Shown here: positions 1 through 64,000 of the stretch, piece by piece
Layout of the letters: every line of letters begins with the position of its first letter
Position numbering within the stretch: the first letter of the stretch is position 1
Assembly (NCBI RefSeq): GCF_004138135.1
Contig: NZ_RYFD01000019.1
Coordinates: forward strand, 1-64,000
Length of the DNA: 64,000 nt
From: Candidatus Oscillochloris fontis
Lineage (GTDB): Bacteria > Chloroflexota > Chloroflexia > Chloroflexales > Chloroflexaceae
Direction: 5' to 3'
Notes under the pieces: model-generated
The model's database searches: none
What the model was told of the DNA's origin: nothing
Seen by the model: the letters and a program-made list of their open reading frames with translations, nothing else
Position numbers and translations under genes: made by a program

Positions 1-185
1 GGTGAGGTGCTGTTTTTTCATGCCACCAGTCTAAGTGACGTGGCGATAGAACACAAGAGGTCTTAATTTACGGACTAGTGAATACTTACACTGCATGGCG
101 TATTTGCCAAGATTTGGGTGTACCTCAGCCTAAATGACCCCCACGCCCCGATCTATTCAGTATCGATGCGTGGGGCACTCTGCTC

Positions 186-1214
186 CTACGGCCGCCAGCG
201 GTATTCCAACACTGGCGCGGGCGGATCGGTGATGCTGCGCAGCCCTAACGGGTCGCTCGTCGCCTGTGGGGCGCTCAGGCGGCTGAGCAGCAGCGAGCGT
301 AGCGACGAACTGCTGGTGTAGCGTACTACCAAGGCGTTGTCGAGGTTGGTCAGTTCCATCGCCCCCGCGATGGCCTCGTCCAGATTGCCGAGTTCATCCA
401 CTAACCCCAACTCCAAGGCTTGCGCCCCGGTGTAGATGCGCCCATCGGCGATCTCCAAGACCCGCTCGCGGGGTAGCCCGCGTCCCTCCGCGATCACGTC
501 CACGAAGCCTTGGTATGCCTCGTCTACCAGTTGCTGAAGGACGGCGTTCTCCTCGGCGGTTGGCTCACGGGTGGCTGAGCCGATGTCCTTCAATGCCCCG
601 CTCTTGTAGACATAACTCTTGAGTCCTAGATTCTCAAAGGCTTCGCCATAGTTGGTCAGGCTCAGAATAACGCCCAAACTGCCGGTGAAGGTGTCTTTGT
701 TGGCGTAGATGCGCTCGGCTGGTGCGCTGATATAGTAGCCGCCACTGGCTGCGGTGGCGCCCATACTCACCACGAGGGTCTTGCCCGCCTCACGTAGTTT
801 GAGGAGTTCGGCGTGGATCTCGCTGCTCGCCACGACCCCACCACCAGGGCTATCTACCCGCAAGACCACCGCCTGCACCAGGGGATCGCTGGTTGCCTGT
901 TTGATCTGGCTCAGGATGTCGCTCTGGCCCAGGCTATTGCTGAAGGGGTCGCTGCCTAATCCAATCGTGCCACTGACTTCGATGATCACTACCCGATCCA
1001 GTCCGCTGCCCATAACGGTCTGTTCTTGCCAGCGCGGGGCTGCGAGTGGCCCGCTCGAATTGCTATCCCCATCGGCGAAGGCCAACAAGAGCGCCATGCC
1101 GCCTAGCGGTAGGATTGAACATGCGAGCACCAAGCCGATAATGATCGAGAGGGCGATCAGCCAACCGCGCCCACCGCGAGATTTCTCTTTCGCTTTTTCT
1201 GTCTCTGTCTCCAT
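186..1214 (-). CDS. sppA: Signal peptide peptidase SppA (family S49)
   Basis: A 342-residue membrane-anchored serine protease of the S49 family, which degrades cleaved signal peptides and other membrane fragments. A Lys/Arg-rich N-terminus leads into one hydrophobic segment (about residues 18-48). The protease fold follows: VDSPGGG near residue 129, the nucleophile region ATAASGGYY with Ser157, and the KSGALKD stretch (Lys204 and Lys209, one of which should be the general base, as in SppA). The length fits the short, single-domain Gram-positive type rather than the duplicated E. coli type. The start is an ATG followed by a polar, charged leader typical of the family. It is divergent from the 6-phosphogluconate dehydrogenase gene, and a composite palindromic repeat fills the space between them. 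Family assignment is firm; the physiological substrate is unknown. Confidence 0.93.
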   Translation of the reverse strand: METETEKAKEKSRGGRGWLIALSIIIGLVLACSILPLGGMALLLAFADGDSNSSGPLAAPRWQEQTVMGSGLDRVVIIEVSGTIGLGSDPFSNSLGQSDILSQIKQATSDPLVQAVVLRVDSPGGGVVASSEIHAELLKLREAGKTLVVSMGATAASGGYYISAPAERIYANKDTFTGSLGVILSLTNYGEAFENLGLKSYVYKSGALKDIGSATREPTAEENAVLQQLVDEAYQGFVDVIAEGRGLPRERVLEIADGRIYTGAQALELGLVDELGNLDEAIAGAMELTNLDNALVVRYTSSSSLRSLLLSRLSAPQATSDPLGLRSITDPPAPVLEYRWRP

Positions 1215-1253
1215 AGCACCGACTCCTTTGGCTACCTTGAAGCGCTCCTAGGC

Positions 1254-1284
1254 AGTATAATGCACTCAGATGAACAAATGCCAA
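1254..1284 (-). promoter_or_regulatory. Candidate promoter of sppA
   Basis: On the minus strand TATACT (1254-1259) lies 40 bp upstream of the sppA ATG, with TTGGCA (1279-1284) 19 bp further upstream. The spacer is one or two bases long, so this is tentative. The -35 box lies just outside the edge of the repeat element. Confidence 0.35.
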
Positions 1285-1291
1285 TGATAGG

Positions 1292-1464
1292 CGGGGGTTC
1301 GGGGGAGGCTTCGCCTCCCCCGAAGAAGTTTTTTTCTCGTATGTTGGCGGCGTAGCCGCCAACATACGAGAAAAAGCGGGTCTGGGGCGTAGCCCCAACT
1401 AAGTTTTAGGGCTGTAGCCCTAAACATCATGTCAATGGGCGTAGCAGCCCCCGAACCCCCACTG
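1292..1464. repeat. Composite palindromic element, family A copy 1
   Basis: The block is bounded by inverted ends, GGGGGTTCGGGGG on the left and CCCCCGAACCCCC on the right. Inside are several hairpins in series: 1301-1321 (9-bp stem, loop TTC), the main hairpin 1331-1375 (perfect 21-bp stem, loop GTA, inner stem GGCGGC/GCCGCC), 1384-1396 (GGGGC/GCCCC) and one near 1405-1424 (TTTAGGGC/GCCCTAAA). Similar blocks recur near 4.8, 8.1, 17.4, 24.3, 25.2, 50.8, 51.5, 53.9 and 61.7 kb. This copy occupies almost the whole divergent region between sppA and the dehydrogenase gene. Confidence 0.85.
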
Positions 1465-1485
1465 AAGAAAGAGAAAGGGATCACC

Positions 1486-2391
1486 ATGGAACTCGGCTTG
1501 GTCGGCCTCGGTCGTATGGGGGCTAATATGAGCATCCGCCTGCTCCAAGGCGGCCATCGGGTGGTTGTCTATAACCGCAGTGTTGAGAAGGCTGTCGAAT
1601 TGGCTAATGCCCATGGTGCGGTCGCCGTACACTCTTTAGCGGAGTTGGTGCAGGCGCTCACGCCGCCCCGGATTGTCTGGCTGATGCTCCCCGCTGGTGC
1701 AGCGACTGATGAGTACCTCGCGGCGGTGGCTGCTCTGCTGGAACCGGGCGATATTATGGTTGATGGGGCCAATAATAACTATAAGGTGAGTATTGCTCAC
1801 GCTGAACAGCTTGCGGCGATGGGGCTGCGCTTCCTTGATGCCGGGGTGAGTGGTGGCATCTGGGGCTTGCAGGTCGGGTATTGTACGATGGTCGGCGGGG
1901 AGGCTGCCACCTTCGCACATATCGAGCCGCTGCTCAAGACGTTGGCGCCGCCCGATGGCTACTTGCACTGCGGCCCGGCAGGCGCGGGTCATTTCGTCAA
2001 GATGATCCATAATGGGATCGAATATGGCATGATGCAAGCCTATGCCGAGGGCTTCGAGATTATGGAGCGTTCGCGCTATGATCTCGATCTGCAAAAGATT
2101 AGCCACCTCTGGAACCAGGGCAGTGTGGTGCGCTCATGGTTGCTCGAACTTGCCGAACGCGCCTTTAGCGATGATGCGCACCTCGATCAGATCCGGGGCT
2201 ATGTGCAGGATAGTGGCGAGGGGCGTTGGACGGTGCAGGAGGCGCTCGATCTTGATGTCCCGGCCCCGGTGATTACGCTCTCGCTCCAGACGCGCTTCCG
2301 CTCGCGTCAGGATGATAGCTTCTCGGCTAAGGTGTTGGCGGCGTTGCGCAACCAGTTTGGGGGTCACGCAGTGAAGAAGGTGGAGGAGTAG
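1486..2391 (+). CDS. 6-phosphogluconate dehydrogenase, decarboxylating (short form)
   Basis: Oxidises and decarboxylates 6-phosphogluconate to ribulose 5-phosphate in the pentose phosphate pathway. The protein is 301 residues, matching the short, usually NAD-preferring GndA/YqeC class rather than the 470-residue form. The N-terminal Rossmann motif GLGRMG is at residues 6-11. Next come VDGANNNYK, the substrate-loop AGVSGGIWG and the catalytic helix KMIHNGIEYGMMQAYAEGFE. I chose the ATG at 1486, preceded by AAAGGGA at good spacing. The frame stays open upstream to 1429, but that part is translated repeat DNA. The stop TAG is immediately followed by the 31-bp tandem array. Cofactor preference cannot be read safely from sequence alone. 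Confidence 0.93.
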   Translation: MELGLVGLGRMGANMSIRLLQGGHRVVVYNRSVEKAVELANAHGAVAVHSLAELVQALTPPRIVWLMLPAGAATDEYLAAVAALLEPGDIMVDGANNNYKVSIAHAEQLAAMGLRFLDAGVSGGIWGLQVGYCTMVGGEAATFAHIEPLLKTLAPPDGYLHCGPAGAGHFVKMIHNGIEYGMMQAYAEGFEIMERSRYDLDLQKISHLWNQGSVVRSWLLELAERAFSDDAHLDQIRGYVQDSGEGRWTVQEALDLDVPAPVITLSLQTRFRSRQDDSFSAKVLAALRNQFGGHAVKKVEE

Positions 2392-2611
2392 CGCCGCAAC
2401 ATATTGCGTCGCCTACCCATGGCGCCGCAACATATTGCGTCGCCTACCCATGGCGCCGCAACATATTGCGTCGCCTACCCATGGCGCCGCAACATATTGC
2501 GTCGCCTATCCATGGCGACGCAACATATTGCGTCGCCTACCCATGGCGATGCAACATATAGCGTCGCCTACCCATGGCGACGCAACATATTGCGGCGCTA
2601 CCTTGTCTCCA
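2392..2611. repeat. 31-bp tandem repeat array (7 units)
   Basis: Seven copies of a 31-bp unit, with GCAACATAT occurring at 2396, 2427, 2458, 2489, 2520, 2551 and 2582, exactly 31 bp apart. Units are nearly identical; the last three carry scattered substitutions. Each contains GCAACATATTGC (a small hairpin) and CCATGG. The array starts at the base after the dehydrogenase stop codon and runs into the stop codon of the convergent membrane glycosyltransferase, so it fills the gap between two convergent genes. There are no spacers, so it is not CRISPR. The unit is not a multiple of 3, and reading frames over it are artefacts. Confidence 0.95.
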
Positions 2612-4787
2612 CCTGCGTAACCGCCACCCCCACATACCACGGCGCACGCGCCAGGTCGAGGAGATGGGTCGGGCTGCTGATCTGCACCGTCACAGCCTCG
2701 CCTCGCTCGCAACCGGGTAGATCGGCGAGGCTGACCTGTACTTCCTGTTCGCTGCCGTCCAGGACGATGCGCATGGGTGGTTGCGGGCTGCCCTGTACGT
2801 GTAGCTCCGCCACCTGCCCCGCAACTCCGCGTAGCTGGGCCACGGCGGCTCCGCAGGTGGTGCGCAGTCGCACCTCAGCTTTACCTAGCGTCCACGCCCC
2901 CCGTTCTAGATCGAAGCTCGCCGGGGCAAAGCCCCGGTAAAACCCCAACATCATCGGGTCGCCCGGAATGACTCGTTGGGGTGGCGCAGCTTCAACATGT
3001 TCCCATGCCCAGCGGTAGAGGTCGTTGCCTGCCCGCCAGTAGGCGTTGATCGCCGCCAACTCTGCTTCAGCCGCCTGGGTGTCGCCACGCTCGCCAGCCA
3101 GAAGGATGCGCATGGCGCGGGCGTATTGGCTGCGCCCTTCAAGATCGAGTGCGGCTTGGTAGTGTTGATCCGCAACATCCGCTTGGCCTTGGGCGAGTGC
3201 GAAATCGGCGCGGGCGATGCTGCGCAGTGGGTTACTCGGATCAACCTGTTGGGCGGCGATCAGCATGGCTGCGCTGGCCGCCCCATGTGCTTGGAGTGCG
3301 TAGCGTTCCGCCTTGATCCAGGTGATGTAGCGCGTACTGGCGATCAGGCCGAGGAAGAGGAGTATGCCGAGCAGCGCCGCGTACAAGCGCGGGTCACGCC
3401 AGCGCAGCCTGAGTTTGCGCCAGGTGTGCGCGAGTTGCATCAGGGCGTAGGCGGCAAAGGGAATGTAGACCGCCACCAGAGGTAGGCGCAGCCGGGGATG
3501 CCCGATACTGATCGCCACTAACCCCACCGTGATCGCCGCCCACAGCAGCGCCGGTAGGGCGCGGCGGTAGTTGGGGGCGAAGGCAATCCCCACCATTCCC
3601 GCCAGCATGATCATGATGTACTCGGCATCGGCGAGGAGGGTGAGCGGTAAGGAGAGTTCGCCTGCATTTTGCACCACGGGACTTCCATCCGAGGCGATGG
3701 CGATCAGATCGCCGGCCGCGTAGTTGCGGGTTTGCAGCATCAGCAGCGAGGCCACCTTGTAGCGCATGCGCACCACAAACGCGACCGGATCTTCCTGCAC
3801 ACGCTCCAGCGTCCAGCGGTTAGCCAGCGCTTGACGCTCGGCCAAGTTGGGAATAGCGAAGAGTTCGGCGTCGCGGGCGGCCTTCTCTTCGGGGTTGCGT
3901 ACTTGGCCAAACCAGACACTGATCCCCCCATTTGTGTCCACCAAGATCAGGTGATCATGGACGAGGTAGTTGCGTAGTGCCCACGGGCCGATCAGCAAGG
4001 TGGCTCCTAGAGCCAGGGCCAGCGCCAAACGCCAACGGTGCTTACTGGCTTGCAGTATGAGGAGTATCTGTTCATACTTGGGGTACAAGAAATCTTTTGT
4101 TGACGCAAAGGCACCAAGACGCAAAGGTTTTGTTGCCGGCTTTGCGCCTTGGCGTCTTGGCGTCAAAACATGAATGTTAGGAGAAGTGTGAACAGGTACT
4201 ATGAGGAAGAGTGCGGCCAGGGGAATGAAGAAGAGTCCGACCGCACGGGTGAGCGTGGCGGCGGCCAGCACGATCCCAGCGAAAAAGGCCGTGCGGGAAC
4301 GCCCCGTCTCACTCGCCTGATCTAGTTTGGTCAACCCCAGGATCATCAGGGTGACGAAGAGTGCCTCGGCGTACAGCGCACTGGCGAAGGTGGCCAAGGG
4401 AATGAAGATCGCCCCGATCATGCCCGCAACCAGCGCGACATCATGGCGACCAAAGATCTGCCGCGCAAACCCGCTGAAGGCGAGCGCACCCACGCCCATG
4501 AGGATAGCCTGAATCAGCATCGCGTTGCTGACATCCATCCCCGCGCAGGGCAGAATCAGCGCGAGTAGCACCGGGTAGCCAGGTGGCCGCAGCCACTTGC
4601 CATCATCGTGGTAGCCGCCTTGGAGTATATGGACGGCGGCGCGGTAGTACTCTTCGGCGTCGCCGGGGGGCACCACACCGCTCGCACTCCCCCACCACCA
4701 GAGGCTCACTCGCAGGATGATTGCCACTATGACAATCAGTACCAAACCCCAACGGTAGCGTTGGGAGTGGAACGGGATGTCTTGCAT
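2598..4787 (-). CDS. GT-C type membrane glycosyltransferase with C-terminal TPR-like/lumenal region
   Basis: A 729-residue polytopic membrane protein resembling the PMT/ArnT-like (GT39) glycosyltransferases, which transfer sugars from lipid carriers on the outer face of the membrane. After the first membrane helix comes an acidic loop (PPGDAEEYYRAAVHIL) typical of GT-C catalytic loops, then about ten hydrophobic helices. The C-terminal 230 residues are soluble, with an alanine-rich helical repeat region and a beta-rich tail. I start at the ATG at 4787 (MQDIPFHSQ); the frame upstream to 4949 is translated repeat. A palindromic GACGCAAAG repeat (4099-4168) lies in frame inside the gene, adding about 23 residues to a loop. 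The donor and acceptor are unknown. Confidence 0.8.
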   Translation of the reverse strand: MQDIPFHSQRYRWGLVLIVIVAIILRVSLWWWGSASGVVPPGDAEEYYRAAVHILQGGYHDDGKWLRPPGYPVLLALILPCAGMDVSNAMLIQAILMGVGALAFSGFARQIFGRHDVALVAGMIGAIFIPLATFASALYAEALFVTLMILGLTKLDQASETGRSRTAFFAGIVLAAATLTRAVGLFFIPLAALFLIVPVHTSPNIHVLTPRRQGAKPATKPLRLGAFASTKDFLYPKYEQILLILQASKHRWRLALALALGATLLIGPWALRNYLVHDHLILVDTNGGISVWFGQVRNPEEKAARDAELFAIPNLAERQALANRWTLERVQEDPVAFVVRMRYKVASLLMLQTRNYAAGDLIAIASDGSPVVQNAGELSLPLTLLADAEYIMIMLAGMVGIAFAPNYRRALPALLWAAITVGLVAISIGHPRLRLPLVAVYIPFAAYALMQLAHTWRKLRLRWRDPRLYAALLGILLFLGLIASTRYITWIKAERYALQAHGAASAAMLIAAQQVDPSNPLRSIARADFALAQGQADVADQHYQAALDLEGRSQYARAMRILLAGERGDTQAAEAELAAINAYWRAGNDLYRWAWEHVEAAPPQRVIPGDPMMLGFYRGFAPASFDLERGAWTLGKAEVRLRTTCGAAVAQLRGVAGQVAELHVQGSPQPPMRIVLDGSEQEVQVSLADLPGCERGEAVTVQISSPTHLLDLARAPWYVGVAVTQVETR
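4099..4168. repeat. GACGCAAAG inverted repeat, family C copy 1 (inside a gene)
   Basis: Left arm TTGACGCAAAGGCACC, with AGACGCAAAGG following; right arm CTTGGCGTCTTGGCGTCAA. The same family occurs intergenically at 34556-34626 and twice at 36687-36935. This copy lies within the GT-C gene without breaking its frame. Confidence 0.85.
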
Positions 4788-4802
4788 AGCCCCAAGCCCC
4801 AG

Positions 4803-4937
4803 TTTTTGGTCTCTGTTGGCGGCGAAGCCGCCAACAGAGACCAAAAAATATCTTTGGGGGCGGCTTTGCCCATAGACATGAACTTTAGGGCTACCGCCCG
4901 AAAAACCATGCTTGAGGCTGCGCCCCAAATCCCCACC
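4803..4937. repeat. Composite palindromic element, family A copy 2
   Basis: The main hairpin 4803-4847 has a perfect 21-bp stem, loop GAA and the GGCGGC/GCCGCC core; its outer arm (GGTCTCTGTT) is unrelated to that of copy 1. Satellite hairpins GGGGGCGGC..GCCC, TTTAGGGC and GGGGC-type follow towards 4930. It lies upstream of the GT-C gene, between it and secA, both on the minus strand. Confidence 0.85.
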
Positions 4938-4958
4938 GGGGCGCGTCACGACGCGCCC

Positions 4959-4962
<4 letters not shown>
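4938..4962. repeat. Short GTAGGGGCG palindrome carrying the secA stop codon
   Basis: GGGGCGCGT and ACGCGCCCC are paired around a CACG centre. Read on the minus strand it begins GTAGGGGCG, and the TAG is the stop codon of secA. A near-identical palindrome at 50952-50978 contains another gene's stop codon. Confidence 0.8.
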
Positions 4963-7985
<3,023 letters not shown>

Positions 7986-8039
7986 GGCTCTATTCTTCTC
8001 CGTAAGCATCTATTGGCAAAAAACTGCACACTGGAGCGC

Positions 8040-8069
8040 ATTATACCCGACCCCAAGAGGATGGGGCAA
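8040..8069 (-). promoter_or_regulatory. Promoter of secA
   Basis: On the minus strand TTGCCC (8064-8069), an 18-bp spacer and TATAAT (8040-8045). The ATG is 55 bp beyond the -10 box. A family A repeat lies directly upstream. Confidence 0.6.
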
Positions 8070-8110
8070 CATCATCTGCGGTGGTAACCAGGGCATGTGC
8101 AAAGTCACCT

Positions 8111-8213
8111 CCGGTGGGGGTTTGGGGGCGGCGAAGCCGCCCCCGCAGAATATTTTTGTGGTGTTTTGGCGGCGAAGCCGCCAAAACACCACAAAAATAT
8201 CTTACTCTCGGCG
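8111..8213. repeat. Composite palindromic element, family A copy 3
   Basis: Hairpin 8125-8145 (GGGGGCGGC, loop GAA, GCCGCCCCC) and main hairpin 8150-8200 with a perfect 24-bp stem, loop GAA and outer arm TTGTGGTGTTTT. It lies between the stop of the MGDG-type glycosyltransferase and the secA promoter. The rest of the 275-bp gap shows nothing else. Confidence 0.85.
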
Positions 8214-8260
8214 TGGATACAAGGGCAAGATGCCCTCGCTCCCAGGAGAAGTGTGAACAG

Positions 8261-9718
8261 TTATACCTTCACCCACCGGATCTCCGAATGCCCGCGCTCG
8301 GCAATCGCTTGCGTTAGGAGGCGTAATAAATTGCGATCTGCCCCTTGATCGGCCAGCCAGGTAAGGGTTGGCCGATCAATAAAGTAAGTCTCATCCTCGT
8401 CGCTCTCCTCCTCAAGTTGATCAATCAGGAACTGGAGTTGGGCGGGACTAATAGCTCCGATATAGACGCCGGTATCATTGTGGTAGAGCGAGACCCGCGC
8501 ATCACTGCTGGAGGATTCAGGCGGTGGGAGTACAGCGTCGCTACTCGCAGCGGCGATGATACGACGCAGATCGGCTTCGCTAAACTGGTGGGAGTCTTGG
8601 GTCTCTTCGAGCAGTTGTGCCACCACCGTGTGGGCGGCGTCGGGGCGGCCAAGTGCGAGGGCATTCTCGCGCATCCATGCGATGCGTCCCGGCTGGGCGA
8701 AGATCTGATCGATCTTATACGCCATCGTCATGAGCGAACGGCAGCGTACCGCTGCGCCTGCTTCGAGCAGATGATCGCTGTTACGCTCCTCCTGACCGGG
8801 GATAGGGTCTACGATCACCATCGGTAACCCCGCTGCCATACACTCTGAAGCACTCAGGCCACCTGGCTTGCCGATGAAGAGCGAGGCCACTCGCATAAGA
8901 TCGGGCATCTCGTGGGTGAAACCGAGCACCCGGAAATGCTCTTTGGCCCCACTGATCTGGGTCGCGACCTGATCGCGGAGCAGTTTGTTATGCCCGCAGA
9001 CAACGACGGTTTGCACCGGGGTCTGCATGCGCAAGATCTGGGCTACAATGTCGCGCACGGGGCCGCCACCGAGTGCCCCGGCTGAAACCAGCAGGATCGG
9101 ACGGTTACTGCGCAGATCAAACTTCTTCAGTACCGCCTCGTGGTCTACTGGTTGGCCAAGGATCGGATTGACTGGGATACCAGACACGGTGATCCGTGAT
9201 GCGTCTACCCCTAGTTCGTTCAGATGTACCTTGGTTTCAGGAATAGCGACAAAATAGCGATTGAAGACACGACTCAGCCACATCCCCTGGAAATCATAGT
9301 CGGTGGTGACAATCGAGAGGCTCGTATGTGATTTCCCTTGGCTGATGAGTTGAGCCACCACTCCGGCGGGCATAAAGTGGGTGCAGACCGTCACATCCGG
9401 GTTGTAGTCGAGTACAAACTTGGCGAGTGGTTGTGAATTGAGCAAATTCCAGAGTTGGATTGCGCCAACTTCGTTGCGGAATGGCTCATCGTTCTGATCA
9501 TACCACCAACCCACCAGCCAGGGATTCTCCTTCACGAGCGCGAAATAGACATCCGAGGCTGTCACTTGGAAGATACTACTCGTCAGTTTGAGCGCATCCT
9601 GGTTGAGTACTTCAACGCCGGGTTGGGTGCGGCAGACTTGCTCAATCGCGGCGGCAGCCGATTTATGCCCTGATCCGACACTTGCCGAAAGGATCAGGAT
9701 TCGCTTAAGATTCGTCAT
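8261..9718 (-). CDS. MGDG synthase-type diacylglycerol glycosyltransferase
   Basis: A 485-residue GT-B fold enzyme (GT28) of the monogalactosyldiacylglycerol synthase / processive diacylglycerol glycosyltransferase family, which adds a sugar from a UDP-donor to diacylglycerol at the inner membrane face. The N-terminal ILSASVGSGHKSAAAAIEQ is the family's glycine-rich acceptor motif. MGDG_synth-like features (WYDQNDEPFRN, ILDYNPDVTVCTHFMPAG) follow, and the C-terminal half has the donor-site FIGKPGGLSASECMAAGLPMV. The last 110 residues are an acidic extension not typical of the core. In green phototrophs such enzymes make chlorosome and membrane galactolipids, which fits the carotenoid genes in this window. 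Galactose versus glucose cannot be decided here. Confidence 0.85.
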   Translation of the reverse strand: MTNLKRILILSASVGSGHKSAAAAIEQVCRTQPGVEVLNQDALKLTSSIFQVTASDVYFALVKENPWLVGWWYDQNDEPFRNEVGAIQLWNLLNSQPLAKFVLDYNPDVTVCTHFMPAGVVAQLISQGKSHTSLSIVTTDYDFQGMWLSRVFNRYFVAIPETKVHLNELGVDASRITVSGIPVNPILGQPVDHEAVLKKFDLRSNRPILLVSAGALGGGPVRDIVAQILRMQTPVQTVVVCGHNKLLRDQVATQISGAKEHFRVLGFTHEMPDLMRVASLFIGKPGGLSASECMAAGLPMVIVDPIPGQEERNSDHLLEAGAAVRCRSLMTMAYKIDQIFAQPGRIAWMRENALALGRPDAAHTVVAQLLEETQDSHQFSEADLRRIIAAASSDAVLPPPESSSSDARVSLYHNDTGVYIGAISPAQLQFLIDQLEEESDEDETYFIDRPTLTWLADQGADRNLLRLLTQAIAERGHSEIRWVKV

Positions 9719-9824
9719 AGGGAGTGTCGCTCCATTGGGTGTCAGTTGAGCGAGATGGTGAGGATGCTATGAGGCTATACGCAGTGAGTATACACCATGA
9801 TCTCTCAACCGTGCGGTGAGTATG

Positions 9825-9833
9825 TGCTATACT
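9825..9833 (+). promoter_or_regulatory. Extended -10 promoter of the methyltransferase gene
   Basis: TGC followed by TATACT, an extended -10 motif, 56 bp upstream of the ATG at 9889, with no good -35 box. The 170-bp divergent region also must hold the promoter of the minus-strand glycosyltransferase, which I could not place. Confidence 0.45.
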
Positions 9834-9888
9834 GAGGTGCTTTATTGGCTATATGTGTAACTTTCCCATGAAGGATATAGAGATCTAG

Positions 9889-10749
9889 ATGACAACTGCG
9901 ACCATCGAACCAACCTCTGCGACTCAGCCCGCTGGTGAGCCGGTCAAGCTCAGTGGTCTGCGCTGTATCGCCTACGAGATTGCGCTTAATGGCTGGCGCA
10001 TTCTGCGTGAGACAGTCAATGATTTTAGCCTCTGGCGTCTGATCGAGTACCCCTGGTCGGCTAAGGCGTTGGGGTTACGCCGGGGCGATCTGGTGCTGGA
10101 TATTGGATCGGGAACTTCCTCCTACCCGCATATGCTGGCTAAGGAGGGGGTAGATGTGATTGTATTGGAGCTTGACGCTGACCGGGTGCGTTGGCAGTTG
10201 GCCAAGCGGCGGGCCACCGCACGCCCCGGTGATGGGCGCTTCTTCCCGCTAGTGGCGAGTGCCACGGCGATGCCCATTCGCAGCGACAGTGTCGAGCGCC
10301 TCGCGGCGATCTCCTCGCTGGAGCACATCCCCGATGATGAGTCGGTGGGTGTGGAGATTGGGCGCGTTCTTGCCAGTAGTGGTGTTGCGGCGATCACCAT
10401 CCCCTACACGAGTACTGAGCGTACCAACTTCTTTAAGGGTATTCGTAAGTTTATCCGTGTTGAACCTAACGCCTTCGTACAGGAGGGCAAGGCTGGTTCG
10501 TTCTTCCGTTTCTATACCGACGCCGATATCGAACGGGTCTATGTACGCCCATTCAATGCCCGCGTGGGTGAATGGCGCGGCTTTGGGCGCTCGTGGCTCA
10601 ATGGGCGCTACCACGAGACCAAACTGACCAAGTATTGGCGGCGGTTTGTGCTCAAGGATCTCTTCTTGGCCCTGATCGTGCATCCCTTAGAGGAGCGTTA
10701 CGACCGTAGCGATCCGCTCTATGTGATGTTTACGCTGCGCAAGCCGTGA
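9889..10749 (+). CDS. Class I SAM-dependent methyltransferase
   Basis: A 286-residue protein with the Methyltransf_11 layout. Motif I is VLDIGSGTSSYPHMLA (near residue 67), an acidic residue ends strand 2 (VLELDADR), and post-motif LAAISSLEHIPDD holds the usual position of the substrate-side loop. The C-terminal 90 residues are an amphipathic, Arg/Tyr-rich extension. The ATG at 9889 follows a weak purine-rich stretch. It is the first gene of a plus-strand block of glycosyltransferases and secreted proteins, so modification of a glycan, lipid or lipid-linked sugar is plausible but not shown. The substrate is unknown. Confidence 0.85.
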   Translation: MTTATIEPTSATQPAGEPVKLSGLRCIAYEIALNGWRILRETVNDFSLWRLIEYPWSAKALGLRRGDLVLDIGSGTSSYPHMLAKEGVDVIVLELDADRVRWQLAKRRATARPGDGRFFPLVASATAMPIRSDSVERLAAISSLEHIPDDESVGVEIGRVLASSGVAAITIPYTSTERTNFFKGIRKFIRVEPNAFVQEGKAGSFFRFYTDADIERVYVRPFNARVGEWRGFGRSWLNGRYHETKLTKYWRRFVLKDLFLALIVHPLEERYDRSDPLYVMFTLRKP

Positions 10750-10811
10750 CGATGGCATGACTCTGGTGGTAGCAGCAGCGGGCGGTTGGTGGATTAGGAA
10801 GGAAGGTTCGC

Positions 10812-12995
10812 TTGTTTCGTCGTTTCTTTGCCATTGGGGCACTACTGCTACTCGTCATCCTGATCTCACTTGGCTTGGTAGGTCTGGCACGGTTGCGAGT
10901 TGACAGGATTGATCTTGGCTTACGCAATCAGCAAATGACCGATTCAGTCTTTCATGCTGGTTTTTATCAACGGGAGTTCACCCCCAATGGTGAAGCCTAC
11001 CGTTGGACGAGTAGTTCAGTCGTAATTCAACTGCGTAATAAGGCCAATCTCATTCCAGCATATCTGCTCAAGATGCGGCTGCGTTCCCATCCGGCAGGAG
11101 CAGAGCCATTCAGTATCCTCTCCGATGGGCAGGTTCTCGCAACCAGCATTCCCGATCAGCGTTTCCGTACCTACTATGTCTTAGCCCAGCCCACTGTTGA
11201 TGGCGAGTTGCGTCTTAATCTGCGTACAACCACTTTTGTGTCCGCACAGGATCTTCGTCCCTTAGGTCTCTTCGTCACCGACCTCACTCTCCGTCCGATT
11301 CCACAGATAGATTGGTTGACGTTGATCGTCGTGGCACTGGGCCTGAGTCTCTTGGCAGGGTTGCTCATCGTTCAATCTACCCCTATCCATAGTGTGGTCG
11401 TTACGCTTATGCTGGCCGGTTTCGGCTTGGCTCTCGTGGCAAGTGGGGATCGCCCTCCGACCTTACCCTTCGCTGTTCTTTCCGGCTCTTTCCTGCTCGT
11501 CACGATCTTGCTGGTCTCCTTCGTTCGCCCCACCTTGGTGCGTCTGGGCCTGATTTCTATCGCCCTGACAGTCACATTTAGTGGCATACTCTGGCCTACA
11601 TGGCTCACCGACGATGCCTTCATCTCTTTTCGTTATGCCCAGAATTTGGTTGAGGGTCATGGCCTTGTCTACAACGTGGGCGAGCGGGTGGAAGGCTACA
11701 CCAACTTTCTCTGGACAATGATCGCAGCGGGTGTCCTGGCGGTTGGTGGTGATCTGGTGGTCTGGAGTTATCTGAGCGGGATCGAACTAGGACTGGCGAT
11801 CATGGTGTTGAGTTACATCATGGCCAGCCGTCTCTACGGCCCATACTGGGGTCTGGCGGCAACACTACTGGTGGCTACCAGCCAAAGCCTGCTACTCTAC
11901 ACCGCACGCGGGGCAGGTTTAGAGACGGGCTTCTTCGCGCTGTTGGTGCTGGCCGCAAGCGGCACCTACCTACTCAGCCAGATCCGGCGGAGTTGGCTGA
12001 TCGCCACCGGGTTGCTCCTTGCCGCTGCCGCCATGACCCGCCCGGAGGGCATCTTGGTGTGTGGGCTAACGGTGGGTCACTTGCTGATTCTGGGGCCAAC
12101 GCCAACACCAACAAACGTTCGTACTCGCTTGGCCTCTGGGGCATGGCTTCTGGGCACCTTCTTACTCATCTTCCTGCCCTACTTTCTGTGGCGTTGGAAC
12201 TACTATGGCGATCTCCTCCCCAACACCTTCTATGCCAAGACCGGGGGGGGCTGGTCGCAGATCCTACGCGGACTAACCTATGCAGGCAGCTTTGCAATCA
12301 CACTCGGTGGGCCACTCCTTTTGCTCATCTTCTGGCCATGGTGGAAGGATTGGCGCACCGCGCTCCACTCGTGGCGCAGCTACCTGTTGCTGCTCGCACT
12401 CACCTACACCGCCTACATTATCGCCGTGGGGGGCGATCATTTTCGGGGTGAGCGCTTCTTTGTACCGGTGCTGCCCTGGTTGGTGCTGCTCCTGGTTGAT
12501 GGGATAGCCAGCCTGACACCGCCCCAACCCAAGCGGATCTATGCGATCCTCGTGGCCCTTGCCTTTGGATTAGGTGGTACACTGGCACTGCTACGCACTA
12601 CGCCGATAGACAAAACTATCAGCGGGATGGATCAGACCGTCTGGATCTGGCGCGAGATTGGCTGGTGGATGGCTGATCACAGCGAACCATCGGCGACGAT
12701 TGCCGCCCAGGGAGCGGGTGCCATTGCCTACTATAGCCAACGCTCGGTGATCGATCTCTTTGGCCTGACCGAAAAGCATATTGCCCGTATGTCGCTCCCA
12801 ACTATGGGTCAGGGGGTGGCTGGCCACGAAAAACACGATCCGGTCTATGTTTTGCAAGAACGGCGTCCAACGTACATCCCCCAGATCTGGGAGAGCTATT
12901 TTGGTGGGCCAGCCGGGCTTCGTGATCAGTATCGCCTCATTACTATCACCACCCGTTCGGGGCGTGAGATGCAGTTGTGGGAACGGTTGCCCTAA
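10812..12995 (+). CDS. GT-C type membrane glycosyltransferase
   Basis: A 727-residue multi-spanning membrane protein. One N-terminal helix and an extracytoplasmic beta-rich domain (about residues 30-160) precede a block of about 11 helices. The first long loop holds [23 protein letters not shown], the DD-type motif seen in GT-C enzymes such as the arabinofuranosyltransferase-like and PMT families, where the first acidic pair is catalytic. A soluble C-terminal tail of about 120 residues follows. Translation probably starts at the TTG at 10812, preceded by AGGAAGG. It is 62 bp downstream of the methyltransferase gene and likely cotranscribed with it. Donor and acceptor are unknown. Confidence 0.8.
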
Positions 12996-13039
12996 ATGGC
13001 AATCCTAGCAAATTGTTAGGAAACTTTTTGCCATCGTCA

Positions 13040-13068
13040 TTCGGTATATAGGGTACAATCCCTATACT
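13040..13068 (+). promoter_or_regulatory. Candidate promoter of the GT4 gene
   Basis: TTCGGT (13040-13045), a 17-bp spacer and TATACT (13063-13068), 50 bp before the ATG. The -35 box is poor. Confidence 0.35.
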
Positions 13069-13117
13069 ATCATCATTGGGATTTTGTTGCCGCCATGCCT
13101 GCGGCGCTACTGAAACT

Positions 13118-14347
13118 ATGCGACTACTCTACTTCATTCCGCGCTACGATAGCGCCGCCATGGGGAATCGCATCCATACTGAGGTCATCGCTGCTTGGCG
13201 TGCCGCTGGCGTGACGACTGATGTGCTCTCTCTTGCTTCGGGCATTGATCGCCTGACCACGAGTGTCGAAGATGGAATTACCATCTACCGATTACCCGTT
13301 AGTGCCAATGCTCCAACCAAGCTCAGTAACCGTGCGCTTGCAGCGATCTGGCCGTATCCCTATTTGGCGGGGGCGATCAGCTACTATCGGCGTTTTATTC
13401 GATCTGCACGCTACGATTTGGTGCATATTGAGACCGCATTCCCGTTAGGTTTGGTGGCCACCCTCACTCCGCGACGCTCCTCGCCACCGTTAGCCGTCAC
13501 GCTTCCGGGGGCCGATATTATGGCCGAGCCTGCCTATGACTATGGCTATGCGCGCTTTGCAACCGTGCGAGCAATGTTGCCCCTCATTTTTCGGCGTGCC
13601 GTGACTCTGCGTGCCGATTCGCCACAGATCCGTGATTTGGCGATGACACGAGGGGCTGCACCTGAGAAGGTGGTTGCTATTCCCTATAACATTACGGCTG
13701 ACAGCTACCCACCTAAAGGGCATGATCTGGCCGCTTTACGCCAGAGTAGCCGTGCGATGTTGATCGAACGCCACAACCTCGATCCGCAACGCCCAATTGT
13801 GGTCAGCCTCAATCGTCTGCACCCCTTTAAGGGCATCGCATACCTCGTGGAATCCCTACCCCACCTCCGTCGTTTGGGGTTACGTCCGCAAGTGTTAATT
13901 GTTGGCCCCAACCGCACCACACCCCGTTTTGGCGACTACGCCGTCTACCTGCGTGGGCGGGCGGCTGAATTAGGTGTCGTGGATGATGTCCATCTCGTGG
14001 GTGGGATACCTCATCGTGACTCAATGGCCTACCTTGCCGGGGCCGATGTTGCGGTTGTGCCCTCGGTCGCCGAATCTTTCAGCCGGGTGGTGATTGAGGC
14101 TGCGGCTGTTGGCACGCCCCCAGTAGTGACCCGCACCACAGGCGCGAGTGCCTATGTGGCGGAGCAGCAGGCCGGGTTACTCGTGGAACCATGTTCGGGC
14201 CAGGCTATTGCTGAGGCGCTGAGAACCCTCTTGTCTAATCGGGACGTATGGCAGGGTTATAGCGAGCGTGCCTTTGGGATGGCTCCGGCCTTCAGTTCAG
14301 CCCAGATCGCCGCTGATCTCTTACGTCTTTACCAGACAGTAGTATAA
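13118..14347 (+). CDS. Glycosyltransferase family 4 protein
   Basis: A 409-residue GT-B fold enzyme transferring a sugar from an activated nucleotide donor. The N-terminal MRLLYFIPRYDSAAMGNRIHTEV is a typical GT4 acceptor-domain opening. The second Rossmann domain begins near PIVVSLNRLHPFKGIAYLVE, and the donor-site motif reads VAVVPSVAESFSRVVIEAAAVGTPPVVT, with the E-x7-E pair that binds the nucleotide sugar. I use the ATG at 13118; the 14 codons before it look non-coding. It is followed 12 bp later by a secreted-protein gene, so the three genes to 17384 probably form one operon for a surface glycan or glycoprotein. Confidence 0.88.
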   Translation: MRLLYFIPRYDSAAMGNRIHTEVIAAWRAAGVTTDVLSLASGIDRLTTSVEDGITIYRLPVSANAPTKLSNRALAAIWPYPYLAGAISYYRRFIRSARYDLVHIETAFPLGLVATLTPRRSSPPLAVTLPGADIMAEPAYDYGYARFATVRAMLPLIFRRAVTLRADSPQIRDLAMTRGAAPEKVVAIPYNITADSYPPKGHDLAALRQSSRAMLIERHNLDPQRPIVVSLNRLHPFKGIAYLVESLPHLRRLGLRPQVLIVGPNRTTPRFGDYAVYLRGRAAELGVVDDVHLVGGIPHRDSMAYLAGADVAVVPSVAESFSRVVIEAAAVGTPPVVTRTTGASAYVAEQQAGLLVEPCSGQAIAEALRTLLSNRDVWQGYSERAFGMAPAFSSAQIAADLLRLYQTVV

Positions 14348-14359
14348 GGAGAATTACTA

Positions 14360-15136
14360 ATGCAGCGTTCATCTTTGCTTATGAGTATGATTATAGGGTT
14401 GCTTGTCCTCGCCGGGGTGGGCATAGCCTTAACCCAAGCCCCGCAGGGTGCAGCGCAGACACCCGCACCGCTCGTGACTTACCCGGACTTCCCTCCAACC
14501 CCGACGGTTGGCCCCAACCCAACCGCTCCGGCGGGGTTGGCGAGCAGCAACGTTATCTTCCAGAGCAATTTTGATGATGCCGATGCGCTGGCCGCATGGC
14601 AGTTTGTGGATCAGACCTACATCATCAAGGATTTGGAGGCTGCATGGGAGGTGAGTAATGGACGGTTGGTGCAGGTCGGTTCCGGGTTGGCGCGCAACCC
14701 ATCCACAAACGAGGCGGCGGCGCTGGTGGGTGATGCAGCGTGGCGGGACTATACGATTCGAACCAGTTTCTATGACGAGTATAACGGAATTGTGGGCCTG
14801 ATTGCCCGTTACCAAGGCACCGAACCGACCCAATCCTCCTACTATCGGGTGCGCCTCTATTCCACGCAATACCAGATTAGCCCCAAGGTGGTGCTAGAGA
14901 AGGTGGTGGATGGGGTGAGTACGATGCTGGCCGAGGTGAAGACGGTGGGTTTTGCTCCCCGTATATGGCATACCTTAGCACTTAGTGTCCAAGGAAACAG
15001 CCTTCAAGTACAACTCGATGGGCAGATGCTGGTAACTGCACAAGACCCCAACCCCTTGCCGAGCGGTCGGGCCGGGTTGTTCACCTATGCGATTGGTGGC
15101 ATCTTCTTTGATGATATGTCTGTAGTAACCCCGTAA
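14360..15136 (+). CDS. Secreted concanavalin-like (LamG/3-keto-disaccharide hydrolase-like) protein, copy 1
   Basis: A 258-residue exported protein. It has an N-terminal hydrophobic signal or anchor (residues 7-27), a Pro/Thr-rich linker (about residues 33-58) and a beta-sandwich domain with features of the concanavalin-like/DUF1080 families: FDDADALAAWQF near the start, YTIRTSFYDEYNGIVGLIARYQ in the middle and FFDDMSVVTP at the end. Such domains usually bind carbohydrate; no catalytic residues could be identified. It is the first half of a two-gene unit repeated at 17578-20620, and the two copies agree at roughly four residues in five. SD AAGGAG precedes the ATG. Confidence 0.75.
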   Translation: MQRSSLLMSMIIGLLVLAGVGIALTQAPQGAAQTPAPLVTYPDFPPTPTVGPNPTAPAGLASSNVIFQSNFDDADALAAWQFVDQTYIIKDLEAAWEVSNGRLVQVGSGLARNPSTNEAAALVGDAAWRDYTIRTSFYDEYNGIVGLIARYQGTEPTQSSYYRVRLYSTQYQISPKVVLEKVVDGVSTMLAEVKTVGFAPRIWHTLALSVQGNSLQVQLDGQMLVTAQDPNPLPSGRAGLFTYAIGGIFFDDMSVVTP

Positions 15137-15149
15137 CTAGGAGCATACT

Positions 15150-17384
15150 ATGCGACGATACATATTCGTTTTAGCATTCCTGGCCTTGATTGGCCTCTCA
15201 GCGCAGATCCGCCCGGTGAGTGGACAGTCAGCACCACAACGCCAACTCGAATTTACGATTGGGAACTCGAATCTTACGAAGTATCCCAGTGTCACTACCT
15301 ATAACGATAAGGTCTATATTGGAAGTGGGATTAGCACCGGTGGTTCATTATCTACCGATGCATGGTCGTGGTCATTAGGAGATCAGGCTAGTGGGATTGC
15401 TTGGGAGTCTCGTATTGGTGGCTTATCTGGGCAAGCTAACTTCTCTTCTGTTGCGTTGGCGAGCAGCAGTAATGGGGATATTCATGCGGCTTGGAGTAGT
15501 TCTAATGAGAGTCGTATCTACTATAGTCGCTTACCGAGTGGTTCACAGACATGGAGTCCAGTTATTTCAATAGCCTCTGGAAGGCTTATGTTATATCCGC
15601 AGATTGCAGTCTATGAATCGGATGTCTATATAATCTGGAATCAGGTTGATTCTCCACTCTCTTTGAGGGTCTATCGTAATGGATCTTGGTCGGGGCCATA
15701 TTATACACAATATCAGACCTACTCGGTTCCTGCTTCCGTGGCAGCTGGGCCGAATGGCCAGGCGGCGATTACATACTCAACCAAGGATCTCGCGACAGCG
15801 GTGGCGTTTTTTAATGGTAGTGGCCTCTCGAACCTCAATCTTACGGGGAATGTACAAGGGTCTGATAGCTCAATTGCGATAGGTGCGAATGGAAAGTACT
15901 ATGCTGCATGGCGTGGACTAGATAGTTCTGGTGCTTTTTCAGGGGTCTTCTTGGGTGAAAGTAGCAATGGAGTTAATTGGTCATCACGCCAAATTGTACC
16001 AGGAATCATTCAGGGAACGGTCAATGTATTGGTTGATGGCAGTGGTACGGTTCACCTAGCTTGGATCGCTAACGCATCAGGGTCGCTACGAGGATTCTAC
16101 TCCTACCGTCTTGCTGGCCAATCCAACTTCTTAACGGCTGCATCAACTAGTACTTCACTGATTTTCAACTCACGTTTAAGTATCAGTTCTGGTGGTCGCT
16201 ACGCACATATGGTTGCGGAGAACTTCAATATTAATCCGCAGAAGATCCTCTACACCCGCTTTGCTGGCGCACCTGGAACGGGAGTTTCGGCTACCCCGGC
16301 GATTGCAGGTGGGGCAAACTCGGTAGGGGTGAAGGACAAGACTACGATCAGTGTCTCCTTCACCGATCTTCGTGTTGTACAAGGCAATACCTACCAAGTG
16401 CGCTGGAACTGGGGGGCGGCACCCACTGATGCTAATCCTTGGCAAGCTCTGAGTCTCACTAATCCTACCATTAATGTGAGTGTGCCAAGTGTCGCTTCAT
16501 GTAGCAGCGCTACGTTGTACACCCAGATCAAGGATGTTACAACCGGCGTAGTTGAAGTACCGGCCAAGACCGATTCGGTGATCATCGACTCGGATGTCCA
16601 AGCCCGCGCAAGCATCACCAATCCCTATATCGCCCTCGCATCACTCAGCAATACCGATAGCCTTGCCGCCGAGTTGGCGCTGAGTAAAGGCGCAGTCGGT
16701 GCCGGTGATCCCAATCATACTCGCATTGCGGTTGTCTACTTGGATGCCTATAATGCGGGTGATTGTAGTGGGGTTAGTAGTGTTACCCTTTCGCATAATG
16801 GCAGTAGTGGCGAGATTTATAAACTCGTGAATGATCGCTATCAGGGTCTTGTACCCCTACCCGATCTTGCGAACCTAGAGACCGGTTCATGGCCAGTCAC
16901 GATTATCATTCAGGATGGGGCGGGGAACACCCAAGAGACGAGTGTTCAGATGGTGTTTGATGATGTTGTGCCAAGCTTTACCAGCGCTGGTATATCTAAT
17001 GCTACTCCCAATTCACAAGCAGACATCCTTCAGGATTTGACCTTCCCGAATGTCGTCGTGAGTGACAATATCTATCGTAACGGAACGCGCCAGTTCTGGG
17101 GGGTCTGGTTGGCAAATAGTCCCTCGATTGTCTCCAACCCATCCACGCTCAACTGGATCGCGGTGCCGGTTGAGGATGTAGATGCGACCACCGTGCGGGT
17201 ACGCAATTGGAGCCTAACGGCAGGATTGGCCGAGCCACTACCCACACCAGGCCCAAGAACAACCTACATCTATGTGCGCTTCCTGGATGGGGCAGGGAAT
17301 GCGACAATTGCAACTCCCCTGCGCATAGATGTTCCGAGTAACTTCAACCCGGTCAAGGTCAACTTGCCGGCGGTTATGCGCTAA
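15150..17384 (+). CDS. Secreted beta-propeller-like surface protein, copy 1
   Basis: A 744-residue exported protein with a signal peptide ending near SGQSAPQ (residue 26). Residues 40-370 contain repeated blades (HAAWSSSNESRIYYSRL, PQIAVYESDVYIIWNQ, VHLAWIANASGSLRGFYSY) like sialidase-type propellers. Residues 380-735 look like Ig-like beta domains (DSVIIDSDVQA, VQMVFDDVVPSF). The chain ends in KVNLPAVMR, a short C-terminal tail matched by the paralogue's KVHLPIVVR. No catalytic set was recognised, so adhesion or sheath structure is more likely than enzymatic function. It sits 13 bp after its concanavalin-like partner. Confidence 0.75.
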   Translation: MRRYIFVLAFLALIGLSAQIRPVSGQSAPQRQLEFTIGNSNLTKYPSVTTYNDKVYIGSGISTGGSLSTDAWSWSLGDQASGIAWESRIGGLSGQANFSSVALASSSNGDIHAAWSSSNESRIYYSRLPSGSQTWSPVISIASGRLMLYPQIAVYESDVYIIWNQVDSPLSLRVYRNGSWSGPYYTQYQTYSVPASVAAGPNGQAAITYSTKDLATAVAFFNGSGLSNLNLTGNVQGSDSSIAIGANGKYYAAWRGLDSSGAFSGVFLGESSNGVNWSSRQIVPGIIQGTVNVLVDGSGTVHLAWIANASGSLRGFYSYRLAGQSNFLTAASTSTSLIFNSRLSISSGGRYAHMVAENFNINPQKILYTRFAGAPGTGVSATPAIAGGANSVGVKDKTTISVSFTDLRVVQGNTYQVRWNWGAAPTDANPWQALSLTNPTINVSVPSVASCSSATLYTQIKDVTTGVVEVPAKTDSVIIDSDVQARASITNPYIALASLSNTDSLAAELALSKGAVGAGDPNHTRIAVVYLDAYNAGDCSGVSSVTLSHNGSSGEIYKLVNDRYQGLVPLPDLANLETGSWPVTIIIQDGAGNTQETSVQMVFDDVVPSFTSAGISNATPNSQADILQDLTFPNVVVSDNIYRNGTRQFWGVWLANSPSIVSNPSTLNWIAVPVEDVDATTVRVRNWSLTAGLAEPLPTPGPRTTYIYVRFLDGAGNATIATPLRIDVPSNFNPVKVNLPAVMR

Positions 17385-17410
17385 GTAAGGGCGTGGCCCC
17401 CATAAATCTT

Positions 17411-17463
17411 GCGTATTGGGGTGGTGTTTGGCGGCGCAGCCGCCAAACACCACCCCAATACGC
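17411..17463. repeat. Palindromic element, family A copy 4
   Basis: A perfect 25-bp stem with loop GCA, the longest of the family. The outer arm is GCGTATTGGGGTGGTGTTT on the GGCGGC core. It separates the two halves of the duplicated secreted-protein unit. Confidence 0.85.
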
Positions 17464-17577
17464 GCTTACCTAAGCAAAGCCCTACAGTTTTTTATTTCTA
17501 TCTCACGCTGGTATCCAAAGCGTAGTAAAATGAGAAGAACCTTTTTATCTGTAACGTGCTATGTTAGGAGTATATAG

Positions 17578-18366
17578 ATGTTGAAGCAATCTTCCAGATT
17601 CCCCCTCATGATGAGCCTCATTGTGGGCGTGCTGGTATTGGGCGGGTTGGGTCTAGTATTGACCCAAGCCCCACAGGGGGCAGCCCAGACACCCGCACCC
17701 CTTGTAACCTATCCAGATTTCCCACCCACCCCTACCGTTGGCCCCAACCCAACCGCTCCGGCGGGCTTGGCGAGCAGCAATGTGCTCTTCGAGAGCAGTT
17801 TTGCTGATGCTAGTGCGTTGGCTGCGTGGCAGTTTGTGGATCAGACCTATGTGCTGCCCGATTTGACGGCGGCCTGGGAGGTGCGCAACGGGCGTTTGGT
17901 GCAAGTTGGATCGGGGGCGGCACGTAACCCTTCTCCTAACGAGGCGGCGGCATTGGTTGGGGATGCGACATGGCAAGACTATACGATCCGCACCAGTTTC
18001 TACGATGAATATAACGGGGTGGTGGGGCTGATCGCTCGCTACCAAGGGACTGAGCCGACCCAGTCATCCTACTACCGAGTACGCCTCTTCTCGACCGAGT
18101 ATCAGGTTAGCCCGAAGGTGGTGCTAGAGAAGGTGGTGGATGGAGTCGTGACGACACTGGCTGAGGCTAAGACGGCAGGATTCACACCTCGCATGTGGCA
18201 TACCTTGGAACTCAGCGTGCAAGGAACTAGCGTTCAGGTACAACTCGATGGGCAGATGCTGGTAGTTGCGCAGGATTCCAACCCGTTGCCGAGCGGTCGG
18301 GCTGGAATCTTCACCTTTGCGATCAGTGGCATCTTCTTTGATGATGTGATGGTCTCTATACCCTAA
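17578..18366 (+). CDS. Secreted concanavalin-like protein, copy 2
   Basis: A 262-residue paralogue of the protein at 14360, sharing the same signal/anchor, the same Pro/Thr linker and an almost identical beta-sandwich domain (YNGVVGLIARYQGTEPTQ is nearly unchanged). Most differences are conservative. AGGAG lies eight bases before the ATG. Because it is far more similar to its paralogue than the downstream partner is to its own, either this domain is under tighter constraint or the pair has been homogenised by recombination. Function is probably carbohydrate or surface binding, inferred only from the fold. Confidence 0.75.
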   Translation: MLKQSSRFPLMMSLIVGVLVLGGLGLVLTQAPQGAAQTPAPLVTYPDFPPTPTVGPNPTAPAGLASSNVLFESSFADASALAAWQFVDQTYVLPDLTAAWEVRNGRLVQVGSGAARNPSPNEAAALVGDATWQDYTIRTSFYDEYNGVVGLIARYQGTEPTQSSYYRVRLFSTEYQVSPKVVLEKVVDGVVTTLAEAKTAGFTPRMWHTLELSVQGTSVQVQLDGQMLVVAQDSNPLPSGRAGIFTFAISGIFFDDVMVSIP

Positions 18367-18409
18367 GTACCAGATTGTACTAGCTGGTTCGACCCATTCG
18401 GAGAATATT

Positions 18410-20620
18410 ATGCGACGCTTGTTTCTCCTGCTCACACTTCTTGCGCTCATAGGTTTTGTATTTCAGATCCAACCTACCAATGGGCAAACTGGTTCGCAAC
18501 TCCTCCAAGAGTTTACGATCAATGACTCAAACTTAACAAAATACCCCAGTGTTGCTGGCTATAATCAGACGGTTTATATCGGGAGCGGAGTCAGTACGAA
18601 TAATACTGTGAGTATCACCGATGCGATGATCTGGTCAATGAATGAACAGGCAACCTCAGTCGGATCACGCTTTAGTATCGGTGTTGCAAAGGGTCAAGCA
18701 AACTTCGCAAGCGTGGCGTTAGCAACCGGGAATGATGGGGTCGTCTTTGCTGCATGGAGTAGTATTGATGAGCGTCGTATATGGATGAGTCGTCGTGATC
18801 CCATAACCGGGGTGTGGAGTTCGCGCCGTGAGGTGGCTTCGGCCGCTTTCCCGATCTTTCCCCAAATTGCTGTATCTGGGAACAACCAAGCCTTTATTAT
18901 CTGGCAAGGTGTTGGTACCAGTCTCTCACTAAAGATATGGAACCAATCAACCAATAGTTTTGCTGGCCCCTATACAACTACCCAAGAGACCTATTCTTCT
19001 CCGCCCTCAATTAGTATTAATGCAAGCGGGCAGGTGGGAATTGGGTTTACCACGAAAGATCTCCAGGCGGCTGTTGCTATTTGGAATGGCAGTGGCTTCT
19101 CGACCGAAATCCTGACGGGTACAGTCAGTGCTGCGGATGTTGGGGTGACGGTTGATACGAACGGAAAGTTCTATGCCGCATGGCGTTCTATTGGGCCGGG
19201 TTTTTACTATGCGGAACGACAAGCACCTAATAGTTGGTCTATCGTTAAGTTCGCGAATGGTAGCGGCCAAGGTACGGCGAATGTGATTGCAGATGCAGGA
19301 GGAACGATACATCTGGGCTGGATTTCAGATGTGTCTGGCGCGTTGCGCGGCTACTATACCTACCGTCAATCCGGACAATCATCATTTGTGACGGCAGTCA
19401 CTGCAAATACAACCGTACTCTTTAACTCCCGCCTCGCGGTCAGTTCGGGCGGTGCCTATGCCCACTTTGTTGCTGAGAACTTCAGCGTCTCCCCACAGAA
19501 GATCCTGTATGCCCGCTTCCGTGGTGGTACGCCACAGGTGACGGCTACGCCTAAGATTGCAGGTGGAACCGAGACTATCAAAGGGGACACGAGCGTCTCC
19601 GTTAACTTTGAGAATCCCCAAGGGAGTCCCGTCAGTATGATCTGGCGTTGGAATGCGGCACCTACTGAGGCGGTGAATGATTCGGGGGGCTGGCAGTCCT
19701 TTGCGACGACGAAGACTATCAATGTGCCTTCGGCAGTATTGACGGCTGCTTCCTGTACCAACCCCTCAACGCTCTATGTGCAATTTCGTAATGCCAGTCA
19801 AGTCACCGGCTTGGTGGTTTCGGATAGTGTCATCTTTGATACAGATGTGACGGCATTTGTTGTCATGACCAATCCCTATACCCATGATCGTCCATCAACC
19901 TTCACTCCATTGGCTGCCCAATTGGGTGATTTTAGTAGCGATGGTGGGGCAAGTGATGGTCATCCTAGTTATACCCGTGAACAGCAGATCTTTATCGGAA
20001 TGCAGGGGGTAAATGAGTGTAGCGGCCTCAAAACATTTGCGATTGGGCGTACATCAACATCCTTTGGCGAACCGATGACGATCACCAATAACACCTTTAG
20101 CAATGTCCAACCAGTACCAGGAACGTTTCCCGTTGGTAGTAATCAGGTCTGGATTAAGCTGACTGATGGGGTGGGTAACGAGAAGACGTATAGTACGACG
20201 GTTATCTATGATCCCAATATCCCCAGTTTTAGTGGTGGATCATTCACGGCGACTCCAAAGCCTGATGCGACAATCATGACGACACTCAATTTCTCGAATA
20301 TACTCATCAATGATGACTATCCGGGCCGCCATTTCTGGGGAGTGTGGCTGGCCAATAGTCGTACCAATAATCCTACCAATACGGCGCTGGTCTGGTATCC
20401 TATCGAAGCTCCTGGTACCACGAATAGCTTCACGATTCAGAACTGGAGCCTGTTGAGTGGCTTGAAGGCCAGTGATATATCTACCGGAACCTACTATGTC
20501 TTTGCGCGTGTCCTTGATGGTGCTGGGAACCCAGTACCTGAATCAGCAATCATGGTAGCAACAGTCAATCTGACGGAATTGACCTATCCGAAGGTGCATT
20601 TGCCAATTGTTGTGCGTTAA
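18410..20620 (+). CDS. Secreted beta-propeller-like surface protein, copy 2
   Basis: A 736-residue paralogue of the protein at 15150. The signal peptide ends near TNGQTG. The opening EFTINDSNLTKYPSVAGYN matches copy 1, followed by the same blade pattern and Ig-like C-terminal part (DSVIFDTDVTA, FWGVWLANSRT). The last residues are KVHLPIVVR, again a hydrophobic LPxVxR tail at the extreme C-terminus. Sequence divergence from copy 1 is much greater than between the concanavalin-like partners. It is 43 bp downstream of its partner and likely cotranscribed. No enzymatic motif was recognised. Confidence 0.75.
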   Translation: MRRLFLLLTLLALIGFVFQIQPTNGQTGSQLLQEFTINDSNLTKYPSVAGYNQTVYIGSGVSTNNTVSITDAMIWSMNEQATSVGSRFSIGVAKGQANFASVALATGNDGVVFAAWSSIDERRIWMSRRDPITGVWSSRREVASAAFPIFPQIAVSGNNQAFIIWQGVGTSLSLKIWNQSTNSFAGPYTTTQETYSSPPSISINASGQVGIGFTTKDLQAAVAIWNGSGFSTEILTGTVSAADVGVTVDTNGKFYAAWRSIGPGFYYAERQAPNSWSIVKFANGSGQGTANVIADAGGTIHLGWISDVSGALRGYYTYRQSGQSSFVTAVTANTTVLFNSRLAVSSGGAYAHFVAENFSVSPQKILYARFRGGTPQVTATPKIAGGTETIKGDTSVSVNFENPQGSPVSMIWRWNAAPTEAVNDSGGWQSFATTKTINVPSAVLTAASCTNPSTLYVQFRNASQVTGLVVSDSVIFDTDVTAFVVMTNPYTHDRPSTFTPLAAQLGDFSSDGGASDGHPSYTREQQIFIGMQGVNECSGLKTFAIGRTSTSFGEPMTITNNTFSNVQPVPGTFPVGSNQVWIKLTDGVGNEKTYSTTVIYDPNIPSFSGGSFTATPKPDATIMTTLNFSNILINDDYPGRHFWGVWLANSRTNNPTNTALVWYPIEAPGTTNSFTIQNWSLLSGLKASDISTGTYYVFARVLDGAGNPVPESAIMVATVNLTELTYPKVHLPIVVR

Positions 20621-20663
20621 GTGGGCTTGGCTTGAATGTCTTGAGACGGTAGGGATGTGGCGC

Positions 20664-20712
20664 GGGGGCTTCGACATGTTCAGCCTCCGCGCCACTGGTT
20701 GAGCGTGTCGAA
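20664..20712. repeat. CTTCGACA/TGTCGAAG inverted repeat, family G copy 1
   Basis: GGGGCTTCGACATGTTCAGCC on the left and TTGAGCGTGTCGAAG on the right form an imperfect hairpin. A related cluster is at 32178-32262. It lies upstream of the next membrane protein gene. Confidence 0.6.
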
Positions 20713-20755
20713 GTTGTGCGGTACAGCCACTCCCTCCATCGGAGATGATGTTGAG

Positions 20756-22204
20756 ATGACTCAGGTTTTGATGCTGCGGCAACGTCTTTGGGTTACCCTT
20801 TTTCAGGGTGATCGTGGCCCGTGGTTGATCTTCTTCCTCTGTTTGGCGCTGCTGCCGTTAGCGCTGCCCCGAATTGCCCTCAGTGATGAGGTGCAGTACT
20901 ATGCCTATCTGCGCTCAGTCTACTTTGATCGTGATCTCGATTTTCGCAATGAATACACCTATTTTGCCGAGGCGGGTCTGCGGGTTGATGATCATGCCGT
21001 GGCCAATGCGTTGCTGCGAGAGGATGCGGTTAATCCGAACCCGGTTACGGGGCTATTGCGCAATGTAGCTCCGGTGGGTTCGGCTATCCTCTGGGCACCC
21101 GGCTTCATCCTCGCCGATGTGTGGGTCAATCTGGCGAACCTGTTGGGTGCCGAGATCGCCCGCGATGGCTATAGCCGCCCCTATATCCTGGCTACCTGCT
21201 GGATGACCGCGCTGTATAGTATGCTCGGCCTACAACTGACCTACCGCCTCGCCCGGCGCTATGTTGGTGATCTGGCTGCCACGCTGGCTACTCTGACCGT
21301 CTTTCTGGCTTCGCCGCTGCTCTTCTATACCACTATTGCTATGCCTTGGTCGCATGCCAATGGCTTCTTTCTCTTCACGCTCTTCCTGAGCATCTGGTTG
21401 CCTGGGCGAGGTATGGAACGTAGCCTGCGAACCTGGATCAGTCTTGGCCTCGTGGCTGGCTTGATGGTGATGACTCGTGAGCAGTTGGGGTTGCTGCTGA
21501 TCATTCCGGCCTTAGAGGCGCTGGCGAGCTATATCGGGCTGTTGCGTACTCAGGCATGGCGGCGAGTGGGGCTACAATTGGGGCAACACCTCGCCTTTGT
21601 GGCAATGCTGGTGCTGACGGTGACGCCGCAGTTGCTCGCTTACCAGATCCTCAATGGCCGCCCTGGCCCTTCATCTACTGTGGCTGGTAAACTCAACTGG
21701 CTCAGTCCTCGTTTCTTCGACACGCTCTTCGATCCGGCCCACGGTGCCTTTCTGTGGGCACCTGTGTTGCTGATCGGCCTCTTCGGTTTACCGCGTCTGG
21801 CTCGCCGCGATTGCGGCTTGGCCTGGATGCTGCTCACCGGCTTTCTGGCCCAGACCTACATCAACGGAGCCTTCGGTACAACCTGGCACCTGAGTGGCTC
21901 GTTTGGCTTCCGCCGCTTGATCGAGTGTACCCCGATCATTGTGCTGGGGTTGGCGCTGCTGATCGAGGATGTGCGGCCACGTTTAGGAACGTGGCCTCTC
22001 GTGTTGATCGCCGCGTTGCTCGTCTATTGGAATGTGGGTCTGATTGCCCAGTGGACCTTTGTGCGCAATGCGGATGGCTTCCGGCGTGGTCTGATCTGGG
22101 ATGGCATGCTCTACTACCAATTTGTGGAGGTACCGGGGCAGATCTTGGGCAAGATCTGGTCACTACTCTTTGATCGCTGTCGTCTGATGACCAATTGTTC
22201 GTAG
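20756..22204 (+). CDS. Multi-spanning membrane protein, GT-C-like
   Basis: A 482-residue hydrophobic protein with about 11 membrane helices. The first loop contains LSDEVQYYAYLRSVYFDRDLDF, an acidic D-E motif placed as in GT-C glycosyltransferases, so it may move a sugar from a polyprenyl carrier; sequence evidence beyond topology is weak. I chose the ATG at 20756, with GGAG upstream; the earlier frame lies in repeat DNA. The stop codon TAG (22202-22204) is inside a palindromic repeat that also holds the stop of the convergent gene. It closes the plus-strand surface block begun at 9889. Confidence 0.7.
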   Translation: MTQVLMLRQRLWVTLFQGDRGPWLIFFLCLALLPLALPRIALSDEVQYYAYLRSVYFDRDLDFRNEYTYFAEAGLRVDDHAVANALLREDAVNPNPVTGLLRNVAPVGSAILWAPGFILADVWVNLANLLGAEIARDGYSRPYILATCWMTALYSMLGLQLTYRLARRYVGDLAATLATLTVFLASPLLFYTTIAMPWSHANGFFLFTLFLSIWLPGRGMERSLRTWISLGLVAGLMVMTREQLGLLLIIPALEALASYIGLLRTQAWRRVGLQLGQHLAFVAMLVLTVTPQLLAYQILNGRPGPSSTVAGKLNWLSPRFFDTLFDPAHGAFLWAPVLLIGLFGLPRLARRDCGLAWMLLTGFLAQTYINGAFGTTWHLSGSFGFRRLIECTPIIVLGLALLIEDVRPRLGTWPLVLIAALLVYWNVGLIAQWTFVRNADGFRRGLIWDGMLYYQFVEVPGQILGKIWSLLFDRCRLMTNCS

Positions 22205-22228
22205 AGACTCAAAATCTTGCGTCCCTAC
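22201..22228. repeat. GTAGAGAC..GTCTCTAC palindrome, family E copy 1, containing two stop codons
   Basis: 28 bp, starting GTAGAGACTC and ending GCGTCCCTAC. Other copies are at 29062-29089 and 47544-47571, where the palindrome is nearly perfect. Its left TAG (22202-22204) ends the plus-strand gene and its right CTA (22225-22227) is the stop of the minus-strand gene. Confidence 0.9.
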
Positions 22229-24249
22229 TGTTGCACCAACACAATGCTGATTGGTCCACGCCCGCTGGGATCAGGGCTGGTTGGCGCATACAGGTTAAGC
22301 CGGTTGAGTCCAGGGGCGAGCAGGATGTGGAAGCTACGGGCTTGGCGTTCGCGGTTCACCTGCCATGTGCCTATGGGGCTACCATTCAGATCCATGTCTA
22401 CCGAGCGGGCTTGGCTATAGCTCTCTGTCGTCAGGTACATACTGATAGCCATAGGCTGCGGGTTGGGGTTCATGAGCAGGATCTCGCCGGCTTCACGCAT
22501 CCAGCGCCAACGTAGCCCAGCGGCCTCTTCCTGCGGGTACCAGCCGTTGCCGAAGTAGGCAACGGGTTGACGTGGCCCATCTGGTACATGGTAGATCGCC
22601 GTGCCATCAGGGTAGTACGTGGGGATGATGCCGGGGATTACCTGCGCAATGGCTGCCTCGGCATCTGCGCGTTGGGTAGGGGGAATACGCGCCCAGTGGA
22701 CGACAATATCGCGCACATCAAAGGCATCGAGAACAGCGGGCAGGCTGGTGGAGGTGAGCAGGTTGTCGGGGTGCGGGTGTAGTTCGCGCAGTTGTCGCAG
22801 GCCGGGGGTGAACTCGGCAAACGGGTAAGAGGGAATGCGCGCCAGATAGCCACCCACGAGTGGCCGTCCGTGGGTGATCTGGTCGTGCAGATCGCGGCTG
22901 CTATCAATATTCACCGGCAGCACTAGGATCGCCCCTGGCTTGCCTGCCAGATCGGCATAGGCGGGTTGAACAACAAAGGGCTGGGTGGGCCAGATCGGTG
23001 GGGCCAACTCAACGAGCGCCACGCCCAGCACGATCAGCAGTGCCCGTTGAGCATAGTGGGTGACGAGGTAGTGCAGCCCCAACCCGGCCAGTGGTGCCAG
23101 GGCGATGTTGGTAAGCACTACAAAGTGGCTGGGACGTTGGGCGATCTCCATACCCGGAACGAGCAGTAGCAGACGATACGGCAGGGGAATGCCAGTCTGG
23201 AAGGGGCCAACCAGCAGTTGGGGGCCGAGGGCCAGCACCAACCCCACCAGGGCCAGTACGAGCCAACGGCGGGCAGTGGGCCATGCACGCACACATCCGA
23301 CCACGGCGAGGGCCAGCGTGGTATAGCCGAGGGCATTATTCCAGGCCGAGATGCCAGGGTGGAGGATGGGGCCAAGTTGAGCCACCGCAGACCCCCAGAG
23401 TGGGTGGAGGTAACTGGGGAGCCAGAAGTCGAGCAGATTGGCCGAGCGTTTGATCATCAGATCGGCCAGCATGGAAGAATCGCCACCACCCTGGCCCATC
23501 TCGATCACCGTGCTGGCCAAACCGAGCAGCAGCGGTGCCATGGTGAGGGCGGCGGTGGCCGGAACGAGCAGGAGGCGGGAGAGCATTGTCAGCAGCACTC
23601 GCCCACCGCTGCGCCAGGGCAGCCAGAGCAACACCGCGATTAGGCTATAGACCGCGCCATAGACGAGGTAATAGAGGCTGGTATAGCCGACCAGCGCCAA
23701 CATGATTCCGGCCAGGATCGCCCATAGCGAGCGACGTTCCTCTAGGGCAACCAGCAGTAACCATGCATAGAGCACGAGCCATTGTAACGAGGCCATTTCG
23801 AGTTGGCCATCATAGGCTTTGGTGGTGTGGAAGGGCGAGAAGGTGAAGAGCAGCCCGACAACAAAGGCGATGTGTGGCGACACCCCCACCCGCTGGGTCA
23901 GCAGGTAGGCACCCAACCCAGCCAGGGCGAAGGCGAGCAGCAGGGCTACATTGAAGGCCAGCACCGGCCCGGCGAGGGCGGTGATTGGAGCAACCATGAT
24001 CCCACTCGCGATATTGACCGGGTGGATCGCTAAGTTGACCCCGCCGGGATAGTAGAGCAGATCGGTATAGAGCGGGCTACTCCCTGTTGCGAGGGCGTGT
24101 TGCACCCACCAGAGATGCCAGACATGCTGCCAGCCATCAATACCCGCCACCGGGCCACCCGGAAAGGCGATCTGCATGGATGGGACGGCGACGGCAAAAA
24201 AGGCGACGCTGGCGGCGAGGTAGCCGATGAATGCAAGCAGGTGTTTCAA
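22225..24249 (-). CDS. Large multi-spanning membrane protein, GT-C/YfhO-like
   Basis: About 674 residues, with roughly 12 membrane helices and a C-terminal extracytoplasmic beta-rich domain of about 200 residues. The first loop has GIDGWQHVWHLWWVQHAL followed by DLLYYPGG, an arrangement found in GT-C and YfhO-like proteins that act with lipid-linked sugars. Frame and composition are native-like from about residue 1 of my start, a TTG at 24249 (LKHLLAFIGYL). The only ATG before it, at 24351, is inside repeat DNA and would prepend repeat-encoded residues. The ribosome site is weak, so the start is uncertain. Substrate is unknown. Confidence 0.7.
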   Translation of the reverse strand: MKHLLAFIGYLAASVAFFAVAVPSMQIAFPGGPVAGIDGWQHVWHLWWVQHALATGSSPLYTDLLYYPGGVNLAIHPVNIASGIMVAPITALAGPVLAFNVALLLAFALAGLGAYLLTQRVGVSPHIAFVVGLLFTFSPFHTTKAYDGQLEMASLQWLVLYAWLLLVALEERRSLWAILAGIMLALVGYTSLYYLVYGAVYSLIAVLLWLPWRSGGRVLLTMLSRLLLVPATAALTMAPLLLGLASTVIEMGQGGGDSSMLADLMIKRSANLLDFWLPSYLHPLWGSAVAQLGPILHPGISAWNNALGYTTLALAVVGCVRAWPTARRWLVLALVGLVLALGPQLLVGPFQTGIPLPYRLLLLVPGMEIAQRPSHFVVLTNIALAPLAGLGLHYLVTHYAQRALLIVLGVALVELAPPIWPTQPFVVQPAYADLAGKPGAILVLPVNIDSSRDLHDQITHGRPLVGGYLARIPSYPFAEFTPGLRQLRELHPHPDNLLTSTSLPAVLDAFDVRDIVVHWARIPPTQRADAEAAIAQVIPGIIPTYYPDGTAIYHVPDGPRQPVAYFGNGWYPQEEAAGLRWRWMREAGEILLMNPNPQPMAISMYLTTESYSQARSVDMDLNGSPIGTWQVNRERQARSFHILLAPGLNRLNLYAPTSPDPSGRGPISIVLVQQ

Positions 24250-24283
24250 GATTTGTTCTTTGAGCTTCCGGGAAGCTCGTTTT

Positions 24284-24417
24284 GGGGCTACGCCCCAAAC
24301 CCATGGTTTTGCTGGTGTGGTTGGCCGCTTTGCGGCCAACCACACCAGCAAAATATGTTTTCATGGGGGCATGCGGCCCCCATACCCCTGCTAGGGGCGC
24401 ATCGCGATGCGCCCCTA
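24284..24417. repeat. Palindromic element, family A copy 5, with a GGGGCGCAT palindrome
   Basis: The main hairpin 24307-24353 has a perfect 22-bp stem with loop TTT and core GGCCGC/GCGGCC. Its arm GCTGGTGTGGTT is shared with copy 7 (50842-50890), which has loop AAA, so the two are the same element in opposite orientation. A satellite GGGGC/GCCCC hairpin lies at 24286-24298. A GGGGCGCATC/GATGCGCCCC palindrome ends at 24417, five bases from the next gene's stop codon. Confidence 0.8.
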
Positions 24418-24421
24418 CGCA

Positions 24422-25063
24422 TTACAACGCCTTCTGGCCCTCGCGGGTCGTGGCGAGGCTGCCTAGGTGGCAGGCTTCGCTCAGCGCGGCCAGGAAGGGC
24501 AGATCGTCGCCATACTCAATGATGCTAATACTCGCATTGGTGATCCAGAGGCGATTGATGCGATCCATCGGCATGGCGATGGCATCGGCAACCAGAACCT
24601 TCACCACAACATCGTGCGTGCTGACCAGGATCGTCTCGCCCTTATGCTTGGCATAGACTCGCTCTTGGAAATCGAGGCTGCGTTTGAGCACATTGGAGAA
24701 GCTCTCACCGCCGGGCATCTGCGAGCGGGTGGGATGTTCGCGCCACTCACGCAGGCCAGGGGCATACTTCTCGGTAATCTCATCAATAAACTTGCCCTGC
24801 CACTCACCGTGGTGGATTTCGAGCAACTCTTCGGCATGCTCGAAGGGCACATTGGGGTGGTGGATCGCAATCGCCTCGGCGGTACGGGCGGCGCGCTGGA
24901 GGCGGCTGGTGTAGATATGCGCAATCGGCTCACTCTTTAGGCGCTCGGCCAGTGCTTCGGCTTGGCGCAACCCCAACTCGGAGAGTTGTGAGTCGGATTG
25001 ACCCTGGTAGCGGTGGATGCGGTTCCACTCGCTCTCGCCGTGGCGGACAATGATCATACGCAT
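24422..25063 (-). CDS. Histidine phosphatase (phosphoglycerate mutase-like) family protein
   Basis: A 213-residue member of the branch-1 histidine phosphatases. The catalytic RHGES motif is at residues 7-11 (IIVRHGESEWN), the second Arg lies in TSRLQRAARTAEAI, the acid/base Glu in LLEIHHGEWQGKF, and the second His in ILVSTHDVVVKVLV. These features suit a cofactor-independent acid-phosphatase-type or GpmB/CobC-like enzyme; the true substrate cannot be told. The start at 25063 (MRMIIVRHGES) has an AGG-type ribosome site. The frame runs back to 25270 through repeat DNA. It is divergent from dgkA. Confidence 0.85.
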   Translation of the reverse strand: MRMIIVRHGESEWNRIHRYQGQSDSQLSELGLRQAEALAERLKSEPIAHIYTSRLQRAARTAEAIAIHHPNVPFEHAEELLEIHHGEWQGKFIDEITEKYAPGLREWREHPTRSQMPGGESFSNVLKRSLDFQERVYAKHKGETILVSTHDVVVKVLVADAIAMPMDRINRLWITNASISIIEYGDDLPFLAALSEACHLGSLATTREGQKAL

Positions 25064-25142
25064 GGGGGCGATCCTCATCGGTACTATAGGGTTTAGCAGT
25101 GGCCCGTTTGGGCAGGGGCTATTATAGCCCATGTACGTCGTG

Positions 25143-25283
25143 CCACCTTCGGTGGGGGTTCTGGGGCGGCGAAGCCTCCCCCGAACCCCCACCGGGAGGC
25201 TTACGTTCATGTCAATGAGCGGCTTGCCGCCCCCGAAGATCTTTTTGGTATTGTTTGGTGGCGCAGCCACTAAACAATACCAA
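25143..25283. repeat. Composite palindromic element, family A copy 6
   Basis: GGTGGGGGTTC and CCCCCGAACCCCCACC ends are present on the left side. The main hairpin 25244-25283 has a 19-bp stem with one G/T mismatch (a wobble pair in RNA), loop GCA and core GGTGGC. It fills the divergent space between the histidine phosphatase and dgkA. A TATAAT at 25303-25308 just beyond it may be the dgkA -10 box. Confidence 0.75.
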
Positions 25284-25342
25284 ACCAGTTACGTCACTGG
25301 TGTATAATTCGTGGGGATACCAACACGGCTTCTCTCTGGAGT

Positions 25343-25756
25343 ATGATGAGACGTCAGTATCTACAAGAGACACCGCCAGCCCGTCCGATTGATCGGCGTG
25401 TGGAGGCGCTGATTGCCTCCTTTGGCTATGCTTTTGCCGGGGTCTGGTATATGTTTCGGACGCAGCGTAATGCCCAAATCCACCTGTTAGTGGGGGCATG
25501 TGCGCTTGCGTTGGGGAGTATACTAGGGCTAGAGCGTTGGGAATGGTTGGCGCTGGTGTTGGTTATTGCACTGGTGTTGGCAGCCGAAGGAATGAACACC
25601 GCAATTGAAGTGACGGTCGATCTGATCACCACCGCACGGCATCCTTTAGCCAAAATTGCCAAGGATGTAGCGGCAGGAACGGTGCTGATCTGTGCGATTA
25701 CAGCGGTGGTTGTTGGGTGTATTGTCTTTCTGCCTCACCTGCTTGTCGGTGTGTAG
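25343..25756 (+). CDS. dgkA: Prokaryotic diacylglycerol/undecaprenol kinase
   Basis: A 137-residue integral membrane kinase of the DgkA family, which phosphorylates diacylglycerol or undecaprenol with ATP. Three membrane helices follow an amphipathic N-terminal segment. The family signatures are RNAQIHLLVG (before helix 1) and the catalytic EGMNTAIEVTVDLI, whose Glu residues coordinate the metal and ATP. HPLAKIAKDVAAGTVL precedes helix 3. Tandem ATGs at 25343 and 25346 make the exact start uncertain. In bacteria lacking large amounts of osmoregulated glucans these proteins usually recycle undecaprenol. It is followed 31 bp later by a UbiB-type gene and probably cotranscribed. Confidence 0.93.
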   Translation: MMRRQYLQETPPARPIDRRVEALIASFGYAFAGVWYMFRTQRNAQIHLLVGACALALGSILGLERWEWLALVLVIALVLAAEGMNTAIEVTVDLITTARHPLAKIAKDVAAGTVLICAITAVVVGCIVFLPHLLVGV

Positions 25757-25787
25757 CCTTAAACCGGCTGCATACCTTAACGAAATT

Positions 25788-27464
25788 ATGTGGCCACTTG
25801 TCCGCCAAGCGCGCTACCTTGGGCGCTACCGCGAGATCGCGCAGGTGTTGGTCGGGCACGGCTTCGGCTATGTGGTCGAGCAACTGGGGCTACTCTCGCT
25901 GCTCTCGATACCCCGGCGCGTGGTGATGCGTGTTCCCCCAGCCCCGCCGCTCAGCAGCGCCGAGCGGCTGCGTGAGGCGCTGATTGCGCTTGGTCCCACC
26001 TTTGTCAAGCTGGGCCAGGCGCTCAGTACGCGCCCCGATCTGCTCCCGGCTGAATTTGTCCACGAACTGGGTAAGCTCCAAGATACCGTTCCGCCCTTTC
26101 CTAGCCATATCGCCGTGGCCACGATTGAGGAGTCGCTAGGGAAACCGGTCAGTAAGCTCTTTGCCACTTTTGATCTGCAACCCTTGGCGGCGGCCTCATT
26201 GGGCCAGGTGCATGCGGCCACGCTGCCCACGGGTGAGCAGGTGGTGGTGAAGGTGCAGCGCCCCGATATTGCCGGGCGGATCATGACCGATCTGGCCATT
26301 TTGGCCGATCTGGCCGCCTTGGCTGAGGAGCGCTTTGCGTTGGGGAGCCAGTACCGCTTTAGTGATCTGGTGCGTGAATTTAGTATCACCCTGCGGGCTG
26401 AACTCGATTACCGCCGTGAGGGGCGCAATGCCGACCGCTTCCGCCAGCTCTTTACCGAGGTGCCCCAGGTCTATATCCCGACGGTCTATTGGGAGTATAC
26501 CGAGGAGCGCGTGTTGACGAGTGAGCGCCTGTTTGGGGTCAAGGTGAATGACCTGCCCGCACTGACGGCGGCGGGGATTGATCCGGTGCAGTTAGCGCGT
26601 GGCAGTATGCAAGTGGTGTTGCAGGAGATCTTCAATTTTGGCTTTTTCCACAGCGATCCGCATCCGGGCAACTTCTTTGCGCTGGATGGGAATCGGCTGG
26701 GTATTGTTGATTTTGGCCAAGTTGGTAGTCTTGATCGTCCAACCACCCAGGGCTTGGTGTTGTTACTGGGAGCCTTGGTGGATCATGACACCCACGGCCT
26801 GTTGCGGGCCTTGGAGCAGTTGGAGGTGGTCTCACGGCGGGCGATCACCCCGGCGCTACGCCGCGATATGGCCCACTTTACCGAGGGCTTTGTGGATCGT
26901 CCGTTGAGTGAGCTTTCGGCGCGCGAGACGGTGAGTGAACTGCTCGCGCTGTTACGTCGCCATCAGATCTGGGTGCCGGGGCCGCTGGCGATGCTGCTTA
27001 AGGCGCTGGTGATGATGGAGGGCATGGGGGGGCAACTTGACCCCGATCTGGATGTGTTTAGTATTGCGCGTCCGTATGCCCGTCAAGCGCTGGCCGAACA
27101 CTTCTCACCGGCTGCATTGAGCCAGCGTGCGCTGCGCCAGAGTCGCGAAATTGGTGAGACGGCGCTGGAGTTGCCGCATCAACTGAGCGATCTGCTCCAG
27201 AGCCTGGATGATGGTGAACTGAAGATTCAGACCCGTGAATTGGAACTGCGCCACCTGAGCCACGCCGTCATCAGTGCTGCTAACCGCTTGGCAATTGCCT
27301 TTGTGCTCGCCGCGATGATCCTGGGCGTGGGGCTGGTGGCGGTGGCGATGGGTTTGGGTGGTTGGCAAGGAACGATGCCGACGATCCTGCTCACCGTCGG
27401 TATTACGGGGGTCATCCTGAGTTCATTGGTACTAGGGATCGCCCTCTTGCGCGGGCGGGAGTAA
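25788..27464 (+). CDS. UbiB/ABC1-family atypical kinase
   Basis: A 558-residue protein-kinase-like membrane protein. The family-specific KLGQALSTRPDLLP (KxGQ helix) is near residue 74, the Ala-rich nucleotide loop reads AAASLGQVH, the invariant Lys is in VVVKVQRP, the catalytic loop is HSDPHPGNF and the metal motif is VDFGQVG. Two hydrophobic helices close the C-terminus. UbiB proteins act as ATPases supporting isoprenoid-lipid (quinone) metabolism rather than phosphorylating proteins. I start at the ATG at 25788; the frame extends back over dgkA in another phase. The neighbourhood with a lipid kinase suggests a membrane-lipid role. Confidence 0.9.
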   Translation: MWPLVRQARYLGRYREIAQVLVGHGFGYVVEQLGLLSLLSIPRRVVMRVPPAPPLSSAERLREALIALGPTFVKLGQALSTRPDLLPAEFVHELGKLQDTVPPFPSHIAVATIEESLGKPVSKLFATFDLQPLAAASLGQVHAATLPTGEQVVVKVQRPDIAGRIMTDLAILADLAALAEERFALGSQYRFSDLVREFSITLRAELDYRREGRNADRFRQLFTEVPQVYIPTVYWEYTEERVLTSERLFGVKVNDLPALTAAGIDPVQLARGSMQVVLQEIFNFGFFHSDPHPGNFFALDGNRLGIVDFGQVGSLDRPTTQGLVLLLGALVDHDTHGLLRALEQLEVVSRRAITPALRRDMAHFTEGFVDRPLSELSARETVSELLALLRRHQIWVPGPLAMLLKALVMMEGMGGQLDPDLDVFSIARPYARQALAEHFSPAALSQRALRQSREIGETALELPHQLSDLLQSLDDGELKIQTRELELRHLSHAVISAANRLAIAFVLAAMILGVGLVAVAMGLGGWQGTMPTILLTVGITGVILSSLVLGIALLRGRE

Positions 27465-27602
27465 CATATGTACAAATCGTACACAATGACTATTGGTTAT
27501 TTCATCCAAACCCGCAGACCCCTGTAAAGTGGTACAATCCGGCTGTATCATAATGCCGTCCCGCAATCGGTGGGCGGCCTGAGTTACGGAGGCCATGAAT
27601 TT

Positions 27603-29033
27603 ATGTCCGCACCGCTCCGCGATTTTCTAGAGATCCCTTACGATCAACTGGAAGAACTCAATCTTAAGGCCAAAGAGCAGCGCCGCAGCCGCGTGCCTGC
27701 CGAGCAGTTACGCGAGGAGCGCATGGCCTACCTCGCCGGTGAGAAGCGCATTAAGGCTGTCACGGTCTGCTTTACCGACCTTGAGGGCCGCCTCCATATG
27801 CTCGATTATGATAAGAAGTTCCTGTTGTCCTCCTACGACAATCTGACCTTCGATGGCTCTTCGATCCGTGGTTTCTCGGCCCAGGCCGAGTCGGATCTGC
27901 GCCTGAGCATTGATTGGCCGGCCTTCTACTGGCTCCCCGCTGATGTGTTTGGTCCTGGTAAGGTGCTCGTCTTTGCTGAAGTCCGCCAGCGTGATGGTTC
28001 GCCCTACCCCGGCGATATGCGCTCGAAGCTCAAGCTGTTCTTGGATGAGCTCTACGCGAAAGAGGGCCTGACGGTCAATCTGGCCAATGAGATCGAGGGC
28101 TTTATCTTCCTGGGTCGCAACGCCGAGCAGCGCTATCGCGAGACGGGCGAGTTCACCATGGTGAGCACCTCCGGCTACTACCACTCGTTGCCGGGTGACC
28201 CGTTGCGCACCTTCATTGACATGGCGGCTGAGGCGCAGCGGGCGATGGGCTTCTCGAATGAGAAGGATCACCCTGAGGTAGCACCTTCGCAGTTCGAGAT
28301 GAACTACAGCTACACCGAGGCGCTGATTGCGTCCGACCAGATCCTGCTCTACAAACTCATCTGCCGTCAGGTGGCGAGCCGCCTCGACATGACCGCCTCG
28401 TTCCTGCCCAAGCCGGTCACTGGCGTGAATGGTAGCGGCATGCACACCAACATCTCGATCTCTGGGAGTGATGGGGTTAACCTCTTCCACGATGCCAATG
28501 GTGAAGAGGGTCTCTCCGATTACGCCTGGAAGTTCGTTGATGGCGTGCTCTACCACGCCAAGGATCTGTGTCTGTTGCTCAACGCGAGCGTCAATGCCTA
28601 CCGGCGGCTCGACCCGCACTACGAGGCTCCCAACCAGATCAAGGCTTCGGGGATTGACCGTGGCTCGATGGTGCGTATCCCGATTGGGAACGCACGCACC
28701 GCCCGTGTTGAGGTGCGCTCGATTGCTCCCGATGCCCACCCGCACATGGCGATCTATGCCATTCTGCGTGCTGGTCTGAGTAATGTAGAGACCAATCCGA
28801 GCATCCGCAAGGGTGAGGAGACGCTGCCCGACAACATCTACGATGCGATTACCGACTTCCGCGCCAGTGCGATGATCGCCGATGTCCTGGGTGAAGAGGT
28901 TCAGGCCAAGTACGCCGACCTCAAGGAGGCCGTTGCTGATCGCTGCCCGCGCAAGCTGGGGACGCTGATCAAGCGCGCTGAGGTACAGTTCCACCACGAA
29001 GTGACGAACCAGTACCTCTGGAGCCGTTTCTAG
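27603..29033 (+). CDS. glnA: Glutamine synthetase (GSI-type)
   Basis: Catalyses ATP-dependent amidation of glutamate to glutamine. It is 476 residues. The N-terminal beta-grasp includes DNLTFDGSSIRGFS. The catalytic barrel has EIEGFIF and EVAPSQFEMNYS (metal-binding Glu residues), the ATP site PKPVTGVNGSGMHTNIS and the glutamate site IGNARTARVEVRS. The first 45 residues are an unusual charged leader. I found no NLY-(D/E)-LP-type adenylylation site near the C-terminus, so control by adenylylation seems unlikely; this is inferred from absence. GGAGG lies ten bases before the ATG at 27603, and a strong intrinsic terminator follows the stop. Confidence 0.93.
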   Translation: MSAPLRDFLEIPYDQLEELNLKAKEQRRSRVPAEQLREERMAYLAGEKRIKAVTVCFTDLEGRLHMLDYDKKFLLSSYDNLTFDGSSIRGFSAQAESDLRLSIDWPAFYWLPADVFGPGKVLVFAEVRQRDGSPYPGDMRSKLKLFLDELYAKEGLTVNLANEIEGFIFLGRNAEQRYRETGEFTMVSTSGYYHSLPGDPLRTFIDMAAEAQRAMGFSNEKDHPEVAPSQFEMNYSYTEALIASDQILLYKLICRQVASRLDMTASFLPKPVTGVNGSGMHTNISISGSDGVNLFHDANGEEGLSDYAWKFVDGVLYHAKDLCLLLNASVNAYRRLDPHYEAPNQIKASGIDRGSMVRIPIGNARTARVEVRSIAPDAHPHMAIYAILRAGLSNVETNPSIRKGEETLPDNIYDAITDFRASAMIADVLGEEVQAKYADLKEAVADRCPRKLGTLIKRAEVQFHHEVTNQYLWSRF

Positions 29034-29045
29034 TTCGGCGATGGG

Positions 29046-29112
29046 AACCGGGGGTGGAGCAGTAGAGGCGCAAAATCTTGCGTCTCTACTGCTCCACCCC
29101 CGGTTTTTTTTT
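29046..29112 (+). terminator. Intrinsic terminator of glnA built around a family E palindrome
   Basis: A stem of about 26 bp opens with AACCGGGGGTGGAGCA and closes with its complement, enclosing the repeat GTAGAGGCG..CGTCTCTAC (29062-29089), followed by nine T residues (29104-29112). Correct polarity for the plus strand. The outer stem lies outside the repeat, so the repeat appears to form the apex of the terminator. Confidence 0.85.
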
Positions 29113-29116
29113 AGTG

Positions 29117-29185
29117 TCCGCAGATTACGCAGATTACGCAGATTATTCCTCTATAATAATCTGCGTAATCTGCGTAATCTGCGGA
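29117..29185. repeat. GATTACGCA inverted repeat, family B copy 1
   Basis: Two perfectly complementary 31-bp arms (29117-29147 and 29155-29185) around a 7-base loop. Each arm is made of GATTACGCA 9-mers capped by TCCGCA. It ends 28 bp before the NACHT gene's ATG, so it lies in the 5' leader or promoter of that gene. Confidence 0.9.
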
Positions 29186-29213
29186 TAAACTGCATTGCCA
29201 TACTGAGGTGCCT

Positions 29214-32120
29214 ATGAGCAACTCCCCCACCGATGACCTGCTTGCCCGCCTTCAGGCGTTGCCCCCCGCTGAACAGAAGCGCCTCCTCGCCCAATTCGGT
29301 GTTGCCCCGCCACCTCCGGCGGTGAGTATGGGCAGCCACAATCAGTTTGGCGATACCAGTATCGGCGATGTGGTTGGCGGGGATATGCTGCGTAGCGGTG
29401 ATATTGCCGCGAGTACGGTGGCGTTGGGGGAAGATGCTATGGCTAGTAGCATCGCCCTCTCTGATGATGCGCGCATCAATGGCGTGGCTGTCGGTATTAA
29501 TCTGGGTACGATCATCTATGGGCGTGATCCGAGTGAGGATGAGCGGCGGCGCTTGGCATGGTATCTGGCACAGTTGGCCAATAAGCTCTCGCGGATGCCC
29601 TTGCGTGGATTGGAGGAGCGCCTCGATCATGGTCAGGGCGTGACACTGGCTGGAGTCTATGTGGCGCTGGCTGTGCGCCAGCAGGTTGAGTTGGCCCAGG
29701 TTGACGTGGAGCAGCAGTCGTCCTATTTTCCTGAAGGGACGATGCTGGCAAAGGGTGCCGATGCTACGCTGCTTAAAGCCTATCATCCAGAATATGCCCT
29801 CCCTGATCGGGCGGTGATTTACATGCAGTGGATGGATCGGCGCTTGCTGCTCTATCGCCATCGTTTAGCCAGTGAGGCGCTGCTTCAGCATGAACGTTTG
29901 GTTCTATTGGGCGATCCTGGCGGCGGGAAGAGTACCTTCTTGCGCCACTTGGCCTGGGCCTTAGCACTGCGCGGTCTGGATCAACTGAGTGATATGACAA
30001 CGCTACATGGCTGGGAGGATGCGCAGCGTCGGTTGCCGATCATTCTGCCGCTACGTACTCTGGCTGGCTGTATTGCGACCACAGGGGCGCAGGAGACGAC
30101 CGTCTTTGCGGCGCTGCGTGCGGTGATGAACGCCTGTTGTGTGTTGCAGGTGGATGATCTGCTCAGCGCGGCGCTTGATCAGGGGAGTGCGCTGCTGCTC
30201 TGCGATGGTCTTGATGAGGTGCCACTGAAGGCCGTGCCGGGTGTGAGTGCCGACCGCACGCAGACGCTAGAGGTGTTGCGTACCTTTGCGCTGATGTACC
30301 CGAAGGTGCAGATCGTAATCACCTGCCGCGTGCGTGCCTTTGATGATCTGTTGCGTACCCGGCTTGGCTGGCCGGTGGAGACGATTGATGCCTTTACGCT
30401 CGGTCAGGTGCGCCACTTTGTGCCCGCATGGTATGCAGAGTTGGTGGCACGCAAGCAGATTACGCTAGAACAGGCCCAGCGGCTGAGTGCGACGCTGATC
30501 GAGTCGATCATCGTTAGCCCCAAACTGACCGAGATGGCCAAGACGCCGCTGCTGCTCACCCTGATGGCGCTGGTGCTCTTCAACAAGGGCGAACTGCCCC
30601 GTGACCGCCCGCAACTCTACGAGCGTATCCTCGATCTGCTGCTTGGCCAGTGGGACATGGTGCGTGAGGGGAGGAGTCTGGCTGAGGCGATTGGTCTCCC
30701 CGATTGGGATAGCTCGCGCTTTCAGCCACTGCTCGACCAGCTCTCCTACCATGCCCATCTGACTGGTTGTTCCGAGGATGGTCGCGGGCGACTTGATCGC
30801 GGTAGGCTCTATATCGATCTGATTGACTTCTTCAAACATGCGCAGGTACCTTCACCCGGCGATTCTGCGCTGGCGTGGCTCGATTATATCGAACAGCGCA
30901 GTGGCCTGCTCGCTCCCGATGGCCCCGATAGCTACGTTTTTGCGCACCTGACCATTCAGGAGCACTGTGCGGGGCGGCATATTGCGCTGAATAGCGAAGA
31001 TCCGGTTGGGGTAGTGATGGATCACCGCGCCGATGACCGCTGGCGTGAGCCGATCTTCCTCGGAGTGGGCCTGATGCTCCCGGCGGTACTGAACCTTCTG
31101 CTCTCCGAGCTGATCGAGGCCGAGGGGAAGGATCTGCTGCGCTGGTATCGTGACCTGATCCTGGCGGCTGAGTTGGGTCAAGACCGCGACTGGAACTACC
31201 TGCGCACCCGCCCGATGCTCAAGGTTGAGCGGCTCCAGCGCGAGCTTAGGCGCGGGTTGGTGGCGTTGCTGAACGATTCTGCCCAGCCGTTGCCCATTGC
31301 TGAGCGGGTGCGGGCGGGCTTTCTGCTGGGCGACCTGGGCGACCCGCGCTTTCCGGTGACGCTCGATGAGTGGCGGCGCGAACTGGAACGTGCCGGACAG
31401 CCCGATAGCTACTTCTGCCGAGTTGAGCCGGGGGTGTATGTGATCGGTAGTGCTGCTGATGATCCCGATGCTGATGATAATGAGAAACCCCAGCACACGA
31501 TCAGGCTCGATCAGCCACTCTACATCGCCCGCTACCCGATCACCAATGCTCAGTGGCGAGTGTGGGTTGCGCAGGGTGGCGGAAAATCATCGTACTATGC
31601 CGATGATGCCGATCTCAATCGTCCCAACCAGCCAGTAGTGAGTATTACTTGGTATCAAAGTAACACCTTCTGCACGTGGCTCAGTACACAGGTTGGGGCA
31701 AGTATCCGCTTGCCTAGCGAGTATGAGTGGGAGGCGGCGGCACGCGGTGAGAGTGGATGGCGCTACCCCTGGGGCGATGATTGGCGCGATGATCATGCGG
31801 CTACCGAAGAGGATAGTGCGACACGCGGTTGGCGTTGGACGGTGCCGGTCGGGTGCTATCCATTGGGGGCCGCATCCTGCGGGGCTATGGATATGGCTGG
31901 GAATGTTTTGGAGTGGACGACCAGTGTGTGGCACTCCTACCCGGGGGCCGAAGAATCCTTTACTGATGATGAGTTGCGTGTGCTACGTGGCGATGGTTAT
32001 GGGAATGATCAGACGAATGCTCGCTGTGGGGCGCGGTTCAGTCTCAATCCCGGTCTTAATCTCATCTTCAACGGAGGGTTTCGGGTGGTGCTGGCTCATC
32101 CGATCTCACATACGTCCTGA
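29214..32120 (+). CDS. NACHT NTPase with N-terminal GD-repeat region and C-terminal FGE-sulfatase domain
   Basis: A 968-residue STAND-type signal-transduction ATPase. Residues 40-100 hold a glycine/aspartate-rich stretch (GDTSIGDVVGGDMLRSGDI) of the kind found before NACHT modules in bacteria. A helical region is followed by NACHT: Walker A GDPGGGKST (residues 233-241) and Walker B LLLCDGLDEVP (327-337). A helical winged region leads to a formylglycine-generating-enzyme-like domain (about 733-965; ARYPITNAQWRVW, RLPSEYEWEAAARG, YPWGDDW, MAGNVLEWT, GGFRVV). In bacteria such FGE folds often act as binding or sensor domains rather than enzymes. ATG at 29214 with GAGGTG before it. Flanked on both sides by the same 9-bp repeat. 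A role in defence or programmed response is inferred. Confidence 0.85.
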   Translation: MSNSPTDDLLARLQALPPAEQKRLLAQFGVAPPPPAVSMGSHNQFGDTSIGDVVGGDMLRSGDIAASTVALGEDAMASSIALSDDARINGVAVGINLGTIIYGRDPSEDERRRLAWYLAQLANKLSRMPLRGLEERLDHGQGVTLAGVYVALAVRQQVELAQVDVEQQSSYFPEGTMLAKGADATLLKAYHPEYALPDRAVIYMQWMDRRLLLYRHRLASEALLQHERLVLLGDPGGGKSTFLRHLAWALALRGLDQLSDMTTLHGWEDAQRRLPIILPLRTLAGCIATTGAQETTVFAALRAVMNACCVLQVDDLLSAALDQGSALLLCDGLDEVPLKAVPGVSADRTQTLEVLRTFALMYPKVQIVITCRVRAFDDLLRTRLGWPVETIDAFTLGQVRHFVPAWYAELVARKQITLEQAQRLSATLIESIIVSPKLTEMAKTPLLLTLMALVLFNKGELPRDRPQLYERILDLLLGQWDMVREGRSLAEAIGLPDWDSSRFQPLLDQLSYHAHLTGCSEDGRGRLDRGRLYIDLIDFFKHAQVPSPGDSALAWLDYIEQRSGLLAPDGPDSYVFAHLTIQEHCAGRHIALNSEDPVGVVMDHRADDRWREPIFLGVGLMLPAVLNLLLSELIEAEGKDLLRWYRDLILAAELGQDRDWNYLRTRPMLKVERLQRELRRGLVALLNDSAQPLPIAERVRAGFLLGDLGDPRFPVTLDEWRRELERAGQPDSYFCRVEPGVYVIGSAADDPDADDNEKPQHTIRLDQPLYIARYPITNAQWRVWVAQGGGKSSYYADDADLNRPNQPVVSITWYQSNTFCTWLSTQVGASIRLPSEYEWEAAARGESGWRYPWGDDWRDDHAATEEDSATRGWRWTVPVGCYPLGAASCGAMDMAGNVLEWTTSVWHSYPGAEESFTDDELRVLRGDGYGNDQTNARCGARFSLNPGLNLIFNGGFRVVLAHPISHTS

Positions 32121-32134
32121 TTTCTGCGAGAGTG

Positions 32135-32165
32135 TCCGCAGATTACGCAGATTACGCAGATTATT
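32135..32165. repeat. GATTACGCA repeat, family B copy 2
   Basis: A single arm identical to the left arm upstream of the NACHT gene, 15 bp after its stop codon. No complementary arm follows. Confidence 0.9.
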
Positions 32166-32177
32166 GACAGCGGGGCG

Positions 32178-32262
32178 GGGGCTGGCTTCAGCAAGCTCAG
32201 CCAGCGGGCTTCGGCAAGCTCAGCCAGTGCGGCGCGGTGGCTGAGCTTGTCGAAGCCAACGG
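32178..32262. repeat. GCTTCGGCAAGCTCAGCC repeats, family G copy 2
   Basis: Two direct copies of GCTTC(A/G)GCAAGCTCAGCCA and one inverted copy TGAGCTTGTCGAAGCC, giving a possible hairpin. The sequence type is widespread in bacterial intergenic DNA. The rest of the 236-bp gap holds only the family B arm and the promoter of the toxin-antitoxin genes. Confidence 0.7.
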
Positions 32263-32323
32263 CGGGTTAGGTGGTGAAACACTTCTTGCTACACCTGTTC
32301 AGCTCCTATGACTAGTCACGTTA

Positions 32324-32332
32324 TGATATACT
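32324..32332 (+). promoter_or_regulatory. Extended -10 promoter of the toxin-antitoxin genes
   Basis: TGA followed by TATACT, 25 bp upstream of the antitoxin ATG. GGGAGAAGCT just before the ATG gives the ribosome site. No convincing -35 box. Confidence 0.45.
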
Positions 32333-32356
32333 CCATCCACGAGCAAGGGAGAAGCT

Positions 32357-32596
32357 ATGACGATTACCCCAATTCCTACTCTCGATCAGGTACTTACCCT
32401 CGCAACCCGCTTGCCACCTGCCGATAAGCTCCGACTCATCGAACGCCTCGCACCCCAGATTGCTCAGGTGTTACCGATGCAGGCGAGCGTGGTTGATGAA
32501 TCACTTGCCGAACTTGATGCGCTCATCGCCGAGTCGGCAACCATCGATCCTGCCGAACGCGATAGCGCCGATGTGCTAAGTGAGATGCGACGCTGA
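32357..32596 (+). CDS. Putative antitoxin of a PIN-type toxin-antitoxin pair
   Basis: A 79-residue acidic protein without recognised DNA-binding motif. The N-terminal part (LATRLPPADKLRLIERLAPQI) resembles the short helical antitoxins found before PIN toxins in cyanobacteria and Chloroflexota. The C-terminal half is rich in Asp and Glu and would wrap the toxin. Its TGA overlaps the toxin's ATG by one base, which is typical of such operons. Identification rests mainly on context. Confidence 0.6.
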   Translation: MTITPIPTLDQVLTLATRLPPADKLRLIERLAPQIAQVLPMQASVVDESLAELDALIAESATIDPAERDSADVLSEMRR

Positions 32597-33032
32597 TGTA
32601 TACCGTAGATACCAGTGTGTGGATCAATGCTACCGAATCAGCCGAAGTTGACCACGCTGCCAGTCGTGCCTTTCTACGCGAGAGTGCTGTGCGTGCGCTT
32701 CCCATCATCTGCCTACTCTTGTGTTGGTCGAGATTGCCGCTACCGTGGGCCGAATGCATGGCGAGCGGCGTAGCGCTCGCATTACTCAACTAGTGGCCAG
32801 ATGGCAGACTATAACCTTTTATGATCTGGATCGGGCACTGGCTGACACTGCCGCCGATCTTGCTCGTATCCATCGCCTACGCGGAGCCGATGCGGTGTAT
32901 GCTGCTGTTGCGCAGCAGTATGGTACCACTCTCGTCTCACGTGACCGCGAGCATCTGACCCGCCTGGCTGGAATTGTCCCCGTGCTGCATCCAGTGGCTG
33001 CCATCACAGCATTTACCATTCCTCCTGGATAG
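32596..33032 (+). pseudogene. PIN-domain (VapC-like) toxin, frameshifted
   Basis: The N-terminal 40 residues begin MYTVDTSVW and the remainder continues in the next frame from LVEIAATVGR at about 32721. One extra base near 32712 (TGCCT read as TGCCCT) would join them into one protein of about 145 residues, the normal VapC size. Joined, it carries the four acidic PIN residues: Asp5 of VDTS, the Glu of LVEIA, the Asp of GADAVYAA and the Asp of SRDREH. Such toxins cleave RNA. As read, translation ends early at 32793, before most of the active site. Either a real inactivating deletion, which would leave an antitoxin without toxin, or a base error in the assembly. Confidence 0.8.
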
Positions 33033-33049
33033 GTAATTGTTTACACTTC

Positions 33050-34519
33050 CTACTCCACAAACCGCACCGACGCGGTCATGTTCCAGCGTAAGCGGCTGTC
33101 CTGCGTCTCCGGGGTGATCGTCACGGTGTAGGTGATGTCGCCCTGTTGGCTCGTGCCTACCAGTTGGATGTGGCGCACTACGCCGCGAAGTTCCAGATCG
33201 GGGAGTGCGTCGAAGTTGATCATGACCCGATCCCCTTCACGTACCCGCGCAATGTCCTGCTCGGTTAGATCGGTGGTCTCGATCTGCCATGCGGAGAGAT
33301 CGGCAAGTGTGATGAGTGGGCTGCCCATGCTGACATACTCGCCAGGGGCGGGGCTGATGCTGGCGATGGTGCCCGCAAATGGGGCCCGCAGTTCGGTTTC
33401 GGCCAGGGCGACTTGGGCCAGGTTGAGCGCCGCTTCGGCACGTTGAATCTGGGCGGCGGCGACGCTCAGGTCGCCTGGGTTTGCACCGGCACGCAGCGCG
33501 GCGAGGTTGGCCTCGGCTTGATCGATCTGGGCGCGAGCCGCCGCGAGGCTCCCGGCGCGTTGTTCGCCGCGTAGCCGGTTCAGGTTGGCCTCGGCCTGGC
33601 TGACCTGGGCGCGCGCAGCGGCAAGTTTGTCGGCGGCAGCGGGAGTGAGTAGTTTATCGAGCCGCGCCTGGGCCTCGCGCACTTGGGCCTCGGCAACCTC
33701 GCTGCCGGAACGCTCGGCGTCTTGGGCTTGCTGGAGCGCGATCTGGGCTTGCGCCAACGCCTGTTCGGCATCTTTAACTGCGCGCCACGCGGCGGTCTCG
33801 GCATCCTTTTGGGCTTGGGTCAGGTCGTCTGCGCCGATCTCCTGGTTCTCCCAGTAGATGCGGCTGTAGGTGTCCTGGGCGGTGCGCAGGGTGTTGGCGG
33901 CCTGTTCGAGTTGCGATTCGGCGCGCAACTTGGCGGCTGCGAGGCTATCGCGCTGGTTCTGGGCATTGGCCTGGGCTTGGGCTACCTGGGCCTGGGCCTG
34001 GCGCAGATCGGCATCCTGCGGGCCTTGTTGGAGTTGGGTCAGTGCGGCTTGGGCTTGGGTGAGTTGCGCCTGCGCAGCGGCAATGTCGCTGGCGGTGACG
34101 CCGCCAGTGACTTGACGTAATCCGGCCTGGGCCTGGGCCAGTTGGGCCTCGGCGGCGGCAATCTGTTCGGGGGTGGCTCCAACCAGCAGGCGATCATAGC
34201 TGGCCTGGGCTACCTGCACTTCGGCCTGGGCCTGGGCTAATGCGGCTTCTAAGCGGCCACGCTCGATCCGTATGAGCGGCTGATCGACCTGCACCGCAGC
34301 GCCCTCTTGCACCAGCACCTCGGCCACCACGCCACTCACCGCCATGCTCAGGCTCGCCGAGCGCAACGGGACGACCTTGGCTTCTGCTCGCAGCGTTCCG
34401 CCCGCAATCGGGACGCTGGTGGCCACGATTTGGGCCGCCGGGGTGGGCGGTATGTTGGGCGTGTTCGTGCAGCCGCTGGCGAGGATCGCCAGTGTGAGGA
34501 GCAGGAGCAGTTTTTTCAT
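33050..34519 (-). CDS. Periplasmic adaptor (membrane fusion) lipoprotein of an ABC efflux system
   Basis: A 489-residue HlyD/MacA-type adaptor linking an inner-membrane exporter to the cell envelope. A lipoprotein signal (ILASGC, Cys17) is followed by a biotinyl-lipoyl half-motif (SGVVAEVLVQEGAAVQVDQPLIRIE). A very long alanine/glutamine-rich coiled coil (about residues 95-370) comes next, then the second lipoyl half (ELRAPFAGTIASISPAPGEYV) and beta-barrel domains. The coiled coil is longer than in MacA, close to some TolC-partner adaptors, which is odd for an organism presumed to lack a typical Gram-negative outer membrane. Last gene of the TetR-led operon; a family C repeat separates it from the ATPase gene. 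Confidence 0.88.
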   Translation of the reverse strand: MKKLLLLLTLAILASGCTNTPNIPPTPAAQIVATSVPIAGGTLRAEAKVVPLRSASLSMAVSGVVAEVLVQEGAAVQVDQPLIRIERGRLEAALAQAQAEVQVAQASYDRLLVGATPEQIAAAEAQLAQAQAGLRQVTGGVTASDIAAAQAQLTQAQAALTQLQQGPQDADLRQAQAQVAQAQANAQNQRDSLAAAKLRAESQLEQAANTLRTAQDTYSRIYWENQEIGADDLTQAQKDAETAAWRAVKDAEQALAQAQIALQQAQDAERSGSEVAEAQVREAQARLDKLLTPAAADKLAAARAQVSQAEANLNRLRGEQRAGSLAAARAQIDQAEANLAALRAGANPGDLSVAAAQIQRAEAALNLAQVALAETELRAPFAGTIASISPAPGEYVSMGSPLITLADLSAWQIETTDLTEQDIARVREGDRVMINFDALPDLELRGVVRHIQLVGTSQQGDITYTVTITPETQDSRLRWNMTASVRFVE

Positions 34520-34555
34520 ACGTTCATCACCCGTTTGGGTTAAACTGAATGCTTG

Positions 34556-34626
34556 TATTGACGCAAAGACGCAAAGGTTTTGATAGAGCCTCTAGTGAAA
34601 ACTCTGCGCCTTGGCGTCTTTGCGTT
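34556..34626. repeat. GACGCAAAG inverted repeat, family C copy 2
   Basis: Left arm TTGACGCAAAGACGCAAAGG; right arm CTTGGCGTCTTTGCGTTAA. It lies between the adaptor and ATPase genes of the efflux operon and would form a stem in the polycistronic mRNA. Confidence 0.85.
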
Positions 34627-34654
34627 AAACCCTGGATGTTAGGTGTATTCGCCC

Positions 34655-35332
34655 CTACGGGCTATCAATAATCTTGCCATCTTCCATCTTCACCACGCGG
34701 CGTGCAAAGGCGATCACACGCGGATCGTGGGTGGCGTAGACGAAGGCGGTGCCGGTCTCTTGGTTGAGGCGCTGCATGATCTCCATGGCCTGATGCCCGT
34801 TGGCCGTATCGAGATTGGCGGTTGGCTCATCGGCCAGCACGAGTACCGGGCGTGGGCCGAGCGCACGGGCGATGGCGACCCGTTGCTGCTGGCCGCCGCT
34901 GAGTTGGTCGGGGCGGTGGTGGGCGCGATCTGCAAGACCCACCGCGTCGAGGAGTTCCATCACTCGTGTGCGGCGCTCGCTGGTCTTCATGCCGTTTAAC
35001 AAGAGCGGCAACTCCACATTCTCGTAGGCAGTCAGTACCGGCACCAGCGCAAAGAACTGGAAGACGAAGCCAATACTGGAGCGGCGCAGATCGGCGCGCT
35101 GGTTGGAGTTCAGGCGGGTCACGTCCTGGCCCTTGATCAGCACCGTACCCTGATCGGGCTTGTCGAGGCAGCCGATCATCTGGAGCAGCGTCGTCTTGCC
35201 CGACCCAGACGGGCCAACCAGGGCGGTAAATTCACCTTCGCCAATCGTCAGGTTGATATGATCGAGGGCGTGGGTTTGTGTCGCCCCCACCCGGTAGGTC
35301 TTGGTGACTTGGTTGATCTGGATGGCATCCAT
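34655..35332 (-). CDS. ABC transporter ATP-binding protein, MacB/LolD type
   Basis: A 225-residue nucleotide-binding subunit. Walker [10 protein letters not shown] is near residue 40, the Q-loop lies in [16 protein letters not shown], the signature is [15 protein letters not shown], Walker B is [13 protein letters not shown] and the H-loop His is in YATHDPRV. The [26 protein letters not shown] opening is characteristic of the LolD/MacB/FtsE group, which powers mechanotransmission-type exporters that do not move substrate through the membrane pore. It lies between the adaptor gene and the two permease genes; all share one strand and presumably one transcript. Confidence 0.93.
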
Positions 35333-35372
35333 GAGAATTTCTCTTTCCGTTGTCGGGTTCTCCGATCATCGT

Positions 35373-35444
35373 GTAGGGGCGAAGCATCGCCTGTCATGGG
35401 CTTGGGGACTAGGGATGCCGTTGCTGGCGATGCTTCGCCCCTAC
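35373..35444. repeat. GTAGGGGCGAAGCATCGCC palindrome, family D copy 1
   Basis: A 19-bp left arm and complementary right arm (ending GCCCCTAC) separated by about 34 bases. Two further copies lie at 45407-45585. The right end is two bases from the stop codon of the permease gene. Confidence 0.85.
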
Positions 35445-35446
35445 TT

Positions 35447-36670
35447 CTACCCCCGCAGCGCCACGACCGGCTCCAGCCGTGAGGCGTACCAGGCCGGGTA
35501 GAGCGCAGCCAGTAGCACGAAGATGAAGGTGGCGATAGACAGACCGGCGAAGGTTTCGGGGACAAAACGGGCATGGATGGTGCTGCCCAAGGCGATAGAA
35601 TCCCCCGCGACACTCGCAATGTCGCCGATGGCGATGCCCACGTAGGTGAGGTAGGCGACGCTACTCAGCCCCAGGGCTAACCCGATTGCAATCCCCGCCA
35701 GCCCCATGCAGGCCGCCTCCAGCAGCAACATCTGGGTCAGGTGGCGGCCCTTCATCCCCAGGGCGCTGAGAATCCCCATCTCGCGGATGCGCTCAAAGAC
35801 CGACATGAGCAGGGTATTGGCAATGATGACCGCGACGATCAGCATCACAATGCCATCAAGGATGTAGTAGAAGGCCAAGCCGGTCTGCATGGTTTCGATA
35901 AAGAGCCGGTTCATATCTTCCCAACTGAGCAGTTGTAGATCGGGGCTACGCAGGGCAGTGCGTACCGTTTCGAGCGCCTGGTTATCATCGAGCATGATGA
36001 TGACCGCACTGGCGCGGCGTTCAGTACGCGCAAAGGCTTGCGCCTTGGCGAGCGGCATCAGCACGCTGCCCTGGTCATAGGTAGGAATACCAGTATGGAA
36101 GATGCCGCGCACCGTAAAGACACCCTCATCGGCATTGCCATCCGAGTCAACCACGGTGAGGCTAACGTTACTCCCCACGGCTAGGCCCAACTCTCCGGCC
36201 AAACGCCGCCCGATCATGATCCCGTTGCGGTCATCGGGGTTGAGGAACTCCCCGCCTACCAGCGCCTCGCGGATGGGAGCGTAGATCGTGGAGGTGGTGT
36301 CAATCCCCGTAACCTGGATACCGAGCGAGTCGTTGGGGGTGGCGATCACCCCGCCTGCCCACAGTACCGGCGCTGCACCCCGCACACCGGGCAGAGTCGC
36401 CGCGTGCGCGGCCAGTACTTCGGGGTCACGCAGCAGATCGGGCCACGCCAGACTCATCTCACCCTCGGTGTAGGCGCTGGCGCGGATCTGGAGATGGCCG
36501 GTATTCAAACGGATGTTATTTTGGATCGACTCATCCATCACCCCGGCGATATAGCCATTCATGAGGATGAGCAACCCCAAGCCGAGTGCGACGGCCACCA
36601 TCGAGAGGATGGTGCGGCGGCGGTTGCGCCCCAGATCGCGGTAGGCGAGAATCCAGAGTTTGCTCAGCAT
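35447..36670 (-). CDS. FtsX/MacB-type ABC permease (second in operon)
   Basis: A 407-residue permease with the four-helix FtsX architecture: helix 1 after the amphipathic LAYRDLGRNRRRTILS, a large extracytoplasmic MacB-PCD-like domain (about residues 45-270), then three C-terminal helices with ERIREMGILSALGMKG, the coupling motif of this family. The start at 36670 (MLSKLWILAYRDL) excludes about 100 residues of translated repeat DNA. It probably dimerises with the neighbouring permease to form an asymmetric exporter. Substrate not known; drug, lipid or lipoprotein export are all possible. Confidence 0.9.
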   Translation of the reverse strand: MLSKLWILAYRDLGRNRRRTILSMVAVALGLGLLILMNGYIAGVMDESIQNNIRLNTGHLQIRASAYTEGEMSLAWPDLLRDPEVLAAHAATLPGVRGAAPVLWAGGVIATPNDSLGIQVTGIDTTSTIYAPIREALVGGEFLNPDDRNGIMIGRRLAGELGLAVGSNVSLTVVDSDGNADEGVFTVRGIFHTGIPTYDQGSVLMPLAKAQAFARTERRASAVIIMLDDNQALETVRTALRSPDLQLLSWEDMNRLFIETMQTGLAFYYILDGIVMLIVAVIIANTLLMSVFERIREMGILSALGMKGRHLTQMLLLEAACMGLAGIAIGLALGLSSVAYLTYVGIAIGDIASVAGDSIALGSTIHARFVPETFAGLSIATFIFVLLAALYPAWYASRLEPVVALRG

Positions 36671-36686
36671 GATTGTCTTCTTCCTG

Positions 36687-36935
36687 CTTGGGGTAAACCG
36701 AAGCCTTTGGTTGACGCAAAGGCGCAAAGACGCAAAGGTTTTGATTAGGGACAACCTTGAAGGCTTTGCGACTTGGCGTCTTTGCGTCAAAATCGGTTCT
36801 TCCTGTAACTGCGCATCCTTGGGGTAACCCGAAGCCTTTGGTTGACGCAAAGGCGCAAAGACGCAAAGGGTTTGATTAGGGACAACCTTGAAGGCTTTGC
36901 GACTTGGCGTCTTTGCGTCAAAATCGGTTCTTCCT
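36687..36935. repeat. Two tandem 118-bp copies of the GACGCAAAG repeat, family C copies 3 and 4
   Basis: Copy 3 (36687-36804) and copy 4 (36818-36935) are direct duplicates 131 bp apart with only a few base differences. Each contains the inverted arms TTGACGCAAAGGCGCAAAGA and CTTGGCGTCTTTGCGTCAA. They fill the gap between the two permease genes, and the right end of copy 4 touches the stop codon of the upstream permease. Confidence 0.9.
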
Positions 36936-38163
36936 AGACATGATGCAGCGCCACGGCGGGTTCGCGGCGGGCGGCTTGCCACGCCGGGTAGAGCGCGGCC
37001 AGCGCGGTGATCACCACCACCAACACCGCCCGACTCAGTACGTCAGCCAGGGTAATCGCGGGGTAGAGCGTATTGCCCATCAGTGCGCCCACTTCACCCA
37101 TGCCCGACACCCCCTCGAAGGAGATGCCGACATTGCCCACCCACGTGACGAGCAGTGCGCCCAGGCCACAGCCCACCACCGCCCCAACCACACCAATCAG
37201 TGCGCCTTCGAGCAAGAAGAGCAGCATGATCTGGTGGCCCTTCATACCGAGTGCCGCCAGTACGCCCATCTCGCGGGTACGCTCAAACGAGGCCATCAGC
37301 ATCAGGTTGAGGATGCCAATCGCGGCGATGAGCAGAATCACAACCCCAAAGAAGGTCGTGACTGCCAGCTTGGTCTGCATCGTCTCGGTAATCTCCGGGC
37401 GCAGCGTCTGCCAGGTATCCACCTCGTAGGCGGGCAGAGCCGCCTGAAGCGCGTACATCAGCGCCTCTTCATCACCGGCCTGCTTGAGAAAGATCACCGC
37501 CTCGGTGGTCTGGTCGCGCAGGTTATAGAGGATCTGGGCATCACTGAGCGCGATATAGACATTCGCCTTCTCAATCTCTGGCATACCGAGATCATAGATA
37601 CCCACAATCTGCATGGAATGTTGGCGCATGGCCTCATTCTTGCGCCGCCCCACCAGATTGATCGTATCGCCCACATGGACTTGGAGCGCATCGGCCATGC
37701 CCTGGCCAATCACAATCGCATCGCGGTCTTCGGGGAGCAGGAAGCGCCCGTGTACCATATACTCAGCCTGAATACTGAGCGGAGCTTCAATACTGGGTTG
37801 AATGGCGGTAATCCCGACGCGCAACGTATTACCCCGGTTGCTCACGATCCCGGCGGTACTGATGCGCTGCGCCACGGCCAACACCTCTGGGCGGGTCTGC
37901 ACCGTGCTGATCACATACGCAGGGTTATCGAGGGGCAGCAGGGGCATGCGGTTCGCCTTAGCACGAAAGCCGGGGGCGTGGATCTGCAAGTTACCGCCAT
38001 AGATACGGATCGCATTGCCGAAGATGGCCTGATCGGAACCCTTGATCAGCCCATCAAAGAAGAGCAGCAGGATCACCCCCAGGATGATCGCCACCAGCGC
38101 GATGATGGTACGCCGCCAGTTGCGCCACATATTGCGCCAAGCCAGCCGGAGCATCTGGATCAT
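36934..38163 (-). CDS. FtsX/MacB-type ABC permease (first in operon)
   Basis: A 409-residue paralogue of the other permease. It starts MIQMLRLAWRNMWRNWRRT, then helix 1, a large outer domain, and three C-terminal helices with SFERTREMGVLAALGMKGHQ. AGGAGGTGCAGC gives a near-perfect ribosome site before the ATG at 38163, whose ATG overlaps the TetR gene's TGA (ATGA), so the two are translationally coupled. Two different permeases point to a heterodimeric membrane part rather than a MacB-like fused homodimer. Confidence 0.92.
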   Translation of the reverse strand: MIQMLRLAWRNMWRNWRRTIIALVAIILGVILLLFFDGLIKGSDQAIFGNAIRIYGGNLQIHAPGFRAKANRMPLLPLDNPAYVISTVQTRPEVLAVAQRISTAGIVSNRGNTLRVGITAIQPSIEAPLSIQAEYMVHGRFLLPEDRDAIVIGQGMADALQVHVGDTINLVGRRKNEAMRQHSMQIVGIYDLGMPEIEKANVYIALSDAQILYNLRDQTTEAVIFLKQAGDEEALMYALQAALPAYEVDTWQTLRPEITETMQTKLAVTTFFGVVILLIAAIGILNLMLMASFERTREMGVLAALGMKGHQIMLLFLLEGALIGVVGAVVGCGLGALLVTWVGNVGISFEGVSGMGEVGALMGNTLYPAITLADVLSRAVLVVVITALAALYPAWQAARREPAVALHHV

Positions 38164-38858
38164 GCTGCACCTCCTAGGACAAACCACTCGCGGGTGGTTG
38201 CTTCATCTATCAGGTGGAGTGTCCCCGCTGGCACACCCAGCACCCGATCAATCGCATCGTTATAGGCCGCAATCATGCGCTCGATCTGCGCAATGGTCGC
38301 AGCGGAGCGATCCGCCACGAAGAGCGCCTTGGCGAACGTATCGCCCATACCGACGAGTAGCGTAAGGATCATCTGGCCCGCCACATCGGGAAATGCGGTG
38401 TGGAAGGTACCCTCCGCGACCCCCTCGGCGATCAGGTGGTTGAGCAGCGGGGCGATATGCACCACCATCCCCTCCTGCACGCGCAGACGCACCAGGACAT
38501 TCTCATCGGCGTACCAACTGCGCAACAACGAGAGGACATACTCTTTCTGGGCCACCTTCCAGCGCCCAACCGTATCGAAGAAGTGTTGCAGCCGCGCCAC
38601 AGGGGGCAAGGAGGTGTCGCTAATAATGTCGCGCAACATCACTTCACTCTCAGCGCGCGTCTGATCGAGCAGCGCTTCGAGCAGCGCCTGCTTCGATTCA
38701 AAATAGTGGTAGAACGCCCCCTTCGAGATCTGCACCTCATCAATCACGTCCTTGATCGTGATCTGATCATAACCCTTGCGATAGAGCAACTTGCGGGTGG
38801 CAGCCAGGATCTCACTGCGCTTGAGGGCGTATTCTTGTTCGTTTACGGTGCGCGCCAT
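38160..38858 (-). CDS. TetR-family transcriptional regulator
   Basis: A 232-residue repressor. The N-terminal helix-turn-helix (ILAATRKLLYRKGYDQITIKDVIDEVQISKGAFYHYFESKQALLEALL, residues 17-64) fits the family exactly. The C-terminal ligand domain is divergent. It leads an efflux operon, and a 29-bp inverted repeat lies 14 bp upstream of its start, so it most likely represses itself and the exporter genes and is released by a compound the exporter handles. The inducer is not predictable. Confidence 0.92.
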   Translation of the reverse strand: MARTVNEQEYALKRSEILAATRKLLYRKGYDQITIKDVIDEVQISKGAFYHYFESKQALLEALLDQTRAESEVMLRDIISDTSLPPVARLQHFFDTVGRWKVAQKEYVLSLLRSWYADENVLVRLRVQEGMVVHIAPLLNHLIAEGVAEGTFHTAFPDVAGQMILTLLVGMGDTFAKALFVADRSAATIAQIERMIAAYNDAIDRVLGVPAGTLHLIDEATTREWFVLGGAA

Positions 38859-38871
38859 AGCGGTTGCTCGT

Positions 38872-38900
38872 AATAATAAACCGACCGTCGGTTTATTATT
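38872..38900. promoter_or_regulatory. Operator for the TetR regulator
   Basis: A perfect inverted repeat with 13-bp arms (AATAATAAACCGA and its complement) around CCG. Its core AAACCGACCGTCGGTTT is typical of TetR-family operators. It is the only such site seen here, immediately upstream of the regulator gene. Confidence 0.85.
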
Positions 38901-38940
38901 CTACAACGGTTTGGCGGAATGTCAAGAGGGGGGGAAATAG

Positions 38941-39945
38941 TCACATGTGGGGTAACAGATGTTGCTGCACCATCTCCATAAAGACAGGCACAACAGCGGG
39001 ATCGAAGTGGCTACCGGATTGGGCCTGGATGTGGGCGAGAGTCTCTTCTACCGACCATCCGGCGCGGTAGGGTCGATCCGAACGGAGGGCATCCCAGACA
39101 TCCACCACTGCAAAGAGGCGTGCAGGAAGGGGGATGGACTCCCCGGCTAAGCCCTGCGGGTAGCCCGTACCATCCCACTTCTCATGGTGCGAGTAGGGGA
39201 TGTCGAGAGCCGGTTGGAGGTAGGCGATAGGCGCGAGCATTTCGTAGGCATACTGGGGATGCTTGCGCATAATTTCCCACTCGGTAGCGGTGAGTTTGCC
39301 CGGTTTGAGCAGAATCGCATCGGGAATCCCAATCTTGCCCACATCGTGGAGCAGCGCCCCCCGGCGAATGTGGGTCAATGCTGGCTCGCTGATTCCTACC
39401 ATATTGGCCAAACGCACAGTAAGCTCGGTGACCCGCAGCGAGTGGCCCTCGGTCTCTTTATCACGCAGGTCGAGCGCGTGTACCCAGCCTTCAATGGTGG
39501 CATCATAGCTGGCGATTAGATCGCCGTGGGCTTGTTGGAGGGCGGTGCGCTCGGAGATGAGATTGCGGTAGCGATTGAGGCGGGTGATGGTACGGACGCG
39601 GGCGCGCAGTTCGGAGCGATTAAAGGGCTTGCTGATAAAATCATCGGCACCGGCCTCTAGCCCCTTGAGGCGAGATCCGGAATCGTCGAGGGCGGTGATG
39701 ATCACCACCGGGACTTCAGCGAGGCGGGGGTTGGCGCGCAGATGGCGACAGACCTCGAAGCCATCCATCCCCGGCATCATAACATGAAGCAGAATCAGAT
39801 CGGGCATCAGGCGCTCGGCTTGGAGTAGGGCAGTGGGGCCATCAACGGCAAATGCTAGTTCATACCCCTGGCCATAGAGTAGATCTTCGAGCGCTTCGCG
39901 ACCCAGTGGGTTGTCATCGGTAATGAGGACAATCGGGGTTGTCAT
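38941..39945 (-). CDS. Receiver-HD-GYP protein with His in place of the phospho-acceptor Asp
   Basis: A 334-residue response-regulator-like protein. The N-terminal receiver (residues 1-125) keeps the acidic pair (LITDDNPLG) and the conserved Lys (FISKPFN), but the phospho-acceptor position reads DLILLHVMMPGMDG, with His54 encoded by CAT where GAT is expected. The C-terminal HD-GYP phosphodiesterase domain is intact: HDVGKIGIPD, the HHEKWDGTGYP motif and DVWDALRSDRPYR. Such domains hydrolyse cyclic di-GMP. Without Asp54 the receiver could not be phosphorylated in the normal way. I prefer the ATG at 39945; a TTG 48 bases upstream is possible. It stands alone, without a kinase gene nearby. Confidence 0.92.
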   Translation of the reverse strand: MTTPIVLITDDNPLGREALEDLLYGQGYELAFAVDGPTALLQAERLMPDLILLHVMMPGMDGFEVCRHLRANPRLAEVPVVIITALDDSGSRLKGLEAGADDFISKPFNRSELRARVRTITRLNRYRNLISERTALQQAHGDLIASYDATIEGWVHALDLRDKETEGHSLRVTELTVRLANMVGISEPALTHIRRGALLHDVGKIGIPDAILLKPGKLTATEWEIMRKHPQYAYEMLAPIAYLQPALDIPYSHHEKWDGTGYPQGLAGESIPLPARLFAVVDVWDALRSDRPYRAGWSVEETLAHIQAQSGSHFDPAVVPVFMEMVQQHLLPHM

Positions 39946-40042
39946 GGGTGTCACGCTTTCTTGTTCATTGATTCTATTATAATTGATCTCCAAAAGTTAT
40001 TGATATTCAAAAATAGTTAAAAACCTGATATATTTATCAAGA

Positions 40043-40076
40043 TAAAAAAGAGGAGGCGCTCTATGCGCCTCCTCCG
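40043..40076 (-). terminator. Intrinsic terminator of the SPFH gene
   Basis: GGAGGAGGCGC, loop ATAGA, GCGCCTCCTC followed by TTTTTT, read on the minus strand 22 bp beyond the stop codon. Polarity is correct. Confidence 0.85.
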
Positions 40077-40097
40077 TGTTGTCGTTGCTCGTAAATG

Positions 40098-41093
40098 TTA
40101 TGGCTGATCGTTCGGGGTTGGTACGGGAACCACTGTATTCGCGGCACTGTCGGTCAGTTGGTTGAGCAGCAGGGTCAGATCGGTATTGGGGTCTATGAAC
40201 CACATGTTGCCATTCTTGAGCATCTCGACCATCAGTTCGCGCTTGCGCAGCTCAAAGAGTTCGGGGTTCTCGCGCCAGTACTTGCCCTCAATCGCCCGCA
40301 CCTGGGCATCACGGCTGGCGGCCTCAAGGGCAGCGGCGGTACGGCCCTTCTCACGGGTCAGGGCGACGGTGGCTTCCTGTTCGGCCTGGAAGAGATCATT
40401 GGACTGTTCAGCCTCGATCTGCTGACGGCGCTTCTCTTCGGTCTCGATCTGCACCTCTAGGTTGGCCTTCTCGGCCAGCAGTTGGGCGTAGGCTTCGCCG
40501 ACTTGGATGTCGAGCACCTTGACGGCTTCGAGGCGCACATAGAGTTGCTCCACTGGCGGACGCTGGCCATCACCGGGCGGGGTGGTGAGGAACTGGCGGA
40601 TGCGATCCGCAAAACTGCCACGATCCGAGAGGGCTTGGTCGAGGGTGAACTGGGTGCTGGCACTCTTCAGCGCATCGTTGATGAAGCCATCAAGGAACGC
40701 ATTGAGCTGATCATCGCTCACCCCGATCTCACCGTATGCCGCCCGTAGCGCCTCCGGGCTGGTCAAGCGGCTGTAGTCCACCTGGATCTCGATGTCATAG
40801 AGTTGCTTGTCGCTACTGGCTACGTTCTGCGAGGCTTGGCGGGTCTGGCGACGCACATTCACCACTGAAATGCTGGTGAAGGGCGCAAAGGGGCGGAAGA
40901 AGAGTCCCGGTTCCTGAATACCCTCGACTCGCCCCTGAGTGATGATGATCCCGCGTTCGCCCTCGTCAACCTGCTCGTACTTCATCGTGCTCAGCCCGGC
41001 TCCGACGATGGCGAAGATCACCACTAACCCGACCACTAGGCTGGCCCGCGAACCGACACTGCCCCCACGGGGTGCTGCTGGACGTTGTGACAT
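40098..41093 (-). CDS. SPFH/Band 7 (prohibitin/HflK-like) membrane protein
   Basis: A 331-residue protein with a single N-terminal helix (residues 18-37), the SPFH domain (about 40-215; QVDEGERGIIITQGRVEGIQEPGLFF) and a long charged coiled coil (about 210-275). Members scaffold membrane microdomains and often surround FtsH-type proteases. Unlike the slipin at 53029 it has no NfeD partner beside it. The coiled coil and the prohibitin-like spacing suggest ring assemblies. Ends in a Pro/Thr tail and is followed by its own terminator. Confidence 0.88.
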   Translation of the reverse strand: MSQRPAAPRGGSVGSRASLVVGLVVIFAIVGAGLSTMKYEQVDEGERGIIITQGRVEGIQEPGLFFRPFAPFTSISVVNVRRQTRQASQNVASSDKQLYDIEIQVDYSRLTSPEALRAAYGEIGVSDDQLNAFLDGFINDALKSASTQFTLDQALSDRGSFADRIRQFLTTPPGDGQRPPVEQLYVRLEAVKVLDIQVGEAYAQLLAEKANLEVQIETEEKRRQQIEAEQSNDLFQAEQEATVALTREKGRTAAALEAASRDAQVRAIEGKYWRENPELFELRKRELMVEMLKNGNMWFIDPNTDLTLLLNQLTDSAANTVVPVPTPNDQP

Positions 41094-41181
41094 GGTGTAA
41101 CCTCGTTGTTCTCTTACCTATATGTGATGTCGCACATCCCACACCACTACCATACTATACGTCGCTTTCCCGCGCAATGTT

Positions 41182-42180
41182 TCACAATTTCTCGCGTTTC
41201 TCGCGCAGCGCATAGGGCTGTTCATCCTCGAAGCCCAACGCATCCGAGACGATATAGAGCGGGCGGCCCTTGACTTCATCGTAGATGCGGCCCACATATT
41301 CACCGATGATGCCGATAGATACGAGTTGGACTGCACCCAGAAAGAGCACCATGGCCAGGGTGCTGGCTTGCCCATAGAAGGCCGAGTCGGCTGGTTCGCC
41401 ACTGTAGAGCAGCCGCATGATCACGACCGCGATCAGAAAGGCGAGGCTTAACCCGGCGGTGATGAAGCCGAGGTAGGTGGCCATCTGGAGCGGCAGGTAA
41501 CTAAAGCTGGTGATCCCGTCCAAGGCAAACTTGAGCATCTTGCGCAGTGGGTATTTGGTGTCTCCGGCTTTGCGGGCGTGGCGCTTGTAGCTCACACCCG
41601 CCTGCCGAAACCCGACCCACACCGATAGCCCGCGCATAAAGCGGTGGTGTTCGCGGATGCGCGCCAGTGCATTGACTACCCGCCGATCCATTAGCCGGAA
41701 GTCGCCGGTATCCACTGGGATGTTGACGTTGGTGATCTTGACGATCAGGCGGTAGAAGAGTGCCGCCGTAAAGGTCTTGAACCAGGTCTCGCCCTCGCGC
41801 TCGCTGCGCACCGCATAGACGACCTCGTAGCCCTCGCGCCACTTGGCGATCAGTTCGGGGATGACCTCCGGCGGATCTTGCAGATCCGAGTCGATTACGA
41901 CGACGGCTTGCCCCTGGGCGTAGTCGGTGCCGGCGGTGATGGCGAGTTGGTGGCCGAAGTTTTTGGAGAAGTAGACCACTTTGACACGCGGGTCACGGCT
42001 GTGGATCTCGCGCATCAGCAGGGGCGAACGATCACGGCTGCCGTCATTCACAAGCACGATCTCAAAGGGTTCGTTGAGTGGCTCAAGCGCGGTACTCACG
42101 CGCTGGCAGAACTCCTCAATGAGTTGCTCTTCGTTATAGACTGGTGCGACCACCGAGATGGTGGGTTGCTGGTAGGCCAT
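41182..42180 (-). CDS. GT2 polyprenyl-phosphate glycosyltransferase (DPM1/GtrB-like)
   Basis: A 332-residue enzyme that loads a sugar from a nucleotide donor onto a polyprenyl phosphate, the donor for GT-C enzymes such as those elsewhere in this window. The GT-A domain has [20 protein letters not shown] and the DxD motif [25 protein letters not shown] and the [20 protein letters not shown] loop match GtrB. Two C-terminal helices follow. Start ATG 42180, preceded by CGAGG. Its product may feed the surface block at 9.9-22 kb, an inference from biochemistry of the family. Confidence 0.92.
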
Positions 42181-42237
42181 AGAACCTCGCACTATTGGCT
42201 GTGTCTGTCACCCATAGAATACCAGAAATTCAGACTC

Positions 42238-45117
42238 CTACCCCATCTCTTCCCAGTTTGGTCCGATCTCCACATCTACCCCTAGCGGGACGTGGTGGTG
42301 TCGGCCTTCTTGGTCGTGCCATTGCAGGCTATAGGCACCGGCCATCACGTCGCGTACCAGGGTGCTCACCAGCGCCACTTCTTCTTCGGGGGCTTCGAGG
42401 ATGAGTTCGTCATGCACCTGGAGTAGCAGGCGGGTGCGCAGGTTCTGTTCGCTGAGGGCGCGTGCCATCTTGATCATGGCGATCTTCATGATGTCGGCGG
42501 CGGTGCCTTGGATGGGCGCGTTGATCGCCTCGCGCTCGGCGGCGGCGCGGCGTGGCCCCCGGCTCTGCAACTCCGGCATGGCGCGCTGGCGCCCGAAGAT
42601 GGTCTGGACGACTCCACTGGTGCGGCCCTGTTCCAAGGTGTGGTTGATGTAGTCGCGGATACCGGGGAAGCGCGCAAAGAGGTTGTCAATCAGCGCCTGG
42701 GCATCGCTACGCCCTAGTTCGGTGCGTTGGGCGAGGCCAAACGCGCTGATGCCATAGATCACCCCAAAGACGACCGTCTTGGCAATCCGGCGCTGCTCTT
42801 TGTCCACCTGATCTATCGCTACCCCGAAGAGTTGCGCGGCGGTGGCGGCGTGGATGTCCTGGCCCTCCTGGAAGGCGCGCACGAGGTTGGGGTCTTTGGT
42901 GATGTAGGCCAGCACGCGCAACTCAATCTGCGAGTAGTCGGCGGCGATGAAGCGGTGGCCGGGTGCGGCCACAAAGCCGCGCCGGATTTCACGCCCCTCC
43001 TGGGTACGCACGGGGATATTTTGCAGGTTGGGGTCGTTGGAACTGAGCCGCCCGGTGGCCGCACCAACCTGGTTGTAGGTGGTGTGAACCCGCCCGGTGC
43101 GCGGGTTGACCAGTGCGGGCAGGGCGTCCACGTAGGTACTCTTCAGCTTCGTGAGCCGCCGATACTCCAGCAGTCGCTCACAGATGCCACTCGTATCGCG
43201 TTCGCGCAGCCGCTCCAGTGTGTCGGCGGTGATCGAGTACTTTTTGGTCTTGGCAGTCCGTTCAACGCCCTCGGTCGAGAGGCCGATCTTGCCAAACAGA
43301 ATATCACTCAGTTGGTCGCTGGAGTTAATATTGAACGGCCCGCCCGCGATCTGATGGATCTCTTGCTCAATCGTGCCAATGCGCGTGCCCATGCGCTGGC
43401 CGAGCTGTTCGATATAGGGCTTATCGAGCGCAATCCCGGCCTGTTCCATCTCTACCAGCACGCTAATCAGCGGCAACTCCAAGCGCCGATAGAGATCGTG
43501 CAGCTTGGGCAAGGCACTAAGTTGCGGTTCGAGCGCATGCACCAGGCGCAGGGTCATATCGGCATCAGCCGCCGCATAGGGGGTGGCGTGGTCAATCGGC
43601 ACCTGCGCGAAGCTGATCTGCTTGCTGCCGCGCCCAATCAGATCCTCAATCGGGGTCATCGGTTCGGGCAGCAGCAGTTCGTAGAAGGCCAGATCCTTCA
43701 GCCCGGCGCGTTTGCCGAGCAGCGCGGCGGCGATCATGGTATCGAAGGCCAACCCCTGCACCGCAATCCCCACCCCCAGCAAGACCTCAAGATCGAACTT
43801 GGCGTTATGGGCATACTTTGGTTTGTTGGGGTCGGCAAAGAAGGGGCCAAGCGCGGCCACCACTTCTTCCACCCCAACCTGCGGGCCAGTGGCATGGCCA
43901 CACGGCACATAGACGGCGCTGCCGGGGCTGATCGCAATCGAGATTCCGCACATCTCGCTGGCGAAGGGGCGCAAGCCACTCGTCTCGGTATCGAAGGCAA
44001 AGCCGGATGCCTGGGTTAATGCCTGGGCCAGATCGGCCAACGCGGCGCTTGTGGTGATCGCCCGATACGCCCCCAGGGCGGTTCGGGGGGGCAACGGAGG
44101 GGCCGGAGGCTCATCACCGAAGAGACCGAGTTGGGTGGGGGCGTTGGAGGCGGATAGGTTGGCCGGGAGTTCCACCGCAAAGAGCGGGAGCGGGGTGGAG
44201 CTTGGGGTTGGTGGGGCTGGTTCAACCGCGCCTCCCGGCAGCTTCTTCATCAGGCCCGAACTAGCCCCGAACTCAAGTTCTTGGAACAGGCGCACCACCG
44301 TAGCGCGGTCATAATCGTGGATAGCAGCGGCGGCGACATCCAACTGCACCGGCGCATCACACACAATCGTGGCCAGTTGCTTGCTGAAGAGCGCCGCCTC
44401 GCGCTGGCCATCGAGCGGCTTCTGGTAGCGCTTCGGCACCTCACCGAGGTGATCAAAGAGATTCTCGACCGTCCCGAACTGATTGAGCAGCGTTATCGCG
44501 CCCTTCTCACCAATCCCGCGCACACCGGGGATATTATCGGAGGCATCGCCCTTCAGCCCGCGCAGATCGGCCAACTGCTGCGGCCCCAACCCCTGGTAGC
44601 GCTCGCGCACCTTGGCTTCATCATAGATCGTGGTGGTGGTCTTCTGGCCATAGGGATTGGCCAGGATCACCCGCACCTGCGCATTCACCAACTGGAGCGC
44701 ATCGGTATCGCCGGTGAGGATCAACGTCTCCAACCCTTCCGCACTGGCCTGACGGGCGAGCGTGCCGATCACATCATCCGCCTCGAAGCCCTCGGCAGTC
44801 GCAATGGGAATATTGAGGGCGCGGCACAACTCCTGGATGCGTGCGAGTTGGGGGGGGAACTCCTCCGGCGTCTCGGCGCGCCCAGCCTTATACTCGGCGT
44901 AGAGATCATCGCGGAAGGTACGGCCCACATCAAAGGCGATCACCACGTAGGCGGGCTGCTGCTCCTGGATCATGCTCAGCAAGATCTGGGCAAACCCATA
45001 GACCGCGTAGGTCGGTTCGCCGCGTGAAGAGCGCAGATTGGATTCTTTCAGGGCGTGGAAGGCGCGAAAGGCGAGGGCGTGGCCATCAACCAGCACGAGA
45101 CGATGCGCATGGGACAT
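42238..45117 (-). CDS. polA: DNA polymerase I
   Basis: Repair and Okazaki-fragment polymerase of 959 residues. The 5'-3' exonuclease domain spans about 1-290 (LVDGHALAFRAFHAL, GLKGDASDNIPGVRGIGEKGA). The proofreading domain begins near 345 with FDTETSGL (Asp376 and Glu378), so 3'-5' exonuclease activity appears retained. The polymerase domain holds DYSQIELRVLAY (Asp727), the O-helix region RRIAKTVVFGVIYG and the catalytic LLQVHDELILEAP. AGGAG lies eight bases before the ATG at 45117. It is next to a tRNA-Leu gene on the same strand. Confidence 0.97.
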   Translation of the reverse strand: MSHAHRLVLVDGHALAFRAFHALKESNLRSSRGEPTYAVYGFAQILLSMIQEQQPAYVVIAFDVGRTFRDDLYAEYKAGRAETPEEFPPQLARIQELCRALNIPIATAEGFEADDVIGTLARQASAEGLETLILTGDTDALQLVNAQVRVILANPYGQKTTTTIYDEAKVRERYQGLGPQQLADLRGLKGDASDNIPGVRGIGEKGAITLLNQFGTVENLFDHLGEVPKRYQKPLDGQREAALFSKQLATIVCDAPVQLDVAAAAIHDYDRATVVRLFQELEFGASSGLMKKLPGGAVEPAPPTPSSTPLPLFAVELPANLSASNAPTQLGLFGDEPPAPPLPPRTALGAYRAITTSAALADLAQALTQASGFAFDTETSGLRPFASEMCGISIAISPGSAVYVPCGHATGPQVGVEEVVAALGPFFADPNKPKYAHNAKFDLEVLLGVGIAVQGLAFDTMIAAALLGKRAGLKDLAFYELLLPEPMTPIEDLIGRGSKQISFAQVPIDHATPYAAADADMTLRLVHALEPQLSALPKLHDLYRRLELPLISVLVEMEQAGIALDKPYIEQLGQRMGTRIGTIEQEIHQIAGGPFNINSSDQLSDILFGKIGLSTEGVERTAKTKKYSITADTLERLRERDTSGICERLLEYRRLTKLKSTYVDALPALVNPRTGRVHTTYNQVGAATGRLSSNDPNLQNIPVRTQEGREIRRGFVAAPGHRFIAADYSQIELRVLAYITKDPNLVRAFQEGQDIHAATAAQLFGVAIDQVDKEQRRIAKTVVFGVIYGISAFGLAQRTELGRSDAQALIDNLFARFPGIRDYINHTLEQGRTSGVVQTIFGRQRAMPELQSRGPRRAAAEREAINAPIQGTAADIMKIAMIKMARALSEQNLRTRLLLQVHDELILEAPEEEVALVSTLVRDVMAGAYSLQWHDQEGRHHHVPLGVDVEIGPNWEEMG

Positions 45118-45195
45118 GAGTCAGCTCCTGCGAGCAACAAGATAGGTCGGGGGGGATCGTGAAGCGGCGCGGTGGTGGAGGGAGATGCGGGCAGG

Positions 45196-45280
45196 TGGTG
45201 GGGACGGCGGGAGTTGAACCCGCACGCCTTGCGGCACATGATCCTAAGTCATGCGCGTCTGCCAATTCCGCCACGTCCCC
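45196..45280 (-). tRNA. tRNA-Leu (anticodon TAG)
   Basis: The 5' acceptor arm GGGGACG pairs with CGTCCCC, the D-loop is long, the anticodon loop is CTTAGGA with anticodon TAG, a class II variable arm follows, and the T-arm is GCGGGTTCAACTCCCGC. Discriminator A at 45199 and an encoded CCA at 45196-45198. The size and long variable arm fit leucine. Confidence 0.95.
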
Positions 45281-45406
45281 ACTGCTTGCGGAGTATAGCA
45301 TGGGCTTGGGAGTCGTGCAAGATCGGGTGATGTAACGTTGATACCGCTGGCAAATTTTTATCGAACATTCCTGGGCAACCAACATGCATGCGCACCCAGG
45401 CATCCC

Positions 45407-45585
45407 GTAGGGGCGAAGCATCGCCCGCCAACATGGTTGGGGTTTCCTCCGGCCATCTGGCAGGCGATGCTTCGCCCCTACCGGTTCCCGCCGTCAGGCA
45501 TTCCGTAGGGGCGAAGCATCGCCTGCCAACCTCGTTCGGGTTCGCCGACCACATGGAGACATGGAGAAGCGATGCTTCGCCCCTG
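45407..45585. repeat. Two GTAGGGGCGAAGCATCGCC palindromes, family D copies 2 and 3
   Basis: Copy 2 (45407-45481) and copy 3 (45505-45585) are direct neighbours, each with left arm GTAGGGGCGAAGCATCGCC and complementary right arm. Together they fill most of the 370-bp gap between tRNA-Leu and clpS. The remainder holds the clpS promoter and nothing else that I can identify. Confidence 0.88.
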
Positions 45586-45595
45586 CCGGGAGATA

Positions 45596-45604
45596 TGCTA
45601 TACT
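45596..45604 (+). promoter_or_regulatory. Extended -10 promoter of clpS
   Basis: TGC followed by TATACT, 47 bp before the ATG. The -35 position falls inside the end of the family D repeat and is poor. Confidence 0.45.
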
Positions 45605-45650
45605 AGCCGCCGTGAGCGCTTTCTACTGGTTAACATTATGGGAATGAGCG

Positions 45651-45974
45651 ATGTCTACCCCAAATCCCGATATTCGCGTCATACCCGATCTTACCTTTAT
45701 TGTCGCCAACCGCGAGGATCTGGAAAAACCCTACCGGGTGATCGTCGAGAATGACGATGTCACCCCGATGGATTTTGTGGTCATGGTATTGCGCCTCTTC
45801 TTCGGTTTGGCGCTGGATGATGCCATGCAGGTGATGTTGGTCGCCCATAACCAGGGGCGGGCGTTGGTCACAACTATGCCCTTTGAAGAGGCTCAGGAAC
45901 GGGTTTATAGTGCGCACACGGTTGCGCGTGAAGAGGGCTATCCACTCACCTTCTACCTTGAGCCGGATGTCTAA
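45651..45974 (+). CDS. clpS: ClpS adaptor for ATP-dependent Clp protease
   Basis: A 107-residue adaptor delivering N-degron proteins to ClpAP or ClpCP. After a variable 28-residue N-terminus, the core begins YRVIVENDDVTPMDFVVMVLRLFFGL, with the hydrophobic pocket residues of ClpS, and continues AHNQGRALVTTMPFEEAQERVYSAHTVAREEGYPL. The length is normal. No clpA or clpC gene lies nearby. GGAATGAGCG precedes the ATG. Confidence 0.93.
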   Translation: MSTPNPDIRVIPDLTFIVANREDLEKPYRVIVENDDVTPMDFVVMVLRLFFGLALDDAMQVMLVAHNQGRALVTTMPFEEAQERVYSAHTVAREEGYPLTFYLEPDV

Positions 45975-46015
45975 GTTCTTGTTGGTTGTTTATTCGTTCA
46001 TCCCCCGGAGTGCAA

Positions 46016-47524
46016 ATGAATACCCGGCCACGTATTGCCGCATTACTCCTGCTTGGGCTGTTTGTCCTTGCCGCCTGTACGCCTGCTGCTGCGGTTGCCC
46101 CCACACCTTCGCCTGTACCGACTGCTACCACCCCGCCTAGCCCTACTCCCTTGCCGGTCTTTGCGGCTGGTTCGCGGTTAGCTGGGGTTGATGTGGGCGG
46201 CCTGACCCGCGAGGCTGCCCGTGAGCAACTCGTCGCGTTGCTCACCGAGCCAGCATCGATCACACTGCAAGCGGGAGATGTGCGTGTGAGCCTTGATCCG
46301 TCCGAGATTGGTCTGACGCCCGCCGTGGATGATCTGCTGGCGGCGGCGGAAGCCGGCTTGGGGCGTGAGCAACCGGTGGAAGTGGCGCGCACGGGCGATC
46401 TCGATACCGAGGCGCTGCGCACCCAACTGAGCGATCTGGCTGAAGAGGTCGCCGTCCCTGCCGCGATCCACGTCATCTCGGAGACGAAGACCATCTCGCA
46501 CAGTTTTGGCTATACCCCCGGCATGATCCTCGATGTGGATGCCGCGCTGGCTGAGGTGACGCGCCAATTGCAGCGCGCCGAGCCGCCTAGTACGATCCGC
46601 CTGACACTGATCAGTGATCCGACCCCTCCACAGGTGGACGCGGAACGGCTGTTGGCTGAGGTCGAGGCGATGGCCGAGGAGTGGGACGGGGTGATCGGCT
46701 TCCACCTCTATGATCTGGCGACGGGCGAGGAGCTACGCTTTCACGATACAACCGTCTTTGCGGGGGCCAGCACGATCAAGGTGGCGATCATGCTGAATGC
46801 CTACATCAACCTCAAGCAGTTTACCGAGAAGCAAGAGTTCTGGCTCGGCGAGATGATCAAGTATAGCGATAATATCTCGGCCAACCACTTGCTCTCAGCG
46901 GCAGCCGGAGGAACCGGTACCGAGATTGCCTTTACTGGTGCCGAGCAGATGAGCGCTATGTTGGCTGATGACCTCGGTTTAGAGAATCTCTACCTCTATA
47001 TTCCCTACGAGGCGATAGATTATATTCGCCAAAATAACATCAAATATAAGCGTGGTCCGAAGGACCCGGTGGGCGATCCACCCTATACCGAGACCGGCAC
47101 CACCTTGCGGGCTACTCCCTATTCGATTGCACAGGTCTATAAGGCGATTGATGCCTGCGCCAATGATGAAGGCGTGTTGCTAGAGAAGTTCGACCTGCTC
47201 ACGCCGGAGCGTTGCCAGGAGATGCTCGACCGCCTCGCCACCAACGCCGATAAGACTCGCATGGTGGCCGGGGTACCGCGTGGCACGCGGGTTGAACATA
47301 AGAGTGGCTGGATCGAGGATATGCAGGCCGATGCTGGGATTGTACGCACGCCCGCTGGCGATTATGTGCTGGCGGTCTATGTCTATAAAAAGCTGACCGG
47401 CGATGCCTACATGTGGCCCGATGAGATGATGGCCCCCGTAGTGGCGGCCTTCTCGCGGTTGGCCTACACGGCCTACAACCCGATCCTCCTCGATCCTGAC
47501 ACGCTGGACACCCCGGCGGATTAA
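46016..47524 (+). CDS. Lipoprotein with PG-binding-4-like and class A beta-lactamase-type serine hydrolase domains
   Basis: A 502-residue exported protein. The lipobox VLAAC has Cys21, then a Pro/Thr linker and a domain (about residues 55-205) opening with GVDVGGLTREAAREQL, as in VanW/YkuD-associated PG-binding-4 modules. The C-terminal serine hydrolase of the beta-lactamase2 family carries STIK (Ser252, Lys255), SDN (284-286) and KSG (429-431), a full catalytic set. It could be a beta-lactamase or, given the wall-binding domain, a penicillin-binding-type peptidase or other acyl-serine hydrolase. ATG at 46016 has GGAG six bases upstream; the earlier frame start is rejected. Confidence 0.82.
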   Translation: MNTRPRIAALLLLGLFVLAACTPAAAVAPTPSPVPTATTPPSPTPLPVFAAGSRLAGVDVGGLTREAAREQLVALLTEPASITLQAGDVRVSLDPSEIGLTPAVDDLLAAAEAGLGREQPVEVARTGDLDTEALRTQLSDLAEEVAVPAAIHVISETKTISHSFGYTPGMILDVDAALAEVTRQLQRAEPPSTIRLTLISDPTPPQVDAERLLAEVEAMAEEWDGVIGFHLYDLATGEELRFHDTTVFAGASTIKVAIMLNAYINLKQFTEKQEFWLGEMIKYSDNISANHLLSAAAGGTGTEIAFTGAEQMSAMLADDLGLENLYLYIPYEAIDYIRQNNIKYKRGPKDPVGDPPYTETGTTLRATPYSIAQVYKAIDACANDEGVLLEKFDLLTPERCQEMLDRLATNADKTRMVAGVPRGTRVEHKSGWIEDMQADAGIVRTPAGDYVLAVYVYKKLTGDAYMWPDEMMAPVVAAFSRLAYTAYNPILLDPDTLDTPAD

Positions 47525-47543
47525 CGTATCCATCGGGGGCACC

Positions 47544-47603
47544 GTAGAGACGCAAAATCTTGCGTCTCTACGGTTACGCAAAATCTTGCGTCTCTACGGT
47601 TAC
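47544..47603. repeat. Family E palindrome (copy 3) with a partial tandem duplicate
   Basis: GTAGAGACGC..GCGTCTCTAC at 47544-47571 is a near-perfect palindrome. A 26-bp segment ending CTACGGTTAC then repeats directly (47552-47577 and 47578-47603). The second GGTTAC contains the TAA stop of the lycopene cyclase gene. Confidence 0.85.
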
Positions 47604-48775
47604 GCCCACCCGACTAATAACGCCATTGCCCGTCGGCTCATCACATCGAACGATGCGGCCATAAACGCGGGAATATTCACCGTCCCCATCAGACTCAGTT
47701 CATCCAGCAGGGTGCTCTCCTCATCCAAAAAGCGCAACACCCGCTGGGCTTGGTTGCGGCGGAAGAGTTGCTGGAAGAAGGTCTTCCCGCGCTCGCGCCG
47801 GTTGTCGAGCACATTCAGCAAGACACTATCCATCAAGGCGTGGCGACTAACCCCTAGATCAGTATAGAAGGGTTGCTCGGTAGCGCACAGTTGGCGCACA
47901 ATCCGCTGCGATTGACGCTGAATGCGCTGGAAGGTGTAGCCTGTCGAGGCTTTGGTCATGCCGCCCGCTGTCCCGATATTCATGATGTGCGGGCTGAGGC
48001 GCATACTGAAGGGCGCGTCAGTCATGGGGATCACCCCATATTCGACATGCTCGATGGCGTAGTGTTCCACCCCCAGCCACTCACGGATGTAGTGGCGCAA
48101 TCCCGCATCGTAGACCTCTTGGGGTAGCACCCCAGGTGAAAAGTAGGTATCCTCGATCAAGGCGGTGTGGGTATCGTAGGGCAACACGTAGACAAAGCGC
48201 ACATCATCGCCTTGCTCAACCCGAAAATCCATAAACGTGGCTGCTTCGGGGTCAAAGACGGGGCTATCGGTACGGATCACCCAACCCTTAAAGTGTTGGA
48301 GCCACGCGGAATGGCCGGGTGGGGTCGGCGCGAGGGTGGCGATACTGTTGAAGCCCCAGCGTCCGTGGAAGATCTGGCCATCAACCTGCACATGCATCCC
48401 CCCGTCCGGGTCTTCGCGTAGCGCCTCAACCCGTCCGTGGAGGCGAGTGACGGTGGGGCGTTGGGCTAAGTGATCATCCATAAAGCGGTAGAAATCGCCG
48501 CCCTGGATGAGTTTGTAGGTATAGGGCGCAATCGCCAAGCGCCGTGAACCCGTATCGCCGTGGAACCAGAGGTAGGGCCAGCGTTTCGCCACCACCGCCT
48601 CAAATGGCCCCGGCTCCGTCTCCCAGAAACACCAAGTACGGTCATTCTGTTCCTTCCGTACCTGATCGATCAGCAGCACCCGCCGATCACCTAACCCAGC
48701 CAGATCGAGATGGTAAACGAGGCTCAGCCCTGCGGCACCGCCCCCGGCGATAATGTAGTCGAAATGGGTATTCAT
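47600..48775 (-). CDS. Lycopene cyclase, CrtY-like
   Basis: A 391-residue FAD/NAD(P)-dependent cyclase of the CrtY/CrtL group, which closes beta-ionone rings on lycopene. In Chloroflexales this would yield gamma- or beta-carotene. The N-terminal dinucleotide motif DYIIAGGGAAGLSL is followed by DRTWCFWE, a hallmark of the group. FVYVLPYDTHTALIEDTYFSP and IPMTDAPFSMRLSPHIMNIGTAGGMTKASTGYTF complete the signature. ATG at 48775. It begins 12 bp after the stop of a large DUF5671-like membrane protein and probably shares its transcript. Confidence 0.93.
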   Translation of the reverse strand: MNTHFDYIIAGGGAAGLSLVYHLDLAGLGDRRVLLIDQVRKEQNDRTWCFWETEPGPFEAVVAKRWPYLWFHGDTGSRRLAIAPYTYKLIQGGDFYRFMDDHLAQRPTVTRLHGRVEALREDPDGGMHVQVDGQIFHGRWGFNSIATLAPTPPGHSAWLQHFKGWVIRTDSPVFDPEAATFMDFRVEQGDDVRFVYVLPYDTHTALIEDTYFSPGVLPQEVYDAGLRHYIREWLGVEHYAIEHVEYGVIPMTDAPFSMRLSPHIMNIGTAGGMTKASTGYTFQRIQRQSQRIVRQLCATEQPFYTDLGVSRHALMDSVLLNVLDNRRERGKTFFQQLFRRNQAQRVLRFLDEESTLLDELSLMGTVNIPAFMAASFDVMSRRAMALLVGWA

Positions 48776-48787
48776 GCGCAATCCATA

Positions 48788-50767
48788 TTAAAACAAGCTA
48801 CTGAAGATGGCCGAGATGATGAACATCAGCAGGAAGAATACCACGATCACCCCGACAATGGCACCCAAGATGTTTATGGGCGAGGTCTCATTCAGTGGGC
48901 GCACCGGGTCGCCATTGAGCACCTGACGTACTGCACCTACAACCGCCTTGAGGGCATCTTCTTCATCATGCCACACATTGGCCCCGACCCAATCCCAACC
49001 CGTGGCCGGTTTGGGGATCAGGAGTTTGTGGGCTGGGCTGGCGGCAACGGCTTGCGCTACCTCGCTATTGCCCGCTTGGGCCAAGGCGGCTTGCCAGGGA
49101 GCGATGATCAGCCCGACCTCGGCGAGTTGGGCGGTTACGCCGCGTGGATCTGGGATGGCATTCAGTGTCGCGCTGGCGACTGGGGTCAGCCCAATGGTCA
49201 TGAGGTTCAGGCTCGGTAATTCATGCCCCAGGCGTTCGCGCAGTGCGCGCCCAAAGTGGCCGTCGTCCATATCGAGGATCATCACCCGCAGTGTCGCTTC
49301 ACGCTGGGCTTGCATGGAACTGCGGCGTTGGCCCTCGGCACGCAGGATCATGCCGTGGTAGAGGAGTACCCCACTGGCGATTAGGCTGAAGGCCACCGCA
49401 TGGGCAATACTGGTTCCCAAGCCTGATGGGGTTGGTTCACCCAGAATGAGGCGCAGGATCTGATAGACAATATAGATCAGACTGCTCAAGATCGTGAGCG
49501 TGGCAATGAAGAGGAAGCCATACAGATAGATTCGCCGCACCAGTGAACCGCGCTCGCCATCGCCGACCTCTCCATCCACCTCAGCCAAGCCCTGCGCCCG
49601 CCGCCAGATGATGATCCAGACTGGCAGACCGGCGATCAGCGCGGCTAACGACCAAGCAACCTGCTCACGCAGCGGATCGCCAAACGCACTCCCACTGATC
49701 GCCCGGATCACCACACTAATCAGCCCGGTCATACCAGAGAGGCTGGCGCTCAGCCCAATGCTCGCCACGAGGTACCAGGAGAGACGGCGCACCCCGGCCT
49801 GTTGGGGCACCTCGCGGATGTGGGTCATGTCGGCGCGCAGCACGCGGGCGTGGTAGACCCAGACCAGAATCCCGGTTAGACTCACACTCAGCGCATCACG
49901 GATGTCACCCTCAGGATTCAGGCCCAAGAGGGTTTGTAACATGCCGTTGAGGATGAGGCTGGCACTGCCAATCGTTGCCAGGGCACTCAAGAAGATCGCG
50001 GCATGGAGGTAGAACTTGCGCAGTGCCGACTCGTGTTCTTCGATCTTGCCACTGGCAAAGCGTTGTTGGGCTGCATACCAGAAGAGAACCCAGAGCGGCA
50101 GACCCAGCAGCAGCGAGGCAATCGGAGCAATTAGCGTGATCCGCCCCACCGCGAACATATCTGCATCGGTCTGGAGCATAAACCAGTGTAGCAACGACGC
50201 CAGTGATTCGCTGGTGAGCACGAGGCCAATCGTGGCGAAGATGAAGAGGTAGATGCGCTGCATGAGGGCCGCATAGCCCACCATCGGCACCCGCGCCGCA
50301 TCAGCCTGGGCGACTTGGCGCAAATAGAACCAGATCGCCCCTAGCACCAACAACGCCACCAAACGCCCCATAATCCCCTGGAATGGCGAGGTCTCAATAT
50401 AGCGTAGAGCACCATACCAACGCCCTTGCGGGTCAAGCAGCATTCCGAGTAAGCCTTGGAACAGGTTGAAGAGATTACTTGCTGCCGGTGCGAGCAGCGC
50501 GGTCATATTCCCATAGAGAAAGAAGCGCCGCAACGCCGCGCCGCGCTCTTCAGGATCAGCCGCCGCCAAGCGTTGCGCCCACAGCCAGTGGATGAGGAAG
50601 ATCGGCAGTCCGATCACCAACACCGCTACCTGAAATGCGACCCCTTCGGTCGAGAGATCGCCCCACACTCCTAGCACATTGCGCAGTAACGCGATCACCG
50701 CCCAGGCAATCGCATGCAGGCTGATCGTCGTTACGAGTAAAATATACCAGCGTCGGATGTTACTCAT
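48788..50767 (-). CDS. DUF5671-like membrane protein with six repeated two-helix modules
   Basis: A 659-residue membrane protein. I count six related modules built as RR-x-YLY..(two hydrophobic helices)..LLG, for example ALRRFFLYGNM, MQRIYLFIFAT, LRKFYLHAAIF, VRRLSWYLVAS and VRRIYLYGFLF. Each is followed by a cytosolic loop of the W-x-(Y/W)-A/R-x-Q type. The last 190 residues form a soluble domain (VMILDMDDGHFGRALRERLG) before a final C-terminal helix. Function is unknown. The close coupling with lycopene cyclase suggests a link to carotenoid-containing membranes, but this is context only. Confidence 0.7.
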   Translation of the reverse strand: MSNIRRWYILLVTTISLHAIAWAVIALLRNVLGVWGDLSTEGVAFQVAVLVIGLPIFLIHWLWAQRLAAADPEERGAALRRFFLYGNMTALLAPAASNLFNLFQGLLGMLLDPQGRWYGALRYIETSPFQGIMGRLVALLVLGAIWFYLRQVAQADAARVPMVGYAALMQRIYLFIFATIGLVLTSESLASLLHWFMLQTDADMFAVGRITLIAPIASLLLGLPLWVLFWYAAQQRFASGKIEEHESALRKFYLHAAIFLSALATIGSASLILNGMLQTLLGLNPEGDIRDALSVSLTGILVWVYHARVLRADMTHIREVPQQAGVRRLSWYLVASIGLSASLSGMTGLISVVIRAISGSAFGDPLREQVAWSLAALIAGLPVWIIIWRRAQGLAEVDGEVGDGERGSLVRRIYLYGFLFIATLTILSSLIYIVYQILRLILGEPTPSGLGTSIAHAVAFSLIASGVLLYHGMILRAEGQRRSSMQAQREATLRVMILDMDDGHFGRALRERLGHELPSLNLMTIGLTPVASATLNAIPDPRGVTAQLAEVGLIIAPWQAALAQAGNSEVAQAVAASPAHKLLIPKPATGWDWVGANVWHDEEDALKAVVGAVRQVLNGDPVRPLNETSPINILGAIVGVIVVFFLLMFIISAIFSSLF

Positions 50768-50841
50768 GGTGCTCCATCCTTAGATTTGCATGAACAGGCG
50801 GCTTGCCGCACTGGAGTTTGGGGCTATGTCCCAAACCCATG

Positions 50842-50978
50842 GTTGTGCTGGTGTGGTTGGCCGCAAAGCGGCCAACCACACCAGCACAACCCTCTTTTTC
50901 GTGGGGATTTGCGGCCCCCACACCCCCGCTACGGGCGTAGCTTGCGGTGTATAGGGGCGCGTCACGACGCGCCCCTAC
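50842..50978. repeat. Palindromic element, family A copy 7, with a TAGGGGCGCGTC palindrome
   Basis: The main hairpin 50842-50890 has a perfect 23-bp stem, loop AAA and core GGCCGC. The arm GCTGGTGTGGTT is the same as in copy 5, with one compensated base pair change outside it. The second palindrome (50952-50977, 12-bp arms) ends in CTA, which is the stop codon of the next minus-strand gene. Confidence 0.85.
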
Positions 50979-51466
50979 TTGCACGGGCGACCATCATTCC
51001 AACAGTGAACCCAATAGGATTCGCCGGTTGCCAACTTCCACGTGGCCCCACTCTGGCGCAGGGTTAGTTCAAAAGATTGGCTATAGGGGCGCGTACTGAA
51101 TGGCCCACTCTGATAAAAATGGGTCTCGGTGAGGGTGATAACAGCCCGGTCGCCATTGATACGTTCCTCCTCGATGGTTATTGAGGAACGATCCGTATCT
51201 TCAAACTGCCAACGGTAGAGGCTAATATCGGCCACAAAGTCATCCACATCGGGCGGATAGCCCTTCAGATCGGGCGAGAGGTAGCTATAGGCGCGCTCGT
51301 AGTCATGCTGCTTGAGCGCATAGATATAGTTGTAGGCCATACTCCCCGGTGTCGCCTCGTCCATATACCCCTGGGGTTGGCGGGTCAGAGCCAGTGCAAG
51401 GGCAATGATGACCAACACCACCACTCCGACAATGATCGCCAGTAGAAAGCGGTCTATCTTTTTCAT
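50975..51466 (-). CDS. Membrane-anchored NTF2-like/DUF4878-like protein
   Basis: A 163-residue protein with one N-terminal helix (residues 8-28) and an outside domain that starts PGSMAYNYIYALKQHDYERAYSYLSPDL. This layout is that of DUF4878/NTF2-like lipoprotein-like domains, where a small alpha-beta fold binds ligands. Later beta strands (DRAVITLTETHF, FELTLRQSGATWKLATGESYW) fit. AGGAG lies seven bases before the ATG. Function is unknown. Divergent from the nfeD gene. Confidence 0.7.
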   Translation of the reverse strand: MKKIDRFLLAIIVGVVVLVIIALALALTRQPQGYMDEATPGSMAYNYIYALKQHDYERAYSYLSPDLKGYPPDVDDFVADISLYRWQFEDTDRSSITIEEERINGDRAVITLTETHFYQSGPFSTRPYSQSFELTLRQSGATWKLATGESYWVHCWNDGRPCK

Positions 51467-51495
51467 GGGATGGCTCCTGTGCTAAATCTAGATGG

Positions 51496-51562
51496 GGCTA
51501 TGCCCCATACCCCTTTTTTGGTAGATATTTGGCGTCGCAGCCGCCCCCGAACCCCCACTGGA
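51496..51562. repeat. Decayed family A element (copy 10)
   Basis: It has GGGGC/GCCCC at the left, then a T-rich left arm (TTTTTTGGTAGATATTTGGCG) and GCCGCC, but the right arm is missing and the sequence passes straight to CCCCCGAACCCCCAC. A truncated copy in the divergent region between the NTF2-like gene and nfeD. Confidence 0.65.
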
Positions 51563-51615
51563 GGTGAACTTTACCTTGGGAGACACTACTAAGGCCATTA
51601 TACCGCGCTGCACTA

Positions 51616-51624
51616 TGGTATGAT
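51616..51624 (+). promoter_or_regulatory. Extended -10 promoter of the nfeD-slipin operon
   Basis: TGG followed by TATGAT, about 35 bp before the chosen nfeD start. It overlaps an upstream ATG of the same frame, which argues for the downstream start. Confidence 0.4.
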
Positions 51625-51658
51625 GAGTAGACCAACGCGCTTTTGTGATTGCAACCCT

Positions 51659-53017
51659 ATGAGTATGATGCGACATATGCGACCGACAGGGCGACTCATC
51701 TGCTGTACGGTCTACCTCTTTCTTCTCCTCCTCCCATTGTTTGCTGTGCCCAGAGCCGAGGCCCAAGCCGAAGGGCCGATCTACCATGTGACGCTCGAAG
51801 GCGTGATTAGCCGCCACACCGTGGCCTATGTGCGCCGCGCCATTCAGACCGCCGAGGCATCCCAAGCCAACGCGCTGATTATCGAGGTGAGTAGCGAGGG
51901 GGCGGTGCTGCGTGATCTGCGCGGGTTGGCAGCGGATGTGGCTAATGCCCAGGTTCCGATAGTGGTCTATATTGCACCGGGGGGGACAGATGCAGGCGCG
52001 GCGGGATCGTGGTTACTCAGTGCGGCCCACTTGGCGGCGATGGCTCCCGATACCAGTTTCGGTGTTGCCAGCCCCCTCGCCGAACCGATCAGCCAGGTCT
52101 CGGATCAGGTACGCGAGCGCTTTTTGAATGAAGTCACGACCCAAATTGCTACCTGGAACCGCGAGCGGGGCCGCAATGAGGCATGGGCCGAGCGCGCCGC
52201 CCGCGAAGGCGTCGTCTTCAATAATGCCCAAGCCGCAGCGCTCATCCCACCCGCAGTGGATCTGGTGGTGCGCGACACGGACGATCTGCTTACCTCATTA
52301 GAGGGGCGCAGTGTCACGCTTGCCGATGGCAGCCAGGTCATCTTGCGCACGCTGGGCCGCAGTAGCCAGCCGATTGATCCCAATCTGTGGGAAGCCATCC
52401 TCCTCATCGTAGCCGACCCCACCATCGCCTTTCTACTCCTCGTCATGGCCGGGATCGCCATCTATGCCGAATTTGCCACACCGACCCTGGGGGTCTTGTC
52501 GGGGATTGGGGCGGTGCTCTTGATCGCCAGCCTGATCGGCCTCTTTGCGTTGCCCGTCAATTGGATCAGCCTGATCGGCCTCGTATTCGCTTTTGGTCTG
52601 GTGTCCGCTGATCTCTTTACGCCTTCACATGGAGCACTCACCGTGGTTGGCCTAATTACCCTCGTTCTCAGTGCGTTTACGCTCTTTGATGCTGCCCAAG
52701 CCCCTGGTGTTGCCGTGGCCTTCTGGGCGATACTGTTGGTGGCTCTGTTGATTGCTGTCTTTGCCGCAATGGGCCTCTACCTCGTGCTGCGTGTGCGTAA
52801 CCAGCCGGTTACCACCGGCCAAGAGGGGCTGATCGGGCGTTTGGCTGAGGTGCGCAAGCGCCTCGCCCCCGAAGGAATGGTCTTTGTGGAAGGTGCCCTC
52901 TGGCGCGCCGTGTGTGAAGAGGGCGAAGCCGAAGTGGGCGAATATGTACGAGTGACTGCCGTGTATGAACTGCGGCTGACGGTGCGCCGTGTTGAGGCAC
53001 CCGAAGCCAGCAGATAA
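51659..53017 (+). CDS. NfeD family protein with a degenerate ClpP-like protease domain
   Basis: A 452-residue long-form NfeD. A signal peptide ends near AEAQAEG, then a ClpP-class domain (about residues 40-245), four or five membrane helices (about 255-390) and the C-terminal OB-fold NfeD domain ([29 protein letters not shown]). In active members the nucleophile lies in an AASAG-type motif; here the matching stretch reads [12 protein letters not shown], with Ala where Ser is expected. The usual general-base Lys in NK(V/I)-type helices also reads NEV. The protease is therefore probably inactive. Followed 11 bp later by its slipin partner, the classic NfeD-stomatin pair. The start is uncertain among several Met codons from 51659. 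Confidence 0.88.
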
Positions 53018-53028
53018 GGAGGTTCCTG

Positions 53029-53847
53029 ATGGGTCCTGCGATCTTTCTTTCCTGTTTGGCACTGCTCGCCTTTATCGTGTTGATGGTGTTACTCTCGGCA
53101 ATCAAGATTGTGCCCGAATATGAGCGCGGCGTGATCTTTCGCCTCGGACGCCTTATCGGTGCCCGTGGCCCTGGCCTCTTCTTGGTCATCCCAATCTTTG
53201 AGCGCATGGTACGGATTGATACCCGCGTCATCACCATGGACGTACCAGTTCAGGAGGTGATCACCCTTGATAACGTGACGATCAAGGTCAATGCGGTGCT
53301 CTACTTTCAGGTGATCAACCCCAACTGGGCCGTCACCAAAGTGATGGATTATATCCGTGCTACGATGCAGATCTCCCAGACAACGTTGCGGAGTGTGGTT
53401 GGACAGATGGAACTTGATGAACTCCTGGCGCAGCGCGAGAAGATTAACCAGAAACTCCAGCAGATCATTGACGAACAGACCGAACCGTGGGGCATCAAGG
53501 TCACGATTGTTGAGGTGAAGGATGTTGAGTTGCCCCAGAACATGCAGCGTGCGATGGCCAAGCAGGCCGAGGCTGAACGCGAGAAGCGCGCTAAACTGAT
53601 CCACGCCGAGGGTGAGTTTCAGGCGTCGCGGGCTTTGGCTGCGGCTGCCGACATCATCGCAAAGGAGCCGGTTACGTTGCAGTTGCGCTACCTACAAACC
53701 CTGACTGAGATCGCGGTCGAAAAGAATAGTACGATCATCTTCCCGCTGCCGATAGACACGATTCGTCCCTTCGTGGATGCGGTCAGTCGGGGCGAGAAAC
53801 CAACCCCAGAATCGCCTCAGAGCGAGCCGACGCGGCGCTTGGATTAG
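53029..53847 (+). CDS. Slipin/stomatin-like SPFH protein
   Basis: A 272-residue membrane scaffold of the stomatin (slipin) group. One N-terminal hydrophobic segment (residues 4-25) is followed by an SPFH domain ([54 protein letters not shown]) and a helical oligomerisation region ([34 protein letters not shown]). The AAGGAGG ribosome site precedes the ATG, and the gene is tightly coupled to nfeD. The pair is thought to act on membrane microdomains and protein quality control. Confidence 0.94.
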
Positions 53848-53856
53848 GTAAGATGT

Positions 53857-53964
53857 GGTGTGGCGGCGTAGCCGCCACACCGTTTTTGTTGTTTTTTGGC
53901 GGCGTAGCCGCCAAAAAACAACAAAAAAAGATCTTCGGGGGCGGCATAGCCGCCCCCGAACCCC
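53857..53964. repeat. Composite palindromic element, family A copy 8
   Basis: Two hairpins lie side by side: 53857-53881 (11-bp stem GGTGTGGCGGC, loop GTA) and 53883-53927 (21-bp perfect stem, arm TTGTTGTTTTTT, loop GTA). GGGGGCGGC..GCCGCCCCC and CCCCCGAACCCCCAC follow, with the end directly beside the receiver gene's stop codon. This is the only copy between convergent genes. Confidence 0.85.
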
Positions 53965-53967
53965 CAC

Positions 53968-54384
53968 CTACCCATTCACTGTCCGCGAAATTGGTGGTTG
54001 CAAGAGGTGGCGTACTATCGTTACCAGATCATCCATAAAAAAAGGTTTGGTAACATACGCATCAATGTGCAAATCATGTATTTTGTGGCGTAGTTCAGAA
54101 GAATCGTAGGCGGTAACCAATAAGACCCGTGGCGAAAAACCACGCGCTCGTATGGTTTCTATGAGTTGCACCCCGTTCATTCCCCGCAGGTTATAGTCAG
54201 TCAATAGCACATCGAAGGGGTGTTCTTCCCAAAACTGGAGACCCTCTTCAGCACTCAGAACTGAGACAAACTCATAGGGAACACCTAGTTCCAGCAGTGC
54301 CATCTCGATGATTCGTCCAATGTGGCTGTCATCTTCGATCAGCAGGATGCGGGTGATATGGCCGTTATGCGGTGATGCGTCCAT
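53968..54384 (-). CDS. Single-domain response regulator (receiver only)
   Basis: A 138-residue CheY-like receiver without an output domain. The acidic pair is in LLIEDDSH (Asp18, Asp19), the phospho-acceptor Asp63 in VLLTDYNLRGMNG, Thr in LLVTAYDSS and Lys in YVTKPFF. The key set is complete, unlike the receiver at 38941. ATG at 54384 has GGAG six bases upstream. No histidine kinase lies nearby, so it works in trans. Confidence 0.92.
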   Translation of the reverse strand: MDASPHNGHITRILLIEDDSHIGRIIEMALLELGVPYEFVSVLSAEEGLQFWEEHPFDVLLTDYNLRGMNGVQLIETIRARGFSPRVLLVTAYDSSELRHKIHDLHIDAYVTKPFFMDDLVTIVRHLLQPPISRTVNG

Positions 54385-54450
54385 ATCGTACTCCAAGCAC
54401 TTGTGGTGACGCTGATAGGCCGATTAACCCATTCATGGAGATGGGCGTAC

Positions 54451-54480
54451 ATCATACCACTCTCATGGTACGGATCGCAA
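54451..54480 (-). promoter_or_regulatory. Promoter of the receiver gene
   Basis: On the minus strand TTGCGA (54475-54480), 18-bp spacer and TGG-TATGAT (TATGAT at 54451-54456). Extended -10. Confidence 0.5.
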
Positions 54481-54498
54481 GTCACAAAATTGTCATCT

Positions 54499-54527
54499 TT
54501 GACAGCCAATAAAGCCGATTCTATAAT
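54499..54527 (+). promoter_or_regulatory. Perfect consensus housekeeping promoter of cruF
   Basis: TTGACA (54499-54504), a 17-bp spacer and TATAAT (54522-54527), an exact match to the sigma-70 consensus, 49 bp upstream of the ATG. Confidence 0.8.
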
Positions 54528-54576
54528 GAAATGTGCGCCTGAAAATCTTTGTCTAACATTAAGGAATTTCTAAATT

Positions 54577-55440
54577 ATGCAGCAACTATCGTCCCGACTC
54601 GCCTCGTTGTCGGTTGTGCTGTTCGGTATCTATCTTTTCATCTATCCTGCTTCAATTATTCTGGTAGCTCTTGATCGTGTGCCCGTCTGGGGGACATGGA
54701 TGGGCGGTGCGCTCCTGATTCTTCAAGGCACCCTGATGGGGGTTTGGTTGAGCAAGAACTATGGTCGAGCGGGGGTGGTTGCTGCGATCCTGATCCTCTT
54801 CCTGGCATGGTTTGTTGAACATATTGGGGCCACCACCGGCTTTCCGTTTGGGGCCTATACCTACACCGATGTCCTCTGGCCCCAGATCCTTGATGTGGTG
54901 CCCCTGGCTATCCCTTTTGCCTGGTTGCTGATTGTGGGGGCGGCCGTAGGTACGGCCGAGCATGTGCTGGAGCACATGGGCTGGCGCCCCGAAGATGAGT
55001 TGCGGGTGAGTGGCACCAAGATGCTTACTGCGGCTTCACTTGCGCTATTACTTGACGTAACGATTGAGCCGTTTGCGGTCAACATCAACCGCTACTGGGT
55101 CTGGAATGATAGCGCCGAGAGCAGTTACTATGGCATTCCGGCCAGCAACTTTGTGGCTTGGTGGGTAACAAGTGTCATCTTGGTCTTTGTGTTGCTCAAC
55201 TGGCGGCGGGTGGCGGTGTTGGCGCATCGCAATCGCCCTAGCAGCATCTTCTGGCCCTGGTTGCCGCTCACGCTCTACCTGACTAACCTGACCATGTTTG
55301 TGGTGGTGAATCTGGCGCGTGGCCAGGGTATGGCGTCGGTGATTGGCTTGCTCATGCTGGTGGCGCTGCTGTGGCCGTTGTGGCCGCGTGCCGTGCGCTT
55401 GATCAGCAATCGGCTGGGGGCGGGGGTGGGTGAGGCGTAG
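54577..55440 (+). CDS. Carotenoid biosynthesis protein, CruF-like
   Basis: A 287-residue integral membrane protein of the CruF / bisanhydrobacterioruberin hydratase family (DUF422), which adds water across the 1,2-double bond of an acyclic carotenoid end. Features are FVEHIGATTGFPFGAYTYTD, EPFAVNINRYWVWN and YYGIPASNFVAWWVTS, all conserved in the family, on about seven hydrophobic helices. With a lycopene cyclase it would give hydroxylated gamma-carotene, the aglycone of glycosylated carotenoids known in Chloroflexales. AAGGAAT precedes the ATG, and a consensus promoter drives it. Confidence 0.88.
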   Translation: MQQLSSRLASLSVVLFGIYLFIYPASIILVALDRVPVWGTWMGGALLILQGTLMGVWLSKNYGRAGVVAAILILFLAWFVEHIGATTGFPFGAYTYTDVLWPQILDVVPLAIPFAWLLIVGAAVGTAEHVLEHMGWRPEDELRVSGTKMLTAASLALLLDVTIEPFAVNINRYWVWNDSAESSYYGIPASNFVAWWVTSVILVFVLLNWRRVAVLAHRNRPSSIFWPWLPLTLYLTNLTMFVVVNLARGQGMASVIGLLMLVALLWPLWPRAVRLISNRLGAGVGEA

Positions 55441-55445
55441 CCAAG

Positions 55446-55583
55446 AGTGTCCGGATTTTGTCCGCAGATTACGCAGATTACCCAGATTACCCAGTTTATC
55501 CGCAGATTACGCAGATTACGCAGATTACGCAGATTTTTGTCATGATAAATAATCTGCGTAATCTGCGTAATCTGCGGACAAAA
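55446..55583. repeat. GATTACGCA repeats, family B copy 3
   Basis: Direct 9-mers (GATTACGCA and GATTACCCA) followed by the inverted arm AATCTGCGTAATCTGCGGA near 55550-55578. It fills the gap between cruF and the CHAT gene and ends about 25 bp before the CHAT gene's ATG. Confidence 0.9.
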
Positions 55584-55607
55584 CAATAACCCACACCGGA
55601 GGTCTCA

Positions 55608-58600
55608 ATGCCCACCATCCTCATCCGCGAGATGCGTGATCTGGACGAGGCACCCGCTGGCCCCCACGCCACCCTCAGCATTGACGGCCAGGGTGAATAC
55701 CCGGTGACGTTGCGTGACCCCTTTGAGCCTGAGGATGAGAACCGCCTAGAGTGGTATTTTGAACAGTGGCTGCGTGCCCCCTTCACCAACCAGACCATCG
55801 CCGACGAGGTGGCGCAGAGCATCCAGAGCTATGGGACGCGGCTCTTCGATATGCTCTTTGCCGACCGTAACGCCTTTGCCCACTATGCCCAGGTGCGTCA
55901 GCAGGATCTGAGCCAATTGCGGATCGAGGTGGCCGGTTCGCCCACCTTCCACGCGCTCCACTGGGAGGCGCTCTATGATCCGACGCTCCAGAAACCGCTG
56001 GCGCTCGATGCGACCATGGTGCGCCGCACGCTCCAACCGCCGGTGCTGCGTGCCCAGCCCCGCCCCGGCCCGACGATCAATCTCTTGTTGGTGACGGCGC
56101 GCCCCAATGGGGCACAGGATGTTGGCTACCGCACGATTGCCCGCCCACTGGTGGAGTTGCTGCGCCAGAGTAACCTGCATGTGCGGGTGGATCTGGTGCG
56201 TCCGGGGACGTACCAGGCGCTCGTGGCGCATCTGCAAGCCACACGTGACCGCTATGGGCCGGGGTATTACCATATTATCCACTTCGATCTGCATGGGGCG
56301 CTGCTGCAATACAATCAGTTTGAACGCTTCGATCAGGCGATCCGTAATCTGGGCGCACATACCTTCATCGGCGCACGCTACGGACGCACCCCACTCGATC
56401 CCTACCCCGGCCAAAAGGCGTTCCTCTTCTTTGAGGGCGCGGAAGAGGGCTACCCCGATCCGGCCGAAGCGGCAGAGGTGGCGCACCTGTTGCAGACTCA
56501 TCAGATTCCGATCTGTATTCTGAATGCCTGCCAATCGGGCAAGCAGGTGGGGGCCAGCGAAACCAGCCTGGGGGCGCGCTTGATGCAGGCCGGGGTGCAG
56601 TTGGTGTTGGCGATGGCCTATTCGGTGACGGTGAGCGCCGCCCAGAAGGCGATGGACACCCTCTACACCCAACTCTTCGCCGGGGCCGATGTGGCCCAGG
56701 CGGTGCGCTGGGCACGCAACGAGCTACACGCCGATAAGCGGCGGCGTGCCTACTTCAACCATCTGATCGAGTTGGAGGACTGGTTATTGCCGGTGGTCTA
56801 CCAGAATGCGCCGCTGCGCCTGCAACCCACCCCGATGACAGCCGAGGAGAGCGCGGCCTTCTATGAAGCACAGGCGCGACGCTATACGCCCATCCCGCCC
56901 ACCTACGGCTTCAAAGGCCGCGATCTGGACATTCTGGCCCTCGAACGCCGCCTGCTGCGTGGGCCGAACATCCTGCTGCTGCGCGGGATGGGCGGCGCGG
57001 GCAAGACCACCCTGCTGCGCCATGTGGCCGCTTGGTGGCAGACCACCGGCCTGATCACACAGGTCTTTGAGTTTGCCTACGACCAGCGCGCCTGGACTCA
57101 CCAGCAGATCCTGGATAGCATTGCGCGCCAGATTCTCACTCCGGCAGAATATACCACCTTCCAACCGCTCAGCGCGGCGGCGCAACAGGCCATGATCACT
57201 ACCCGCATGCGCGCCACGCGCTACCTGCTCATCCTCGACAACCTGGAGTCGATCACCGGGACGGAGTTGGCCATCCGCCACACCCTGCCCGCCGCCGAAC
57301 AGGCCGCGCTCCACGCCCTGCTGCGCGATCTCGCCCACGGACAGACCCTGGTGCTCCTGGGATCGCGGGCGGAAGAGGCGTGGCTGGCTCCCGGCACCTT
57401 TGGCGACCAGCGCTACGAGTTGGGCGGGCTAGACCCAGAGGCGGCCACGGAACTGACCGAAGCAATCATCACCCAGCGGGGCGGCGCGCAGTACCGAGGC
57501 AGCGATGCGCTCAGGGAACTGATCAAGCTGCTCGGAGGCTTCCCGCTGGCCCTAGAGGTGGTACTGCCCAACCTAGCCCAGCAAGACCCCGCCACCATCC
57601 TGGCCGCACTCAAGCATGGCGATGCCCGCATTGACCCCCACGCCGACACCCAGGACAAGACGCGCAGCATCCTGCGCTGTATTGACTACTCCTTCAGCAA
57701 CCTCGATCCGACCGCCCAATCGCTGCTGACCTGCCTCGCGCCGTTTGTGGGGGTGATTTTTCTGGGCATGATGGACGAATACATCCAAGCCCTCCAACAA
57801 CAACCCAGCCTGGCCCAACTACCACTCGAACGCCTGCCCGAAGTGATACAGGCCGCAGTAGGCTGGGGGCTACTCGCGCCACACCCGGAGATCCGGGGCT
57901 TCCTGACAATCCAGCCCACCCTACCATACTTCCTGCGCAACCGGCTACACAGCGCCACACCCACCCTCGATGCGGAGGCGATCCGCCGCGCCTACGTGGC
58001 GCTCTACCAGCAATTTGGGGCTGCGATCAACGAGTTGATCACTGCGAAAGAACCCCAGCAGCGCCAGATGGGGATGATCGTTGCCGAACTGGAGTACGAG
58101 AACCTACGTGCCGCGCTCGATGCCGCCCTTGAGTACCAACTGCTCATCGCCGGGATCTACGAAGCCCTGGATAGGTATTGGGAGGCGACACAGGAACACC
58201 AGCGCGGCCTCAGCGACGGCGAGCGAGTCCGCATGGCCCTCAGCCACTACCCACAGGAGCGGCTGCGCGGGGAGGATGGATTTTTCCTGATGCGGGTGAG
58301 TGGCGACCTCGCCCAACGAAAAATGGTACTGCGCCAGTACGACGAGGCGGCCACGATCTATCTAGCGCAACTGCCACATATCGAACAGTTGCAGGGCTAT
58401 TCCGCAGCCAAGCGAGGAGAGTGGAAGGCAAACTCCTATGGAATGTTGGGCTGCGTGGCCCAGGAGCAGCGCCAGTGGGCACAGGCCGAGCACTACTTCC
58501 AGCAGGCCATGGAGATCTGGATCGCCTTCAACGACCGCTACAGCCAGGCCAGCACCTACCACCAGTTGGGTCGCGTGGCCGAGGAGCAGCGCCAGTGGGC

Positions 58601-59153
58601 ACAGGCCGAGCAATACTACCAACTGGCTCTAGAGATCTATATCGCCTTCAACGACCGCTTCAGCCAGGGCCGCACCTACCACCACTTGGGCATCGTAGCC
58701 CAGGAGCAGCGCCAGTGGGCACAGGCCGAGCATTACTACCAGCAGGCCCTGGAGATCTGTATCGCCTTCAACGACCGCTTCAGCCAGGCCAGCACCTACC
58801 ACCACTTGGGCATGGTGGCCCAGGCGCAGCGCCAGTGGGCACAGGCCGAGCAATACTACCAGCAGGCCATGGAGATCTGGATCGCCTTCAACGACCGCTA
58901 CAGCCAGGCCAGCACCTATGGCCAACTTGGTTTGTTAGCAGCAGTACAAGAACAATGGCCCCAGGCGCGGAGCTATTTGCTCCAGGCATTGGCAATCTTC
59001 GCTGAGTTTGGCGATCAGTATAGCCTCGGTGGAACCCTAGGCAACCTCGCCCGTCTGGGCAAGGCCAGCAACGATCCCACCCTGGCCGCAGCGGTGGCCG
59101 AGGTGCTCGGTGTGGGAGTGGCGGAGGTGGAGGCGCTGCTGCGGGAGGGATGA
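55608..59153 (+). CDS. CHAT-protease, NTPase and TPR fusion protein
   Basis: A 1181-residue multidomain protein. The N-terminal CHAT (caspase-like) domain, about residues 90-400, has HIIHFDLHG (catalytic His229) and ILNACQSG (catalytic Cys308), both intact. The NB-ARC/NACHT-like NTPase follows: P-loop GMGGAGKTT (460-468) and Walker B RYLLILDNLES (539-548). A winged/helical stretch leads to about six TPRs (about 940-1140), four of them near-identical 40-residue units. The chain resembles an NLR: sensor TPRs, a switch ATPase and a protease effector. GGAGG is ten bases before the ATG. Flanked by the same 9-bp repeats as the NACHT gene. Target protein is unknown. Confidence 0.88.
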   Translation: MPTILIREMRDLDEAPAGPHATLSIDGQGEYPVTLRDPFEPEDENRLEWYFEQWLRAPFTNQTIADEVAQSIQSYGTRLFDMLFADRNAFAHYAQVRQQDLSQLRIEVAGSPTFHALHWEALYDPTLQKPLALDATMVRRTLQPPVLRAQPRPGPTINLLLVTARPNGAQDVGYRTIARPLVELLRQSNLHVRVDLVRPGTYQALVAHLQATRDRYGPGYYHIIHFDLHGALLQYNQFERFDQAIRNLGAHTFIGARYGRTPLDPYPGQKAFLFFEGAEEGYPDPAEAAEVAHLLQTHQIPICILNACQSGKQVGASETSLGARLMQAGVQLVLAMAYSVTVSAAQKAMDTLYTQLFAGADVAQAVRWARNELHADKRRRAYFNHLIELEDWLLPVVYQNAPLRLQPTPMTAEESAAFYEAQARRYTPIPPTYGFKGRDLDILALERRLLRGPNILLLRGMGGAGKTTLLRHVAAWWQTTGLITQVFEFAYDQRAWTHQQILDSIARQILTPAEYTTFQPLSAAAQQAMITTRMRATRYLLILDNLESITGTELAIRHTLPAAEQAALHALLRDLAHGQTLVLLGSRAEEAWLAPGTFGDQRYELGGLDPEAATELTEAIITQRGGAQYRGSDALRELIKLLGGFPLALEVVLPNLAQQDPATILAALKHGDARIDPHADTQDKTRSILRCIDYSFSNLDPTAQSLLTCLAPFVGVIFLGMMDEYIQALQQQPSLAQLPLERLPEVIQAAVGWGLLAPHPEIRGFLTIQPTLPYFLRNRLHSATPTLDAEAIRRAYVALYQQFGAAINELITAKEPQQRQMGMIVAELEYENLRAALDAALEYQLLIAGIYEALDRYWEATQEHQRGLSDGERVRMALSHYPQERLRGEDGFFLMRVSGDLAQRKMVLRQYDEAATIYLAQLPHIEQLQGYSAAKRGEWKANSYGMLGCVAQEQRQWAQAEHYFQQAMEIWIAFNDRYSQASTYHQLGRVAEEQRQWAQAEQYYQLALEIYIAFNDRFSQGRTYHHLGIVAQEQRQWAQAEHYYQQALEICIAFNDRFSQASTYHHLGMVAQAQRQWAQAEQYYQQAMEIWIAFNDRYSQASTYGQLGLLAAVQEQWPQARSYLLQALAIFAEFGDQYSLGGTLGNLARLGKASNDPTLAAAVAEVLGVGVAEVEALLREG
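58441..58920 (+). repeat. Four 120-bp repeats encoding TPR units
   Basis: Within the CHAT gene the sequence repeats every 120 bp (starts 58441, 58561, 58681, 58801). Copies share long identical runs at DNA level, such as GCCAGTGGGCACAGGCCGAG, including third codon positions. Confidence 0.95.
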
Positions 59154-59162
59154 TCGTGGTTT

Positions 59163-59263
59163 GTGTCCGCAGAGGTTTGTGTCCGCAGAGGTTTGTGTCC
59201 GCAGATTACGCAGATTACGCAGATTATTATAGAAAAAATAATCTGCGTAATCTGCGGATAATA
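59163..59263. repeat. GATTACGCA repeats, family B copy 4
   Basis: Three copies of TTGTGTCCGCAGA come first, then GATTACGCA 9-mers and the complementary arm AATAATCTGCGTAATCTGCG. It begins 9 bp after the CHAT stop codon and stops just before the acyltransferase gene's end. Confidence 0.9.
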
Positions 59264-59271
59264 TCAACGCA

Positions 59272-60036
59272 CTACAGCCGCTTCACCATACGCAAGAAGT
59301 GCGCAAAGCGCTGATCAATCCCCACGCGCCCGCGCAACAACGGGCGGAAGCGGTCGAGCCGCTGGGCCAGAACATCCTCGCGCAGCCCATCGGCGGCGGC
59401 GGTCATTGCGTGGGTGATCTCGGCCTGGGTGCGCTCCACATCCTGCGCATCCTGGGGGCGGTGGGTTGGCCCAATGCGCATAAAGGCGTGTGGCCACTGC
59501 TGGCCCAGAAATTCGTAGCGCAGCGCAATTGGGCAGAGGGTCACGTCCCCAACCAGGGCGGCAATGCGCGCAATGCCGGGGTAGATCGTGATCGGGCGCA
59601 GATCTGGGTGGACAATTTTGCCCTGGGGGAAGATGTAGAGCGCCCGATCTGGGCGTCCGTGAAGCAGATTGGCTGCATACTGCTGCGAACGCCACGAGGA
59701 TTCGGGGTCGTGGCGGTTAACCGAAAAGACCCCACACCAGGTGAAGAAGCGGTAGGCGCGTAGTTGGCGCTCTTCCTGCATCAAGTAGCTGTCGAAGGCG
59801 CGTTGCAGCGCAATGCGGTGGATCAGCATCATGATATAGCCATCCCACCAGCCACTATGGGTTAGGTAGAAGATGTAAGGGCCGTGGCCTTTGGTAGGGA
59901 GTGGGCCAACATGCTGCATCCAGACCCGATCAAAATAGTTCTGGAACGAGCGGCGCCCAAAGAGCAGGTAGAGCAGTTCATCGCCGAGGGCGTTCTTGTG
60001 CGCCGGGATGGCAGGCATGGGGGGCTGGTCATGCAT
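59272..60036 (-). CDS. PlsC-like acyltransferase
   Basis: A 254-residue enzyme of the lysophospholipid acyltransferase superfamily. The catalytic HX4D motif reads HSGWWDG, and the substrate motif is FPQGKI in place of FPEGT. Tryptophan-rich, with no clear membrane helix. Its ATG (60036) overlaps the preceding gene's stop by eight bases, so it is translationally coupled. It might acylate a phospholipid, a glycolipid or the sugar of a carotenoid glucoside; the last is attractive near cruF but unproven. Confidence 0.8.
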   Translation of the reverse strand: MHDQPPMPAIPAHKNALGDELLYLLFGRRSFQNYFDRVWMQHVGPLPTKGHGPYIFYLTHSGWWDGYIMMLIHRIALQRAFDSYLMQEERQLRAYRFFTWCGVFSVNRHDPESSWRSQQYAANLLHGRPDRALYIFPQGKIVHPDLRPITIYPGIARIAALVGDVTLCPIALRYEFLGQQWPHAFMRIGPTHRPQDAQDVERTQAEITHAMTAAADGLREDVLAQRLDRFRPLLRGRVGIDQRFAHFLRMVKRL

Positions 60037-60553
60037 GGGGCAGTGCCTCAGGGTGTAACTGGCGGGCTTGGCGGTAGGTCTGTTGGGCGAGTTGGACGAG
60101 TTGCTGGCGCACAGTTGGCGTAAGATCCGCATCTGGCTCCAGCCACACCGTGCCCACCAGATCCGCACCACTGGCGCGACAGAGGTGATCCAGGAGCGCC
60201 TGGGTTGCCGGGGTGGCCGATCCGAGCAGTACCAACGCGGCGTGGCGTGGGCGGAGCGGGGGCGGAGCGGCCACCACATGGCGCAGCAGCGCAGCGAGGC
60301 GCGCCGGTAGCCCCCCAACCACCAATGGAGTGACCAAGAAGAACGCCTCGGCATCGGCGAGATCGGCCCAGATCGGGGCGCTGAGCGGGTCGGCAAGATC
60401 GGGTACGCCAGCGGAGAGCAGCACCTCACCCAAAAGGGCGGCGCGCTTCACCGGGGGGATGGCGGCCAGCATGGTATCCAGACACGCCGGAGCGATGCTG
60501 CTGTCGCTGGCACTCCCACAGATACCCAGCGTGAAGATGTAGCCATCGTGCAT
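60029..60553 (-). CDS. NAD(P)H-dependent FMN reductase-like flavoprotein
   Basis: A 174-residue protein with the flavodoxin-like fold: LGICGSASDSSIAPACLDTML is the FMN phosphate loop, and FFLVTPLVVGGLPARLAALLRH corresponds to the second flavin loop (usual P-x-Y-x-G-x(2)P-x-x-LK). The sequence is degenerate at the latter motif (TPLVVGGLPARL), so the substrate is uncertain. It starts three bases after the stop of dusB and overlaps the acyltransferase gene, making a compact three-gene operon. Confidence 0.75.
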   Translation of the reverse strand: MHDGYIFTLGICGSASDSSIAPACLDTMLAAIPPVKRAALLGEVLLSAGVPDLADPLSAPIWADLADAEAFFLVTPLVVGGLPARLAALLRHVVAAPPPLRPRHAALVLLGSATPATQALLDHLCRASGADLVGTVWLEPDADLTPTVRQQLVQLAQQTYRQARQLHPEALPHA

Positions 60554-60556
60554 AGG

Positions 60557-61567
60557 TTACACCGCAAATGGGACAAAGAAGCGTTTCATCTCGGTACGTG
60601 CCGCTGCCACCGTGGCGCTGCGATGTACCGCGCTACGCAACAGCGCACTACCGGGCAACCCGACAACGAACTGGCCGACCAACTGCTTCAGTTTGTTGAG
60701 CGCGAGGCGTTCCGGCATCTCGCTCAGGCAGTGATCCAGATACTGATTGAGAAAGGCGAGCTTATCGGCGGGTGAGGGCTGAAAGATCGGCTCACCCCGG
60801 CGCAATTGTTGAATCTGGAGGAAGATCCAAGGATTCTCCATCGCCCCACGACCAATCATCACCCCATCCACGCCCGTCTCGTGGAGCCGCAACAGCGCCT
60901 CCTCCGCCGTCTTGACATCACCGCTGCCCACTACTGGGATCGAGACCGCCCGCTTCACCTCGGCCACCCGGCTCCAATCGGCGCACCCATGGTACTCCTG
61001 CTCACGGGTGCGCGGGTGCAGCGCGAGCGCGGCAATCCCGGCCTCCTCGGCAATCCGCGCCGTCTCCAGATAATTGAGCCGCGCCTCGTCCCACCCAGCG
61101 CGAAACTTGAGCGTCACCGGCACCTGCACCGCTGCGGTCACGGCGCGCAACACCTGCTCCAGCTTAGGCAGATCCTTAAGCAGCGCCGAGCCATGGCCGC
61201 CACCGGTCACTTTCGGTGAGGGACAGCCACAGTTAATGTCAATAATATCTGCCCCCAGGCGCTCGACACTCAGCGCCGCCGCCGCCATCAGATCGGGGTC
61301 ATTGCCACTCAACTGCATGGTCAGCGGGCGTTCCTGGGGCAAGAAATCGAGCAGGCGATGGCGCTTGAGCGCCTTCGGCGTCACACTGGCCGCGTTGGTC
61401 ATCTCGGTACAGACGAGACCACAGCCGCCTAAGCCCAGGATCACGCGCCGGAAGACACTATCGGTCACACCGGCCATGGGGGCCAGGATCATATTGGGCG
61501 CGACATGGATGGAACCGATGTGGTAGCTATCGGGGAGATTCTGGATCGTTTCGCGAGCAAGCATCAT
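60557..61567 (-). CDS. dusB: tRNA-dihydrouridine synthase (DusB type)
   Basis: A 336-residue flavoenzyme reducing uridines in tRNA D-loops with NADPH. Landmarks: LAPMAGVTDSVFRR, DINCGCPSPKVTGGGHGSALLKD with the catalytic Cys, VTLKFRAGWDE, LHPRTREQEYHGCADW, VVGSGDVKTAEEAL and VMIGRGAMENPWIF. The C-terminal recruitment domain is complete. I place the start at the first of two adjacent ATGs (61567 or 61564), after GGAAG; the frame extends to 61693 through repeat DNA. First gene of the operon with the flavoprotein and the acyltransferase. Confidence 0.95.
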   Translation of the reverse strand: MMLARETIQNLPDSYHIGSIHVAPNMILAPMAGVTDSVFRRVILGLGGCGLVCTEMTNAASVTPKALKRHRLLDFLPQERPLTMQLSGNDPDLMAAAALSVERLGADIIDINCGCPSPKVTGGGHGSALLKDLPKLEQVLRAVTAAVQVPVTLKFRAGWDEARLNYLETARIAEEAGIAALALHPRTREQEYHGCADWSRVAEVKRAVSIPVVGSGDVKTAEEALLRLHETGVDGVMIGRGAMENPWIFLQIQQLRRGEPIFQPSPADKLAFLNQYLDHCLSEMPERLALNKLKQLVGQFVVGLPGSALLRSAVHRSATVAAARTEMKRFFVPFAV

Positions 61568-61599
61568 TCTTCCAAGATTCGATTTTTGTGGTGCGGTGC

Positions 61600-61755
61600 G
61601 CCAATTGAATTTGAGGGCTACCGCCCTCAAACCCACGCTTGGGGCTGCGCCCCAAATCTGATTTTTTCGCATAATTGGCGGCTTCGCCGCCAATTATGCG
61701 AAAAAAAGTTCTTCGGAGGAGGCTTCGCCTTCCCCGAACCCCACCAGAGGTGGAG
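61600..61755. repeat. Composite palindromic element, family A copy 9
   Basis: Satellites TTGAGGGC/GCCCTCAA and TTGGGGC/GCCCCAA, the main hairpin 61662-61706 (perfect 21-bp stem, arm CGCATAATT, loop TTC), and then an AGGAGGCTTCGCCTTCC satellite with the end CCCCGAACCCCAC. It fills the divergent gap between dusB and rpmG. Confidence 0.85.
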
Positions 61756-61768
61756 CCATTATACCAGC

Positions 61769-61797
61769 TTGTCGGATCAACCCATGTATGCTAGAAT
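61769..61797 (+). promoter_or_regulatory. Promoter of rpmG
   Basis: TTGTCG (61769-61774), 17-bp spacer and TAGAAT (61792-61797), 60 bp upstream of the ATG. The TGC before TAGAAT makes it an extended -10. Confidence 0.6.
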
Positions 61798-61856
61798 AGC
61801 CGCTAGTGCGCCTACGGGCGCAATTTTGGCGCGATTATCCCAGCGAGGACAACGAG

Positions 61857-62021
61857 ATGGCCAGCAAAAAGGGCAACCGCATCGTGATCAAGCTGAAGAG
61901 CTCCGAGAGCGGCCACACCTACACCACCATGAAGAACCGCCGCAACGATCCGAGTCGGCTTGAGTTGAAGAAGTACGACCCAATCGTGCGTCGTCACGTC
62001 TCCTACCGCGAGACCAAGTAA
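61857..62021 (+). CDS. rpmG: 50S ribosomal protein L33
   Basis: A 54-residue ribosomal protein: [16 protein letters not shown], then [33 protein letters not shown]. It lacks the two CxxC zinc pairs, so it is the zinc-independent form that cells use when zinc is scarce. Start ATG 61857 with GAGGA upstream; the earlier frame start is rejected. It stands alone rather than in the usual rpmG-secE-nusG arrangement. Confidence 0.96.
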
Positions 62022-62031
62022 GTATTCAGTT

Positions 62032-62090
62032 GGTACCAAGAGAACGCGGCGGCTCGGAATTGTTCCGAGCCGCCGCGTTCTCTTGGTACC
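62032..62090. terminator. Perfect 28-bp hairpin after rpmG
   Basis: Two 28-base complementary arms (GGTACCAAGAGAACGCGG.. and complement) around TTG, 10 bp beyond the rpmG stop. No T-run follows, so it is not a canonical intrinsic terminator. It could stop polymerase or protect the mRNA end. Confidence 0.6.
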
Positions 62091-62114
62091 CCACCTACGG
62101 GATCTTTTAGGGGT

Positions 62115-62273
62115 AGATTTTAGCCATCCGGCCCTCACCCCCCTGCCCCCTCTCCCGCACGCGGGAGAGGGGGTATACCATTCCTGATGGTGCTGCACAC
62201 GCGAAGCGTGTGCAGCACCATCAGGAATTTTTCGCCCCCTCCCCTGAAAGGGGAGGGGGTAGGGGGGAGGGGT
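62115..62273. repeat. REP-like palindromes at the end of the AAA/TPR gene
   Basis: Three hairpins: CCCTCTCCCGCACGCGGGAGAGG (62138-62170), GTGCTGCACACGC with its complement (62189-62217), and CCCCTCCCCTGAAAGGGGAGGGG (62233-62256). The last one is translated as the C-terminal tail of the AAA/TPR protein. Confidence 0.8.
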
Positions 62274-63999
62274 ATTCGGGCAGAGCCGGGATGGAGGTAC
62301 GTTCCAGTTCGTGGCTCAAACTAGCCTGCTTGAAGAGATCGCGGGCCTGTTCGAGCAACTTCCGCCCACGTTCCGCATCGCCACTACGCATCTCGTGGGC
62401 GGCCCAAGCGCGCAGGGTGCGCCCCTTATCGGCAATCATACCGGGCATATCGAGCAAGAGCGCACTCTCGGCAAAACAGAGCGCCGCCCCCATCGGCTCG
62501 GCCAGATCGGCCATGGCCATCCCCAGCGCACGCCACGCTACCCCCACCTCACGGGGCGCACCAGCCTCACGCGCCAGACTCAGGCCGCGTTGGGCCGCCT
62601 CGACCGCCTCATCCACGCGGCCCTGTGCCAAATAGATCGCCGAAAGATCGCGGTAGAAGTCGGGGAAGATCTTGATGCGACTCTGCTCGCACATCTGGAT
62701 GCCGCGCTTGACCATTGCTTCAGCCTCGGCATGGCGCTTCACCCCCACCAGCGCCGCCCCCAAGTTACTGAGCAGGTAGATCTCCATATAGCGGATGCCG
62801 CCATCGTGGGCAATACGCAACCCCTCTTCAAGAAAGGTCAGCGCACTGGCAAAATCGCCCTGGGCATTGGCGATATAGCCCAGATTATTGAGTTGGGTGG
62901 CCACCTCGACCAGATTACCAAGCTGGCGGAAGCGCACCATGGCCGCCTGCATATATTCCATAGCCGCATTGAGATCGCCACGATGCTCATAGGCGAGCGC
63001 GAGATAGGCCATACTCTTGGCCACGCCCAGATCATACTCAGCCTGCTGCGCAATAATCAGTGCCTCTTGGGCCAACTCCAGCCCGCGATCCGTCTCGCCA
63101 AGGCGATTATTAGCCAGACTGAGGGTTGCCAGCGACATCACGATCTGGGCCGGGTCACCAATCTCATACGCCAGTTCGAGGGCTTGCTGGGCGTAATTGC
63201 GCATCGAGACGGGATCGGACATATCATCAGCAATCGCCGAGAGGCGTTCAAGGGCGTGGGCCTCGGCCTGCTTATCGCCGCAGCGGCTAGCCAGATCACG
63301 CGCACGGCGGAAACTGGCCACCGCCTCAGCAAACTGGGCTGCTTCAAGCTGTACTTGACCCAAGGCTGCATGGCCTGCGATCAGATCCGCATTAGCATCA
63401 GGCAAATTGGCTAAGAGCGAGATCGCCAGTTGGTAGTGACTCATCGCCGTATCCAAGGCATAGGCCGTGCGGGCATGTGCCCCAGCCTGCATATGCCAGC
63501 ACCCAGCATGATATTGTTCCCCGCCACGTTCAAAATGCTCGGCGATCAACCCGGCATAGTTCATCACATGATCATCGCAACTCGCCACTAGCCACTCAGC
63601 GAGGCGGCGGTGGTAGATGTGTAGATCGGCGGCGGGGATCTGCTCATAGATGGCTTCGCGCAACAGATCATGGCTGAAGCGATACTCTTGCTGGCAGCGC
63701 AGACTACTCTCTGGCTGGGCCACGATCAGGCGCTGTTGCTCCAGCGATTGAATGATCGTCGCCACATCAAGCTGCGCATCACCCAACATAAAAGCCGGCG
63801 CACTTGCCCAGAAGACCCCATCGGCCACAGCGGCTGCACGCAAGAAAGCGCGTTCAATTGGGTTCAGTGGTTGTAAACGGGTGCGCAACAGATCAGCGAG
63901 AGTGGTAGGAATCCGCAGCCGGGGCAAGCGCCCGACCCGGATCTGCCACGTATCATTGCCGGGGATGATCACCCCATCAGTGACGAGCGTATTGATCAA
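62221..63999 (-). CDS. AAA/TPR regulator, 3' part only
   Basis: 592 residues of the C-terminal part of a large protein whose N-terminus lies outside the window. The visible start contains the end of a STAND-type ATPase (RIPTTLADLLRTRLQPLNPIERAFLRAAAV, FSHDLLREAIYEQI), as in MalT/PknK-like proteins that often carry a nucleotide cyclase, kinase or LuxR output at the unseen end. About ten TPRs follow (YAQQALELAYEIGDPAQIV, QLNNLGYIANAQGDFASAL and others). The last residues, EYPSPLPPPLSGEGAKNS, are encoded by a REP-like repeat, which also provides the stop. The output domain cannot be known from here. Confidence 0.8.
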   Translation of the reverse strand: MINTLVTDGVIIPGNDTWQIRVGRLPRLRIPTTLADLLRTRLQPLNPIERAFLRAAAVADGVFWASAPAFMLGDAQLDVATIIQSLEQQRLIVAQPESSLRCQQEYRFSHDLLREAIYEQIPAADLHIYHRRLAEWLVASCDDHVMNYAGLIAEHFERGGEQYHAGCWHMQAGAHARTAYALDTAMSHYQLAISLLANLPDANADLIAGHAALGQVQLEAAQFAEAVASFRRARDLASRCGDKQAEAHALERLSAIADDMSDPVSMRNYAQQALELAYEIGDPAQIVMSLATLSLANNRLGETDRGLELAQEALIIAQQAEYDLGVAKSMAYLALAYEHRGDLNAAMEYMQAAMVRFRQLGNLVEVATQLNNLGYIANAQGDFASALTFLEEGLRIAHDGGIRYMEIYLLSNLGAALVGVKRHAEAEAMVKRGIQMCEQSRIKIFPDFYRDLSAIYLAQGRVDEAVEAAQRGLSLAREAGAPREVGVAWRALGMAMADLAEPMGAALCFAESALLLDMPGMIADKGRTLRAWAAHEMRSGDAERGRKLLEQARDLFKQASLSHELERTSIPALPEYPSPLPPPLSGEGAKNS

Positions 64000-64000
64000 C

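Follow-up and report, generated by a model that had tools for sequence, protein, structure and literature searches.

How can a family of hairpins keep its two arms complementary while the sequence of those arms differs from copy to copy? This question is raised by a stretch of 64,000 nucleotides from Candidatus Oscillochloris fontis (hereafter the window), in which at least nine palindromes had been noticed that share an inner core and differ in their outer arms. The original prediction offered either strong selection on structure or a copying mechanism that rewrites one arm from the other, and regarded the palindromes as a rapidly diversifying repeat of a type not recognized. Our analysis indicated that the copying mechanism, in the form of replication template switching that copies arm onto arm within hairpins, many of them carried by a MITE, is quite probably the best explanation of the family.

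Palindromes in the window

All nine palindromes were found in place, with arms of 18 to 25 bp, loops of 3 nt, and the core variants GGCGGC/GCCGCC, GGCCGC/GCGGCC, and GGTGGC/GCCACT. An inverted-repeat search of the window returned eight of them as 100% complementary, with 21- to 25-bp arms and 3-nt loops; the ninth, at 25244–25283, is fully paired but for a single G·T, in line with the claim that every copy is perfect or has one wobble mismatch. On the plus strand, this main hairpin (hpB) occupies positions 1331–1375 (21-bp perfect arms, GTA loop on the same strand), 4803–4847 (21-bp perfect arms, GAA loop), 8150–8200 (24-bp perfect arms, GAA loop), 17411–17463 (25-bp perfect arms, GCA loop), 25244–25283 (GGTGGC/GCCACT core, GCA loop), 50841–50891 (GGCCGC core, 24-bp perfect arms, AAA loop), and 53883–53927 (21-bp perfect arms, GTA loop). 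On the minus strand, it occupies 24307–24353 (GGCCGC core, 22-bp perfect arms, AAA loop on that strand) and 61662–61706 (21-bp perfect arms, GAA loop on that strand). The fifth and seventh copies, at 24307 and 50841, have GCTGGTGTGGTT in common, and beyond it one has T:A where the other has G:C, which is the shared arm and two-sided pair change that had been claimed for them.

These nine copies are part of a family of more than 200. Across the genome (4.46 Mb), the exact core TTGGCGGCNNNGCCGCCAA was counted 227 times, rather than a handful of times, and its reversed control not once. In related genomes the same core is present in 80 copies (G002), 25 copies (G003), and 24 copies (G005), and two members of another genus of the same family carry 201 and 260 copies. 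The arm analyses of the genome under study (G000) described below cover 860 kb. For orthologous sites, we used two related species, G003 and G005; a contig search with the protein encoded at 4959–8009 returned distant relatives only (45–68% identity), which are unsuitable for orthologous hairpins. The named relatives of this protein placed the genome under study in Roseiflexaceae (Chloroflexi).

The window holds other repeats as well. Another palindromic family, made of CGCAGATTA units, lies at 29117–29185 and 59209–59256, with perfect arms of 31 and 20 bp, respectively. A perfect palindrome with 28-bp arms (62032–62090) is found near a 39-bp quasi-palindrome that is 85% complementary (62164–62244), and the two may be different stages of one process. 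Within 4064–4213, about 135 bp recur in dozens of copies in the genome at 84–89% identity, some of them near one another, and gave no sign of a relation to the palindromes.

Anatomy of the element

A larger dispersed element contains three nested hairpins, hpA, hpB, and hpC, with the main hairpin in the middle position. The layout of hpA is GGGGGCGGC-NNN-GCCGCCCCC, that of hpB is a T-tract, a variable arm, TTGGCGGC-NNN-GCCGCCAA, the complementary arm, and an A-tract, and that of hpC is TTGGGGC-NNN-GCCCCAA. At the first copy in the window, the entire multi-hairpin element spans 1290–1473 on the plus strand, with other copies about 84–87% identical, and hpB adjoins an hpA (TTCGGGGGAGGC-TTC, 1298–1324, minus strand, 12-bp arms) and an hpC (TGGGGC-GTA-GCCCCA, 1383–1397, plus strand). 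Elsewhere, hpA is represented at 8124–8144 (GGGGGCGGC-GAA, plus strand, 9-bp arms, in the element holding the hpB at 8150) and at 53934–53960 (TTCGGGGGCGGC-ATA, plus strand, 12-bp arms), the latter near the hpB at 53883, which has a second short hairpin immediately upstream (GGTGTGGCGGC-GTA, 53857–53881, plus strand). An hpC (TTGGGGC-TGC, 7-bp arms) lies at 61639–61655 on the minus strand, and an hpC-type hairpin (TTTGGGGC-TAC, no strand assigned) adjoins the hpB variant 24307 at 24281–24299.

Complete copies are about 151 bp long and have the 18-bp terminal inverted repeat (TIR) CAGGGCATGTGCAAAGTC at both ends, the outer ends being 151 to 153 bp apart in most TIR pairs. Target duplications of 10 bp flank at least nine copies, for example GTAGTGTAAC (L120), GCCGTATGAG (L125), GGGGTAACTC (L165), and CCATACCCTA (L168). 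The TIRs, the length, and the target duplications together identify the complete copies as MITEs, and the duplications show that the MITE is or was mobile. Many palindrome copies sit within this MITE. Within the window, an exact TIR survives in the 8150 copy alone, at one end (8089–8106, plus strand), the other end being absent; each of the remaining copies is either truncated or of a related element type that shares the core. Thus, the repeat that had not been recognized resolves into the nested hairpins of a MITE family. The best explanation is that the hairpins formed by these palindromes belong to small mobile elements that are non-autonomous, of which the MITE of about 151 bp is the best defined.

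No autonomous relative with the same ends was found among the TIR pairs in 860 kb of this draft genome. Because of the 10-bp duplication, ISAs1 was considered as the source of the MITE and was rejected, as the draft genome contains no ISAs1-type transposase. Compared to bacterial MITEs such as those of DDE-type insertion sequences, the element is similarly short, non-coding, bounded by TIRs and target duplications, and present in many copies, but differs in its three near-perfect nested hairpins and in having no autonomous parent found in this genome.

Two kinds of rearranged copies were also observed. At L162:5930–6005, a short TIR element with the duplication TTTTTGGTGC lies within the arm of another hpB copy. 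On L122, L165, L169, and L175, hybrid hairpins combine the left arm of hpB with a right arm that comes from hpA or a different hairpin, and they look as if the stretch between two equal cores had been deleted.

By inspection, hpB reads as a T-tract, a stem, and an A-tract on both strands, and on this ground it was rejected as an intrinsic terminator. Its common 3′ flanks, also by inspection, are TTGGGG, GCGGG, or GATCTTCGG, and matches of a terminator scanner at hpB depend on Ts inside or beyond the element. Rfam models detected only a tRNA in the window and no family for the palindromes.

Concerted change of the two arms

Paired and unpaired changes were compared in 76 copies from the 860 kb, comprising 1368 pair cells. 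Relative to the commonest pair, 277 cells differ on both sides, and eight are mispaired (GT 2, TG 2, AC 2, TT 1, and AA 1). This spectrum bears no G·U signature of RNA selection, and a route through G·U intermediates was rejected.

The pairing does not stem from having searched for palindromes, since it was also found by seeding on one arm or on the flanks and by comparison with shuffles. One-arm seeding with the T-tract and left arm, a count in which a palindrome may appear twice, once per strand, gave 18 of 18 pairs at 92 of 102 sites, with a bimodal distribution and the rest mostly truncated hybrids; flank seeding gave 15 of 15 pairs at 26 of 31 sites. For 51 distinct arm pairs, pairing holds in 99.6% of cells, compared with 72% after shuffling. 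Two-sided changes affect 204 cells, whereas shuffles give 54, and none of 500 shuffles reached the observed number. For these 51 sequences the covariation score is 0.631, compared with 0.121 after shuffling; with the partner shifted along, it does not exceed 0.18.

Similar results were obtained from pairs of elements. Those with flanks at least 85% identical carry on average 1.94 two-sided arm changes and no broken pairs, and copies whose flanks have diverged by 10–30% still have perfect arms. The arms diverge at about the rate of the flanks. Hence they are not hypervariable, as the description "rapidly diversifying" would have it; what sets them apart is that the change is joint. The GGCGGC core and the loop-proximal TT are nearly invariant, the middle of the arm varies, and the 5′ arm of hpB is G- and T-rich. 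A conserved core with a variable mid-arm is not predicted by neutral homogenization alone.

Orthologous hairpins in two related species

The genomes of G003 and G005 align over 472 kb at 86% identity and provided a small set of 23 clean gapless orthologous hairpin pairs, hairpins inside genes included. At single-copy sites, most arms differ only by changes on both sides, and among the intergenic hairpins the arms mostly differ by compensated pairs: ten at C95:240415, four at C95:57063 (where the loop also changes from GAA to TTC), three at C106:100385, two at C95:243848 (loop TTT to AAA), and one at C128:132146. In another group, the loop is inverted with little or no change around it. The arms are unchanged at C128:2133, where the loop is the exact reverse complement, and at C94:74457, where AGAT has become ATCT; at C95:37839, they are nearly unchanged, with one closing mismatch, and the loop is again inverted. 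Compensated pairs thus prevail among the intergenic hairpins over the uncorrelated substitutions expected of ordinary divergence. At one site, C128:31480, six pairs are broken and two are compensated, which speaks against a universal rule. Changes of the ordinary one-sided kind, with the loop not inverted, were seen in several short hairpins that are presumably intragenic.

Most of the orthologous hairpins checked are single-copy within the sampled sequence, which makes overwriting by another copy unlikely there. The hairpin at C95:57063 is of an arm type that is multi-copy in G003, and it could have been overwritten by another copy.

The contigs of these two species (L201–L280) also contain a second hairpin family with the core GCCAGC-GNA-GCTGGC and largely unrelated perfect arms of 24 to 26 bp. 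Some sites at the same place in G003 and G005 hold entirely different perfect hairpins.

Loop inversion and orientation relative to strand skew

The loops fall into classes that are mirror images of each other, with few intermediates. Inside the elements, loops of the GNA (or ANA) type are found in either orientation (15/16 for hpA, 27/13 for hpB, and 17/5 for hpC), and the loop orientations of hairpins sharing one element show no evident coupling. On this lack of coupling, and on the finding that the orientation of insertion does not fix the loop, inversion of the whole element was rejected as the source of the flips. Relative to the element, the loops are 27 forward and 6 reverse in one insertion direction and 6 forward and 16 reverse in the other (p = 7.5e-5). 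Opposite insertions carry opposite element-relative loops, which suggests that the loop is adjusted once the element has inserted.

Along contigs, the strand that carries GNA tends to be a common one: 77 of 93 hairpins on 16 contigs agree with the majority, a value not reached in any of 20,000 random draws. In G000, the GNA loop lies on the leading-type strand for 56 of 71 hairpins (Fisher 1.2e-6), the leading strand being predicted from the sign of GC minus AT skew, which is weak on the contigs. At the level of contigs, no assignment of signs could give a higher agreement, and 4 of 512 assignments equal it. Relative to the transcription of flanking genes, the loops show no preference (13 versus 19), and orientation by transcription was rejected. 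The association with skew is not seen in G003 and G005, whose skews are weak, and co-orientation of loops along contigs is marginal in G016; the link is clear only in G000.

A GNA triloop is expected to cap a DNA hairpin very stably. When closed by a C-G pair, it matches the DNA mini-hairpin of the GCGAAGC type, which is unusually stable. We infer that this stability sets the preferred orientation of the loop; a DNA energy model scores GNA and TNC loops as equally stable, and its parameters thus do not show such a difference. On balance, we lean toward the view that the loops are indicators of replication direction, which interstrand switching flips until their orientation settles by the leading strand, irrespective of how the element was inserted. 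If so, loop orientation along the genome would mark replichores and serve as a natural gauge of the rate of template switching.

Proposed mechanism and alternatives

Template switching between the arms of an inverted repeat accounts for the concerted arms, the loop inversions, the independence of neighboring hairpins, and the association with skew. After insertion, each hairpin would evolve in concert, a mutation in one arm leading to the rewriting of the other during replication. In the fold-back (intrastrand) form, a stalled nascent strand may pair with itself through the GC core and copy the arm that it has just made, which would repair mismatches. In the interstrand form, the polymerase would cross to the other strand within the palindrome and then return, leaving the 3-nt loop inverted. 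Such flips would be frequent enough for the loops to have settled in a preferred orientation relative to replication, with GNA mostly on the G/T-rich, leading-type strand. Polymerase switching itself, the identity of the strand that folds, and the reason for the GNA preference there are what we infer from these patterns. No host function is needed. SbcD is present in the genome, and loss of that palindrome nuclease subunit is therefore not the reason why the hairpins persist.

A functional RNA or DNA structure is usually argued from compensated substitutions, and strong selection for a perfect hairpin, acting through ordinary compensatory mutations, would agree with near-perfect pairing across many pair types, a conserved core, and the presence in related species of hairpins of different sequence at the same intergenic sites. 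We consider this explanation unlikely, since it predicts neither exact inversion of a loop between unchanged arms, nor mirror-image loop classes with few intermediates, nor loops that track skew and not transcription; in addition, G·U intermediates are almost absent, and the divergence of the arms is already about equal to that of the flanks. A small probability is also assigned to the repair of mismatches or heteroduplexes in extruded cruciforms or hairpins, which could copy arm to arm without a switching polymerase. It would explain arm homogenization equally well, and the arm data do not separate it from template switching; the loops do, because such repair does not by itself invert them, and the inversions and their link to the replication strand would require another process.

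Young insertions from many perfect master copies, or conversion by other copies, would make perfection a mark of recency. The target duplications of a MITE that is or was mobile, and the multi-copy arm type at C95:57063, are compatible with such a history, which is nonetheless quite improbable: arms are perfect where flanks are 10–30% diverged, single-copy hairpins show the same pattern, and loop orientation is not fixed by the orientation of insertion. The least probable account, to which we give hardly any weight, takes the palindromes for REP-like elements that owe their form to the action of a RAYT transposase on single-stranded hairpins. One RAYT-like Y1 transposase gene does exist (L139:1174–1695, 173 aa), with a score of 61.8 bits against NF047646, below the cut-off of 80, and these palindromes do not flank it. 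Furthermore, the family lacks a GTAG foot, its TIRs and 10-bp duplications are typical of DDE transposition, and no Y1 gene was found in G003, although the hairpins there behave alike. A REP of the GTAG/CGTC type was rejected directly, as the feet are TTTTT/AAAAA plus variable sequence and GTAG appears only where the loop is GTA. Collectively, these comparisons favor template switching, which is supported by the compensated orthologous arms, exact loop inversions, uncoupled loops, and skew-following orientation. Since a mutational process explains the near-perfect compensation better, covariation alone can mislead in genomes such as this one, and loop inversion is a tell-tale of the mutational origin of covariation.

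Comparison with known systems

REP and REPIN sequences (PMC3733652) are likewise high-copy intergenic palindromes, and the present family differs from them in having no GTAG/CGTC foot and no REP-flanked RAYT, and in possessing TIRs, target duplications, and near-perfect arms. For the proposed mechanism, homogenization of inverted-repeat arms by template switching, there are precedents in E. coli (PMC6357072) and yeast (PMC8604942). What seems to be new is the occurrence, throughout a genome, of a hairpin family whose loop flips are at equilibrium and whose loops are oriented by replication. In E. coli, studies of quasipalindromes with the QP5 and QP6 reporters showed strand-biased template switching (PMC6357072). 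There too, replication copies arm onto arm and the leading or lagging strand matters, but those sites are single engineered ones or hotspots, whereas here a natural family of more than 200 copies displays a standing loop orientation. With its hundreds of replicate sites in each genome, the family can serve as a natural system in which to measure bacterial template switching and its strand preference.

Template switching has also been described as maintaining RNA hairpins, with compensated stems attributed to one replication event instead of two mutations and with loop inversion named as the strongest footprint (PMC8794818). In rRNA such inversions were very rare because the loops are constrained (PMC8794818), whereas they are common in the present family, which consists of DNA that has no known RNA role. 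According to a survey of inverted repeats in bacteria, spacers gather more variants than expected and arms are conserved (PMC13155455); spacer inversion of the kind described here would be a direct and testable cause of that excess. The closest parallel comes from Saccharomyces cerevisiae, in which homogenization of inverted-repeat arms and spacer inversion both occur (PMC8604942), including 3-nt spacers changed from gaa to ttc with the arms unchanged. In yeast these are rare events in genes, whereas in Candidatus Oscillochloris fontis the loops seem to have reached equilibrium throughout the genome of a bacterium and to be aligned with its strand skew.
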